A DNA stretch of 64,000 nt from NCBI GenBank assembly GCA_025201375.1, contig JAIWZP010000050.1, forward strand, positions 1-64,000, given 5' to 3'. Numbering within the stretch: position 1 is the stretch's first letter; each line of letters opens with the position of its first letter. The stretch is from Gongronella butleri. Taxonomy: Eukaryota > Mucoromycota > Mucoromycetes > Mucorales > Cunninghamellaceae. The notes under the pieces were generated by a model. The model was given only the letters and a program-made list of their open reading frames with translations, was not told where the DNA came from and made no database searches. The position numbers and the translations under genes were made by a program. Of the stretch, positions 1 to 64,000 are shown piece after piece.

Positions 1-633
1 CTCCTATTCCCTATTTATGACCAACTTTCCCCTCCCAATACTCCTCTCACTACTTTTTTGGGCTCACACCCACTGTGGACATACTACAAGACTCCAAGGA
101 AGGATTTCATCACATACATCGTATCCAATTCCCCTGATCCCCCCGCCAAATACACAAAAGCCAATCTGGTATGGAAAACACGACTACAACCTTTTGCACG
201 CACCCTTCTCATCCGCACCATTCACCAAAAAATACCTTGCCGCGCTGTCCTATTCCGTCTGCACATCACCGAGCATGAACGATGCCTCTTCTGCCAAAAT
301 CACCTAGAAGAAGATGCAGATCACATGCTTGTGACGTGCCCCTCCAAATGGCCACTCTGGGAGGCCGTTACGCAGCATTTTTTCCCCCACAATGTGATAA
401 CCCCTCATTTTATCACAGAATATCTCATTTCTCTCACACCACACCGTCACATTCGCAATCGTACACTCCTGTTCCAAGTCCTCATCACCACAGCTTGGTT
501 TGTATGGACACGACATTTCACGGCCCTCCGACAACACCCTGAGGGTGGCAACGCACCTTGGCTTCCGCATCTTTCCAAACTCCTTTCCTTAATCCAACGC
601 ACCATTATCAACCCCCTGTCCACAGTGGAGTAA
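1..633 (+). CDS. Retrotransposon pol protein, C-terminal fragment with RT-associated zinc finger (partial, 5' end outside window)
   Basis: Frame 1 is open from the first base to the TAA at 631-633, giving 210 residues of the C-terminus. The recognisable part is the zinc-binding module found after reverse transcriptase in many L1-like elements: CLFC, then HLEEDADHMLVTCP, i.e. Cys-x2-Cys followed by a His-x4-Cys pair, then a conserved W (PLWEAV). Upstream is a basic stretch (LVWKTRLQPFARTLLIRTIH) typical of the linker between RT and the finger. The RT and endonuclease domains lie outside the window. The frame is intact where visible, so this copy could be recent. The product would act in target-primed reverse transcription of its own RNA. 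Confidence 0.75.
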   Translation, partial: LLFPIYDQLSPPNTPLTTFLGSHPLWTYYKTPRKDFITYIVSNSPDPPAKYTKANLVWKTRLQPFARTLLIRTIHQKIPCRAVLFRLHITEHERCLFCQNHLEEDADHMLVTCPSKWPLWEAVTQHFFPHNVITPHFITEYLISLTPHRHIRNRTLLFQVLITTAWFVWTRHFTALRQHPEGGNAPWLPHLSKLLSLIQRTIINPLSTVE

Positions 634-995
634 GCTCCTACACATTGCTGCATTAAATCAAAAAAAAAAAAAAAAAATTATATGCTCATGAATATGATTA
701 TGACAATGCAAGAACCCCCTGATTTCCCAATCATAATACACCTTCTCATCCAATCCCTCGTACCTTTCGTACCTTCGCGTACCTTTCTTACCTCCCAACC
801 TTCAACCCTTACCTCACACCACCAATATATCTCCAATGTCCTCTCTACCTTCCCCCCTCTCTCCCCACCATCACACATTGATCCGTTCAGTCACGTACTC
901 AGTCCCCTCATCATGACGGCTGTTTCAGAACCTCATTATACCCATTTTCTTTATTGTAATCAATAAAAATGACGTTCAAATACAAAAAAAAAAAA
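1..995 (+). mobile_element. Non-LTR (L1-like) retrotransposon, 3' part, truncated by the window edge
   Basis: The open frame 1-633 is the C-terminal end of an L1-like pol protein. It is followed by non-coding sequence with an A run at about 660-677, a pyrimidine-rich stretch, an AATAAA-type signal near 962-967, and a final 12-base A tail at 984-995. The tail directly abuts the 3' end of a 5S rRNA gene on the other strand. The last 110 bases or so are found again at about 44262-44360 next to the second 5S gene, including a 20-base identical block ending GACGTTC. Because there are two A runs, bases 678-995 could be a separate element inserted behind the first; I cannot decide between these from one copy. 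Confidence 0.8.
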
Positions 996-1110
996 TTACA
1001 GCACCTGGTATTCCCGCATGATCTCTCACTGCAGTACTAACCAGGCCGTACTATGGATCGCTGCAGAGATCGGACGGGATCTGGCGCTTTCATAGTCGTA
1101 TGGCCGTAAC
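996..1110 (-). rRNA. 5S ribosomal RNA
   Basis: Read on the minus strand the sequence runs from GTTACGGCCATACGAC to CCAGGTGCTGTAA, the standard 5S start and end. The ends pair to form helix I (GUUACGGC with GCUGUAAU, using G-U pairs), and the CCGTCCGATCT and CATAGTACGGCC segments are in the usual order. Length is 115, or about 117 with two more 5' bases. The T tract expected as Pol III terminator is supplied by the retroelement A tail on the other strand (984-995). The sequence is identical to the copy at 44389-44503. Confidence 0.93.
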
Positions 1111-1205
1111 ATATCTATATTTTTGCTTGGTTCAACAAATGGTCCGTTTTCGGCAATTCGGCCGCCGTTCTCCGAACCAATAAACGCGATTTAAATGTTA
1201 GGATT
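1111..1205 (-). promoter_or_regulatory. Conserved block upstream of the 5S gene
   Basis: Bases about 1135-1195 resemble the matching position upstream of the other 5S gene (about 44530-44590). Shared pieces on the plus strand are TTTCGGCA, CGGCC, CCGAACCA, a TAAA and a TTAAAT, separated by diverged bases. The 5S genes are identical while this flank has diverged, so the kept pieces may be an upstream 5S promoter. They could also be the remains of a larger duplicated unit. Confidence 0.45.
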
Positions 1206-2479
1206 TGATATTTTGTCCTACCTTGAAGGCGAATGCCTAGAGAAAACGCGCCACAGAGCCATGCGGATGCGCTCACTTTTCGAACTTTGCTTCGCAATTC
1301 TTCCCTTCTCTTCTGTTGACACTCATCTATCGAGAACCAGCTGCAGCAGCGAGCCTGACGGGACAGAGCGGCAATCGTCACAAGTTTTGTTTCGTACATT
1401 AAAACTTAAAATTAAAAATTGCTCATTGCTCGCTCATGACCGGATGAATTCCCTGTTTTTTCGAATTTATCGTGCTTTCTCCGTGCCATTTTACTGTGTG
1501 AGCGATTGGTGTGATTTTCGGAGACGCGTTTTCTTATCTTTTACTCATTTTCTTGGTCAAGGCTGGTTTAGAAGAACTGGTGTGTCGCGTGCGGCGCTCT
1601 TTTGACAGCTGCAACTCGACCTTTCACTGGTTGTTTTAACACGCCCCTTCATATTAGGACCTGTTTCAGGTTGTGAATGCGTGTTTGCGTCATTAAATCT
1701 TTGATTCAGCACTAAAATCACCATACAATCATGCCAAGTTAACCAACTTTTACAAATGTTGAAACTACAAACCGAAACGTATCCAAAATGGGGAATGGCA
1801 ATTGGAAAACTTAGTGAAGGGTCGAATTGCAGCTGTCAAAAAAGCGCCACAAGCGACGCACCAGTTCAAAATCAGCCGTGGCCAAGCTCTCCGTCCAAAT
1901 CAAAAATGTGTCCTTGGCATGCGTCAAACTCTCTCACAAGAAGAAGGGAGCATAGAGAAACAACGAAAATGCCAAAAAAAGAAAGAAAAAAAAAAAAGAG
2001 ATCCGCCTTCCCAGGGACGAGTAACGCATGATTTAAATTTTAACTTGAACGCGAAATTCTTTGAAGGAACGCGTTCTGGGGCTGGGCCGACGTGTCTAAC
2101 AGTATGATTTGAATCAGATGCGTCGACTTTTGTTGCAGGAAAGAGACGGATGCTACGGTTTCTTTGCCGCGAGGTATCACATGTCCAAAGTTTACCCCCA
2201 AAATGACATTTCTTTGCTCTTGTGTAAGTTTTGCCAAAACTCAATGGGTGCCGGTGTCCACGTAAACAGCACTTCGGTTTCTTTACACTGAAATCGAACG
2301 GACAGATCAAACGCTTTATTTATGTGCAAAAATCCAAACGGATGAAAATCATGCTTTTGTGTATTTTTTGGGCACTTGTTGAGATACTGACTGATTTTTT
2401 TCACGTTTGTGGAAGCTCATATTTGTGGACATGGACAGACAGGCAGTGTCGAACCAGTATCATGTCTATCATACCAAAA
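1206..2479. other. Gene-poor region
   Basis: No reading frame here has a recognisable motif or a believable exon chain. The stretch is AT-rich with short A runs (for example near 1975-2000) and carries no TACWGTA footprints. Frames over 100 codons on both strands overlap each other and look random. Confidence 0.6.
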
Positions 2480-3345
2480 TCGAAAATGTGAGTATTTAGA
2501 GTCATTGTGTACCAACTCGGCGGAATCTCGGCGCAATGTTTCCGAAACACCATCGCATTTACTGTCTTTCATCACAGATTCATTTGAGATAACTCGCGCT
2601 TCGATACGTTGGGCCGTTGTCGCATACGCTACCAGAATGGACAAGATCTTACCCTCTTTTTGCAGAACGCGTCCTCCGGATCTTGTTCATCGCGTCTTAT
2701 ATTTGAGATAGAGCATGCTAAACACTAAAATCCGGCGATGTCAAGTTTCTTTCAGAAATCGGATCACACAGTCGTGAGAACATCCATTTTGCAAAATTTC
2801 AGGGCCAAATCAGAACCAACAAAACAACCTCCAAATGCTAACAACTCGCCGAAAACCTGACGCGATATCATCCCCAAACCACAAGCGCTTTTACCGCGTC
2901 TGCCCGCTGATTCAATTGCGGTGATTCACGTGTCGGGGCGCTCAGCCGTTGCCGCTGTACGAGACAAAATGGTACAGATCTTACCCTTTACTGTACGCCT
3001 GTGAAACTGGCGCTTCATCAGAAATTTGCGCATCTGGTCCCAAATTTGAACCAGTTGATGGTAGACCTCATTCTCCAGCGGTGTTAATTTTGCTCGCGAA
3101 TCGAATCGCTCAGTCTCGAGAAATCTCGAGATTTGTGTTTGCTAGTGAAACCTCACCAGCTCCGAGCAGCATTTTACGCGTTTCTCCCGATGCGGTCCGC
3201 CGTCTGGCTCCAAATTTGAATCAGTGGATAGTCGACTTAAAAATCGGATCACTCAGTCGTCTCGCGAAATCTTGAGATTCGTCGTGTTTGCTACTGTAAA
3301 CTGTACAGTATTAGTGAAAACCCAGCGTCAAATAAATTTTTACGC
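2480..3345 (+). repeat. Dispersed repeat family A, copy 1 (tandem sub-units)
   Basis: This stretch matches 31530-32960 in order and orientation. It contains repeated sub-units: a CAAACCACAAGCGCTTTTACC type block followed by GATTCATTTGAG appears near 2546 and 2875 here, and near 31718, 32030 and 32525 in the other copy. Other shared pieces are AATCAGGGCCAAAT, CTCGCCGA and TTTCTCCCGATG. No coding frame survives in either copy. Several differences between copies are 5-bp TACWG-type insertions. Confidence 0.8.
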
Positions 3346-3399
3346 ATTCCTCCCGACGAGGCTGACCACCACATACAGTACGGTACAGTATGCTGTATG

Positions 3400-3960
3400 T
3401 CAAACAGCACTCTTTTCAGTCGATCGGCGTTCATCATCATGCGTCACTCTTTGGGCTTTACAGTATTTTTCTTAAGTTACCGGTAGGCGACGCGGCGACC
3501 TGCCATTTTTGTCTGCCAATAGCATATGGTCGGAGCTACCTGTTTGGGATGCATTGATCACTCGGAGCTAGAAATTTCCCAAATTTGGCGTTTTCTGGGA
3601 TTGAAATGTGTGGCCCCTGAATTTTTCAAAAGCGGTCCTAGCACTTTGGGTGCTTAAGTGTTTTAGTTGCAAATTTTGCGCTGAATGCGATGCAGTTATT
3701 TTTGAGCGGGATCGACCAAGCAGATGGCGAGATAAATGCTCCAAGATAGGGCAAAATTGAGGTTTTTGGAATTTGCGGGCTCAAAAAAAGTCGTGCGGAC
3801 CCATCTCAAGCACTGGTCTGTAGTTCATCTCGTGGCACAGCTTTCATTGGCGGGAAGCTGGGCTGTAAAAAAAAAACTGGAGGCACAGCAGGTCGGCGGC
3901 AAACAGGCAAAGTTTGAAAAACACGCTTTCCAACGGCAAATGCTTACTTTTGCGCGACGT
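3400..3960 (+). repeat. Dispersed repeat family B, copy 1
   Basis: Matches 34020-34390 in the same orientation. Shared landmarks are CGTTCAT...ACTCTTTGGGCTT, GCGACCTGC, TACCTGTTTGGGATGCATTG followed by ATCACTCGGAG, GATTGAAATGTGTG, TTGCAAATTTTGCGCTGAAT and GAGCGGG(A/G)TCGACCA. Family A precedes family B at both loci, so A plus B is probably one longer element. The end (GGCAAAGTTTGAAAAACACGC near 3916) recurs near 62645. Confidence 0.75.
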
Positions 3961-4114
3961 GCAGAAGCGTGTTGCTGTAAAATGTACTCTGTCTCGTCAG
4001 CTTGTATACAGTAGGAGCTTGCTGGATTAAAAATTAAACGAGCGCGTACGAGCAAATTATCTGGTGTAAACGCGAGCAAAAATTAAACGTCTGGAACAAT
4101 GATTGGGTGTTCTA

Positions 4115-4308
4115 CAGTTTCTGGATATATCGGTTTCAAAAATTTTCGATTTTGTTTGCTGCCGATATACAATAAAAGCCTGCCAAATGCCAATATAATG
4201 AGCGGATTTTTCTAGGTTTTCGACTTTTATATGTAAACCATTTTTTGAAAGCTGCCGATATAGCGAGGAAACCGATATAGCATGTGCCGATATATCCAGA
4301 ACCTACTG
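4115..4308. mobile_element. MITE of Tc1/mariner (pogo-like) type with CAG...CTG ends
   Basis: The left end reads CAGTTTCTGGATATATCGG. The right end, read inward on the minus strand, is CAGTAGGTTCTGGATATATC followed by GG, so TTCTGGATATATCGG is shared as a terminal inverted repeat. Each end is flanked by TA (4113-4114 and 4309-4310), the target duplication of this superfamily. Several internal CCGATATA motifs repeat the subterminal sequence. At 194 bp it has no transposase and must have been moved by another element. The left end lacks the AGG triplet present at the right. Confidence 0.75.
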
Positions 4309-4310
4309 TA

Positions 4311-4894
4311 TGTCTAACCTCTCTTTTGATCACCATGCTGCGCTCTGTAAAAAGGATGATCAATTGCAAATGGTTGAACCAAATGAAACTCAAGTTTTGG
4401 CAGGCCAATGTTGCTTGTTTCAAAGGGATTGCTGCCTAAATCTGAAAGCGGCAAAGTTGTAGCTGGTCTTGATCTCTATCATGCAATTTGTATACAGTTG
4501 AGAGTGATCAACTAAAGAAAATGAGTAAATGACACGACAATAACAAAAAAAGGGGATATTTGCATTTTTTTCGTGTGCATGTGCGCGTGTGCCGACTTTT
4601 TTTTTTTCTTGGCCAAGTTAATGTGGTGCATCTTCAACGTCCACGTTGCCCATTTTTTACACTGTTTGTTGCAAAAGAATGCATTTCAATCAATCACACG
4701 CGCATTTTGGCCAAAATGTGTCAGTCATGCTTTCATGCATAGAACGCGCTTCGCAAAAATCTCGCGTGTCGGCGCCTGAACAAGGGTGCCGACCAGCCCG
4801 CCGAAAAAGGCAACGCGGAAAATTAGCTTGATGGTGAGTTTTGCCATTGCTTCACACGTTTCTTTTTCTTTCTTGAATACGTGCACCTTTTACC
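4311..4894. other. Upstream region of the Fmp46-like gene
   Basis: The proximal part holds pyrimidine-rich tracts typical of fungal promoters (about 4856-4875). A possible 5'UTR intron could begin at the GTGAGT near 4833 and end just before the start codon; this is not secure. No other gene is seen. Confidence 0.4.
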
Positions 4895-5293
4895 ATGTCG
4901 TTTCGTCCCCCCAAGACTCTGCCAATTATTTCCCTATTCCATAACCCACGCGTTGCGTCGTCTCAGCAAGCATTCCGGCTGCTTCAAGAGCGGCAGCGGC
5001 GTCCTTCTGGCGAAGACGCCTATCGGCTTGATGTCGTCGCTCCCGAGACGCTGCCCACCAAGGATCAGCTCGAACAGCTTGCCGGCGCTCTGCACGGCTG
5101 GGATGCACTCATTGCAGACGACGCCAAGGAATTGAACAAGCATCCCGCGCAGGATGTGCTCGGGTCACTGCTAAAGGACGCAAATGCCCTCAAGCGCCCC
5201 ATTGTCATGGACTGGGGTAAGGGTGCCGCAGCAACGTCGCTCAAGGGTATCGAGGAGCTGATCAACAAGCGACAAACCAGCAACGATGAATAA
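4895..5293 (+). CDS. Fmp46-like (DUF1687) small thioredoxin-fold protein
   Basis: Single-exon gene of 132 residues. It matches the fungal Fmp46/DUF1687 pattern: an N-terminal strand-like segment (LPIISLFHNP), then AYRLDVV, then PTKDQLEQL, and a C-terminal KRPIVMDWGKGAAAT followed by GIEEL. Family members are small mitochondrial proteins with a predicted thioredoxin-like fold and a proposed redox role. This one contains no cysteine at all, so ordinary thiol redox chemistry is unlikely. The ATG is the first in frame after a pyrimidine-rich leader. The stop is followed at once by TAATAAAAT, a likely poly(A) signal. The kinase gene to the right is convergent. Confidence 0.8.
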   Translation: MSFRPPKTLPIISLFHNPRVASSQQAFRLLQERQRRPSGEDAYRLDVVAPETLPTKDQLEQLAGALHGWDALIADDAKELNKHPAQDVLGSLLKDANALKRPIVMDWGKGAAATSLKGIEELINKRQTSNDE

Positions 5294-5536
5294 TAAAATA
5301 TTCGATTTTTTTAATTTTTTTGTGTCTCTTTATTCTTTACGTGAGTTTGTAGTGGTGGTTGAAGGTGGGGGGTAACAGCAATGGGTTGGGATGTATGGGT
5401 GTGAAGGGGTGGTGGTGGTGCCGACCGGCAATACAATACATGAGGTTGGAATGCGAAAATGGAGGATTTGTACAAAAAAAGGCATGCAAAAAGGCAAAAG
5501 TGTGTAAAAAAAAACAAGAAGGATTCGGTTGGCTTC

Positions 5537-7516
5537 TTATTTCTTCTTCTTCTTGTGGTGATGATCATTGGGGCTTTCTTCGGCAGCAGGTTGGTCCAGC
5601 AGCTCAATGCCGCCGTGCGCCATGATGTCCTTTGCAGGCGCGACAAAGACGTGATGGCTGTGGTCATCACAAGGTTTGCCGGGCTCACATGCGGTGATGG
5701 ATGCGACCCAAGGGTCTTGCAGCACCTGGTCCAGCGTGTAGCGTTTGGAGGGTTCAGGCTCGAGGATATGTGCAATGACGCTGCGGGCGTCGCGCGGCAA
5801 CATCTTGAACAAGCGCGCAGCGGCCTGCGTGCTGGGATTGACAAAGTTGCGGTACGATTGGTCGTGCGAGGGGCGTGGGATCTTCCAGGGGAAGCGGCGG
5901 ATCATCATGCACACATACACAATACCGCATGACCACAGATCAGACAATGCCGCGTCATAATCCGGCTGCGTGTATTGCTCAGGCGCAATGTACGGGTCCG
6001 ACCCGCAAATCCCTTTGCTGTTCCTTGACTTTGTCTCGTGAGGATACTTTGTCACCACACTGCAGCCAAAATCGATGATCTTGACCGTGCGTCCATCTTC
6101 TCCAATGAGGAGCTAAAAAAAGAAAAGAAAAAAAAAAGTAAGACAAATTGTGCTAAAAACGTGAAAAAGACGCGCCCCGCCTCGCCTTGGCAAAATAAAA
6201 TAAAATGCCATGCTCAGGTGGAACACGTGTCTTGGCAAAATGCCGTTTTCGGCCAACTTCTTTTTCAAAAAAAAAAAAAGAAAAAAAAGAAAAAAAGGAT
6301 GCTTACATTGTCAAGCTTGATATCACGGTGCGCAATGCCCATGGATTGCAAGTATTGAACGCCACTGAGCAACTGGCGCCAACAGCAGGCAATTTCAGTG
6401 CGCGTCATCTTGCCACTCATCACAATGTTGAAGAGGTCATTGGGGGCGTATTCCATGATTTCGTAGAATTGCGAGCCTTCTTGGATGATGTCGAGTGTCT
6501 CGACGACATTGACGTGGTGCAGTGTGGACCCGATGCAAAATTCGGCCGTGACCTTTTTGACATATTCCTTTTCGTTCTCATGCTCGCCTCGCTTGCGGAA
6601 TTGCTTGACGGCAAACGTCTTGTTGTCGGTGCTGCGCCGAATCAATCGGACAGTGCCACCGGCACCCTTGCCCACAAAGCGACCTAATAATAGCGCACCA
6701 AAAAAAAGATCAGCCGGGTTAAAATTCCCTCTTTTTTTTTTTTTTTTTTTTTTGATGAAGCGACTTACCCCACTTGCCATAGCGGCCCTCGAGATCCTTG
6801 TTAAACTCATTGGCAAAGGACAGATCGCTGATCTTGCTGTTGTAGGTGGACGATGGGCGTGATTTGTTCTTTTTCTCCTTTTTGTCTTGCTTGAAGAAGC
6901 GCTTGAGTTCGTGTAAAAAGGTATCTTTCTTTTCCAAGTGGTGGAAATGCGTGCTGTGGTACGTCTTGTTGTATTCGGGTCGCTTGAAGATGAATTGCGA
7001 TGGTGTGCCGGGTCGCGATGGGAGCGACGTTGTGGATGAGGAGCGATTGGAGGTTGCGAGGTCGTCCTCGGTGGTTTTGGTCATGCCGTCCAGCATCGAG
7101 CTGGCGCCGGACGAATGGCTGGGCGAGGGCGGCTTGCTGCTGCTCGCGCTGTCTTGACCCATCTCCTCTTCCTCGCGAATTGAGTGAGGAATTGCGTCGT
7201 GCTCCAGCACCTTGTCATCGCCGCCGCTGTGTCGGGGCGACAAGGACGGGGTGTGCGACGCCGTCAAACCCGGCGATGGATAACCATTCACAGACAACGC
7301 CTCGGAGGACGATTGAGCACGCGGGTATCGGTGCACAATGGGTGTGCCCGGCACAGACACGTCCGGCGTCACGTTTTCAAATTGATGCACAGCATGCTTG
7401 TTCTGCAAAATCTTGGCCGGCGTGTCAAAGTCCATGGACTGTAGCTTCTCGGACAAGTGATTCATGGCGGCTGTCTCGTGTAAATGCTGATGGAACGATG
7501 ATGGACGAGAACTCAT
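5537..7516 (-). CDS. NPR/HAL-family serine/threonine protein kinase (Sat4/Hal5-like)
   Basis: Three exons: 7516-6769, 6683-6307 and 6112-5537, giving 566 residues. The first 240 residues are a Ser/Pro-rich regulatory tail. The kinase domain starts at [19 protein letters not shown] and has the expected residues: Lys276 (FAVKQF), Asp370 in HRDIKLDN and Asp389 in [14 protein letters not shown] activation segment follows. The GxGAGGxVRL loop and RYGKWG lead-in are typical of yeast Hal4/Hal5-type kinases, which control K+ and nutrient transporters at the plasma membrane. The protein ends in a His/Lys-rich tail. Both introns contain A/T homopolymers. The start ATG (MSSRPSS) was chosen as the first in frame after a poly-pyrimidine leader. 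Confidence 0.88.
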
Positions 7517-8746
7517 TGGTAAAAAAAAAAGAATCGAAAAACGGACAAAAAAGCTGGAATGGACAATGGGGTAAAAAAAAAAATCTACACGCTCTTTAGC
7601 AACAATATCCAACCGTGACCAGAAAAATAAAATGAGAAACGAAAAAAAAAGAAGAAAAAAGCGATCTTGGGTTCTTTTTTTTTTTTTTATGTGTGATTGC
7701 TGCAAGGAAAAATTCTGCCCCGACCACCAATCAGATGGGCTTGCATGTGGATTTGCTCCCGGATGCCCGCTCCCCCCTTCCCTTCCCTTCTCATTGCCCC
7801 CCCGCTTATCAATGTGTAGGCTGATTACTCATTGTGATGATCAAGGCGATCAGGTTGCATTCAGAAAAAAAATCACTCTTTTCCTCCTGATCCCCCTTTT
7901 TTAAAAGAAAAAAATATCGCCAGTTGAGCATGTTTGTTTCATGAGTTTGCACTGTTGCCACCCACGAGACGCACGCGCGTTGCCGTAGCAAGCCGAATGG
8001 GCGGCGCGCAATTGGGGGGTCAAAGGGGGGAAGGGGATGGTGGAAAAACTTGATGCCGCGGTCAAGCCCGATTTATCCTGGGCAAACACCCCTATTTTCA
8101 ATGTCACCCTGAATTGTGTGACACCCGCCATGAATGACCATGGCCGCAGTCGCCCGGCTAAGCGGGGCAGGTGGCAAAAAGGCGTGCATTTTCGCGGGTA
8201 AATGATTGCCTGGACTCCTTTGAGTCCTCTGATTCGCCCAACCTTGACGCATCAAAGACACATCAAGACGTCCCCCGCCTTCCACATGACCGCAACTGCT
8301 GTTTTAAAAGCCCTGAATACCATGAATTCTTTGATCTCACTACTTTAAACCCGCTGATCCGGCGCCTTTTTATTCTATTTTACTTTCCCAACACTGTTTT
8401 TTTTATTTCCTTTTACGCTTTTACAAATTGCAGATCAGCCAGCAATGGCCGCCTTTGTGTTTAATGAACCGGAGTCGTGATGAAAAAAGTGAAACATCAA
8501 CATCGCCTATCGACTCCGAAGTCTCGACTGGACCCCCATTTTTTATTTGTTTACGAATGGTGGCCTCTGAAGATCACATATAAAAAAAAGGGAGGGCCTT
8601 TTTCAGATTTCTGTCGGCCGGGGTGTACCATCCAGTTCATATCCGGGCCGCCCACGCGTCCCACACGCCATTTTCCAACTTTGCGCAATCCCATGGTCTG
8701 GATTTCCTGTTCTTCCATGCATCTGTTTTGCTTGCACGCTCGTAAA

Positions 8747-8784
<38 letters not shown>

Positions 8785-9617
8785 ACAAGAGCCATGGAAG
8801 CGAGAAAAAAGTGCGTTTCATCTAGAGCATCGCGTAAATTCTCATCCCTTTCCGCGGGACGCGACAAAACGCGCGCGGATAATTGCTGCGGCCGATGCAC
8901 CACAATATGCACACGTCGCCAGCGCGTTCAAGTCATAGCGCACGTCATCATGCGCGTCCATGGTCGCTGAAAATGCATGCCAGAGAAAAAAAATGGGTGC
9001 TTGCAGCTCGCGCTCAGAGGAGCAAGCTGAGCACAGGCCGTGCAATACCAGAGTCATGGGCCTTCTCTGTCTCTCTCTCTCTGTGCAATGGCAATCCATT
9101 GGCATCTGTGCTGACATGTGCACACAGCTGATTCCACGCGTGCGTCTCAGCCAAAATGAAAGTTTTTCCTGGGATAATCCTTTTGCCATGAAAGGGGGGG
9201 GGTTAAACCCCTTGGTATCCAAGACAACGGGGGGAACTGGAATGGAAAAGATCATGCAGCATGGCATGGCATGGCATTCGAGAATAAAAAGCATCTCATA
9301 CCTGGGCACGCTGAAAAAGAGCTTTGAGCACCTTGACCAAGAATGGGCACCATGCCATCCTCCCCCATCAAAGGCGGTTGTTGTGTCCACCGGGCGCCGA
9401 GGGTGCCGCAGCTTACACCATGCACACCAAGCACTAATTTGGGACAATTGCCTTTTTGGTTTCGGCGGACTTGCCGCCGCGTCCAGCCCATGGGACGACG
9501 GAGTGTGAGGCAGAGTATTAAAAATGGGCAAAGGCTGACGTGTCTGCGGAAAATATGATTTTTTATAGTACAAAAAGGGGGGGGGGCGTATGAAAAAAAA
9601 GAAAGCCATTGGGGCGG
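7517..9617. other. Intergenic region upstream of the HAL-type kinase
   Basis: No gene is supported. The part next to 7516 is the kinase promoter and holds pyrimidine tracts on the minus strand. A 32-base A run lies at 8748-8779. Frames in 8842-9639 are driven by homopolymers and contain no motif. The KAS gene ends at 9618. Confidence 0.55.
8748..8779. repeat. 32-base A homopolymer
   Basis: Pure A run in an intergenic region. Similar runs of 25 or more occur at 31383-31415 (A) and 63335-63360 (T). Confidence 0.9.
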
Positions 9618-11195
9618 CTAAGCTGCTTTTGCAAAGCACAACGTGGCATTGGTGCCGCCAAAGCCAAAACTGTTTGTCAATGCGGCACGAATGGCCCGAG
9701 GTTTTGCCTTTAGCGGCGCATAATCCAAGTTGAATTGCTCGGGATCTGATGGCTGATGCAAATTAAGCGTGGGCGGCACAATATCCTAATTTTTTTTTTT
9801 TTAAAAAAGATGATCAGATTTTGCACTTTTTCTCACCGCAATTGTCCTTTTTTTTTTTTTTTTTTTTTTTTTACATTTTTGACGGCCATGATGGTGAAGA
9901 TGGCCTCGACGGCGCCGGCGGCGCCCAAGAGATGGCCCGTGGCGCCTTTTGTGGAGGACACGGTCAAAGATTCCGTGCAACCATCAAAGACGGTTTTAAT
10001 GGCCTGGTTTTCGGCCGCATCGCCGACGGGGGTGCTTGTGGCGTGTGCATTGACATAATCGATGTCGCTTGGCTGCATGTTGGCGTGTGCCAGAGCGCGA
10101 CGCATGGACCGGATGGCGCCATCACCGGTCGTGGGCGGCGCCGTCATATGATGCGCGTCGCCAGACAGGCCATAGCCCTTGAGTTCGGCATAGATGGTGG
10201 CCCCGCGCTGCTTGGCGTGCTCGTACTCCTCGAGAACAACCACACCGGCGCCCTCACCCATCACAAACCCAGCGCGGTCCTTGTCAAACGGGCGCGACGC
10301 GTCCGTCGGCGTTTCTTCAAAGCCCGCGGCAAGCGACTTGGCGCGCGCAAACCCAGCAATCGCCAGCGGATGCACGCACGCCTCCGTGCCGCCCGCAACC
10401 ATCACGTCCGCGTCGCCATATTGGATAAATCGCATCGCGTCGCCAATCGCGTGCGCACCCGTCGTGCACGCCGTCGAAACAGCATGATTCGGCCCCTGGA
10501 ACCCGTACTTGATCGTCAGGTGCCCCGCAGCCATGTTCACAAGAATCCGAGGCACAAACATCGGAGACACTTTGCGCGCTCCCTGCAAAATGAGACAAAA
10601 AATGAGCAAACGAGGCAAAGTCGCGTCGCGCCCTTTTCTCCTTACCCCCTTGTCAAACGCGAGCGACGTCGACACGATGTCGTCAAAGCTGCCCATACCA
10701 GAACCAATGCAGACACCCTAATTCACGGAAAAAACGAAAAAAAACGAAAAAAACGCGACATGTGAGCGCGTTTTATCGGATTTAGTGGAAACCATTTACC
10801 GTGCGCTCCTTGTCGTGTTCGCTAGTGGGTGCCCAAGCGGCGTCCTGAAGCGCTTGGCGCGATGCTGCAAGGGCAAATTGTGTAAATGTGGCCATTGTGC
10901 GCTCGTCCTAGATGCATTTCGTGTCCGTGAGCCTCGCATTGTGTGCCGGGGTGATTTTTTGCAATGTTTTTGTTCTTACGCCACGATCGAGCCACTGAGC
11001 AGGATCGAATTGACCGTCTTCCTGGCCACGAGGGACGGTGGCCGCGATTTTGACAGGGACTTGCTGGAAGGCATCGTTGCTGGCAAGCGAAACAATGCCA
11101 CAATGGCCTTGCAACAGACGTGCCCATGCGGTCTGCACGCCAACACCTAGCGGTGTGACCAGCCCAAGACCTGTAACAACGACTCGACGTGCCAT
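9618..11195 (-). CDS. CEM1: Mitochondrial-type 3-oxoacyl-[acyl-carrier-protein] synthase (KAS II family)
   Basis: Five exons: 11195-10980, 10907-10800, 10717-10646, 10582-9875 and 9785-9618, closing a 423-residue frame, normal length for the family. It condenses malonyl-ACP with acyl-ACP in type II fatty acid synthesis; in fungi this pathway sits in mitochondria and feeds lipoate. The N-terminus [15 protein letters not shown] is diagnostic. The catalytic triad is visible: Cys171 in STACTTGAH, His in [12 protein letters not shown] and His in [15 protein letters not shown]. The C-terminus has [11 protein letters not shown]. No long mitochondrial leader precedes the conserved start, so targeting may use a short or internal signal. 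It is divergent from RPR2 over a 200-bp gap. Intron 4 begins with GT and a long A run. Confidence 0.93.
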
Positions 11196-11395
11196 GGTAA
11201 GAAAAAAAAAATTAAGAAAAAAAAAAAGAGAAAAGCGTCAAAAGATCCAGGCATGGATGCCCAAACAGGGCATCGTTTTGAAACACCGCGCAAGAGCGCA
11301 GGCTTGAAAAAAAAAAGCGCAGACTTGAAAAAAAGAAGCCATTGCCACCCTTTTCCCTTCTTTTTCCTCATTTTTGTGTTCTTTTTACTTAAACC
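11196..11395. promoter_or_regulatory. Bidirectional promoter between KAS and RPR2
   Basis: The two start codons face away from each other across 200 bp. The gap is made of alternating A-rich and T-rich tracts, so each gene has a pyrimidine-rich leader on its own strand. I see no convincing TATA box. Confidence 0.5.
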
Positions 11396-12097
11396 ATGGC
11401 GAAAAAGAAGGCGCCCCAGGGGCCGTCGCAGCAACACCAGCAGATATACCAGCGCATGAATTTCTTATATCAAGCTTCGCACCTTTTGGCCAGCATGTCG
11501 GACCCTATGCCCTCCAACAGCAACGACTCGGCCGATCCCGCTGGACTTGCTCGTCAGCATCAGCTGCACCCCCTAGCACGATATTATAATGCTAACATGA
11601 AAAAAATTGGCAGGCGACTTGTGATCCGCGTGTAAGGACGATGCGCCATTTTGGCCTCTTTTTCTATAAAAACGCGCCGTGATGCTCATTTTTTTTATTT
11701 GTTTCGCCAGTGATCCGCACATCAAGCGCCGCATCTGCAAGCGCTGTGATTCCCCTCTGATACCCGCTTTGACATCGACCGTGCGCGTCAAAGGTAAGCT
11801 TTTTTTTATTGAAATGCGTGGATTTTCGTGTGTTTTCTGACAATGCGTTGATGTTTGATAGCTCAACCCGAACCTACGATGGTGACACGATGCAGCTCAT
11901 GCGGCACGCAACGATCTTTGCGCCTTGACGCCAGCCACACGCTCTGCATTGATCGCCCTGACCGCATTTACGACCCAAATCCATCGGCAGAGCCCGCAAA
12001 CCCGGCGTCAGTAACCACCTCTGAAGAGCCATTGCAAACAGATCAACCCAATGCGACCCCATGTGAAGCACCACCTTCGGAACAACCCAATCAATAA
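11396..12097 (+). CDS. RPR2: Ribonuclease P/MRP-type protein subunit Rpr2/Rpp21
   Basis: Three exons: 11396-11631, 11711-11793 and 11862-12097, giving 184 residues. Rpr2/Rpp21 is a zinc-binding protein subunit of nuclear RNase P, which trims the 5' leader of pre-tRNAs. The order fits the family: an N-terminal helix (QRMNFLYQASHLL), the basic ARYYNANMKKIGRRLVIR segment, and two Cys-x2-Cys pairs at 88/91 (CKRC) and 117/120 (CSSC). The Thr/Pro/Glu-rich tail is not conserved. The first intron ends in CAG and the second in TAG. The stop lies 54 bp from the convergent stop of the aldehyde dehydrogenase gene. Confidence 0.88.
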
Positions 12098-12151
12098 AGC
12101 ATTGGCATCTCTCTCTCTCTTTTTTTTTTTTTTTTTAATTTTTGGAACAAA

Positions 12152-14383
12152 TCACGCGTTAAGCGAGCGGTACAGGACGCGCAGGAATTGGAAGATGGCG
12201 ACGAACTTCGCGCCAATGGCCGCGGGCAGACCGGAAAGCAGCATGTTGAGCAAAAAGGCCTTGTCGTCATTGTAAGGAGGATATCTGGCCGCAAGCACCT
12301 TTTCCATGTTGGACGGCTTGATCATGACGCTGCGGTCGTGGCTAAACGTGTTGAACGAATGTTCGCCGTGGTAATTGCCCGTTCCAGAGGGGCCCACGCC
12401 GCCAAACGGAAGCGCAGACTCTGCAACGTGCATCAGCGTGTCATTCACAAGCACACCTCCAGAACGCGTATTGTCAATCACTGAGAAAAAAAAAAGCCAA
12501 TGAAAGCAAAAAAAATCAGCAATTCAGTGTCGTGTTCTGTTGACGTGACGCGTCGCGTCGCGTCCCGCTTCTCAAAAACACATGTCACGCGACACATTTT
12601 CCACTTTCCCCCTCGTTTTTTTTATTTTTTTTTTTATTTTTTTTTTTACCTTTGTTGATATTGCCCTTGTCGTCGCTAAACACATAGAGCACCAAGGGAT
12701 GGCCTCTGTGGGGGGCATCAAAAAAGAAAAACAAAAAAACGATTCATTGGATGTTTCTCTTTTTCTTTTTGTATTTACCTGGCGTTGACAATGTCGATGG
12801 CGTGGTCCAAATCGTCGACAGGGACAATGGGAAGGATGGGGCCAAATATTTCGTCGTCCATGAGCGAGTGGCCCTGCGCGGAGACGGGCGACACCACGGT
12901 GGGCGCGATGTACACCTGATCAGCAAGTGTTTCGCCGCCAATGACGACGGTGCTCTTGTCCACGCCATCCAGCACCTTGGTCAGGCGGTCAAATTGACGC
13001 TTGTTGATGATGCGGCCGTACGAGTCCGAGGTCGCGGCATCGTCACCAAAGAACGAGTGGATGCTGTCGCGCAAATGACCCACCAACGCATCCACCTGAT
13101 CCTTTTGAACAAGCACATAGTCCGGCGCCACACACGTCTGTCCACTGTTGAAGAACTTGCCCCACGCAATGCGATTCGCCGTCGTCGGCGTCACCGCGTC
13201 AGCGCAAACAATCGTTGGCGACTGATTTGGCACACAAAAAAAGAAAAGAAAGAAAAAAATGAGCCAACACACGTACGAATTCGCTCCCCCTCCTTTTTTT
13301 TTTCTTACCTTACCGCCCAACTCGAGCGTCACAGGAATCAGCTGCTGCGCCGCCTTGGTCATCACAATCTTGCCAATAGTGCCTCCACCCGTGTAGAAAA
13401 TGTGATCCAAAGGTTGCTCTAATTATTAAAAAAAAGAGAAATAAGCGGCCAATGTGCCTCAATGAGACCAAGGGCATGAAAAGAAAATCGCTGGCTTACC
13501 AAGCAAAGCCGTGGTCTCGGCCGCCGCGCCATTGACAACACGATAAAATTCGGTGTTCAAGTATTTTGGGATCAATTCCGTCAAAGCTTGCGCCGTGTGC
13601 GACGCGACCTCGGAAGGCTAAAGGCCAGCGAATGGAAAGAGGCAAAAGATGAGATCCAAGCACTCCCCCCCTTGCAACAATGGCATTTTACCTTGATGAT
13701 CACACAATTGCCAGCCGCAATGGCACCAACCACAGGAAGAAGGAGCAAATGGACCTAAATAAAAACAAGCCCGTGGTGAATCCTCAAGTCATCCTGGGCC
13801 CAGCGCGCTCATGCGAACGCGAAAAGTGTATTACAGGATAGTTCCAAGCACCTAAAAGAAACAAAAAGAGGCAAAAAACGAACAAAAAAGCGCGTCAATG
13901 GGCCGCACATCAAGACCATGCCCCAGGTTGCTTACCAATAACAAGCACCACACCCTTGGGCTCCTTGCGAATATTCAGCTTGGCTGTGCGATTCATCACA
14001 TAATGCGCCTTTGGCGAAACCGGTTTGGCCAGTCTGTCCAAGTGCTACACAAATAAAGAATTAAGCAGCCGCGCCCATTTGCACACCATGGTCTATGGAT
14101 CGCTTCCCACCCCGCAAGACTTTTTTTTTTCTTTTACCTGAATCAAATACTTGCAATCATTGATAACAGGCACCACCTCGGCAAGCACCTCCATGCGCGG
14201 CTTGCGCATATCATCATAGATGCTCTTTTCAAAGATGGGCATGTTCTCCTCGAGCAAAGCAAGCAGGTTCTTCAATTGCTCCTTGCGGAACGCAAGGTCG
14301 CGCGTCGTGCCCTGCTTGAATCGCTTTTGCAAATCAGCTCCCAGCGTCTCAATCTCGGCCAGCGGTGTGAATTGAAGCGTCAT
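12152..14383 (-). CDS. HFD1: Fatty aldehyde dehydrogenase, ALDH3/Hfd1-like
   Basis: Nine exons: 14383-14138, 14044-13936, 13851-13835, 13754-13692, 13617-13500, 13418-13309, 13221-12779, 12705-12650 and 12480-12152; the frame closes at 496 residues. Exon 3 is only 17 nt, encoding most of GAWNYP. The enzyme oxidises long-chain aldehydes with NAD(P)+. Visible signatures are GAWNYP, IIKPSE, Glu217 in LELGGK, catalytic Cys251 in GQTCVAPDY, EIFGPILP and PFGGVGPSG. The class 3 assignment rests on the short N-terminus and on a C-terminal hydrophobic tail (AFLLNMLLSGLPAAIGAK) that would anchor it to ER, lipid-droplet or mitochondrial outer membranes as in Hfd1. Intron 8 starts with GT and broken A runs. 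Confidence 0.92.
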
Positions 14384-15081
14384 GATGGGGAAAAAATGGG
14401 TGGATTTCCGGGCCAGGAGTGTCAGAAAGAAGAAAAAGAAAAAAAAGGAGGCGTCTGGGCCAGGAGGATGGGAAAAAAAGAGAGAAAAAAAAAAAGCAGC
14501 TTTGGTAAGGGAGATCTTTCATCGCAACCGCGGACATTTGATTTAGGCAGCCGCACAACAAGCAACAACTTTATTTGCCAGAAATCAGCGCCATGGCCAA
14601 CAAGATCGCTCAATGTTGGACAAGGCGGTACAATTCTGCCTTGCAACGTGCCTTTTCGCCTCTTTTCGCCTCTTTTCCCCATCTTTTCATATGAAAAACC
14701 CACTTTTAAGGCAGAGCGTCCCTTGCCGTGGTGCCAACGACGATCGCGGCGCACGCACCGCGGTGCCAATTCATCCTCAATTCGTCCTCAATTAGCGCTT
14801 TGAAGCGAAACTCGTTGTTTGAAGCCAATTCGCGTGCGACACATTCCTCTTTCACACTTTTTTCATGTGCGAATGAGAGAGCGGCTGCTTTTTAACCTCG
14901 CAAGGCACCCAATGTTGCCATTGATGGTCCCACTCTATGACAGGGCAATGTGTCTGGCCGAACCAAGCATGCTGGATTTGCGCGCTGGCAGCGGACCTCT
15001 AAATATGTAAAGAGGATGTCGCCCTTTTCATTTTTTTGATTGCCCTTCTTTTGCTTTTTGTTTCTCTCGCCTATTTTACCA
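14384..15081. promoter_or_regulatory. Intergenic region between HFD1-like and MED8 genes (divergent promoters)
   Basis: Both flanking genes are transcribed away from this 0.7-kb gap. It holds A/G-rich sequence near 14420-14500, which is a pyrimidine leader for the minus-strand gene, and T-rich sequence just before 15082. No third gene is seen. Confidence 0.5.
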
Positions 15082-15951
15082 ATGGATTCGTCCACGTTAC
15101 CCCCCGCCCCGACACTTTACCTTGATCCACACACGATGCACGAGCTTGACGCACTCAAGGGCAAGCTTGGGTCGCTGCAAGAGACGCTGTCGACGCAGAT
15201 TGCGTACTTGAAGGAGCCAAAGTTCCATTTCACCTGGCCAGATCTGCTCAACAAGTTTAATATGTTGACGGCCAAGTTTTCATCGCTTTCCGAGGATTTC
15301 CATCAGCAAATGCAGGCAGGCAGCACGTCCACCTTGCCGAAATTGATGCTGCACCCGTGGAATCCGCCATTGACCGAGCAAGAGACCAATATCTTTAGCG
15401 TGCTTCTGCGCACCAAGCTGATTCCCGACATTGAAGCCCTGGAAAAGGACACGATGCGCGCCATCCAACAAACACTGCCCCCATCCACATCCGCCGCATT
15501 GAACGCGACGACGGGCAGCGGCAGCAGCGGCGCACCAGGCGCGCCAAGCAGCAATGGCTACAATGCACATCAGACGGCATCCTCCTCCTCCTCAAATACA
15601 TCCGCACCACCATCCGCGTTCCAGGCGCACGCGCTTCACCACGACGACGACGCGCCATCGCCGCTCGAGCAGCTAAAGGCCCTGCGCGACCGCCACGACC
15701 GCCTCGCCATCACCGCAAGCAGATTGATTCAGCAAATGTCTGCCGATTTCCGCGACTCGTTCCTCGAGCGCGTCGGCGACAGCGACGACGACGAAGAAAA
15801 GGAAGAGGAGACCCCCGAGTGGAAGAAAAAGGGCTTTGGCTCAGAGGACGATTGGAAGCGGTTCAACCTCGAGTGCATGATGACCTTTTACAGCATGGGA
15901 AAGGACGAACTCGTAGGAAGTGATTTAAAATCCAATAAACCATTTGTGTGA
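15082..15951 (+). CDS. MED8: Mediator complex subunit 8
   Basis: Single-exon gene of 289 residues. Med8 is a head-module subunit of Mediator, which bridges activators and RNA polymerase II. The N-terminal half shows the family pattern: a helical LDALKGKLGSLQETL, then WPDLLNKFNMLTAKFSSL, then LHPWNPP and LLRTKLIPDIE. The middle is a Ser/Ala-rich linker. The C-terminal half has a second helix (EQLKALRDRHDRLAITASRL) and an acidic patch before PEWKKKGFGSEDDWKRF. The start is the ATG of MDSSTL; an upstream frame extension encodes only homopolymer-like residues. Confidence 0.85.
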   Translation: MDSSTLPPAPTLYLDPHTMHELDALKGKLGSLQETLSTQIAYLKEPKFHFTWPDLLNKFNMLTAKFSSLSEDFHQQMQAGSTSTLPKLMLHPWNPPLTEQETNIFSVLLRTKLIPDIEALEKDTMRAIQQTLPPSTSAALNATTGSGSSGAPGAPSSNGYNAHQTASSSSSNTSAPPSAFQAHALHHDDDAPSPLEQLKALRDRHDRLAITASRLIQQMSADFRDSFLERVGDSDDDEEKEEETPEWKKKGFGSEDDWKRFNLECMMTFYSMGKDELVGSDLKSNKPFV

Positions 15952-16274
15952 TCCCGGTTGGCCATCTCCAGAACATGACAAAATCGCATGGGGTCGCGTC
16001 CTGTGAGGCCGAGAGAGCGTGACTTTTAAACAGAGGAAACGTGAATGCGAGTACATCATGTATTACAATGATACGTGATGCCTGATCATCCGCACTCGCA
16101 ATGGGTCTTCTCAATAGCGCCATAGAATGAGCAAATCGACGGTGCCATAAAACTGGCAAAACATAAAAAGTAGCTGCCCAATGAATCGCATTTAAAATGA
16201 TTTTGTGCGATTTTGATTGTTCCTCTACAAATGACCATCTGACAAGTCGATATGAGCATCAGATCCAATTTTCC
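15952..16274. other. Intergenic, MED8 3' side
   Basis: This stretch holds the 3' flank of MED8, with a possible AATAAA inside the coding end at 15935. No gene or repeat is evident. Confidence 0.4.
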
Positions 16275-16520
16275 CAATCCTTCTCGTTCAAATGAGCCAA
16301 CCCTGGCGGTTTTGCAATCAATAGATGGCGCGCAAGCACGAGTTTCGAAAATGGCGGATTTTCCAAGGGACACAGTCGACCGCCGGAAAATCATCAAATT
16401 TAGGTCCTCGGATCGCCACGCCATCCACACCACTACGTGAAGACGTCTCATTCACTGGCAGAAATGCAATAAAAATCGGGGGCGCATCGACCGGTTCTCG
16501 CGTAATGTGCAATTTGTCTC
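16275..16520 (+). repeat. Dispersed repeat family C, copy 1
   Basis: Matches the minus strand of 52580-52815. Shared blocks are AAAATGGCG(G/A)ATTTTCCAAG, ACAGTCGA, GGAAAATC, AAATTTAGG, GCCACGCCAT and GAAATGCA(A/G)TAAAAA. About 95 bases align without gaps, and a short frame containing MA(D/N)FPR(D/G)TVD is kept in both copies, hinting at a decayed coding sequence. The family is unidentified. Confidence 0.65.
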
Positions 16521-19294
16521 TTTTTTTCGCGTCAAGGAAAAGTCGACGAAAATTGGACACAGAGCCGTGAAACACAGATCATCAAAAAGAGCACAGTCTG
16601 CTGCGTAAGGGGATATCAATGATCACCCCAAAACGCGAGTTCCAGACAGAATTGACGCGACCAATCCATTTGCGGGGCAACTTGGACGCGTGATAAACCG
16701 CGTCAAACATCGATTTATACGCGTCTGTTTTTAATCAAATCCATGCATCTGGCATCCATCTTGCTAGTGCACGCTTCGGCGCGTCTTTAGAAATGCGTTC
16801 TTCCTGTGCATTTCGACGTTGAAATTAAATCGAAAATCACGGATTGCTCGTCAACCAGCAAGTCGATCTCACTCGTTTTTGACGTTTTCCGAGATTTCTC
16901 CATGCAGTGCATCTTGTGTGAACGTTTGGCGCAATTCTGAGGACCCAAATTTTCGATTTTGGTTTGGGAGCTCATTTTCGTCAAAATCTGATTTTGCTCA
17001 TTGGCGCGCTTCAATGCTCGTGACAAGATGGAAATCGAATCCAAGATGGTATACATGGCGTTTCATTTCATGTTTGGGTGCGTTTCGGCGTGTCGCAGTA
17101 ATTGGTTGGCGAGGTTCATTTTGATGGACAGCAAAAAAAATAAGTTTATATGCGCTCTTTCAGATAAAGTTGACCAAATCGTTTCAAACTTGTCGTAGGT
17201 TGATGTGCTTGAGATCGTACCCCACTCATGATCAATTTATGTTAAGGGTCAAATGATGACAGAACTCGTGTTGGTCGTCCATCCAGTTGCAAAATTGACT
17301 ATTCAAAAATAATCTTGCCAAGATCTGCTCCAATTGATCCCATATTATAACAGCTGGTTGCCGACACAGACGTCCCGGCTTTCTCATGGTTTGGCGACAA
17401 TCGACTAGAAGGCTTTTTTAAAATTCGATTTTTGATCACATCCCTCTCGAAAACCCGAATTAAGCACCCCAGACTCTTTTCACATGCTTTTGCAGCCCAT
17501 ATAGGTCATTTGGTCGGGGACATTGTATTATCCAGTGCCAAAAAGTGGCCAGTTGAATAAAAGGGATGGGCTTGAACGAGAAGAAAAGAACATTTTACTC
17601 CGCTTTGCCTGAGTCATCGCGTGAACAATGGTGGTTGTCAATGATGTTTTCTGGATGTCATGAATTTCCATTTGAGAGATGGCCGACAAGGTGGGTCATT
17701 GGGCGACTCTGTAGCATGGAAAGTAATCCGTTTTGCAAAAACGAGAAACCGGGTGTGCCACGCTGCCATTTTCATGCCTTGCATGGTCTCTGTTGATGGC
17801 AAAAAATGTGTCATTGTTCTTTGTTTTTCATTCCTCGTGCAACGGATGCAACGGGGGCTGCACAGATGAGCGACGATGGTGCGACCATGGGCTTTTTTAT
17901 TTTATTTTTGGCTTGGCGCGTGGCGGAAGGCGATGCATCGGGAATAGGCGAGATCAAAGATTTATGATAGCGTGCAGCACGCGAGCGCGCGAGCTTTTAG
18001 ACACAGCTGTGGAGGGCTGCGCAAGGCCATTGGACGGATCGGCACAAAGCTTTCGTTGGCAACGTGGTCAAAAAAAGGAATTCCCGATGCACGTCGGCCC
18101 ACGAGGGCGTTCCTGAATTGGACTAGCGAGGACGGATTGACAAGCAAAACGACGTGGGCCTTGACATGCCAATTTTTTTTTTTTTTTTTTTTGTTTTTGA
18201 CAGCCACGGTTTCATGAAAAATATACCAATTGGCGTCGGAAGATCGCCCCTCTTGCTCATTTTGGTTCACTTTTTGCATACGAACGCGCGGCCCCCCTCC
18301 TATCATACCCCCTATCCGCTTTTTTGGGCGGGCAGTGCGCGCTCTTTTTTACTCAAAAAGCAAAACTTTATCCCACGAGCCACGGCCCTCCAATTTTTCT
18401 TTTTAGCCATTCTCATGGCCATGTGTGTTTTTGTATTGTTCTTTTTCTATTTTTGCACGTGTTTGTCTGCATTGTCAGCTTGTTTGATGAGGGCGGGGGG
18501 GGGAAGATGTTGATTTGTTCATGTGCGATGTGCAGCGGGCCCTTTTTTTTTTTTTTTGCCACGCGGTGATGACTGGGGGAGCCACACTATACCCCTTTTT
18601 TGCACCTCTGTTTTGGTGCTTGCCGTACGGAGCTTGAAGCCAGACCACCTTTTTTTTTTTTTTTTGTGTGCCACACAAGGTAAATGACGAATGAATTAAA
18701 CCTCGTTTCAAGCCGGGTCCCCTCTCGCTCTCACACACACACAAACACACCATTATCGGCCGGCTTCCCGTGCCACACCTTGCACAATGGGAACGCAATG
18801 CCACCAAGAGTAAGTGCCAAGAGAGAACAGGAGGGGGAACTCACACGCGCTTGGAAAAAAAAAGAGCTACGCAGCCAAAAAAAGCCAAAAGTGGCGACAA
18901 AAACGCTCAGAAGAAGCCCGTTTAAAAAAAATCTTAGCCACGCTTGCCTTTTTTTTTGTGCCCAGTTTGGGAAGGAAGAGATGCCCAGGAACGAGGGAAG
19001 GCGACCGCGAGAAACGACAAAAAGAAAATAAAATTAGAGCTCCAAGCGGCATTTGTGTAACGTGGCCATGTTTGAGACTCCTCAAGGCTCGCGCGCACGT
19101 TTTTTTTTTTTGTGCGTTGATCAAGAACAAATCCCCCCTCTTTTGCCCCATTCATCCCTTTTTTTCTTTATTCTCTTTGTTTTCCATTTTCTCGCCAAGT
19201 TTCCCCTCTGTTTCCTTTCCTTTTTTTTGGCTCTTTTTTTTTGTTTTCTTTCATTTCCTTTCTTTTTTTTCTCTTCATTAATTTGCATTTTTGG
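16521..19294. other. Gene-poor region
   Basis: About 2.8 kb with no supportable gene. Frames are short, overlapping and motif-free. T and A homopolymers of 12-17 bases occur near 18173-18192, 18542-18557 and 18650-18665. The last 300 bases are strongly T-rich and serve as leader for the gene starting at 19295. Confidence 0.5.
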
Positions 19295-20658
19295 ATGGCT
19301 GTGGACGCGGATGCCGACAACGTTAAGCGTCGATGGTCGCATGGATTCTCCAAGAAATGGAAGCGGCTTAAGCACCGGTTTTCCGTGTTGTCCGTTGCGC
19401 CTGTGCAGGAACACAGCGAGTCGAGGCATCCATCCACGCGCGCGTCGCACCGTCCTGCTGGTAAATGATGGAGAGAGAAGCATGGAAATAAGCAACAATG
19501 TGTCTCATTTTTTTCCAACATTTAGGCAAGACAATGACGCATTCAACGCGTGTGCCGACGTTTGCGGTGCATGATGAAGAGAGATCGGATGTGCGTGGGT
19601 CGCTTGATTCATCGTGGTCGTCTTCGTCGTCGTGCGAGAAGCGCGCGTCGCTTGTGCGGAGCTATTCGGTGTTGTCGATGGCGCCCACATCGCCATTGTC
19701 ACCTCCGCCTCGGCACGCACATTCACCCACGGGAGGAATCCGCGTTGCACCGGATGCAACGCACCATTGGCGTCAATTCACGTCGGCCGAGTATTTGCGG
19801 CTGCAACCCGGCACGCGATTGTCCATGGATGCTTCGTCCGCGACGCGGTTTGATGAGCAAGACGCGTCCTTGTCGTCATCGTCGGAAGCGCCGCCACCCG
19901 TGCGTGACTCGTTGTTGATCTACCAGGAAGACGACCCCTTGATGCTGCGCAACAATAGTAGCTGTGTGTCGACCACCAGCTCATTAATACCCCAGGCACC
20001 GCTATTGTCCCCCAACAACGATAAAATCGTCCCTCGCACATCCATCTCGGCGCCTACTTCCACCCTGCCTTTCCGTACAGGTACGCTTGGCTGGACCGCA
20101 TCTTACCAAAATCAACAAAAACAGCCCCCGGCCATTGCACTCCCTCCTTTACCGGCCATCCACCATCACCATCTTCAAAACCATCACCAAAATCAACAGG
20201 ACATGGGCCGTCCATCATCGCCATCATCATCATCGTCATCATCACTGCACAGAAACGCGTCCAATGCTTCGTCGCTCACTTGCGAAATCCCACTCAAAGA
20301 ACGCCGCCGCCGCCGCAGCCCACTGCTGATGCAGGCCGGCTATGACAGGTTAACCTTGCCCATTGCCCATCAGCAGCCCGACAATGACAAGCACAATGAC
20401 AATGAAAAGGAGCAATTGCGTCGCCAGGCCATGCATCAATTGGAGGGCTTGTCCGCCAATCGCAAAATCATCACCATGGCACGCATCGTGTCACCCCGCA
20501 CACTCGACCAGCAATTGGAAAACCCCGCATCCACCCACCTGCCAACGCCCTCTACATCCTCCTCGTGCCAGGCACCACAGTCACTTTCCCCATTGCCAAA
20601 GCAATCGCCCTCCAGACAACCTTTTTTCCCCGCAACACCTAATTCCATGGAATCATAA
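19295..20658 (+). CDS. Unidentified Ser/Pro-rich basic protein
   Basis: Two exons, 19295-19460 and 19526-20658, give 432 residues. I do not recognise a family. The N-terminus is very basic (VKRRWSHGFSKKWKRLKHRF) and followed by SVLSVAP. A similar basic-plus-SVLSMAP segment recurs near residue 95 (KRASLVRSYSVLSMAP), an internal repeat. The rest is low-complexity Ser/Pro/His/Gln with a poly-Ser run and RRRRR near residue 265. The C-terminal third includes HQLEGLSANRKIITMARIVSP, which could form a helix. Serine-rich basic proteins of this kind are often kinase targets, but nothing here shows a function. The intron is 65 bp with GTAAAT and TTTAG ends. Confidence 0.7.
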
Positions 20659-22526
20659 GCAAAAATCCCATCAATAAAATACAAGCGCCACAAAGGGGCT
20701 GCTGGTAGCCCCTGGCCGCGTCGTTATTTTTTCTTCTTCTTGGGAATTGGTGACTACAATAGTCACAGCGCCAAAACCTCATTTGTCATTCAAGCGACGC
20801 AAATCTCTCGAAAAAGCAGCAAAAAACCTGTGGGAGTTGACACTGGGACAAAAGGATGAGAGCAAAGCTGGCATTCGAATGACATTGGGTTTATTCTGGA
20901 GCACCATCATTTGACGTGAGCACATGCATAAAAGTTGCAAAACGTTCATTTCGGTTTTTTGAAGGACGTCCTAAAAGCCCAAAGGCCGATTTCTCGTGCC
21001 GCGCGATAAAGGTCGCGACAGGCTTTTATTTGAGCCCGCATAGACATCACTGGGTCGCGTAGATGGCGAGAAACAACCAGAAGAAAAAATGGCCAAAACC
21101 CCTGGATGCACTCCTGGCCCATTTTCAAAAATCAAAAAGGGTCGCCGGATCGCCTCGAGACTTGGAGAGTAGCAGGAGCTCAGTGCCCGCAACAAGGATG
21201 ACTACGGCGCGGCCGAGCATCGTTAAGCCGGGTGGCGAGAAAATCCACAAAAGGACTCGAAAAACGCCAGATCTTCAATTCAATGCCATGGATTATTGCG
21301 CGCTTTTAGCGGCCTGCAATGAACTTATCTCGTGTATATCATTCGTGTGCACACATGAATGCCCGGAGAGCAAGAAAACACGCTTTAACGTGTGGATGAC
21401 GACGCGTCGAAATCGCGTTTTTTAAAAACAATTTTCGACGCGTTGATATGCCGGATCTTGCATGATCACTGCACCATGCAAATAATACACATGGAGCTTT
21501 GATTGATTCTCTCCGAGGAAATGTCAAGTTTTCGGTATTAGCACGTTCCATCGTCGAAGGATCAGGATTTGAAACAAAGACCTCCAGCTCACTAAACCGC
21601 GATTTTCTACAGATTCACAAAGCAGAATCTCATGAAACTGATCTCGTTGTTATTATCCCTTTGGCACCTGTTGTCCCTCCAAGTATGGGGTTGATTTGAC
21701 GAATTGCGTTTTTTCTTCAACAAAACGTCGCCCCCACTGCGTAAGGTTTTTAAACAGGTGTAGCTTCCCAAATTGCTCACCCAGAGACGCGAGGGGCTGG
21801 TCAAATGAAAGCCTGCTCTCTCTCCTTTCATTTGTGAACAAGCAGTGCATGAAATTTGGCACCCCTCGACGATTGTGCGACATTTACGCATTAAAATTAA
21901 AAATCTGATGATTTCAATCCTTTTTTTTCTTTCGTGTCTCCCTGTCTCTCTCCCTTTGCAATGAGTTGTCTGCCGTTGTCTATTGTCATCTTTTGGCAAT
22001 AATGCTTAGCTTGGTTCGCAAGGATCTTGCAAAAACAAGATTTTCTTTCAAGTAGTCTATTTTTGAGTCTTTTAACCTTGGATTTGCTTATCAATACGGC
22101 TGCTTTATTTGCCCACGAGAGTTCCGAATAGGGTGGAGATGTCAGAATGGCACTTTTTTTGCACGGATTTGACATGATCGAATCCTATTTTCGTCCATTT
22201 TGGCGCCAGAATTGCGCCATCGCGCTCCATCTTGCATTTGAAATGGAAGAGCATTGCTCTGAATACGATAGGACGCAAAAGGAAGCAAAGTGACGCGTCG
22301 GAACGCGATGGCAAAGCGTCTCGTGACGGGTGTGACGTGAAAAAGAGCCAAATTTGAGCAAACGACGCGTTGCCCCGGATGAAATGCAGTGGCCATTATA
22401 GTGCTTAATCGGGGATTGAAACGTGTCCGCCTTGAAAAACAAAACAAGGGCCGCGTGCCAATATAACTTTTTTTTTTTTTTTTTTTTTCCCTTGTTCCTC
22501 TCTTTTTTTTCTGCAATTCACACAAA
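20659..22526. other. Intergenic region before the SUMO gene
   Basis: No gene found. It contains the 3' flank of the Ser-rich gene, with AATAAAATAC near 20674, and short motif-free frames. Just before the SUMO start is a T-rich stretch with a 22-base T run near 22469-22490. Confidence 0.5.
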
Positions 22527-23014
22527 ATGTCTGACAGTGGCGATAAGATCGACAAAAAGGAAGTCGGTGCTCCTTCTGAGCATATCAACTTGAAGGTCGT
22601 TGGTGCTGTAAGTGCTCTTTTCCCGCATTGAACGCGCATCTGACGTTTTTTTTTTGTTAGGACAACAATGAAGTGTTTTTCAAAATCAAGAAGTCGACGC
22701 CTCTTCGCAAGCTGATGGATGCCTACTGTGACCGACAAGGCAAGGCCCCTGGCTCGGTGCGTTTCCTCTATGACGGCAACCGTGTGTTGCCCGTGAACAC
22801 GCCCGACGAGGTAAAATATGCAAAAAAAAAAAAACAAAAAAAAAAACAGGACGATATGAAGTGGGGCGTGCTTGCGTCTCGCGCGCGCTGACGTGTCCCT
22901 TTTTTATGGTGCGCAACAACTCAATTCCTTTTTTTTTTTTTTTATCTTTCCTAGTTGGACATGGAGGATGGTGACACGATTGATGTCATGGTGGAGCAAA
23001 TTGGTGGTTTCTAA
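22527..23014 (+). CDS. SMT3: SUMO (ubiquitin-like modifier Smt3)
   Basis: Three exons, 22527-22607, 22661-22810 and 22955-23014, encode 96 residues. SUMO is conjugated to lysines on nuclear proteins. Family features are the flexible charged N-terminus, EHINLKVVGADNNEVFFKIKK, LMDAYCDRQGK, VRFLYDG and EDGDTIDVMVEQIGG. The protein ends GGF, so a SUMO protease needs to remove only one residue to expose the conjugating Gly-Gly. The second intron contains two A runs directly after its 5' splice site. The 3' flank is T-rich, with an AATAAAG near 23193. Confidence 0.96.
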
Positions 23015-23360
23015 GCAATGGCAACGTTTTCGCGGGCTGTCCACCCCACGCGCGCGTCTGCATTCACACACGGATACACCCTATTTTTACGCCCTTTTGC
23101 GTTTTTTCGTTTCTCGTCATCAATTCATGCCAACTTTCGTTTTTTTTTTCTTTCTATTTTTTTTTTTTTTTTTTACTCGCCATTGCGTCTATCAATAAAG
23201 CAAAAAAAAAAGTGATGTCGGATTGTCTGCACCCCCCATTCATAAACAATAATGTGGTTACTGAGTTTCAACAGCACCCGTGGGCCGCCACGGAACTCCA
23301 AAATCTGTCATTTTGCGTCATTTTCGTTTTCTGTTTTGCTCCACTTTCTCGTTTTTCAGG
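23015..23360. other. Intergenic region between SUMO and Nudix genes
   Basis: Holds the SUMO 3'UTR with long T tracts, and a leader for the Nudix gene. TTTTTCAG lies immediately before the base preceding the ATG at 23361, so a 5'UTR intron is likely to end at 23359. Confidence 0.45.
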
Positions 23361-24248
23361 ATGCCCATCAACTACGACACAAAAAAGCCCCTGACGTTGG
23401 TCTTTCCTATCGACAAGGCGAACAAAAAGGTAAAAAGATACCCGGAAAACGCGTGATTTTCTCGCAGACACGGCCCGTGGCCTAATTTTTTTCTGTTTTT
23501 GACTGCGGCAAGATCCTGCTTGGTATGAAGAAGCGTGGCTTTGGCGCGCACAAGTATAATGGTAAGGCCATTGGAGGGTGGGGGGCGCGCCGACGGCGCA
23601 CGTGGCGCGTCACGTATTAAAATATTGGTATTTTTCAGGCTTTGGCGGCAAATTGGAACCCGGCGAGACCATTGAGCAGGCTGCTCATCGAGAATTGATG
23701 GTAAGCGACGTGCAAATGCTGCGGTCAATTGGCCGTTTCTGACCCAATTTTTTTGATTGACCAGGAGGAGTCCATGGTGGAGGCCAAGGACATGATCAAG
23801 GTGGGCATCAACATGTTTTCGTTTGAAGGCAATCGCGTCGGTATGGAGGTGCACGTGTACCTGGTTACGCAATTTGATGGCGAACCCCAAGAGTAAGACG
23901 TGGCCGAAATGGCGCTGACAAAAATGGGCTCAATTCCTTTTTTTTTCTTTTTGTCCAGGACCGAGGAGATGCGTCCACAATGGTTTGATTATGCCGACAT
24001 TCCGTATGCTCAAATGTGGTCTGACGATGCGCAATGGCTGCCTGTGGTGCTTGGTGGCGAGTCGTTTGTGGGCGAATATCACTTTGCAGAGGTAAATAAA
24101 AGAAAAAAAGAAAAAGATAGAAGAAGTGGTCACGCGACACGACTTTTTATTCATCGACCTTTTTCTCGGGATATCACAGGACCAAACGACGATTCTGTCG
24201 CAAGCGCTGACCACCGTGACGCAGGTGCCCGCCGCTTTCCCACAATGA
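23361..24248 (+). CDS. Nudix hydrolase, MTH1/NUDT1-like (oxidised purine nucleotide sanitation)
   Basis: Six exons: 23361-23429, 23513-23561, 23639-23700, 23765-23892, 23959-24091 and 24180-24248; total 169 residues. MTH1-type enzymes hydrolyse oxidised purine nucleoside triphosphates such as 8-oxo-dGTP to the monophosphate. The Nudix box is residues 43-65: Gly43, Glu49, then RELMEESMV with Arg57, Glu58, Glu61 and Glu62 all present. The usual Gly near the end of the box is Met64. Flanking features fit MTH1: LLGMKKRGFGAHKYNGFGGK before the box and RPQWFDYADIPYAQMW after it. Exon 2 uses a weak-looking AAG acceptor at 23510-23512. The Ssk1-like gene follows on the same strand. Confidence 0.9.
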
Positions 24249-24547
24249 AAAAAGAATAAAAAAGTGACCCGATGACTTTTTGTGTCACGTTGAAAAAAAA
24301 GGTCGTGCGGGGAGCGGGTCCGTTCTGTGCGAGGAAAAAAAAAGAAAGCTCTTTTAATTTTTGGTTATTTTTTGTTTTTTCCTTTGTTTCTGTTTCTTTT
24401 TTTTTTTTACTTCTTTTTCTTTTTTTTCTTTTCTTCTTTAATTTTTGTTCCTTTTTGCACACCGCGCCCCCTCACCTTGACTTGCTTGTTGATGTCTTGC
24501 TCGTGAGTGTGATCCCAGTTTTGTATATCGTTTTCCACGCCATCAAT

Positions 24548-27500
24548 ATGCCAGTTTTGCGCGATCCAGTTGCATCCGATACCCTGTTGCCGCCGCATCC
24601 CGCGTTAATGAGGCTGCGTCTGCACGGGTCGTCGTACCATGCGCTTGTGAAGCAGCTTGGGTTGCTTGGGTGCGTGTTGGCGGTGTGTGCATGGCCCATG
24701 TGGTGGAATTCCGTGTGGTGGAGCTGCATGGCTGCATGGATCTTTGTCCAACCCGCCGCACAGGCCGCCATTCTTTGCCGCCTTGGCCTGTGCACCGCGT
24801 TTGTATGTGCCGCCATTAGCCTTGTCACGGGTCATGCTGCAACGTGGGCATTGTCGCCATTGGCCGCGTTTGCGCTCGCCTTTCAATGGTGTGGCCAAAC
24901 GTGTGAATGTCAGAAGCAAGTGGACGATTTTATGGTTCAGCAGGAGCGTGCACATGCCCAATGGGTCGACACGCTCAAGCGTGAATGGACAGATTGTGCG
25001 CAAATGGTCCATGCCGCTCTGGACCAGCTCTTACCCCCCACATTTTATGCCCAACGACACGAAATCCTCAGCGCATGCTGCTTACCCGTGCCCATCACCA
25101 ACTTGGCCGCCATACACACAGTCATGCACCACCTGAAAATGCTCGCCGATCGCATCCCATTATTCCAATCATCCGAAAACCCACCTTCTTCCACGATTCG
25201 TCGCGAATTCGATCCAAGCACACTCATCCAAAACGTCGGCGACGGCATCGCCGCACTTGCCACCTCCAATGCCGTCAATCTCATCCTGTACCATACCGAC
25301 AATGCATTGACAACCTATCAAGTCATTGGCGACGACGACGCCATCAAACAAGCCCTGTTTTCGGTAAAAAAAAAAAAAAAAAAAGTGAAAAAAAGTGAAA
25401 AAAAGTGAAAAAAATGAAAATCTCATTTTTTTACCATTATTTCCAGCTCATTCGCAATATCATGGACGAATGCACGCCTGGTGCATGCATTGAAGTCGGG
25501 CTGGATCAGCAACAAATGGAAGAAAAGTGCATTGTGAGCTTCCAAGTGCTACATACACCCTCCACGTCGCTTGCGCCCGCAGCCCTCCGCGCTCCACCCC
25601 CTACCAGCGCCCCATCGACATTGGATTCCGCCGAAAAGGAGCCATTGGCACTGACGTTCGTGACCAAGGCATTGATTGCCTATGGTCATGGACAACTTGT
25701 GCCTGTTCAGCGAGGATATCACGTGACGTACGCGTTGGCGATGGGCACTGACCAGCGACAACGACGCCTGACCATGGAAAGATCGCTGCTGGATTTGCGG
25801 CACCATATTCAATACGCGACGGAGCCGACGTTGAGCGAACTGAACGAGTTTTTGCAAAAATTGCACGGGATTCGCATGTTGATCCATGCACCGGAGCGCA
25901 GCTTGTTTGCCAAGCACTTGACGAGCTGCCTGGCCAGCTGGAATGCCGATATTTGCCATGTACCGATCCTGCGGTACCCATTACACATCATGTCGCCTGG
26001 AACCGTGTCCAGTTCTTCGTCCAGCACACCCACCGCATCTTCTTCGGCGGCGGCGGCTGTGGCGGCGGCGGCTGCTGCTGCAACAAGCTCCACTACGATC
26101 AATTCAACAAGCAGCACGTCCAACACATCCACAGCCGTGGCCACACCTGCAGGCACGCCCAATGCCCCGCCCATCTCGACACAAAATCCACAAAAGGAGG
26201 ATCCGGACCAACAACAAACGACGCCGCCGGCATTCATCCTCATTGACGATGATCTGCCAACACTGGAGCGCCTGCTGCAAGAGTACAAGCGTGGACCCGC
26301 CAAGAAAAAGCAACCACGCGCCATTGTGTATTTTTCAACATTGCGTGATGTGCGCCGCCTACGCGAAATGGTCATGCAAGTGTGTGCCGCCGTCCATCCA
26401 CCGCCTCGCGTCATTGTCGTGCCCAATCCATGTGGACCGAGGCGCTTTCTCACGGCATTGCATCTCGCATGGCATGATCCCGTCGTCGACCCGCAATTCG
26501 TCCCCATTGCCACATGCCCGACCCAATTGCCCATCTACTCGACAACCTCCACGCCGTCCATTTCAAACCCCGCAGCCGCCGACTATCTCATGCGCGTGTC
26601 CACGCCGTCACCCTCGAGTTCCAGGCAAGGATCTGAAGATATGGGCTATTTTGCCCCGCGACCGGGCCATCCATCCGCGTCGCGGTCCACAGAAACCTCG
26701 CCTGCCGCTCCCAGCAGCGTGCAGGGCGTGTCACCGTCGCAACGCACGCTGCAGAGGCGCCTCAGGTCACATAGTCATAGCATCCATCGCCATGGCGAAT
26801 TGACCGCAGCGTCAACGCCGCTCTTGCCAATGACAACCGCGCACGCCAGCCGGACCCCACCAGCCCCAGGCGTCCATGCGCTGCCGCCCTACCCGTCCGT
26901 GTCCACCTCATTGCATCACAAATTCAGCAATGACGAATTACGCCTGCCCAGCCCATTGGATCGCAAGGGCACGCCGACATCCGGCCCCACCAGTGGCACC
27001 ACGCCGTCGCCAGCAGCCACCTCGGCGGGCGCAACTCCCAGTAAAACCTCGGCCGCGCAAACCCCAGCGGTCGATCACCCATCATCGGCCACATCCACGG
27101 GCGCCGTCACATCTCCTTCCGCTGCAACCCAAGAACAAAGAAGCGGACCAAAATACAAGATCAGCCATCGCAAAAAGAAGGACAAATCAAAGCCGACCCC
27201 TTGGTGGAGCCCTCCTATCCACGTTCTCATCGTCGAAGGTAAAAAAAGAAAACGAAAAAAAGAGCCATTGCCGAGCGATCCCCCCCAGGGGTTCAAATCG
27301 CACGCACCGGAATTGGCAACGTGGGGCGCGCTCAGGGAAAAAAAAATTGAGGGCAAGGGGAGGCAACATGGAGACGAGGAGGAAGGAAAAAAAAAGGCGC
27401 ACATTCTCATTTTTTTTTTTTTTGTTCCATGGTTGCAGACAACATGATCAATCAAGCCATCTTGTCGACATGGATGAAAAAGCACAAGATCCAGTACGAG

Positions 27501-28566
27501 GTGGCCAGCGACGGCAAGCAGGCTGTGGAAAAATGGCAGAATGGCTCATTCCATTTGATTTTGGTAAGAAAGATGCCCCTCTCCCCCCTTCCCCCCCTTT
27601 TTTTTTTTTTGGCTTTCTCAGGGAAACATCACTTTTGCGGAGGTTGCAATGGATTTTTTTTATTTTTTTTTGCCATGGGAACGTGTCAGATGGCTCATTT
27701 TACTTTTTGTCGCCCCCTTGTTTTTTTTCTTTTATCTATAGATGGACATTCAATTGCCTGTGATGAGCGGCATTGACGCGACAAAGACGATCCGGGCCAA
27801 GGAAAAGGATAAAAACATTGGTGTGCTGACGGAATTGTCTGAGCAATTCAAGGCGCCGGTGATCATTGTGGCTCTGACAGCATCATCGCTTGAATCTGAT
27901 CGGCAAGCGGCACTTGCTGCAGGGTGCAATGACTTTTTGACCAAGCCTGTCAGTCTTGAATGGCTTGAAAAGAAGATCATGGAGTGGGGATGCATGCAGG
28001 CACTAATTGACGTCGAAGGATGGCGCCAATGGAAGCGCACAGCCGACCCACTGCCTGCCGTCTCTGAAGCAACGCGCTCGCTGGCCGACCTAAAGACAAA
28101 AAACGCGTCGTCCCCCAGCATCTCTTCCATAAAGGCATCGAATTCCCCTTTGATGCGCACAAATGGCTCCATGGACTCCAATAATGCCATGGAAAGCAGC
28201 GCGACAACACTTGGCTCCATATCGGACACGCCCCACCACCGCGACGATCCCATCCCACGTCCTACCACCGCTGCACCGGACGTTGCTTCCTCGGGGTCGT
28301 CCTACGAAAAACCATCCATGCCCACCAATCAGCCCCAATTGTTCGCCGCTGCCATCAAACAGCCGTCCACAACCATCCACCTCAACATCCCACCACCGCC
28401 GCCACTCGGCCCCTCGTCATCCACCTCCTCGGCATCTTCCACAACATCAGGCCAACCTCCTCCGCCCAATGGCATCCTCCTCAAAGGCGCATCCACTCTT
28501 GCAAGCAAGCGCATCGCCGCCAAACCAAAGATGCTTGTTCGCAAGGTCGACCCGTCCGCCAGCTAG
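24548..28566 (+). CDS. SSK1: Ssk1/Mcs4-type response regulator with predicted membrane anchor
   Basis: Four exons: 24548-25363, 25447-27238, 27439-27563 and 27742-28566; 1185 residues. Ssk1 relays phosphorelay status to the MAP kinase kinase kinase of the HOG pathway. The receiver domain is residues about 863-990: HVLIVEDN, phospho-acceptor Asp913 (LILMDIQLPVMSG), Thr957 (ALTAS) and Lys979 (LTKPVS). Upstream, residues about 230-300 (VGDGIAAL, VNLILYH, LIRNIMDECTPGACIEVGL) match the degenerate histidine-kinase-like region of Ssk1. Residues about 35-120 are strongly hydrophobic with three or four likely membrane spans, unlike the soluble yeast protein. The middle is Ser/Thr/Ala-rich with an A7 run. 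The next upstream in-frame ATG (24272) would add T-run-encoded Phe, so 24548 was chosen. Confidence 0.87.
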
Positions 28567-29230
28567 CATCCCCCATTCCACCCCCCTTCATTTTGTATTC
28601 TAAAGTAAAGCACGGAGCAATTGGCTCTTTTTTTTGAGAAAAAGAAAAATGGGCAATTGCGCTCGTGAAACGTCGCCCATCTCTGCAAAAATTGGATAGA
28701 GAGAGAGAGAGAGAAAGAAAGGGGGGAGGCAAAAGAACTAAGGAATAAAAAAAAGGGGGGAGGAGGAGGAGGAGAAGCAAGTAGACAGATCAAGGAGAGC
28801 AACAACCTGGACCGGCTCATTAGGGAAAATTGGAAGGGATTGTGCGTCAAAAAATGAGGGGGGTGAGTACAAAAACAAGGAGGCACATCTCATGACACAA
28901 TTGCTAAAGTTTAATCGACCTGTTCAGCCCAAGGTTGGCCCTTGGCTTATTTTTGGAAAACAATAGGATGTTGGTCTCCTTTTGACACTTTTTGGGTGGT
29001 CGTGCTGGGAGCATGCTTTCACCCTCCCCCCCCTTCTCCTTCCATCCCATCTATTTGATGATCAGCAAAAAGCAAGCCCACGTCGCTCACATTTCCCTTT
29101 TTTTTTTTCTCATCTTTTTTTTTTTTTTTTCTCTTTTTCCAACCCATTCCTCTCTCTCTCTCTCTCTCTCTTTTTTTTTTTTTTTAGCCGTTTTGGCACA
29201 CCCCTCACACTCTTTTTTTTTATATACGAA
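28567..29230. other. Intergenic region upstream of the coiled-coil gene
   Basis: Contains GA repeats at about 28698-28714, GGA repeats at 28758-28773, and CT repeats at about 29150-29170 followed by a T run and TTAG. The CT/T block is a typical strong pyrimidine leader and could include a 5'UTR intron acceptor near 29186. No gene is seen. Confidence 0.5.
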
Positions 29231-30775
29231 ATGAACAATAAATCCTTTTCACAGCAGCGCGCCATCCTGCGCCCTACCAAGCACGCCGCATTTTTTGCCG
29301 ACGACGACGATGATGACGATGACGATTACGACGATTTGTCGTTTCACGAGGCAAGCTCGATGAGCAGCGCCAAGGCTGACACGCTGATGCTTGCGCAATT
29401 CCTGTCGTCGACAAGCCCGGATCAATTCAACAAGACGGCATCGCTCAATAAAAAGCAACGAGCGTCGCGCCTGTTCAATCGGTTGAAAAAGAAGTCACCG
29501 CAATTGCTTCCTTTGCTCCAAAAGGAATTGTCGCCGGCTCTCAAGGCGAACAGCGTGCGCAGCATCGCGTCCGCCGACAAGAAGCGGCACATTCCATTGC
29601 CCGTCTACACACCGCCACCGCCACCGTCATCGTCGCTCATGAAAAAGGCAAGGTCCGCGGCTACCACAATGCCCATGGGAGGCAACAACGCTTACCAGAC
29701 TCAACAGCAGCAGCAGCAGCATCAACAACAGCAACAACCTCAATTGCAGCCATTGCCATTGCAAACGCCGCAACAACAGCAACAAGCGCGGTATCGCGCG
29801 CGAATGGACGCGCATGACGCGTCGTCCTTGGAAAAGCAACAAGCTGCGCCCATGATGACGCGCCCCAATGTCGCGTCGTCCATGGTGGCGCGCAGCCAGA
29901 GTCACGCGCCGCCCACCACGTCGTCGCTGTCCAAGGCAACCGCGTCGCCAGCAGCCAAGGCCGTCCTGCGCTCGTCACCATCGCACCACCACGGTGTCCA
30001 CGTGCGTGCATCTGCCGTTGTGCGCTCGGCATCCACCACATCGTCGCGCTTGCCGTTGCGCGATTCAGGCGTGTACAGCGACACTTCCATGGACAAGGAC
30101 GTCGATTGGATCCCGCCCGTTCCCGCAAAATCACAGCACAGACCCAGACGCTCGCCCTCGGACCACCACAACCTCACACCGTCCTCGTCCACATCCGCAC
30201 ACTCGGTCCACACAACATCCAGCGTCGCCGACCGCCGCCGCCAGTCCCACCACAGCACCAATAACCCCCATCCGTCCTCGTCCTCGCGCAGACGCACCAT
30301 CCGCCATGTCCAGGTCCAAACCGACGACGTGGAAAATGACAAATTAAACTCCCAAATCGTCATGAATTGCCCGCGCTGCCACCATCACATGAAGGTCGAG
30401 CCAATCAATGACGAAAAGCACCCGAAAACCATGTCGTCCGCCTCGTCGCTGCAATCCATCCCCATGACACAAGGCAGACGCACATCGTGCCCCGCTTTCC
30501 TGCCCACCGGCAACCGCCTCATCGACGAGCAACAAAAGAAGCTCGAAAAGCAGCATGACAAGGACGAACACCAGCGCCTGCTGTCCATGATCGAAGAACT
30601 CAAGGTTCAATTGGCAGAGGAACAGGCTTCGCGACACCAGCTCGAGATCGCCATCAAGCGCCAGCAAACAGCCTCCGAGAAACGCGACATGGTCGCACGC
30701 GAGGTCGATCGTTGGAAAGAGGATGTCCATTGGCTAAACGACAGACTCTCCACTCTCCCCGCACCACGCAACTAG
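29231..30775 (+). CDS. Unidentified low-complexity protein with C-terminal coiled coil
   Basis: Single-exon gene of 514 residues. I do not recognise the family. The N-terminus (ILRPTKHAAFFAD) is followed by a run of nine Asp, then ADTLMLAQFLSSTSPDQF, a short motif of the FL(x)STGP kind seen near the start of several large fungal proteins. A basic stretch (RASRLFNRLKKK) follows. The middle is rich in Gln (CAG/CAA tracts), Ser, His and Pro. Near residue 378 is a possible zinc-binding NCPRCHHHMKVE. The last 85 residues form a charged coiled coil (IDEQQKKLEKQHDKDEHQ, EELKVQLAEEQASRHQLE). Scaffold or cell-polarity roles are plausible but not shown. The open frame extends upstream without an ATG, so 29231 is the best start. 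Confidence 0.72.
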   Translation: MNNKSFSQQRAILRPTKHAAFFADDDDDDDDDYDDLSFHEASSMSSAKADTLMLAQFLSSTSPDQFNKTASLNKKQRASRLFNRLKKKSPQLLPLLQKELSPALKANSVRSIASADKKRHIPLPVYTPPPPPSSSLMKKARSAATTMPMGGNNAYQTQQQQQQHQQQQQPQLQPLPLQTPQQQQQARYRARMDAHDASSLEKQQAAPMMTRPNVASSMVARSQSHAPPTTSSLSKATASPAAKAVLRSSPSHHHGVHVRASAVVRSASTTSSRLPLRDSGVYSDTSMDKDVDWIPPVPAKSQHRPRRSPSDHHNLTPSSSTSAHSVHTTSSVADRRRQSHHSTNNPHPSSSSRRRTIRHVQVQTDDVENDKLNSQIVMNCPRCHHHMKVEPINDEKHPKTMSSASSLQSIPMTQGRRTSCPAFLPTGNRLIDEQQKKLEKQHDKDEHQRLLSMIEELKVQLAEEQASRHQLEIAIKRQQTASEKRDMVAREVDRWKEDVHWLNDRLSTLPAPRN

Positions 30776-31380
30776 AAATGCTCGCCCCCCCCTACACATT
30801 CCTTTTCAACACACCCACCCAAACACCACTCGCTTTGTTGTTCTTGCTACTGCTTCTTCTCTCGTATTCTCTCTTTTTCTATACTTACCCCCCATTTCAC
30901 ACGCTCCTTTTCTCTTCACTCGTTTGTTACTATGGATAATAATAAATATTTTTCAAATAAAAGGTCCCCACTACAATGGCTCAATATTAAAATATTGCCT
31001 AGGGACTAACAAAAATGGTGGAAAATCTATAAACTTGACGTTGCTCGAGTTACAGCTAATCGATTCGTTTCAAATTTGAAAAAAACGAATTCTAGTAGAC
31101 GCTTGGTCTTTCCATAAATAAAAGTGTAGAAATCACGGTTTTGACGCGCTTGACGTGTCAATGCCTCGTGCAAACAGCGATAAAACCAGAAAACGTAGTC
31201 TTGCCGCTGCGTCTGCTCTTCTTTGGCGTGCATTGTTCAATCGGGCAATGTCGCCGCTCCGCTCTACTGTAAAAAAAGGTTGTTGCTGTCGCCTGGTCAT
31301 CTCAATTTAAGTGTAATTCATGCGCTTTGCGGGAAGAATGCGCAGTTTCCACAATCTCAGTCTCGGTATGGGCGCATCAT

Positions 31381-31419
<39 letters not shown>

Positions 31420-31529
31420 GCGGTGCGCGGACAAAAGGGCGCTTTGAGCAATGATAGGTTGCGCCACTGCCTCGCATCCAGCGCAACCACAAACGGATGA
31501 TTAGGCTAAGGCCATACCCTTTTTGCTGG
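30776..31529. other. 3' flank of the coiled-coil gene and a 33-base A run
   Basis: AATAAATA and AATAAAAGG near 30940-30962 are probable poly(A) signals. A pure 33-base A run lies at 31383-31415. A TACTGTA footprint is at 31265-31271. No gene is found. Confidence 0.5.
31383..31415. repeat. 33-base A homopolymer
   Basis: Longest homopolymer in the window. It could be the tail of an old retro-inserted transcript, but no recognisable body precedes it. Confidence 0.9.
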
Positions 31530-32960
31530 ATACGTCTTTGGAATCGTGTTTTATCGGATCCTATATTTGAACTAGAGAATGATGACTACAAAACTCCAAC
31601 GATGTCCAATTTTTGCAGAGATCGGATCATTCAATCTCGAGAAAATGCATTTTGCGTAAAATCAGGGCCAAATTGACCCCGTGATAACCAACTCGTCGAG
31701 ATCTCAATGCAATCTCTCCAAACCACAATTGCTTTTACCACCTTTGGCTGCTGATTCATTTGAGGTGTCACACACGTCGATACTTTGCGCCCTTGTAGCG
31801 TGCGTTACCAAAATGGAAAAGACCTTACCCCACTTTAGCATGGCGCGTCCTCTGGATCTTGTTCATCGGATTCTATATTTGAACCAGAGGATGACGAACA
31901 CAAAACTCCAACGATGTCAAGTTTTTTCAAAGATCGGATCGCTTAGTTCTGAGAAAGTGCATTTGCATTAAATCAGGGCCAAATCGACTCGGTAAAGGTT
32001 AACTCGCCGAGAACTCGATGCGATATCTCCAAACCACAAGTGCTTTTACCGCGTTTGGCCGCGGATTCATTTGAAGTGACGCATGCGTCGGAGCGCTCAG
32101 CCGTTGACGCCGTACGAGATCAAATGGTGGTGATTTACCTCTTATGCCCATGAAACTGGCGTTTCATCCGAAACTTGCTCTTCTGGCCCCAAATTTGGAC
32201 CAGTTGATAGTAGACCCAATTCTTCAACGGTGTTAATTTTTTTCGTGAATCGGATCGCTGAGTCTTGAGAAATCTCGAGATTGGTGTTTGCTAGTGAACA
32301 CCCAGCGCAAAACAATAATTCACGCGTTTCTCCCGATGAGGTTGACCATCTGGCTTTAAATTCGAACCGGCGGATACTCGACTCGAAACTTCAATTATAT
32401 CAATTTTTTTCTTAAATCGGATTACTCAGTCCTGAGAAAATGCATTTTTCATAAATCCAGGGCCAAATCAGGATGAAAACGATTCTTAAAGGCTAACTCG
32501 CCGAAAACTTGAAGCGATATCCTCAAACCACAAGCGCTTTTACCGCGTTTGACCTCTGATTCGTTTGAGGCGACTTTCGCGACGGGGTGATCCGCCGTTG
32601 ACGCTGTACGGTACGAGATCAAGTGGTGGTGATTTTACAGTACCCCCTTCTTTACGTCTATAAACTGGTGCTTCATCAGAAACTTCTTGCTCATCTGGCC
32701 CCAAATTTGGTCCAATTGAAGGTAGACCTAATTGTTGTTCAACGGTGTTAATAATTTTTTTTCGTACTGTAAATCGGATCTCTGAGTCTTGAGAAATAAT
32801 CTTGAGATTCGTGTTTGCTAGTGAAAAAAACCCACTAGCGCAAAACAATAATTTACGCGTTTCTCCCGATGAGGTCGACCAGATGGCTCCAAATTCAGAC
32901 TAGTAGACCACTCAGTCCTGAGAAAACACATTTTGCATACTGTTTGTATATTCAAGGCCA
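31530..32960 (+). repeat. Dispersed repeat family A, copy 2 (at least three tandem sub-units)
   Basis: Homologous to 2480-3345 but longer. The sub-unit starting with the CAAACCACAA(G/T) block recurs near 31718, 32030 and 32525, i.e. spacings of about 312 and 495 bases. Each full sub-unit carries CCGTTGACGC, AAACTGG(C/T)G, CAACGGTGTTAAT, TTTCTCCCGATGAGG and CAGGGCCAAAT. No intact frame is present. Internal sub-units differ by TACWGTA insertions, which makes this locus the best evidence for excision scars. Confidence 0.82.
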
Positions 32961-34019
32961 AAACAAAATCAAAAACTCAAAATCGCCTATTGTCGTCGAA
33001 GCAACAACAACGGTCAAAAATTAAATAAATGCAGCGAGCGAACCACATTTTTAGCCAAAATTAGATGACGACTACTCTTCTACGTACGCAAAAGTCAATT
33101 TTGGCTTTACGCACTGTACGTCTGTACCTACTGTATATTATCCCTTCACTGTCAAATGAGACCAATTTCACTGAAATGTGCGTCCAAAGCTGATCAAGAA
33201 ATTCATGTTTTGCAGTAGTATTAAAGACCACAAACCATGGTTGTTGTGTGGTGCTTGTTGTGTTGTCGCCTCTCCAAACCTACGCATTAGGTTATTTTTG
33301 GGCGTCCGTTTCCTACTGTACAAGCTCTTCTTCTTACAGTACATAAAAAGCAGAGAGGTCATACTGTATTGGTGGTCTTTGTGCAGATGAATCCAAAATG
33401 CCATTACTGTATTTTCACAAATTTGGTACAGGGTCTCAAAATATCTTGTGGATCGCGGTGAAAATGGCATCGAACAATGGAAACGCACTCATGTGCCATT
33501 TTCAGATTGATTGTTTGCCCGACGATGGATGAACTTTGCATGATGCTTGCAAAAGTCGTTCAAACATTGGATTAATTTTAAAACTCACTTTTCTCGACAG
33601 CTGGAAGCACAACCCACGATGCTTTTAACTTGTCGTAGGCAACTGTTGAATCTCTATCGAACGAGACCAGTTTCACCAGTGGATGGCCAAAACTGGCAGA
33701 GAAAATACACTTTTTCAACAAAATCTTTGATCACGATTTGCTCAACAACGGTCTAATCAACCCCAGATTTTTGTTGCAGCAGATTTGATAACAAACAGGG
33801 GGGCAAAGCATCTACGTAATGAGATCTATGACTTGCAGCGCGCTAACTTAGATTTGAACTTTTTGCATCAGTCATTTCACCAGGCTGATGGCCACTCAGC
33901 GCACAAAAGTGCACAAAATAAAAAAATAAAAAAATACAAAAAAAAATAAAAAAATCCATGCAATCCACCACCTTAATTTGGAAGTGTCAAACCTTAAATT
34001 TTGCAAAAAAAAATCTTGA

Positions 34020-34390
34020 CCAAAGCAGGCACTTTTCTCAATCGATCGCCGTTCATGCGTCTCTCTTTGGGCTTTTTTCTTACGTTGGGGCGACCTGCTG
34101 TCATTTTGTCTGCCAAGAGCAAATTGTTGGAGTTACCTGTTTGGGATGCATTGATCACTCGGAGTTCGAAAATTTCCAAATTAGGTCTTTTCTGAGATTG
34201 AAATGTGTGACCCCTGAGTGACCCCTGAATTTTTCAAAAGTGGTCGTAGAGTTTTGGGGGTTTAAGCTTTTTTGTTGCAAATTTTGCGCTGAATTCGATG
34301 CGACTGTTGTTTTTGAGCGGGGTCGACCATACAGATGGAGAGTGACAGCAGGTCGGCAAAGTCTGAGAAACTCGCTTTTTGGTGTTTAAG
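34020..34390 (+). repeat. Dispersed repeat family B, copy 2
   Basis: Homologous to 3400-3960 and in the same relation to family A. Contains GATCGCCGTTCAT, CTCTTTGGGCTT, TACCTGTTTGGGATGCATTG and TTGCAAATTTTGCGCTGAAT. A local duplication, GTGACCCCTGAGTGACCCCTG, sits at about 34207-34227. The end GGCAAAGTCTGAGAAACTCGC recurs near 62645. Confidence 0.75.
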
Positions 34391-36177
34391 TGAGTGTTGT
34401 ACTGTATGATTTAATTATTGATTTGCATGATTACAGTATTATTATTGTAGGTTTGTACAGTAGTACTAGTAGCGCGATGCCTTGTTTGGGCTGTTATTGG
34501 CATGTTGGGCATTGAAATCTGCCTGGAAGAAGATCCGCACCGACTTGCTTGCAGTGGTAATGGAATGCGTCTGTGAACAACGAGAACAATGAGCTCAATC
34601 AGCCAGGCACGCGTTAATGATACTGTACGAGTACTGTACTGCATACAACAGTATGATCATACGACGACAATTGGCTGATTTTAATTTGATTTTGATTTTT
34701 GGTGGTACTGTAAACGTGCAATTTTTTTTTCGCAATTTTACAGTATAATACAGTACTGTACACATAGAGCGTGGCAAAAAAGTAACACCATTCAATTCTA
34801 AATTAAATTTATTATGATAACATTCGGGGGCAACGCGCTACACCCCCCTAATAAGCATCATCCCCTGGGATCCATCTACAGTAGCAACAGCGTATGTAGC
34901 AAATATTCAAGAGATGAAAACGTCTCCTCGCTCGTCAACCAAGCAAAAAACAAGTCTTTTGCGCAAAATTATTACGACGGATACAGTACATACCGGTACA
35001 GCGCATGTTTACTGTAAAGCCGCCGCCACCGCGAGGTGCAGGTGCTCTTTAAGGGGGAATTTGTTCGTACAGTACTGTAGTACAAATACAGTATCATACT
35101 GTAGCTACTGTAGATCAATGAAATGAGGCGCGCTATATTTTGCGTACTGCTGTACGGGTACAGCCTTGCTTGGCGCGTTGTATGATCACGCGCGTCTTGA
35201 AAATAAGCTCTGTGATATTGGTACCTTGCTTGTCGTCAATGGTGATGAGATGAGGAGCACCAGCGTGCGGTTTGACAAGGGCGTTTTGTGCAAATTACTA
35301 CTCTATTGTCGAAGCAAATTCGGTCGTCACCCTGGCGATTTGGCAAGGAAGACGGTTATTGAGCGGGCTATGGCGCTGCTGGTAAGTTTGCCTGATCAGT
35401 TTTGCTGTCGAGGAGAGACAGCCAGGACTGTTGGGTGTTGGCTTGGGTTTTGGTGGCGGTAGCAGGTTTTCTTTGTGAATTTCCACTACATACGTGCGTG
35501 AGCGTACCTATGCTGTATGATGCCGATGGGCGCGATCACACCGATCTATCACAGACTTCTACTTTTGAATGCACTTTTTTATAAGCATCGTATGCTTTTT
35601 AGCAACATGCGACATTATACAGTATGATAGTTGTTGTCGTACAATAAAATGTGTTATAAAAATTCCCTTGCAACTAATTCAGATCTATGGATGTCAGATG
35701 CGCACCCAGTCTTTTACGGTATGTACAATACATGCAACGAAACTCAGCGTCATTACTGTATATTGTCTTTTGTGCAAAACAAGCCACTTTCAAGAGCATC
35801 ATAGGTTCGTGATTTATTTTCAAGAGATACTATTTAATAGAAGATGTGGCCAATCTACCGGGTGCATGAGAGCATTACCTAGCGAAAGAGATTGAAAAAA
35901 TACAAAAATATCATAAAAAGATGCCCGCAGCTGTTGACCTTTTAATCATTGCACCTCGACACAGCAAGGTCCTACTAGGCAGCATTATTCTTCTCAAAGA
36001 GCAGTGTCATGATGCTTTGATATAAAAAAGTGTATTAGGAAGACAATGTTTAGCTGAATCAGAGATGAAAATAAATAAAAACGGGCGTGCGAGGGGTAGA
36101 AAAGGGCATCGATGCAAAGTAAAGTAATAGAAAAGAAAAAATGAGATTGAGAAAAGACGACAGACTACGTAGGACTT
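34391..36177. other. AT-rich region dense in TACAGTA/TACTGTA heptamers
   Basis: Between 34400 and 35760 I count 18 TACAGTA or TACTGTA heptamers, several overlapping (for example 34739-34760 and 35068-35112). There is no coding signal. One possible Tc1-like terminus lies at 34756-34790. The part from 35800 to the PPZ stop holds nothing recognisable apart from A-rich tracts. Confidence 0.7.
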
Positions 36178-38260
36178 CTATTCTTCAATAAGCGGAGACG
36201 AGGTCATCAGCGGCGGACTATGATAGAGAGAGAGAGAGGGAGAAAAAAAAGGAAAAAATGAGATTCAAAGAATTGAAACCCGACGCGACGCGACGCGTCG
36301 GAGTCGCGACATTGTGTGACAATCCGCTGCTTGGCGGGTCGCACGCTTTCTCCGCACTCTCCCTTACCTTGGACGACGACCCTGGACAGCGTTTGCTTGT
36401 GTTGGGTGGTCTGATGGTGTTAGCAGCTCAAAACTGCAAAGAAGTTCTTCGTTCACGCTCATGATAGCGCCAAAGTTGTCAAACTCGCCGCAATAATTGG
36501 GCGCGGAGAAGATGGTGACTGCAACAGAGGAATGGTCCATTAGCCACACGCTTTTCACCACGTTTTATCCTCTTACCTAGTGTCCTATCATTGAAAAATT
36601 CATAGCCATCCTCGACAACCATGTGCGCGCGGCACACCAGATCGAGATCGTGCTTGGCCAGGAATTCTGACATTGTAAAGCCGAGTGAGAAGGGGATATT
36701 TTGGCCAATTTTTCATGCGCTCTTTTTTTTTTTTTTTTTTGTTTTTTACCATTGACGATGCGCTTGCCAAAACAATAGGATACGCCTCGCTCATTGTCCT
36801 CCCAGTCAAGTGTGGTATCAGAGGGATCAGCCCATAGGAGGTCGTTGAGCAGGCCATATTCGGGGACGTCGGTGGGGCGCTTGATCAGACGCACGTCATC
36901 CATGGAGTGCAGCGACGGAGACAGCCCGCCGTGTACACAGAAAATCTTGCCAGCCACTAGCGCCGCAATTGGCATCGTGTTGAAGACATCGACAAATGTT
37001 TTCCAGATTTTGACATTGGTGCGACGTTTGCATTCATCATAAAAGCCATAGACTAAATTTTACAGAAAGTTTGAAATCATCAGAAATCACGCAGTCCCTT
37101 GCCTTGTTCAAAAAAAAAAAAAACCTACCTCGTGTCACCGATGCTACAATGTCGTACATGCAAAATGTTGCAAAAAAAAGGTTCAAGATGTGCCATGAGC
37201 ATTGGTTTTTTTTTCTTTCTACCGGGGACTTACCACTTTCGTGGTTCCCACGCAGCAGGAAAAAGGTTTCAGGGAACTTGATCTTGTAGCAAAAGAGCAG
37301 CAGGATGGTCTCCAGACCCTGCTTGCCTCGGTCCACATAGTCGCCCAAGAACAAGTAATTGGATTCTGGGGGAAAGCCGCCCTAACGTGTAAAAAAAAAA
37401 GCGTGTCAGCGGTGGATGACAGCGCGCGACGTGGCGTCAATTGTGTATTTACCATGTCAAACAATCGTATCAGATCGTGATATTGGCCATGGATGTCGCC
37501 CATGATCTTCACGGGCGGGTTCAACTCCAAAAGACTCTAAAAAAAAAGCGAAAAAAAGAGAATGGGTACACATGCACTGCATTTGAGTATTGTACAACAA
37601 GGGGACGTGGAGGGGAGGGGACCGCATGAGGCAAGTTTGCATGGCCATTTGGGGTCTTTTTTTTTTTACCGGTTGGCTGGCAACAACTTCCTGCGCGGCG
37701 CGGCAAATGGCGACGATCTCCGAATTTTTGAAGCAGATGGATTTGTGGACCTTTGAAGAGCGGCCAACCTGGAGAAGGCGATCGATGCACTCGTCAATGT
37801 CAAGATTTCGACCGACGGAGCGCAGCGACGTGGCCGTGAGCTGATTTTGCGATGTAAAGGTGAGCTGCGTGGCGTCGTCGTCCCAGCTCGTGCCGGTCAT
37901 GGGCTGCACAGCCGCGGGCCACATGTCGCCGCTGTCGCGTCTCGAAGGGTGGTGGTGTTGATCTTGTTGGGCGGGAATCTGAAGCGTGTCTTGATTGTTG
38001 ATGCTGCTGCTATTATTCTGATTGCCATTGCCTGCTTCAGCCGGCGCGGCGGCCGTCGTCGGTCGAGCGTTCGGCACTTGCTGATCGTCTGCCGGAAGAG
38101 GCACATTCGTCGCCAATTGCGTCGTGCTGTTATTATTGCGCGAATTGACAAGAATACTGCTCATAGACGTCGCCGTGGTATTCGAGTACTCATTGTCGGG
38201 CATGTCGCTGCGCAAGACGCTGGGCCGCTGTTTCCGCTTTTTCGACGCCGTGTTGCCCAT
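36178..38260 (-). CDS. PPZ1: PPZ-type serine/threonine protein phosphatase
   Basis: Eight exons: 38260-37670, 37536-37453, 37381-37234, 37143-37129, 37052-36750, 36666-36577, 36518-36368 and 36217-36178; 473 residues. Exon 4 is a 15-nt micro-exon. The N-terminus [10 protein letters not shown] is a myristoylation motif and leads a Ser/Gln/Asn-rich extension of about 165 residues; this separates PPZ from PP1. The catalytic core shows GDIHG (210-214), [31 protein letters not shown] and [14 protein letters not shown] enzymes regulate K+ influx, salt tolerance and wall integrity in yeasts and are inhibited by Hal3-type proteins. The last exon adds only [13 protein letters not shown], after an intron with GACGC and GA repeats. 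Confidence 0.9.
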
Positions 38261-38797
38261 GGTGCACAAAAAAAAAAAGACGAACAAAACGGGGGGGAGA
38301 GAGGAAAAAAGAGAAAAGAGAGTGGGCGCGGACCGGCTGACAAGTAAAAAGCAAAGGGTTTTGCGAGTGAGTATGAGTAAGAGAGTGAGAGAGTGAGGGA
38401 ACGTCAAAAAGGGATTAGATGCTTTAGATTTGAAACACAAAAGGAAAAAGAGAGTTGCGCAAAAAAAAAAAGAAAAGGGGGGCAACTGAGAAAAATGGAG
38501 CGAGGGTGATTTTTTTTGGCACCAATGAAACTCGCTGCCGCATTGCGCGTCAGTGGTCCGCCAGACAGGGCGCCTTTTCTCCTTGCTAAAGCCAAGAGAA
38601 TCAAGGCCTATTATGAAAATATATAAAAAAGAGGGAGAATGCATGGAAAAGCCCTCATGGTACACCTGCCTAGCTCCCTGTCCCTGTCCCCTCCCCCTCT
38701 TCTACTCCCTGTGGATTGCTTGTGCAGAAAAAAAAAAAAAAAGAGCGCAATTGAGCCGGTGGAAACCTTTTTTTTTATTTGTGGCAGCCAATCGCAA
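38261..38797. other. Intergenic region between PPZ start and OSR1-like stop
   Basis: Pyrimidine-rich on the minus strand, with GAGAG tracts near 38370-38395 on the plus strand, consistent with the PPZ promoter and leader. No additional gene. Confidence 0.5.
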
Positions 38798-41283
38798 TCA
38801 TTGCATGAATTGGAGCGCTTCCAATTCCTTTTTCAAAAGGGCATTCTCGTGTACCAGCTGTTCATTTTCCTTTTCCACCTTTTCCAGTTGCTTTTCCAAA
38901 GCAGCCTTTTGCGCGACAATAAGAAAAAAAAATATGGCGCCTTTCATTAGCATTTGATCGTGGTCCCTGTTCCCTGGAATTTCGTTTACCATCATTACAA
39001 ATGGATCTTCTTTTTGCATGGACAGCATCATATCGTCCAGGAGCATCCTCTGGGATTCATTGTGCCGCAGCAGCTCGTCCAAGTTTGTGTACACGGTGAC
39101 GGGGTCGCATAGACGCGACATGGAATTGCTTGCGCTGACGCTGCCGGTGCCTGAGGCCGGTGGCGATGACGACGACGAGATGGACAGAGACGCGTGGTCC
39201 ATGCTTGTGCGTGTGGAGGAGGAAGTAGAATCGCGCTGGGAAACACCCATCATCATTGTGCTTGTCGTGGTTGTCGATGTGGAAACGACGGCCGGTGGAG
39301 GTGTTGCAGCTGCCGGTGCTGTGCTCAGCTCGAATCGGCCCACCTTGCGCGTCGATTCGTGGTGCGACAATGAGCGTGTCATGGCGACAGCCACAGTGCC
39401 TGTGCTCGCGCTATCAGCACGCTTGCGTTGGCCGCCATCGGCACTCACAGACTTGATCAATGGCTCGCCTGTCGTCTGAAATCAAGAAAAAAAAAAGAAT
39501 CAGCAAATTGTAACCTCCCCCCAAAAAAATTGCGATTTTACCGCATTGTCCTTTTTCATGTCGTGCGAGAGCGAGGGATTACGCACCACGACCTGACCAA
39601 AGGTGATGCGTCGCTTGGGTGGCGACGAGGATGATGAGGACAGGGCCATGGCCTCTCCATCGAGCTCCTCCTCTTGCTGTTGTTGTTGCTGATCCCCAAA
39701 ATCGAAATCCCAGTATTCATCGGTCGGTGTCATCAGCGCCATATGCTGCTGCAGGATCTTTTTCCGCGGTCGCTGTTCCAAGGGAGGCAGCCCCGTCAAA
39801 ATCATCTTGACCAAATAGTCCTTTTTCTTGGCTTGCTTGAAAAAAGGATGCGCAAGCAGCCGCTCAGCCGATGGCCTAATCACAAAATGCACCATTGGGC
39901 AACGAGTTCATCAACCCATCTCTTTAAAAAAGTGCTTACCGATCGCCCGGATCCTTGTTCAAACACAGATCCACCATATCTCTGAACATTTTCGAATATT
40001 TGTGCGCAGCCGTCTCTCTTGGAAGTGTCGGAGGGTCATTGGACAGCGTCATTAAGAGCACCTATTGCACATCAATACAAAAAAACGAGTGATCAGATCC
40101 CCTAATTGTGTGTTCCAAACAGTGACGTCACCTAAAAAAAAAAAAAAAGGACCCCCAATCTGCGTTTTCATCCCCACTTTTTTTTACCTTCAAGGGAGGC
40201 AATTTGGCATACGGTGCCTGACCAGTGGCGAGCTCAATGGCGGTGATGCCAAAAGACCAAATATCCACCTTGTAATCTTGCCCTTTTTGCTCCATGACCT
40301 CCGGCGCCATCCAACACGGCTAAAAAAATCAAAATTAAAATCAATTGGCCACCCATTGACGCGCCCATTCGACGTACCGTGCCGACAAAAGTGCGTCGTG
40401 TGCCCCTATCCACGTTTTCCATGAGTGAGCTGGACACGCCAAAATCGCCCAAGAGAATGGTGCCATCCTGATCGACGAGCAGGTTGCCGGCCTTGATGTC
40501 GCGGTGGATATGGCCATTGCGATGCAGATAGGCCAGGCCCTCGAGCGTTTGCTTCAAGATGGTCGCAATGGCAATCTCTTCCAGGCCATCCGGGTACGCT
40601 GTCCGGATAATATCGATGCAGCTGCCCTCCGACAGGTATTTTGTGACAATACACAGCTTGGACTTTGACACAAACGAGGTATAGACCGGCAACACGTTAT
40701 CGTGGTGCGACAATGCCATCAGGGTCGTCTCACGCTAAGGTGTGCATGCGGCAAAAAAAAAAAAAAATGCAAAAGAGCATCACAGTCAGATGAAACGCAA
40801 ATATTGCACGTGTTTACATCCTGTTCCCCATCTTCTCAGCCTTTTCCAGGGTTCTTTGGCTGGGAAAAGTATCTATCCAAAGATAGGAATAGATCCCTCT
40901 CGAGCTTACCCTCACTTCATCAATCTGTTTTTGCTCATACATATCCAATTCAACCATTTTGATGGCGACAGGCATTTGCATGGGCGTGTACACAGCACTA
41001 TACACGATCGCGGAAGACCCGTAACCTTGACGTCATAAAATAAACATAAAAAAAAGAAATGAAAAAGGCGTGTCGTAAGTTGCAATGCCAAGGTGCTACC
41101 AATGACGCCCTTGATTTCATAATCGTCAATGCTCGTAGCCACATGGTGCAATAAAAAGGCGTCGCTACCAGCCACGCCGGTGGCGGCAAGACCTGCAGGC
41201 GCATGCGACGCGCCGTGGTGGTCGTTGGACAAACGCAAATGGGGCAAATGAGGAATGGGAATGGGCACCGTGTCTTTTGTCAT
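38798..41283 (-). CDS. STE20-family kinase of the OSR1/SPAK (Fray) type
   Basis: Exons: 41283-41100, 41025-40910, 40734-40378, 40319-40188, 40061-39940, 39875-39542, 39475-38990 and 38905-38798; 612 residues. The kinase domain has [12 protein letters not shown], Lys84 (VAIKMVELD), Asp179 in [10 protein letters not shown], Asp197 in [13 protein letters not shown] and [21 protein letters not shown] and the TPCWMAPE loop mark the STE20 group; the [23 protein letters not shown] region and a later VGRFEL motif point to OSR1/SPAK/Fray. In animals these kinases control cation-chloride transport. The C-terminus is a coiled coil ([19 protein letters not shown]). The last intron (38989-38906) is 84 nt with no stop in frame, so retaining it would give a 640-residue form. 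The gene lies in tandem with PPZ. Confidence 0.87.
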
Positions 41284-41775
41284 GCAACTTTTTTTTGTAA
41301 AAAAAAAAAAAGACCAAAGAATGGGAAAGGAAAGAGAGGAAGAAAAAAAGAGGGAAAAAAAGGAAACAATGAAATAATGCGTGAGTGCTCAGGAACCCGT
41401 CCTTCCATGGCCTGTGTGTGCCACACTTATGCGTGTTACGGGACATTTTTGTGTGACAGCCCCCTTTTTTTAATTGCTGGTTCACCATGACGACGCACTG
41501 TTCCTTCTTTGGTCTCCATTGTTTGTCTCTCGTCATCATCAAAAAGGTCATGTATCATGTTTTTTTTTTCGCTTCGCATGTTGCTTTTTTAAATTGTACG
41601 ACGCGTTTTGCCGCCTAAAACGTGTCCCATGCGTGCTTTTTCAATCGACAAAAACGATGCATTTATTGCCAGGGGTAAAGCGGGAGCGTTGAAAAGGACT
41701 ATAATACAATCAAGGGGATGCAAAATAAAAAAAAAAAAAAAACGAAACGTGTCGTCAATCGAGAGTGCATGTGGC
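41284..41775. other. Intergenic region between OSR1-like start and SWC4 stop
   Basis: Promoter side of the OSR1-like kinase, T-rich on the minus strand, plus the short 3' flank of SWC4 with an A run at about 41728-41742. No gene seen. Confidence 0.5.
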
Positions 41776-43695
41776 CTAGCCAAGTTTGCGTCGTCGATTG
41801 TCACCGCCACCACCGCGACCAGAGGAGCTCGAGGACAGCGCATGCTTCTAATGACAAAAAAAAAAAAAAAAAAAAAAAAAGTGAGGGAATGCTACCACAT
41901 GGGGCTCGTTCACTTACTCTGCCAGCGGCGGCCGAGGCATCAGGCGAACTTTTTGGCACTCGGCTGTCGAGATCAAGTTTTTCGGCGAGTTTGCGAATCT
42001 CCAAGAGCGTAAGCACGGAATTTTGCAAATGTTCGTATTTGTAGCACACTTGTTCGGTCGGCATGATCGGGCGCGCGCCTAAAAAAGAAATAAAACGAGA
42101 CTTTAGCGTCCATCTTTGCGGGGTAGTCGCGCTCTCATCACAGGGACTTACCAATGCCGATATCGGCCATAGCACGCAGCACCTTGGCTTGCATGGTCGA
42201 TTTGACGCCAGGCAATTTTTGACTACGCACATAGACACCCGGAATGAGCTTGTCTTTCTTCTCGGGGGGAGGCGGCAGCAGATCTGACACGAAAAATAAA
42301 GAAAAACGCGTGAGATGGTGCCCATAAAACGCATTTTTTTTTTTTTTTTTTTATACCTTCGAGCGACGATGAATTGGAGATGCGACGCACTTTTTTGAGC
42401 GTGTCATCCTTGCGCTTCTTCTAGAGAAAACAAAAGTGATGAGTCTTTATGCTTGCTTATCTTTTTTTTATATTTTTACCTTGTCGTGGGCGGCGCTGCT
42501 CGTGCCTCCGGTGATGCCAATGCCCCCAGGGTTAGCAATGGCGGCGTTGCTTGCATTGCTGCTAGGAATGCCATTGGTTGGCGTGGTGGCGGCGGTGTGC
42601 GGTGTGGTGGTGGACGCGGTGAGTGGTGTGAGTGGCGTGGCAGGCACCTGTTGGGCTTGCTCGAGGTGCAATGTGCTGTACAATTGCTCGCGCTGGATGG
42701 TCAGAGCCTCTTTGTTCTCTTCCATGCGTCGGGCCTCCAGGAACAGCAATTCTTCCTCCTCAACTTGCTCCGGCGTGCGTTGGTATAATCGGAGCAAGGC
42801 TTGCTTGCGCTCGGCCTCCTTGTTCTTGTCAAAGCTGTAATATTGAAGCAGCGTCTGGCGGTCCAGCCGATTGTCGTACACGTCCTCGCGCAACCCGCCA
42901 CGCACCTTGATCAGCTTGCGATTCACGCTGTAATACCGGTCCTTGAGATCCTCCATCGTGCGCGCGGTAGATCCAAAGTTGTACCGATCGGCAATCACCG
43001 GAAATCGAAGGTCGAATTGCCGGCACAGCTTGAACAGGTAATCAGTCTCTTCCTTGCTCCAGTCCGTGTCTAAAAACAATCAATGACGCGTCAGAAAAAC
43101 AGAAAAAAAAAAGGACAAAAAAAGCGCGTCACATCGCGTCATGTCGTGTAGCGTTGATTTTTACCCGTCAGATTCTTTTCATAGTCGTCGTCCGTGTACT
43201 CGATGATGTCAATGACGCGATTGAATTTGGCAAAATGATAATCTGCATATAAAAAAAAAAGTGAGAATATGGCTCAATGCAGTGTTTTCGGAACGAAAAA
43301 GCGGGTTTCTTCATACCCTGGTCCTCCAATTGCCTGTCTTCACGCACCCAGTGCTTGAGAATAAGGGCGTCGTTGCGTGCAGGATGAAGAAATGGCCGCT
43401 CCGACCTACAAAAAATGCACAAATGAGCCTATTTTAACAGCCAATGGCTCTGCCTACGTACCAAACACGCGGCTTTTTCATTTCTGTCTTATAAGTCGGC
43501 TTGACAAAGGATATAGGTGGCAGGCCGCCGATCATGGCGTAGAGATCCTTGCTTCCGCCTTTTAAAAGTATGAAAAAAAAGCAAGACAAAAAGAGGATGG
43601 TGTGAAATTGTGAGTATAATTGCCATCAGAAAGCGAGCCGGTGAGGCGATCGACCTACTTTCTTGCACGACAGGCTTTTCTTTATGCTCTGGCAT
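41776..43695 (-). CDS. SWC4: Swc4/DMAP1 subunit of SWR1 and NuA4 chromatin complexes
   Basis: Nine exons: 43695-43659, 43558-43462, 43405-43317, 43242-43165, 43069-42480, 42420-42357, 42283-42152, 42078-41918 and 41847-41776; 439 residues. Swc4 is shared by the H2A.Z-loading SWR1 complex and the NuA4 acetyltransferase. Diagnostic parts are DLYAMIGGLPP, HWVREDRQLEDQDYHFAKFNRVIDIIEYTDDDYE, and the SANT-like TDWSKEETDYLFKLCRQFDL followed by RFPVIADRY and DLKDRYY. The C-terminal half has VRRISNSSS and the conserved PGVYVRSQKLPGVK / MPTEQVCYKYEHLQNSVL segment. The final exon encodes a Ser-run and RGGGG tail. Exon 1 has only 12 codons and uses GTAGGT as donor. Confidence 0.92.
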
Positions 43696-44261
43696 GGTCG
43701 TGCGGTCACAAAAATATAGACAAAAGGGCAAAATAAGAAAGAAGCGCAAACGCGTCCTTTACAAAAATAAATCAAAAACGAAAGAGAATGAAGAAAAACA
43801 AGAGAATCGGAGCGGGCTTTCAAAACGAAGGCATTGCGACCCAAATTGGCTTGCCATCAATGACTGAAAGCCATTTGCCGCCGAAAAAAAAAAAATGAAT
43901 TACTGTAAACTGAGAATCACGCTTGTTTTCAGCGTAGCCAGAGACTCAATGGACGCTTTTCTCGCTTCAATTCATGTGATACAGGTTTTAAATCGTGTCA
44001 TCGACGCGTTTTGAGCATTTAATCGCGAAAATGTGCCTCAAAACGGGCAATGTCATTTGAAACATTGAGAGGTTGGGCACAACAGTGCGTCTCTGCATTG
44101 TAGACACAGGGCGGTGAACTTGTCTCAGGGCGCAGCAATGCGCGAAACGAAGAAAAATGAAAAAAATTACAAAAAACAGGCACCTCGAAAAAAACATTAA
44201 CAAAAATAATTGCAGGTCCTTATGCGCGCTCCCTCTACCCATCCTTCCAAATTTTGCCGCA
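43696..44261. other. Intergenic region upstream of SWC4
   Basis: Contains the SWC4 promoter and one TACTGTA footprint at 43901-43907. No gene is seen. Confidence 0.45.
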
Positions 44262-44388
44262 CGCTTCACGTGCTTGATCCAAATCAAGACGACGACTGTT
44301 TCAAAACTTCATGACACCTCTTCTCCTTTATTATAAATCAATAAAAATGACGTTCCAATGCAAAAAAAAATATATAAAAAATAAAAAA
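44262..44388 (+). mobile_element. 5'-truncated 3' tail of the 5S-associated retroelement
   Basis: The last 110 bases or so match the retroelement end at about 870-995: CTGTTTCA, a CTTTATT block, a 20-base identical block ending GACGTTC, then an A-rich tail (44362-44388, interrupted by TATATA and AT). As in the first copy, the tail joins the 3' end of a 5S gene on the opposite strand at exactly the same base. The left boundary is approximate because similarity fades gradually. Confidence 0.7.
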
Positions 44389-44503
44389 TTACAGCACCTG
44401 GTATTCCCGCATGATCTCTCACTGCAGTACTAACCAGGCCGTACTATGGATCGCTGCAGAGATCGGACGGGATCTGGCGCTTTCATAGTCGTATGGCCGT
44501 AAC
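44389..44503 (-). rRNA. 5S ribosomal RNA, second copy
   Basis: Identical over all 115 bases to 996-1110 and in the same orientation. Its T-rich terminator is again supplied by the neighbouring retroelement tail. The two identical copies 43 kb apart, with diverged flanks, indicate either strong selection plus gene conversion or recent duplication. Confidence 0.93.
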
Positions 44504-46093
44504 ATGAATGTTTTTGTGTGGGGTGCGTCGCGTACGCACTTTCGGCAAAACGGCCTCCGTAGTTCCGAACCACTAAAAATGCCTTAAATTTTTTAAAGTG
44601 GCTGTGATTGGCTGGTGTTGGTTACACGACGTGCCGTGGCTTGTTTTTCTTTCTGACAAGATGTAAAGCATAATGATATGCTCCCGCTTGGTTCCTCAAG
44701 TTTTTTTGACGGCGACAATGGCATGAAAAAACATTGTCGCATCGATGGGAGCTGCGCCAATGACTTTAGGGGAGCGAGGAAACAGCACCTTCTTTCAAAA
44801 AGTCGATTTTCGCCCGCTCCACAAATGAAAATCGAAAATAAAACGCGACAATCTGGCCCAGCTTGAGCCATTTGGTGGATCATGGCCACATTTCAAGTAA
44901 ATGTGATTAAAAACATGTGGATGAAGCAGTCCAATTTCGAGTTAAAAGCAAGCATTTGCAGATTATTGCATACACCTTGAATAACTTCTCTGGAAAGCGT
45001 CCTAGCGTCGCGCTGTCACGATCACTAGCTTGTTTAGCACACGCTTCCAATCATCATATATCATGGCCATTGAGCACGATCAGCTAACGAGAAGAATTCA
45101 CGCATTTAAAATTTTCAAAATCTACATCTTTTGATTTTATAGATTACTCTGGCCACCCAGCGGGTCGCTGAAGGCCTCAATTGAAAGCGCCAAAGAGGAT
45201 GCATGATGCACTGTCAAGCAAGGAGGAATTGGCTGGAAAGCTGCAGAGAGAAGCTGGCAAAGTTCATGATTTGCAAATGATTTGGCTGCAAACGGCGAGT
45301 GTGAGAGGCTGTAGATGCGCATGCGAGCTTGTTTGCATACCAGGAATTAAACGTACTTTTGACTTTGAGCAACCAAGTTTGCTTGGGACCACAGATGCAA
45401 GAAACGCGCTGCAATTCGTTTAATCGCATTTTGTTGGGATTTCGTCAAGGACAGATATCTCACTGACTCATGGATAGGCATTCGAAAAGTCCTTGACACT
45501 TAATTGAAGTATTTGTTGAGTGAGATTACAGCCCAAAACCAACAAAAGGCGAGTTTACGTGCATTGGCGCGAAAAATCGCGGCTCCTTTATGCCTTGAAT
45601 TTGTGTACCGCCAAATTCATTGCCAAAGTCACGGATAAATTGGTGCGTCACCGAGAGCCAAGCTTGCTTTGCGTGAAAAGTATAAAAGGGGGCAGGGGTG
45701 TCCACCTTTTCCCCACAAAAAAAAAGGCACGCCGCGCGCCATTGTCGAGATCAAGCATGCTGCCATGCAGGTGGGAGTCGATTTATGGGAATCGGCTGGA
45801 AAAAAAAAAAGGGTCCATGCGCGGAGTACAAAAGGGCCGTCATCCGCATTTTTGAAGGAATGGGAGAATATGACGCATCCGGTTGATTTCGGAGCCGAGG
45901 TCGACCAAATAAGAAGGGGCAGTGACCTGGCACTGCTTTTTCAAGCAGCGGGCAGCGCCAATGAGCGAGCGGCAAGGAGCTGGTGCCGAGATCCAGCGCA
46001 TTTTTATATCGTTTCCATGTGGCTCCCATTTTTTTTCTTTTTCTTTTTTGATTCCATTCTTTTCATTGTTCTTTCCCAAAGTTTTATGACACT
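44504..46093. other. Intergenic region
   Basis: The first 90 bases share pieces with the upstream flank of the other 5S gene. The rest has no supported gene. A TATA-like TATAAAAGGG is at 45681-45690, about 400 bases before the small gene at 46094, which would imply a long leader or a 5'UTR intron. Confidence 0.45.
45681..45690 (+). promoter_or_regulatory. TATA-like box
   Basis: TATAAAAGGG in a GC-richer setting. It may belong to the small gene at 46094 if its leader is long or spliced. There is no independent support. Confidence 0.3.
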
Positions 46094-46453
46094 ATGACCA
46101 TCCTCAGCAGCCTGCCATTCATTGGTTCGTTCTTTTCCAACAAGTCGACTTCGGATGGGCTCCGCAAGGGCATCCAGCCATTGTCGGCTGCGCTGAAGCA
46201 AGGCCGCCACCAGCCGTACTCGCGCCACGCCAAGACCATTGCCACCAGCAGCAAGGTCGCCAAAGTCGACGACCCTATCACCGAGTACAACATCCTGAAT
46301 AACTTCCCGCGCCCCAATCTCGTGCCCACCTTGCAACTCTCCACGCTCTTTGGCCTGACTAACTCGCCCCCAGACATGGACAACCAGCGCCAACCCGCTA
46401 TCAAGTGCTCCAGCTGCTCTGGTCCTCACCGCACCGACTTTTGTCCTTGCTGA
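46094..46453 (+). CDS. Unidentified small protein with C-terminal Cys/His cluster
   Basis: Single-exon frame of 119 residues. I do not recognise the family. Codons strongly favour C in the third position (AGC, CTC, GCC, AAC), unlike nearby random frames, which suggests a real and perhaps highly expressed gene. The middle holds YNILNNFPRPNLVPTLQLSTLFGL. The C-terminus, CSSCSGPHRTDFCPC, has a Cys-x2-Cys followed by His and two more Cys, a possible single zinc-binding knuckle. The N-terminus (MTILSSLPFIGSFFSNK) is mildly hydrophobic and then basic, so a mitochondrial signal is possible. A T-rich leader precedes the ATG, and AATAAAAATT lies at about 46682. Confidence 0.7.
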   Translation: MTILSSLPFIGSFFSNKSTSDGLRKGIQPLSAALKQGRHQPYSRHAKTIATSSKVAKVDDPITEYNILNNFPRPNLVPTLQLSTLFGLTNSPPDMDNQRQPAIKCSSCSGPHRTDFCPC

Positions 46454-46914
46454 TGGGGCATCAATTTCGCGGATGCGTTGGAAATGCGCGGCTTTGGGAT
46501 CGATCCGCGTCACACGTGCCTTTTTCCCCACTCATTTCCTAACCTTTTCTTCTCTTTCCCTTTATCTATTTCTATACCTTCAATGCTTCTCTCTTTTTTT
46601 TTTTTTTTTGACGTATTTGACCATCCCATTATTTTTTTCCCCTCCTTTTTGCGCTCCTTGTAATATATGTCTTGATTTCTGAATAAAAATTTCGCGTGCT
46701 TTACCCGCCAACCTGTCAATGGAAGCTCGATGACTTTTTCTGAAACGTCTGCCTTGGCAGGCGCGCCAAGAATGTCTTGTAAACTTGCAAAAAAAAAAAA
46801 AAGCCTGTTTTATGACCAAAAACAGGTCCATGGGTTGCCAATTTGTCACACAAAAGGATCACATCTTCCGCGCTCGCGTGGACACAACCCGCAAAGTGCA
46901 AAAGTCGCCATCAT
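46454..46914. other. 3' region between two convergent genes
   Basis: Contains the T-rich 3'UTR and poly(A) signal of the small gene, a 14-base A run near 46788-46802, and the 3' side of the CBM48 gene. No gene is seen. Confidence 0.45.
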
Positions 46915-47681
46915 TTATTGTGTAGCGTGCAGAACATTGTTAAAATTGCCCTGGCCATCTTGATGGTGCGGTTTAGCCGCGTCGTATAACCATTGGCCAT
47001 CCACCACGAATTTATACGCGTGATTCAGCGTCGGGTCCAGATGCAAAGTCGCTTGGAAGGTCGCCATGCCTTGGTCGTCCACCACTTGTTTGGTCATTGG
47101 CATAGAAACTGCTTGAAATTATGCAATTAGCGTCTTTTATTGTGCCCACTCGGGCGTCGTTTCTCTCTCTCTCTTTTTTTATTTTCAGTCTTCGTACTTA
47201 CCGGTCCAATGATCAAAATCCCCCGTGATGTAAACTTCTTTTGCATGGCATCTGTATTTGATCTACGATAAAAAACATATCAGAAAAATCACAATGAGCC
47301 ATGATAAGGGCCACCTGATGAGATTTCATCCGTGGCTCGCTCTTTCTCTCTCTCTCTCTCTTTTGTTTGGCGCACCGTCACTGGCGGAAAGGGCGGGATG
47401 TCGCTATCGATGGCATGATCGAGAGGCCATTGGTCTTCTGCGTCGGTGAAGCGCGGCGGCTGCGGCGTGGGCGATGCGTACCCAGATTCATACAGGGATG
47501 GCGCGGACGACGACACTGAATCAGCACCGAATTCATCCAAAGACTCGATGACGGACGCTGGAAGCGATGACGGTGCGTGTGTGCCGGCAGGTGGGTCCAC
47601 CAAGGATGACGTGGAGGCAACACCCAGCCATGACAGGACCTGGCGCCACCCTTTTGGGTGATGTTTATGATCCTGGTCCAT
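46915..47681 (-). CDS. CBM48/AMPK-beta-type glycogen-binding domain protein
   Basis: Three exons: 47681-47376, 47262-47202 and 47108-46915; 186 residues. The first 95 residues are Ser/Pro-rich and unstructured. The C-terminal 90 residues form a family 48 carbohydrate-binding module: VTIKYRCHAKEVYITGDFDHWT, then MATFQATLHLDPTLNHAYKF and VVDGQWLYDAAKPHHQDGQGNFNNVL. These carry the expected tryptophans and the terminal NNV. Such modules bind glycogen or cruciform-like ligands in AMPK beta, Mdg1/Crp1 and related proteins. Here no other domain is attached, so it may act as an adaptor. The first donor is GTGCGC, chosen because it closes the frame into IKYRCH and gives the expected strand. Confidence 0.8.
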
Positions 47682-49242
47682 TGTTTTTATTACGCTCTCG
47701 GGAATGATCGATCAGAAAAGATTAAAATCGAAAAATAGGGGGGAAAAAGATGAGTGAGAGAGAGAGGGAGAAAATGAGAGAGGAGGAGCGAAAAGCGCAA
47801 GAGATAAAGGAAAGACCATGGAAGGGCACGGGCCCCACCAATGATTTGCTGCGTCGATGATGGGAGTCGATTTGTTGGGAAACGACGGGGGGAGAGGTAT
47901 TTTTATGCGCAACCGTGCTCGTGTAACAAACAATGCTCTATCGATTTCAAGTCCCCACGCTTAGCAAGATAACTTGTCGCCGTGTCTGCATAAAAGGTGC
48001 GCATTTGATAGTTTTGACGTGATTTGGCGCGATTTGGCACGAGTTGAAAAGCTACAATGATCAATGCATTTAATACATGACTTGCCCTATTGCAAGTAAG
48101 TCGCACTCACGAGTTGGACATGAATCCGGTGAGCACAATCTGGCAAAAGAGACGTGCAAAGGCTTTCAAATATTTCATTTGCCATTTAAACTCAATTTCG
48201 ACGGCAGCGCGCTTTAGACAACCCGATGCGCCCGCGTGATGGACAAGACAGAAATGTTATCTGCACCGGCTGAATGCAAAATAATTGGTGCCATTGATGT
48301 AAATTCATGGAATAAAGTCAACTATTTTTAAAAACATCTAAATCGCGATTTACTCGACACCCATCTGGTTGTTTTACGATTTTATGACTTGGATAGGTGA
48401 TCAGGCAAGAGAATTATTTTCCTGGATCTACTTTGCAGCGATATTGGCAAGTTTGGGCCACCACAGGTGAATTTGCCTGTGATTTTTAAGATATCATACA
48501 TGCATTACAAAAAGTGTTCCCGTAATATAAGATTGCCGAGAAAATCACTTTGCGAGTCAAACCTCCTCTTTTGCAACCTGAAGCAATTTGGGCGATTGCC
48601 TCAGAAGGTGTATTTGGCCATTTTCAGGACTAAATCAATATGCAGTTTGCCAACCAAGCGCATCCACGCTCACGCAGCTCGTCCAAAGGTGAGTTCGCAG
48701 GCTGGAAACCCTGTAGTAAGAACTTGCGCTCAATGGCCAAAAAATTTTGGGCGCGCCATTCGCAAATGAAAAAATTTAATCGCTTTTATTCGGCCGTTAG
48801 CGTTTGAACGTGAACGCTCAAGCGTGACGGAAAATGCAGAAAAGATTTTGAATTCAATGGTTATCATTTCATAATTGCTTAACTTTCTCAAATTGATGAA
48901 ATGGCACGGATTTTAACAATATCAGTTTGATGGAGATGTGCCCTATTGATCCTTAGTTTTAATTGCATCAAACCCAAGGACCAGTGCATCATTTCTGATC
49001 TTATTTCTCTCGAGGCACTTGCTTTTGCATTTTTGCCCATGTTTTTAAGATTTATTATAGGGGCCACGAGAGCCAATCGTGCACTACATTCAATGTGATG
49101 ACTGATATTGGCGTTTGAGGCTTGCCGCAGCTACTCAGCCATGTGTTACAGTGTCAATAGACAGCCTTTTCTGCAAAATCAATGCTTCATTTTTTTTTAT
49201 CTTTCGCGATTTATCTCTATTTTCTTGAAAATTTGAAGCAAC
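47682..49242. other. Gene-poor region between CBM48 and F-box genes (divergent)
   Basis: The part next to 47681 has GAGAGAG tracts, a pyrimidine leader for the minus-strand gene. The rest is AT-rich, with no gene, no TACWGTA scars and no match to repeat families A-C that I could see. Confidence 0.45.
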
Positions 49243-51564
49243 ATGGGGGATGCTCATCATGTTTCTGGCAATACCACGAGTCCAATGGAAGCATTGCCTG
49301 ATGAGCTGCTGTCACAGATTTTCAACCAGGTGCCTCGAGCCCAATTGGCCCGGATGCGCGTGTGTTCGCGCACGTTGTGCGACCGCATCAGTCCTTTTGT
49401 CTTTCATACAATCCATCTGCGCACCCAGGTCCTTAATGCTGATGACGGATACTTTGGCGGCGGCGACGGCAGGCAGCATGATGGCCATCAAGCTGCCTCC
49501 CTGAATGTTCTTGATATGGACGATTGGGATCCTGGCAATTTGGACGATTTTGATGGTTCTTCCGACGACGATACCGACATGCCCGATTGGTGCAGCATGC
49601 CCGTGTCCGAGGCGCGTCTTGTCGCGCGGACCATAAAAAGATTCAAGGCCGTGTGGGATCCAAACAACAAAATGCGCGGTTTTGCCTCTGGCCATATGCG
49701 TCCGGCGTCTCTTGTGCGTACCATCGAGGTGTGCTCGCCCTACTTTCACCTCGATGACATCTTGGCCATGCTGCACGTCTGCTCAAATGCCACGGGCTTG
49801 ATCTTGGGCCCTTGGCTATGGGATTTCGCCAATTGGCGTCTGCCAGACGACGACAGCCACAGTGACGACAGGCATTACGTACTGCACCATCGTTTTATTC
49901 GCACAGCGTGCGAGTTGCTCAAGGACAGCAAGGAAGAACTAGCCGATCATCTTGGAAACAAATTGAATGCCATGTTGGCACTGTTGGCGGAGACGCGCGG
50001 GCTCGAGCGTTTGGATTGCTCGACGCTTACCCTCTCGGCATTCCGCATGTATGTGCTGCCGCATCTTGCTGTGCAGCTGCGCCATCTGGATCTCCGAATT
50101 GACCGGAAAATGCTCAAAAAGCTGCAAATCGAAGATCTTCCGGCCGTGTTTAGCTGGCAAGAGCTCGTGGACGAAATTCAACAGGCATGCCCTCGTTTAG
50201 TGTTCCTTGGCGTCACCATGCCCGCTTTTACGCCGACACCGCATGGCTTCATCCATGAGCAGCATCGCGCACGCGACGACCATCCCAATTGCGACGCGTG
50301 TTCGAACCCATGGCTCTCCATTCGCACGCTTTGTATTGACATTGACATGGCCTCTGGCTACGACTTGCATCACAAAGGCAGGCGTTTCCGCAGGGGGGAC
50401 TACGTGGACTACAAACAAGCTCACATTGCGTACATTTGCCTAAAATTCCCAAAACTTGAACGATTCGCCTTGGTTGCAAATGAAACGTTGTACAACTACA
50501 GCTACATGAACGCGCTACAAGACGAGGACGCATGGCAGGCCTTGTTAGACCCTTCGGTCGCGTACTTGCCTCATCTCGCTTCCTTTGAGTGCAGCGAGTA
50601 TGGAACCATGCATCTCGACGCGCTGAGCCTGTACACCTCGGCAGGCCACCAACCATCAAGATTAAAGGAATTGCATCTCAGCTCGATATTAGTGGGGGAC
50701 CGCGATGACTACGTGAACACCTTCGGCATTTTGAAAAAATTCCCACATTTGCTGCATTTGCACCTTGCGGCCCGCTTACGCGTGACCAAATCTGATAGTT
50801 ACGACATGCCAGAGTACTTTGACGAGCCAGAGGCGCTTGGACTTGGCTGTCACGACTTGCAATCCTTGCATTTGAGCATGTCTCCCAACCCGACCTTCCT
50901 CATCCGCCTGTCGCAGGTATGCCACGCGCTGACGACAATCACCTTCGGCGACAAGCGGCACGATAGACGTGTAAAAGTGCCGCGAGAGATCATGCCACAC
51001 GATACAATGGCGCTCGACATCGTGCAAAAGCTTACAAAACTCGAAATCAGCAAAGAGCGGCAATACTATTCACGTTTCTCCGTCCATTGGCATCCGCTTC
51101 CTCACGCGACGCAATTGTCCACTCTCCGTCTGGACACAGACCATAGAGTGCATACTATCCTGTTTATTCAAACACCAGCGTGCCATTGCTCCTCACAACC
51201 ACCTGGTCTGCTCAATGGCATGTCTCAATCACCTGGCCTGCACAATGCCATCTCTCAATCACCAGGCCAGCGCCATGACGCGCTCGTCTACCATGGTTGG
51301 AAAGTCAAAACAGACGATTTGCGCGCGTGGAAAAGGCGTCGACCAGCAAAATCGGGCCCTGGCCAACCACTGTGCCGCGACACGATCTCGCATGTCCTCA
51401 ATGAACACGCCACACTGAATCCCAATGCTCTCTACACATCAAAAGACTATTTCGCTGATCTGGCGCACCGCGTTGCCATGGAATACGGCATCATTGTCCT
51501 TCTCGCGCCCAACAGACCGGCCAATTTGATCATCAATGGCTACCCTGCTTCCTTTATCCAGTAG
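49243..51564 (+). CDS. F-box protein with leucine-rich C-terminal region
   Basis: Intronless gene of 773 residues. The F-box is residues about 15-58: MEALPDELLSQIFNQVPRAQ, then LARMRVCSRTLCDRISPFVF. F-box proteins recruit substrates to SCF ubiquitin ligases through Skp1. An acidic stretch (DDDTDMPD) follows. The rest has degenerate leucine-rich spacing (LKELHLSSILV, LLHLHLAARLR, LQSLHLSMSPNP), consistent with an LRR substrate-binding part. Near residue 655 is a tandem 10-residue repeat (PGLLNGMSQS, PGLHNAISQS). It is the longest single-exon frame in the window, while most neighbours have several introns, so origin by retroposition or family expansion is possible. Confidence 0.82.
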   Translation: MGDAHHVSGNTTSPMEALPDELLSQIFNQVPRAQLARMRVCSRTLCDRISPFVFHTIHLRTQVLNADDGYFGGGDGRQHDGHQAASLNVLDMDDWDPGNLDDFDGSSDDDTDMPDWCSMPVSEARLVARTIKRFKAVWDPNNKMRGFASGHMRPASLVRTIEVCSPYFHLDDILAMLHVCSNATGLILGPWLWDFANWRLPDDDSHSDDRHYVLHHRFIRTACELLKDSKEELADHLGNKLNAMLALLAETRGLERLDCSTLTLSAFRMYVLPHLAVQLRHLDLRIDRKMLKKLQIEDLPAVFSWQELVDEIQQACPRLVFLGVTMPAFTPTPHGFIHEQHRARDDHPNCDACSNPWLSIRTLCIDIDMASGYDLHHKGRRFRRGDYVDYKQAHIAYICLKFPKLERFALVANETLYNYSYMNALQDEDAWQALLDPSVAYLPHLASFECSEYGTMHLDALSLYTSAGHQPSRLKELHLSSILVGDRDDYVNTFGILKKFPHLLHLHLAARLRVTKSDSYDMPEYFDEPEALGLGCHDLQSLHLSMSPNPTFLIRLSQVCHALTTITFGDKRHDRRVKVPREIMPHDTMALDIVQKLTKLEISKERQYYSRFSVHWHPLPHATQLSTLRLDTDHRVHTILFIQTPACHCSSQPPGLLNGMSQSPGLHNAISQSPGQRHDALVYHGWKVKTDDLRAWKRRRPAKSGPGQPLCRDTISHVLNEHATLNPNALYTSKDYFADLAHRVAMEYGIIVLLAPNRPANLIINGYPASFIQ
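51202..51261 (+). repeat. Two 30-bp tandem units inside the F-box gene
   Basis: Units 51202-51231 and 51232-51261 differ at several bases and encode PGLLNGMSQS and PGLHNAISQS. A third partial unit (PGQ) follows. The frame is kept. Confidence 0.8.
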
Positions 51565-52579
51565 AAAGTGATTCAAAGTATATGTTACAATAAATGAAGG
51601 GGCTGCAGCGCATCTTTTGTGATGGGTCCAATGACAAAGAAGGAACGGCAAAAGACTAAAAGACCAATAAAAGAAAAAACAGGTCAAATGGCGAATTCCT
51701 TTTGAACCACATACATAATTTCTAATTTGTTTTATCCTTGCATTCGACTTGCAGAAGCCGGAAGCATCAGCAGCAATTTTCATGGACGGCATCCTCTAGC
51801 AATAGCTGACAAAAGCGGTCAAAATGCCCAAAATCCACCTATTCGACATATTTCTCGACGCTGTAGTAATCTAATCTCGGTCAAATCAGGACCAACTACC
51901 GTTCCTCATGGTCATTGAAAGAACCTGACCGAGTTTTGCGAGCGATTAAGCACGTTTCTCCAAAGTTGCTCTTTAAATTGATAATTTTAGCAAATAATGG
52001 CTGCAGCTGGAAAACCGGTTACTGTAGCCCCGTGAATCACATTGTATCGTGAAATGGCGAGCTAGAAACCCCGAGTAGAATATGACGAGCAGCTGCCCAA
52101 AGATTTTGGGGGGGGGGAGCGCTACAGGCAAAGCAGCCGAGAAGAAATCGAAAAAGTAGGTTCGCAGAATGACACCAAACTTGCACACAAGGTGCACAGC
52201 ATGGAGAAACCACGGAAAATGCCATAAAAATGGAAATTGATATGCTCGATGGGAAGCAATGAGCAATTTTCATTCAAACTTCAACGCCGAATTGCACCAG
52301 AAGAACGCGTCCATAGAGCCGCGCCGACGCATCCCCTAGCAAGAGGGACGCCGGGAGCATATATTCATAAAGAACAGGCACGCGCAGCTCGACGTTTGAC
52401 GCGCTTTTTTAGGCGTCGAAAAGTCTCTATAATCTAAAACCGTGTCCAAAAATGCCAAAAAGTCACCTTCTTTCATTGATCACCGACGATCACGTACGCA
52501 GCGAGTCATGCACTTCCCGATGATATAACTTTCAAGGCGCTGTAACCATTCCTCGTTGAGTTTACTTGAAGATGAAAAT
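51565..52579. other. Intergenic region downstream of the F-box gene
   Basis: Contains an AATAAATGAA poly(A) signal near 51590 and one TACTGTA scar at 52020-52026. No gene found. Confidence 0.45.
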
Positions 52580-52815
52580 TCACAGTTTTTTGCATTTTGC
52601 GCTCAAACCAGTCAATGAACGCGTTGTTTTTACTGCATTTCCATCCGTGAAGGACTGTCTTCTACCGTATGGTTGAATGGCGTGGCAATCTGAAGGCCTA
52701 AATTTCAGGATTTTCCACGGATCGACTGTACCCCTTGGAAAATTCGCCATTTTTGAAAATGGTCGTTGCTCGGCATCTAATGATCGCAATGCCGCAAGGG
52801 TGAGCTTATCTGAAC
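52580..52815 (-). repeat. Dispersed repeat family C, copy 2 (inverted relative to copy 1)
   Basis: On the minus strand it aligns to 16275-16520; see that entry for the shared blocks. A frame containing MANFPRGTVDPWKILKF is kept in parallel with MADFPRDTVDRRKIIKF of the other copy, and there are no gaps over about 95 bases. Confidence 0.65.
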
Positions 52816-55322
52816 ATCAGAGCGTGGAGTTCATTGATACATGCAGCTGATGCCATATTAAAATTGTAAAAGGATGGGCAAAAGACCAAATACGATAAAT
52901 AGCGACTATTGTGCGTTTCTCGATCTCAGACATGCGTATCTTCCCCGGTGATGGCTTGCGATCCCCAAGAGCTGCATGGCAAAGCGTGCCAATTATTTTC
53001 AGGCGCCTCTCCATGGCACTGAGCATCGAGTGTTCGGTGGCCAAAAAAAAAAAAAAAAATCAGCATACTTCTTGTTTTCTTGGTAGGAATGCGACCAGTC
53101 GTTTCGACCCTTCATAGACAGTGAATCTAGGCTCCAAGATGCATGTAATGATCAAAGCATATTTCTCATACTACCGCTGTATACTATTGTACGTACTTTT
53201 ACAAGCATCACAGCGTGAAAATGGACCTATGGACAGAAAATAGAATGCGTTGGTGGCTCTGAAATTGACATGGATGATTGATAATTGGGTAAACTAGATG
53301 TCTATGCTAGTTTCATGCTATTCAGGTCGTTTGAACCCGAGAAAATTAATACTTTGCCATCTTTTTACGCAAACCGCGATTGCTCGCCGTCCACAAGCGT
53401 TGCAACAATGACACAAGCATTTTTGGATGGCCTCAACTACGGAGCTTGGTATTGAATTAACGAGCAAGGCGCACTTGTCATTGCATCGTCAGATGATGAT
53501 GATGATGAACGGTGTGCCAGGCACCAAATGAAAAAGTCTTTTTTATATTTATTACCAAAAACACAAACGACCCATCGTCAACGAAGCGTGTTTCGCTCAA
53601 TCGGTCAGGTGAGATGCAAAATGGGTTGGTTTCTAACTCGGGCGAGACAAAACAAATATAAAAAGAGACGCGCCCATGACTTTTTACCGTCATGTCAGCC
53701 ATTGAAGTGTCCCAATTGATCAGTCGACCATCGCCAAAGGTGCGCGTAGGGCTGTTGCTTTACAGGGACCACTTGCATGAGCAATGATGCGCGATCGAGC
53801 AGAATTTGCCTTGTGTCGCGTCAGAGCATTAAGAGCGACTGTTTAGCGTGATTCATGGCGTGATGTCCTATAGCCTATGCCTTTTATGGGTGCGTCATGA
53901 TGTGATGCAAAAGCAAAAACAAAAAACACACGCTCTTTGCATCACCCAGCAAGACAAATATATCAAGCGCCATGTGACCGTCTTATCATTTTGTTCTTTG
54001 AAGAGCCAATGTATCCTTCCATGGGCAACACACGCGCTCCGGGGTGCCGTGGCAAAGAGACGGAGGCGGGGTAGACGCCTGGGGTGGATGCAAACACTGG
54101 CGCAAAGCACAAATGCAGGGTGAAAAAAAAAAAAGAAAAAATAGGGGGGGGGGGAAAGCGGAGAAATTCAGGGACGCGAGGCTCCTTTTTTACTATTTCT
54201 TTTTTGTTACGTGCCTTGAAATTGAAAGGAGTGCCCTTGTGGAGAAAGAGGTGGGATGGCGGATGGCGTGCATCATAGGGGATGTGGCATGCGGTGCGAT
54301 TTCATTGGCTCGCAAATGATTGACATGATATCAATTGTGGTGATATGATAAAGCCCGGGAATAAGGCAAAAAGGGGACAGGCAATCTTTGTTTGTGTCTG
54401 TGGCGGGAAATCACACGACTAGGCCAAAATCAGGCGTCTTTGCATCTTGAGTCTATTCCGCCCATGTTGCTGGTAGGCGGGGCTTGGCGATCACTTGCGA
54501 CACTCACCTTGCCGTGCACGCATCCTTCTTCCAAATCGAATTGGGTGACACAAGGGGCGAGACATTGCCTTTGTTTAGCATGCTTTTATGGTTTTTTTTG
54601 GGGGGTGTTCAGGCTGTTGATCAGCGAACCGCGAGCCATTGAGCGGGCAAAAGGGTACAAGCATTAAGAGAGCGAAGGCTGCGCATTGACTAGTAGAGGG
54701 GTGGGAGAGGGGATGTTGTGTCGTGAGAATGGGCGGCCACGCAAGTTGACAAAGACGAAATAGGGGGAAAAGAAGTTGTTGGACCCAGGCAAAAGGCAAC
54801 ATGCACAAAAACAGAAGATTTGCACCATTTTTGAGATGCGGTTGTGTGACCATGGCCGCATCTTTGTCCGCCGTGCGGATCAGCGCACACGCAAAAGTAA
54901 TTTGCGTTGGTACAACCAGTGGACATTCAATTCTCGTTGATATGATGAGTTTATTCTCGAGACATGAAATCTACTGGCAAAAAAAAAAAAAAAGAAACAC
55001 AAGATGGGAGCAAGAACAGGAGCAGGATGGCATGATTAAAGGGGGGGTGATAAGGAGTAATTATGGAACCAAACAAAAACAAAGGAGTAGGGCAATCCAG
55101 GGTAAAAACAAGAGGCAACACGATGCAAAAAAAAAAAGAAAAAAAAGTGGGATGAATGTGGTAATACACTGATACACGTGAGACTGGGAGGGATTGGAGG
55201 GCGCGGTGCGTGTGTGAGAAGGGGCAAAAAGGATGGAGATGGAATCAAAAAAGATAAGCAATGCAAAAAAAAAAAGGGGAGGAAAAAAAAAGTGCGCGCG
55301 TTCGAGGGAGTTTGCGACGCGA
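52816..55322. other. Gene-poor region
   Basis: 2.5 kb with no supportable gene. A 16-base A run lies at 53043-53058; A/G-rich tracts occur at 54122-54160, 54977-54994 and 55125-55147. A short GATGAT repeat is near 53492-53506. Frames here are driven by low complexity. Confidence 0.5.
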
Positions 55323-56408
<1,086 letters not shown>

Positions 56409-57518
56409 GTTTCCCGGTATAAAAGTCAAAATAAAAAAAAAAGAGGCGGAGGGGTGAGGGGAGAGGTGGGGGAAAAAAAGGGGGAAAGAAGAGAAAGGAA
56501 GGAAAAAAGGGAAAAGCAATCGATAAAGAACGGAGGAAAGAAAGGAAAAAGATAGAAAAAAAAAAAAGGGCCCACCCAGGAGTCAAATACGAAAAAAAAA
56601 AAAAATTTGAAGAGCGGAGCTAGTGATTGGACAAAAGGGGGCAAAACGAACATTCAGCTCGTCAAATCATTGAAAGACTTTCACACCGTCTGAGCCCAGC
56701 CGAAGCCATTGGCTGTTCCCCGTCGAACCACACTAGCAAACAAGCTCTAGAACCTTAATTTTCCATCGCCACCCGCTCGTTGGAATAGCAGATGCGTAGT
56801 CTTTTTTGTATTTTTAGGGGGGTTTCGCTCCACAGCCCTGACCAGGTCTTGGCAAAAAGCAACCGCGGCCATTGTGGCAAATTTAGCGCCTCTCATGATC
56901 TCATGCAATTGTCGCAGAACAATGGCTCAATGTCATTTGTTCCAGAACAACGACTGTAGAAAAAAAAAAAAAAAAGAAAAAGAGACGAAAAAAAGGGCGG
57001 AGCGCCATTAGCTGCCTGCTCGCCCGTGCGCCCTGCCAAGCCGTCGCTTCCTCGTTCATTGCACCCCATTTGGTACCCCATTGAGCAAGGACTGGACGTG
57101 AAAAAAAAGGGCAATGGCAAGAAAATAATTTGTTTCTTTTTCAATTTTTTTTTTATTCCTGGCGAGCAAGTGCATGGAAAGGGCAGAATGGCCTAATTTG
57201 GAGGCGGAAAGATGCAAGTTGAATGAGGTCATCCAGCAAAAAAAAAAAAAAAAAAAAAAAAATCGTTGCACATGGGCCTAAAAATAGGCCAGCCGGTAAA
57301 AAGGCAAATTGGGGACGTCGATCTTTTTTTGTGAGGGATCGACGCCGGCTCCCCTGTCCCCCCACACGCACAACCGTTTTTCCCTCTCCCCCCATCTACA
57401 AAAAAAAATTGTTCTCCATGCGCACGCACACACGGTGAATTTTTGTTCCCCTTTGGTCTTTTTGTATGCACCGATCATTTTTTTTATTGATCGTCGAGGG
57501 AACAAAGAGCCTGGAATT
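56409..57518. other. Intergenic region upstream of the GT62 gene
   Basis: Bases 56430-56600 form a long GA-rich tract on the plus strand, i.e. a CT/T-rich leader for the GT62 gene. A 23-base A run is at about 57240-57262. No other gene seen. Confidence 0.5.
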
Positions 57519-58845
57519 TCACTGTGGGGTGAACCAGCCTAGCCTGTTGTATGCGCTCCACAAGCAGCTTGTCTTGTTGACGTCAATGCGGCACACTTTT
57601 TGCGCATCCGACTTCCTAAAGGGCACGCTGTGGTCGTAAAACACCTTGGCCGACAGGATCAATGCACGCTTGCACCGCAGGTATTGCTCGGGTGTGAGGC
57701 GCAGGGTTGATGCAATGGAGATTTCTTCGTCATGCAGGTGTTCATAAAAAGGCAGCGATTTGATGATCAATGGCGAGCCTAAACAAGGGGACAAAAAAAA
57801 AAAAAGGTGAGACAGTTTGTGGGCGAGGAACGGATTAGGCATCTTGGCCATGTTTTGGGCCATGTTTTTGCCAAGTGGGCGCAAATGGACCCATGATTTG
57901 GGAGGTGGTTGCCCATGAAGGCTTGTTTTTGTTTTTACCTTTCCACGCAACGCGCACTGATGGCCGGTTGACAAAGGCATCACAAGGAGGCAGCCATTGA
58001 GGTGGAAGAATGGCATGATCAGGCAAGTCAGGGCGTGCATTGTCGAAAAAGGCGGTGTCCGCCTTTGGTTTCTCCAGGGGAGGCAATGTTGGGCATGCGT
58101 GTCGCGATGCAGGCGACGACGTGTCGGATAAAAGCGATTGAGATGAGGAGGACACGGGGGATATCTTGATGACGGACGATCGACATCGGCGCTCGTGCTG
58201 TCGACGTAACTTGTCGCGCTGCCGCTGGCGTTCCTGCGTGTCAAACACGTTGAGAAAAAAGGCACTGCCTTGAGGAGACGACGATGATGAAAACGACGAG
58301 CAAACGCGTGGAATTGGCTTGCGACAATGGCCCGAGGGGCGTCGTGGTGGTGGTAGTGATGGTGGTGATGAAGATGATGCGCTCAGGTCCGAGGCAGGTG
58401 TGAATGCTGGCGACGAAAAGGACGCGTCGATGCCTGGTGCCGGCTGTGACAAGGTAAATGGCTGCCATTGGAAGCAACGGCCCAGCTCATCGTCGTGGTC
58501 GCGATGCATCGCGGCCATTGCTGAAGTCATTCGCTTCAAAGACGCCTTTTGTCGCGACGGGCATAGCAAAGACGACGACAAGGGCGACGCAGACGACGAC
58601 AACGACATGGTCGACAATGTTGGGGAATCAGGTGACGCGTGGTGGTGGTGTGGTGGCAATGGGCAATGCGTTTCCTTGGAAACTTCAAAGGTGTTCCCCG
58701 TCGACAGGGGCGGCAGTGTCATAAAATCATGGCCAGCAACGACTTCAGGTGACATGGATGCAGAGACATGGGTGCTCAATTTGGGCGTGATAGGGGGGGA
58801 CATCAAATTGGTGTGGACAGTGGCGTTGGTCGTGGGTATGATCAT
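57519..58845 (-). CDS. SWIRM-domain protein (Fun19/Laf1-like)
   Basis: Two exons, 58845-57939 and 57778-57519; 388 residues. The first 300 residues are Ser/Pro/His-rich, with a basic QERQRQRDKLRRQHERRCR segment. The C-terminal 80 residues are a SWIRM domain: PFYEHLHDEEISIASTLRLT, PEQYLRCKRALILSAKVFYD, then FRKSDAQKVCRIDVNK and LWSAYNRLGWF. SWIRM is a helical module of chromatin proteins. The layout, a disordered N-terminus with a lone C-terminal SWIRM, is that of yeast Fun19 and fission yeast Laf1/Laf2, the latter tied to a histone deacetylase complex. The start codon was taken as MIIPTTN; the upstream frame is only a T/C-run translation. Confidence 0.82.
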
Positions 58846-59989
58846 TTGACAGTGACGCAAAGGATAAAAGAGAGAGAGAGAGAGAAAAAAAAAAGAAAAA
58901 GGGCGGATAAACAAATAGATTTCTCAGCTAAAAAAAAAAATCAATGCAGAGAGGGCAGGACGACAAAAATAGTCGCGTGCAAAAAGCAAAGAGAATGCAA
59001 AACAGAGAGAAATAAACGCGAATAAAGAATTGACAGGGCCAGGTACGGCAGGCACACACTCGTTGAAAGGATTTGCCTTGGTGACAAGCTGGAAGCAAGG
59101 AAAGAAAGAAGAAAAAGGGTAAAAATAGGGCTGGTGGGCAATGGGTTGCAATAAAGACAAAAAGAAAAGAATGCTGAGGAGAAGGGGGGAAAAGCCAAAG
59201 GCGAGAAAAAATTGCAAAGGCTAAAACTGTTACACACCTCGTGTGCGACAATTAAGTTGATGACCCGAACGAAAATCACTGTTTCAGCCAATGGCGTCGA
59301 TGTCCATCAACCTTTTTTTTTTTCTTTTGGGAGCATGGATCAAAATCCATGACATAGGGCTGTGGAGCACGTGGATCATTGCACCTTCTGAACAAAAGCC
59401 TGTTCACTGAGATAGATGGATCATGTTTGTCCATGAGGGCAGAGGGAAAAAGAGGGGCCAAATGGACGGATAGGCAAAGCAATGGCAAGCAAAAAAAAAG
59501 GGAGTAACGGCAAAAGACTGTCTTTTTGTTCTGTTGATTTGGCGCCTTGCGCGACGCAAATGAGGATATCATATTCTGTTGGACGGCCCATGGCGATACA
59601 AGAGGCAAATTAAGGTTTGTTGTCCATTACATCAAAGGGAGCGCGGGTGGGAATGCCCACAAATAATCAAAAAAATTCAGGACCTCGCATTTTTTTTTTT
59701 TGCCAAGGATCCTCATTCAGCTCAAATTATTGGCCCGATCATCGCCTTTAGCTAAAATTGGGATGAAAGGCGATCAATTGGCAAGAACTGGGTAAGCGCA
59801 CTTCTTGGATCGGCGCTAGACTTTTTGGCCCTGATCCACAATTGGCTTGATTTTTACTCTTGGCATCACCCAGCTTTGTTTTCTTTTTTTCCAGTGCCAA
59901 TGGGTGAATTGAGAGAAGGGGGGGGGATAAGCGCAACACGGCTCAATGCTGAGCGCATGCGCACCTGTTTACTTTTTTTATTTTTCTTT
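58846..59989. other. Intergenic region between SWIRM gene start and PRS gene stop
   Basis: GAGAGA repeats at about 58868-58884 act as pyrimidine leader for the SWIRM gene. Other sequence is AT-rich with short homopolymers. No gene. Confidence 0.45.
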
Positions 59990-61651
59990 TTAATCAGCGT
60001 GATTGAACAAATAGCTAACAGATTCGCCATTGTGCTATGGGGAAAGGGTAAAAAAAAAAAAAGTTGAAAGCTTAATTTCCTTTTGCCGTTTATCCTTTGC
60101 ATCTTACCGTGCGTCGAATTGCCTCGGCCACTGTTGATGAGATGTCGATGACGGTCAGCTTCTCACAGGCTTCCATCTTGGCATTGGGGATGGGAAACGT
60201 GTTGGTCACCACCAGCTGCAGAAAAAAAAAAAATAAGCGCCTTGCCACTTTTTTTTTTCTGTCGAATTGCCACCCATCCCCTCCCTTTTTTTTTTTTTTT
60301 TGTTTTACCTTGTGCACGCTTTCACAGGCCTGAATTTTGGCGACCGAGTCGCCACTCAAGACACCATGCGTGGCAATGATGTACACCTTTGCGGCGCCAC
60401 ACTTGTACACCAAATGGTCCGCGGCATCCAAAAAGGTCTGGCAATTGTCGATGATGTCGTCCTAAACACAAACAAAAACGAAGAAAAAAAAAGTGTGAGA
60501 CGAGATCGGGGTGGCTGTGTGGCACGTCAATGGGTGACTCAAAGCACAATATGGCGTGCACGGCCGGGCATCATTGCTTTGCGCGTGGGTGGGCTGCGGC
60601 ACGTGTCGCCAGCCGGGGTACAATGAGGGGAAGAGGAGGGGAAATGGGCTCCTTACGGTCAAAAAGACGATCTTGTCGGCAACATCGCCCACAAGGGTAA
60701 TGGTGCTCTCCTCACCGTCATTGCCAGAGACAATGGACACGGCGGCATTGCGGATGTCGCCATTGATGACGTCGCTGAGCGACGAAATGGATGCAATCAA
60801 TTCCTCGTTCTCTTCGTCCTCCTGCTGCTGCGAAAAGGGCGCCTCGTCGCCCTCGGGCATCCCGCTGTATGGGCGATTGTGACCCTGCGGGCCCGAACGC
60901 GATCGGTCCTTGTGAATCAGAGCGAAATCCAAGCGCAGTGCGTCCGCCAATGAGGTGACGCTAAAAAAAAAAAGAAAAAAAAACGACGCATGAGGCGCTG
61001 CCTCTGTACCAAAAAGATACGCTCTCAAGTCGCCCTATTTTACCGCTTGGCACCGCCGGCATTCTTGCTGACAACAACGCCATTCTCCCAATGAGGCACA
61101 TTGAGCGTAATCCACTTGGCAATCACAGGCTCCGCATACAAATTGTCGACAGGGCGTTGGAAAAAGCCCTGCATTTGGCTCGCGTGCAAATCCATCGTGA
61201 TGATATGATCCACGCCCGCCACAACAAGCATGTTGGCCACGACTAGACCCAAAAAAGAGAGAGAAAAAAATTGCAAAAAGATGAGCATCGCGCCTGTTTT
61301 GAGCCCCATGGATGAGGTCTTACGCTTTGCAGTGATGCAAGTGCGACCCTTGCGCTTGCTCTGCTTGCAGTAAGGGAAATAAGGAAGCACCGCCGTGATT
61401 CGCTTGGCCGATCCAATGCGCGCCGCCTGGATCATGATGCACAATTCCACAATATTGTCATTCATGTCATTGGAGCCAGACTGGATAATGAACACGTCCT
61501 GCTCGCGCACCGACGTCTCGATCGTCACCGACGTCTCCTTGTTGCTGAATTTCTTGGAATTGGTCGGATCCAATGGCCGTCCCAGCTTCTCCACCACAAG
61601 CCCGGCAAGCTCTGGATGCGACGAACCCGCCAAGATCTTGGTATTGCGCAT
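59990..61651 (-). CDS. PRS1: Ribose-phosphate pyrophosphokinase, Prs1-type subunit
   Basis: Six exons: 61651-61324, 61242-61044, 60960-60657, 60461-60309, 60215-60108 and 60034-59990; 378 residues. It makes PRPP from ribose-5-phosphate and ATP for nucleotide, His and Trp synthesis. Visible signatures are KILAGSSHPELA, KKFSNKETSVTI, VFIIQSGS, PYFPYCKQ, VDHIITMDLHASQMQGFF, DNLYAEPVIAKW, SKNAGGAKRVTSLAD and the C-terminal THNGESVSYLFNHAD. An acidic insert of about 60 residues (from SGMPEGDEAPFSQQQ) interrupts the core after HKDRSRS. Yeast Prs1 also carries an insert and SKNPGG in place of SPDAGG, so the Prs1 class is favoured over the shorter catalytic Prs2-4 class. Regulatory PRPP-synthetase-associated proteins share these traits and remain an alternative. 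Confidence 0.88.
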
Positions 61652-63300
61652 GGCGATAATGAAAAACGAGAAACAAAAACGTGAAACTAAAAAAAGAAAA
61701 AGACAAAAAGACAAAAGAGGCGAAGCGCCCAGCACCGAAAAACATCTTTTTTGAAATTTAATGTCCGCTCCGCAAGCGAAAACGGGTCGCACCTCCGCTT
61801 TTAGCCGTAAAAATCGCGTTTGATCGCGCCACGAAACGTCACATGAATGACGGCGCACATCACCTTTCCAACATCCACTCCATCACTCGGCTCAGAAACA
61901 AGTAAATACAATATGCAAACCGATCAATCGCGTCAGTGCCGAGAAATTCTACATTCTCACAAAATACAGCTCTTTTGCTCCAAATGATGGATCTTTTGAA
62001 ATCCGCGTGACTTGCATCATTGCAAAACGGCACATCTAAGCATCATTTGATCTACGATTGGGCATGCCGATGGACATACCTTACAAGTCTTCAAAATGCA
62101 ATCAAACTTGTCCAGCTGGATTTTCTCGGCAATAGACAGGGCAAAATACCACGTGACGCCGTCACAAAAGGTGCAAATTTCGGCTCCACGTCGCTGAAAG
62201 TCGAGTTGGTCCATTTCCGACATTATGGGACAGAGCAATCGAATTTTCCAAGATACAATTTCCTTTTTTCGTCATGCTGGAGATCGTCCTAGTCGACCCC
62301 CGATTTTTTTTGGCACCGGGCACGAGAACTATGTAATCTTTGCAATGCAAAGTTTGTTCTTGATCGTGATGAACCCTGGATAGCTTGCAATAGCCAGGTT
62401 CAAAAATTTCGTCGCGAGCACTGGGCTCGTGGGCTCCATCATGCGCTGTATTTGTGCCGTGACACGATTGTCATTGGCGGGTAGGTATGGTATGATGCTG
62501 TAGATTGTAAAAAATGACTTATTTGGAGGCAAAAAAAAAAAAGCAGATTGTCAAAGACTCAAAAATTTGAAAAACAGGCATTCTTTTTTTTCATCTGCAA
62601 ATTTGTGTAGCGTGTCGTGTCGTGTCGTGTCATGTCACCAGACCGGCAAAGTCCGAAAAACACGCTCTTTCGTTTTTGGTGTTTAAAAAATAAATAATTT
62701 TACGTTTCTTTATCATGCATCAGTGTAACGCGATGCTTCAGGCATATTTGAGTTGATACAGTAGTGAAGGTATTAACTGTATCAAGCTGTAATTAATGCA
62801 GCACGCCACGGTCATGCCAAAATGAAGCCAGAGGAGGCTGCCTGGTGGCAAAATGCAAAATGCAAAACGCCGGGCAATCCCCTTTCTGGTGATGAATCAG
62901 TGTTCATTTGGCTTCAGGGAGCTGCATATTATAGGAAATATTTCATTCAAGTGGCAGCAATCGCTGAAGAAGCGTGCGTAACAAGTATTTATCATATATG
63001 ATATTGGAGATGGTGGAGGATGAGAGGCAAAATATTAAATGGAATCGAAAAAGTGCTGTGTGCCGAGAATGCCAGATAATGCAAAGAAGGATGCGGAACA
63101 GATGCGAGTATAAAATATGAGGGGATAGTTTGGCTACAGTATGATACTGTATGCCCAAGAAAATGCGAAAAAAAGAGGAGAATTAAGCACGAAATGACAT
63201 GCAATGCGGGAAAAAAAAAGGCGAGAGAATCAACAGGTCATGCACGGGTTGAGGATGAGGTAGGGGCGGGGAATCAGACTAAGATCATGTAATAGAAATA
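61652..63300. other. Gene-poor region with a third trace of repeat family B
   Basis: CGGCAAAGTCCGAAAAACACGC near 62643 followed by TTTTTGGTGTTTAA matches the family B ends at 34350 and 3910. A (CGTGT)4 microsatellite lies at 62611-62630. Three TACWGTA scars occur at 62757, 63135 and 63145. No gene found. Confidence 0.5.
62611..62630. repeat. CGTGT pentanucleotide microsatellite
   Basis: Four perfect CGTGT units, followed by a degenerate CATGT. Confidence 0.8.
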
Positions 63301-64000
63301 TTAAAAGTCGGCCGCCAAATCGTCTTTTTAAATCTTTTTTTTTTTTTTTTTTTTTTTTTTACCTTGCTTGTAGAGTGGATGCTCTGAGAGCCCCGAAATT
63401 TCAGAGTAGATTTGCAGCGCGTGTGAGATGTGCTGAGGGTCCATAGTGAGTGCATCGCCCAGTTTCTCGAGAACGTCTGCAAAGCGGCCGACTTTTTGCA
63501 AGTACAAGCTCGCGACCACGTTCTACAAGACAAAAAAATTAGGATCAGTTGCTACGCCCTCCCTGTCTTTTTTTTTTTTTTTTTTTTTGTTCATTGTTGG
63601 TTACCTCGAGGCGGGTGACAAAGTTCTCCATGAGAATTATGAGTTCCTCGTCGGATGATGTTTCCATCATATGTCGCTCGACGGCATCGACAAAGCGTAC
63701 GGCGCGACGCGACGGGAATTCGGGGATGACAATATCAAATGTGGACCCATCGGGGTTGACAATGTGGCTGACGCGTTGCTCGTCCGGCACGGTGGTGCTC
63801 TTTGGCACGACGACACCCGTGGTGATGCGCTCAAGGCGGATGGTCAAATTACTAAGCGCACAGACAAAGGACGGGTGGATCGCGCGCACGGATCGAGCGG
63901 TGCTCGTGCTGGCGGCGGACGTAATGGATGATGCGCGCTTGCCGACGGCTGTGAGGATCGGCAGCGTGGCAGGGCTGGCGCTCTTATGATAGTGTGCGTG
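63301..64000 (-). CDS. 3' part of an unidentified gene (5' end outside window)
   Basis: Exons read from the right edge: 64000-63605, 63522-63363 and 63323-63301, giving about 192 residues of the C-terminus. I do not recognise the family. The visible protein has a Ser/Ala/Thr-rich stretch, then VRAIHPSFVCALSNLTIRLE, VSHIVNPDGSTFDIVIPEFP and VRFVDAVERHMMETSSDEEL. It continues in a helical MENFVTRLENVVASLYLQKV region and ends HPLYKQ plus DDLAADF. The helical C-terminal half suggests a protein-interaction surface. The last intron would be only 39 nt, of which 26 are A. If it is not removed, the protein would end [11 protein letters not shown] instead. The short acidic tail DDLAADF favours splicing, but this is inference. 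Confidence 0.65.

Follow-up and report, generated by a model that had tools for sequence, protein, structure and literature searches.

TACWGTA heptamers as probable excision footprints of Tc1/mariner transposons in the Gongronella butleri genome

Introduction

The Sleeping Beauty transposase is a Tc1-type DD34E transposase, and the internal eliminated sequences (IES) of Paramecium are bounded by TA and share an end consensus resembling that of Tc1/mariner. The fungal Tc1-like element impala has CAG ends and leaves triplet footprints, and we know of no genome-wide accumulation of the impala footprints. The Sleeping Beauty footprint is TAC(A/T)GTA (PMC3432063), in grasses the excision of Stowaway-like MITEs and mariner elements leaves footprints (PMC4561436), 8 of 94 excisions of rice DNA transposons were perfect (PMC4423477), and Paramecium IES undergo tens of thousands of excisions per genome (PMC8354472, PMC6143343), which are precise and programmed (PMC6143343).

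We analyzed a 64-kb stretch of Gongronella butleri DNA (the window) and the genome around it for the heptamers TACAGTA and TACTGTA, together TACWGTA. The putative scar is identical to that of Sleeping Beauty and TA is the common target, but Sleeping Beauty scars arise in experiments, whereas here about 16,000 appear to have built up in a single genome, along with other triplets and scar-flanked resident elements. Short non-autonomous elements are found at TA beside autonomous relatives, as described for grasses (PMC4561436). Compared with rice, scars of exactly 5 bp are abundant, excisions that failed or caused deletions being outside the count, and in contrast to the precise excision of IES, each event here would mark the assembled genome with a 5-bp scar. 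In searches of the open-licence PMC literature, judged by titles and abstract openings, no paper counted natural TACWGTA scars across a genome or described a Tc1 element targeting scars.

Results

TACWGTA is enriched, clustered and depleted in long open frames

The window contains 18 TACAGTA and 22 TACTGTA, and 27 of these 40 words are inside 31265–35760, exactly the numbers estimated by eye in the sequence-only reading. Its chance figure of about 8 is correct for even base composition, and the first-order Markov model gives 1.1 expected words for the window. We detected 16,213 TACWGTA (8,059 and 8,154) genome-wide in this one assembly versus 6,355 (3,176 and 3,179) for the reversed control word. 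In a 200-kb sample of 20 regularly placed 10-kb stretches, TACWGTA was the top over-represented non-simple 7-mer (110 versus 3.4 expected); a single 9-bp tandem array in locus L023 supplies 23 of the 110 copies, and 87 remain. The loci L001–L008 were picked by a pattern containing the heptamer; they are kept out of the enrichment and stacking counts and included in the repeat alignments.

Both flanking TA are required for the enrichment, since TACAGTG (12 versus 8.6 expected) and AACAGTA (5 versus 10.6) are not comparably frequent. With the L023 array included, the TA-to-TA spacing has its sole peak at three intervening bases (414, versus 209–289 at every other gap of 0–11 bases), and the words occur in clusters, leaving 165 of 200 one-kb bins empty (index of dispersion, 8.7). 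The flanks of 116 sites resembled those of neighbouring TAs, with no clear insertion consensus wider than TA. With the L023 array masked, open frames of 180 aa or more, whether or not they are true genes, contain 12 of 127 scars and 2,508 of 7,802 TA dinucleotides; depletion is shown, but not the absence from coding exons noticed in the sequence-only reading. A Pfam scan of eight window frames detected an F-box and a phosphatase N-terminus, and nothing else.

The heptamers are 5-bp insertions in repeat copies

Alignments of diverged repeats, in which unscarred sister copies serve as the reference, were used for the insertion analysis; 552 of 1,702 passed the filter (length 120 bp or more, identity no higher than 99.5%, self and mirror hits excluded). 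For the window repeats (31500–34400), at least 81 matches were found genome-wide, 40 of 1,451 first-look candidates having been scored. With sites binned by three bases, 19 of 94 distinct 5-bp indel sites showed TANNNTA versus TA (16 CWG and 3 CGG/CCG).

A strict partner test was passed by 6 of 92 TACWGTA, 3 of 10 TACSGTA and none of 33 TATSATA words (TATGATA/TATCATA, below TSA). Gap placement and nearby changes spoil this version, and it was therefore followed by an edit-distance test, in which five bases are removed and the sister copy may become closer. Here 44 of 77 aligned TACWGTA passed and 33 failed, compared with 12 of 93 TANNNTA of other kinds and 170 of 4,194 control words, so that TACWGTA is an insertion rather than an ancestral part of the repeats. 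In the two tests both members of a complementary pair of control dinucleotides entered the counts; L005, which overlaps L004, was left out of the edit-distance test and kept in the strict test and the indel-site count. The aligned repeats are 65–85% alike, leaving gaps partly ambiguous, and some unscarred partners have no TA.

The three repeat comparisons proposed earlier, at 2989, 32607 and 32636, each proved to be a 5-bp insertion relative to other copies (Table 1). For the scar at 32765 a pre-insertion substitution must be assumed because of the dinucleotides that its partners show.

Table 1. Heptamer clusters, putative scars and host repeats in the window
Feature	Coordinates	Strand	Basis
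Main cluster, 27 TACWGTA between open frames	31265..35760	.	Word count
Putative TACAGTA scar	32636..32642	+	Five bases missing in other repeat copies (L026, window)
Putative TACGGTA scar, CGG/CCG species	32607..32613	+	Repeat alignments
Putative TACTGTA scar	32765..32771	+	Partners five bases shorter, with CG, CA or AT at presumed TA position
Putative TACTGTA scar, second cluster	2989..2995	+	Repeat alignments
Stacked pair TA-CAG-TA-CTG-TA	34749..34760	+	Word positions
Stacked pair TA-CAG-TA-CTG-TA	35068..35079	+	Word positions
Mixed stack TA-CAG-TA-TCA-TA-CTG-TA, two putative scar species at one site	35087..35103	+	Words at 35087, 35092 and 35097
Mixed stack TA-CAG-TA-TGA-TA	35618..35629	+	Word positions
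Diverged dispersed repeats hosting many putative scars	31515..34342	.	Alignments
Second, smaller TACWGTA cluster	2989..4310	.	Word count
Third, small TACWGTA cluster with interspersed TATSATA words	62757..63151	.	Word count

Further putative scar species and stacking

The minor species TACSGTA passed the deletion test in 3 of 8 cases. For the TSA words the result was up to 16 of 29, an upper figure as some are in stacks, where removal of any unit helps; solitary TSA scars are present in L015 (4082) and L004 (2492). None of the 19 TANNNTA indel sites is a TSA scar, and no element family with TCA/TGA terminal triplets was found among the families identified here, whereas the CCG/CGG scars have matching families. 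TSA-on-TSA stacking was absent (0 of 64 units versus a null of 3.5), and in this respect the TSA words suit the scar reading less well than the CWG words.

The overlapping scars had been taken as repeated visits to one site. CWG stacks alone do not bear this out, their 9 sites being matched by 9.5 expected under random TA re-use (L023 array masked; 8 versus 9.3 with the L015 element masked too), and runaway CWG stacking as a general rule is ruled out. Stacks of at least three units over the four scar classes do support it (10 versus a null of 1.96, reached in 0 of 400 simulations, array and L015 element masked).

Resident elements have matching ends

The genome search detected 74 DDE_3 transposase matches. 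PF13358 (DDE_3) and PF01498 (Tc3-type helix-turn-helix) are both above cut-off in L044, L050 and L048, and the DD34E spacing (34 between the second D and E) is present in L044, L047, L050 and L051. The second-D motif match is absent in L048 and L045, and L037 and L035 had no match in any frame of at least 180 aa. Terminal inverted repeats with TA on both sides were found in L044, L047, L048, L050 and L051; for types 3 and 5 one end each was read.

The DD34E family with CAG...CTG ends (type 2; TA-CAGTGCCCGGACA and CAGTGCCCGGAC) has TA on either side and 130 ends genome-wide, and two autonomous copies, L050 and L051, are 99.85% identical across 1,352 bp, so that the CAG-ended Tc1/mariner transposon sought is present, some copies being nearly identical. 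The type-1 family ends in CCRTMCCCTAC (67 ends counted). The type-3 left ends read CTGG; the right end was looked for and not found. The known elements are 1.0–1.6 kb long, and none is inside the window. No type-1 or type-2 element lies in 31265–35760, contig C57 having none in the complete place lists (for type-2 ends, 100 of 130 listed in contig order, with C56 and C58 present), and none of the DDE_3 transposase matches is on C57. A joined-flank search across five junctions of sampled loci detected no empty-site homologue, and in the sampled loci no occupied place had a scarred or empty counterpart. By our estimate there are about 110 resident CWG-associated elements, or about 150 words per element; this speaks against the excision reading insofar as it demands very many excisions.

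Outer TACWG beside the element ends

TACWG was found directly outside TA at 112 of 130 type-2 ends and 58 of 67 type-1 ends. The outer middle base is free (46 A and 54 T among the 100 type-2 ends listed), unlike the element's own triplet, which is fixed, TACTGTGCCC being absent from the genome. Among 66 paired elements, only 35 carry the two flanking triplets in direct orientation, ruling out TACWGTA as a 7-bp target duplication of the two families; the families lean in opposite directions (type 2, 27 of 41 among 100 of 112 places listed; type 1, 8 of 25; two-sided p values 0.06 and 0.11). A single outer unit is the commonest state (none at 18, one at 77, two or more at 35 of 130 type-2 ends), which speaks against home re-insertion with every stacked TA equally likely to be chosen. 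Two readings offer themselves: the type-1 and type-2 families use scars for landing, or they fail to pass on their terminal triplet faithfully.

The first possibility, which adds to the excision explanation, is that both families prefer the middle TA of CWG-TA-CWG, i.e., earlier excision scars. We consider it quite plausible, if still short of likely. The high frequency of outer TACWG, its free middle base beside a fixed inner triplet and the independence of left and right flanks suggest such a preference, as do the type-3 left ends (0 of 6 with outer TACWG), the L051 element, which adjoins the end of another with a single TA between and no extra unit, and the type-4 family, which has outer TACWG at one end genome-wide, though L048 sits among scars. 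The type-4 figure has no exact denominator; against the preference are also the stacks of two CWG scars, which do not exceed random re-use, and the sampled loci, where no empty target was seen.

Alternatively, the outer CWG would be the true terminal triplet of types 1 and 2, with its middle base re-drawn at each jump. This is possible, although rather doubtful: the peak at one outer unit and the sharing of outer CWG by two families with different inner ends are consistent with it, but 18 of 130 type-2 ends and 9 of 67 type-1 ends lack the exact outer unit, as does the L051 junction, and we know of no Tc1/mariner transposition step that would re-draw a terminal base.

Discussion

The heptamers, established here as 5-bp insertions private to single repeat copies and matched by the ends of near-identical resident elements, are on sequence evidence very probably cut-and-paste excision footprints of Tc1/mariner elements (DD34E, TA target) with CAG/CTG terminal triplets. 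The enrichment of the word, its insertion at TA and the presence of CAG-ended elements uphold the initial interpretation; a pogo-type source, also named in the sequence-only reading, is not needed.

The element would sit between two copies of the target TA. By analogy with Sleeping Beauty, the transposase would cut the non-transferred strand at a position three bases within either end, each flank would retain TA and three bases, and the tails would pair at C and G with the middle base mismatched; end joining would then yield TA-CAG-TA or TA-CTG-TA, each longer than the empty TA by five bases. Different terminal triplets would leave different scars.

It is very improbable that TACWGTA is a binding or regulatory motif which selection has retained or multiplied, or that it reflects a sequence bias of the repeats. 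The rarity in long open frames and the clustering would suit a selected motif, but the word arises as an exact 5-bp insertion and is almost never common to repeat copies (identical partner in a sister copy for 5 of 92 TACWGTA versus 1,360 of 3,247 control words); neither a selected motif nor an ancestral repeat would give unshared exact 5-bp insertions. An origin of the words as termini of tiny inverted-repeat elements (MITEs) that have stayed in place is hardly credible, despite the resemblance of TACAGT...ACTGTA to the termini of the CAG-ended element, as the aligned insert is 5 bp with no element, the four TA-bounded inverted pairs in the window are three scar words and one chance match, and the known elements are 1.0–1.6 kb long and outside the window.

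Coming back to excision footprints, we tentatively suggest, with the chances somewhat against it, that the two Tc1/mariner families land in earlier scars (CWG-TA-CWG), so that excision makes the next target, the elements circulate within scar clusters distant from genes, and the tall mixed stacks record successive visits by different families.

The excision half of cut-and-paste transposition normally leaves nothing countable. Here the scars are numerous and clean enough to count past excisions in one assembly (about 16,000 CWG words versus about 110 elements), and the middle triplet of a scar hints at the kind of departed element. Excision-to-retention ratios, target choice and end-joining fidelity thereby become directly measurable in nature. 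Each scar converts one TA into two and, if it is true that two families land in scars, this would be a transposon creating its own targets.

Distribution of TACWGTA words

Exact counting gave 18 TACAGTA and 22 TACTGTA words in the window, in agreement with the by-eye count of the sequence-only reading (40, with 27 within 31265-35760). The two words are mutually reverse-complementary and thus one motif, TACWGTA. The window covers the first 64,000 bases of contig C57 in an assembly of 33.0 Mb and 110 contigs. That assembly holds 16,213 copies of the motif, compared with 6,355 for its letters in reverse order. A 200-kb sample of 20 regularly spaced 10-kb stretches contained 110 copies against 3.4 expected under a first-order Markov model, and no other non-simple 7-mer showed so large an excess. 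Of the 110, 23 belong to one tandem array of period 9 (compared stretch L023, 6533-6743), leaving 87 without it. This array, 22.9 copies of the 9-bp unit GTACAGTAT, is made of the TACAGTA word and is apparently a scar (a TANNNTA word from a 5-bp insertion at TA) amplified into a satellite.

Both TAs are required in the sample (TACAGTG, 12 against 8.6 expected; AACAGTA, 5 against 10.6), and the TA-to-TA distance peaks at exactly three bases between: this gap accounts for 414 pairs, and gaps of 0-2 and 4-11 bases for 209-289 each. TACWGTA is clustered, 165 of 200 one-kb sample bins being without any, and is under-represented in open frames of 180 aa or longer, which contain 12 of 127 words compared with 2,508 of 7,802 TA dinucleotides. 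Two stretches that contain copies of the window's dispersed repeats by alignment, L016 (C1:1500001-1510000) and L022 (C17:100001-110000), have 0 and 2 words respectively, suggesting that scar density is set by place and not by the repeat itself.

Five-base insertions at TA

All-against-all alignment of the window and the compared loci (552 of 1,702 alignments kept) detected 94 distinct 5-bp indel sites. Nineteen have the form TANNNTA to TA, that is, the longer copy minus five bases leaves one TA, which is sometimes absent from the partner itself; all 19 are CWG (16) or CGG/CCG (3). TA cases numbered 0, 5, 5, 3, 1, 3, 1, 1, 0 and 2 at indel lengths of 2, 3, 4, 6, 7, 8, 9, 10, 11 and 12 bp. The 19 include the three insertions first read from repeat copies, at 2989, 32607 and 32636, and one more window site, 32765. 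At 32765 and at L015 4181 the partners read CG or CA, not TA, so a prior substitution must be assumed.

In a deletion test, each word was shortened by five bases and compared again with sister copies by edit distance, a gain of at least 4 against some partner being a pass. TACWGTA passed in 44 of 77 cases, TATCATA/TATGATA in 16 of 29 and TACSGTA in 3 of 8, compared with 12 of 93 other TANNNTA words and 170 of 4,194 XYNNNXY words with eleven other dinucleotides, many of the latter overlapping scars. When the partner had to have the dinucleotide and close flanks, passes were 6/92 for TACWGTA and 3/10 for TACSGTA, against 0/136 for TANNNTA outside the CNG class and 8/3,247 for controls. TACWGTA words are private to single copies, an identical partner existing for 5 of 92 as opposed to 1,360 of 3,247 among the controls.

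Second scar species and stacking

TATCATA/TATGATA (50 against 5.9 expected in the 200-kb sample) behaves as a second 5-bp scar species. It shares ladders with CWG scars, for example TA-CAG-TA-TCA-TA-CTG-TA at window 35087-35103, and predicts a TCA/TGA-ended family; the compared loci yielded no transposon with such ends. It was stacked on itself in 0 of 64 cases (null, 3.5). CWG-only stacks agree with random re-use of TAs (9 observed, 9.5 expected). Stacks of at least three over CWG, TSA (TATSATA), CSG (TACSGTA) and CCA/TGG together numbered 10 against 1.96 expected, reached in 0 of 400 simulations.

Resident Tc1/mariner elements

Profile search with PF13358 (DDE_3) gave 74 genome matches, many equal in score and frame length, and five kinds of element ends were read.

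Resident element types and TATCATA/TATGATA words (L numbers, other stretches of the assembly)
Feature	Location	Length	Ends and remarks
Type 1	L044, L045, L047	1,368-1,403 bp from outer CWG	inner ends CCGTACCC or CCGTCCCC
Type-1 relative	L015 5152-6168	1,017 bp	end CCATACCC
Type 2	L050, L051, part of L046		CAGTGCCCGGAC...GTCCGGGCACTG beside TA; 360-aa frame
Type 3 (336-aa family)			left end TA, then CTGGATTTGTCC; six different flanks
Type 4	L048	1,630 bp	TA, then CCGTGGCTCTC
Type 5	L029, L035		TA, then CTGTATTTGTCC; one end read
TATCATA/TATGATA	window 2467, 34813, 35092, 35623, 62990, 62997, 63140
TATCATA/TATGATA	L007 2229-2250; L045 2436-2447

Type 1 has 67 inner ends genome-wide and 31 paired elements from pooled end searches, 25 of them with 1.00-1.04 kb between inner ends. 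By eye, the L015 element appears to be one long inverted repeat (fold-back), resembling the autonomous element only at the outermost bases. Type 2 has 130 ends genome-wide; L050 and L051 share 99.85% identity over 1,352 bp, and among the 100 ends listed the pair spacing is mostly about 1.01 kb, with eight pairs at about 1.34 kb. Two type-2 elements, one autonomous and the other not, lie head to head at L051 391-418 and abut at a single shared TA. Five nearly identical type-3 copies (L036, L037, L038, L040, L041) each reach an apparent contig end, and this element may break the assembly. The type-4 score class comprises eleven transposase matches, with ends read for L048 only. The 34-residue spacing is present in L044, L047, L050 and L051, and both Tc1 domains in L044, L050 and L048. 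Among the 120 relatives of the transposase listed, those with names are fungal. For the F-box protein encoded in the window, the best 7,999 candidates scored included one distant homologue (32%), from the mucoromycote Gongronella butleri. Both results make an early-diverging fungus the likely source of the DNA.

TACWG stands directly outside the TA at 112 of 130 type-2 and 58 of 67 type-1 ends, twice in succession at 35 of the 130. Its middle base is free, being A in 46 and T in 54 of the 100 type-2 ends listed and A in 26 and T in 41 of the 67 type-1 ends; in the type-2 element itself the triplet is invariant, a genome search finding no TACTGTGCCC. Either both types insert into existing scars, or the middle base of a terminal triplet of their own is inherited unfaithfully; we lean slightly to insertion into existing scars. 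Type 4 has an outer TACWG at one end genome-wide, although scars surround L048, and type-3 left ends have none (0 of 6).

Origin of the scars

TACWGTA, the word predicted from CAG/CTG ends, is the footprint of Sleeping Beauty (PMC3432063). By analogy, the transposase would leave three bases of the element at each side, and joining of these two tails would produce TA-CWG-TA. From CCG ends one expects TACSGTA, a word over-represented in the sample (12 against 3.5 expected) and present as a scar at 32607. CCA ends predict TACCATA, enriched at 16 against 4.6 in the sample, at least two of the 16 being ends of the L015 element; only 1 of 3 passed the deletion test.

What we observed is the scar itself, its origin as a gain of five bases, its restriction to single repeat copies, and near-identical resident elements with matching ends; the compared loci of this one assembly yielded no place where one copy holds an element and another a scar. 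On this evidence, the proposal that the heptamers are Tc1/mariner excision scars was right. As a footprint the word is textbook; unusual here are its scale, the presence of several triplets, and resident elements flanked by scars.
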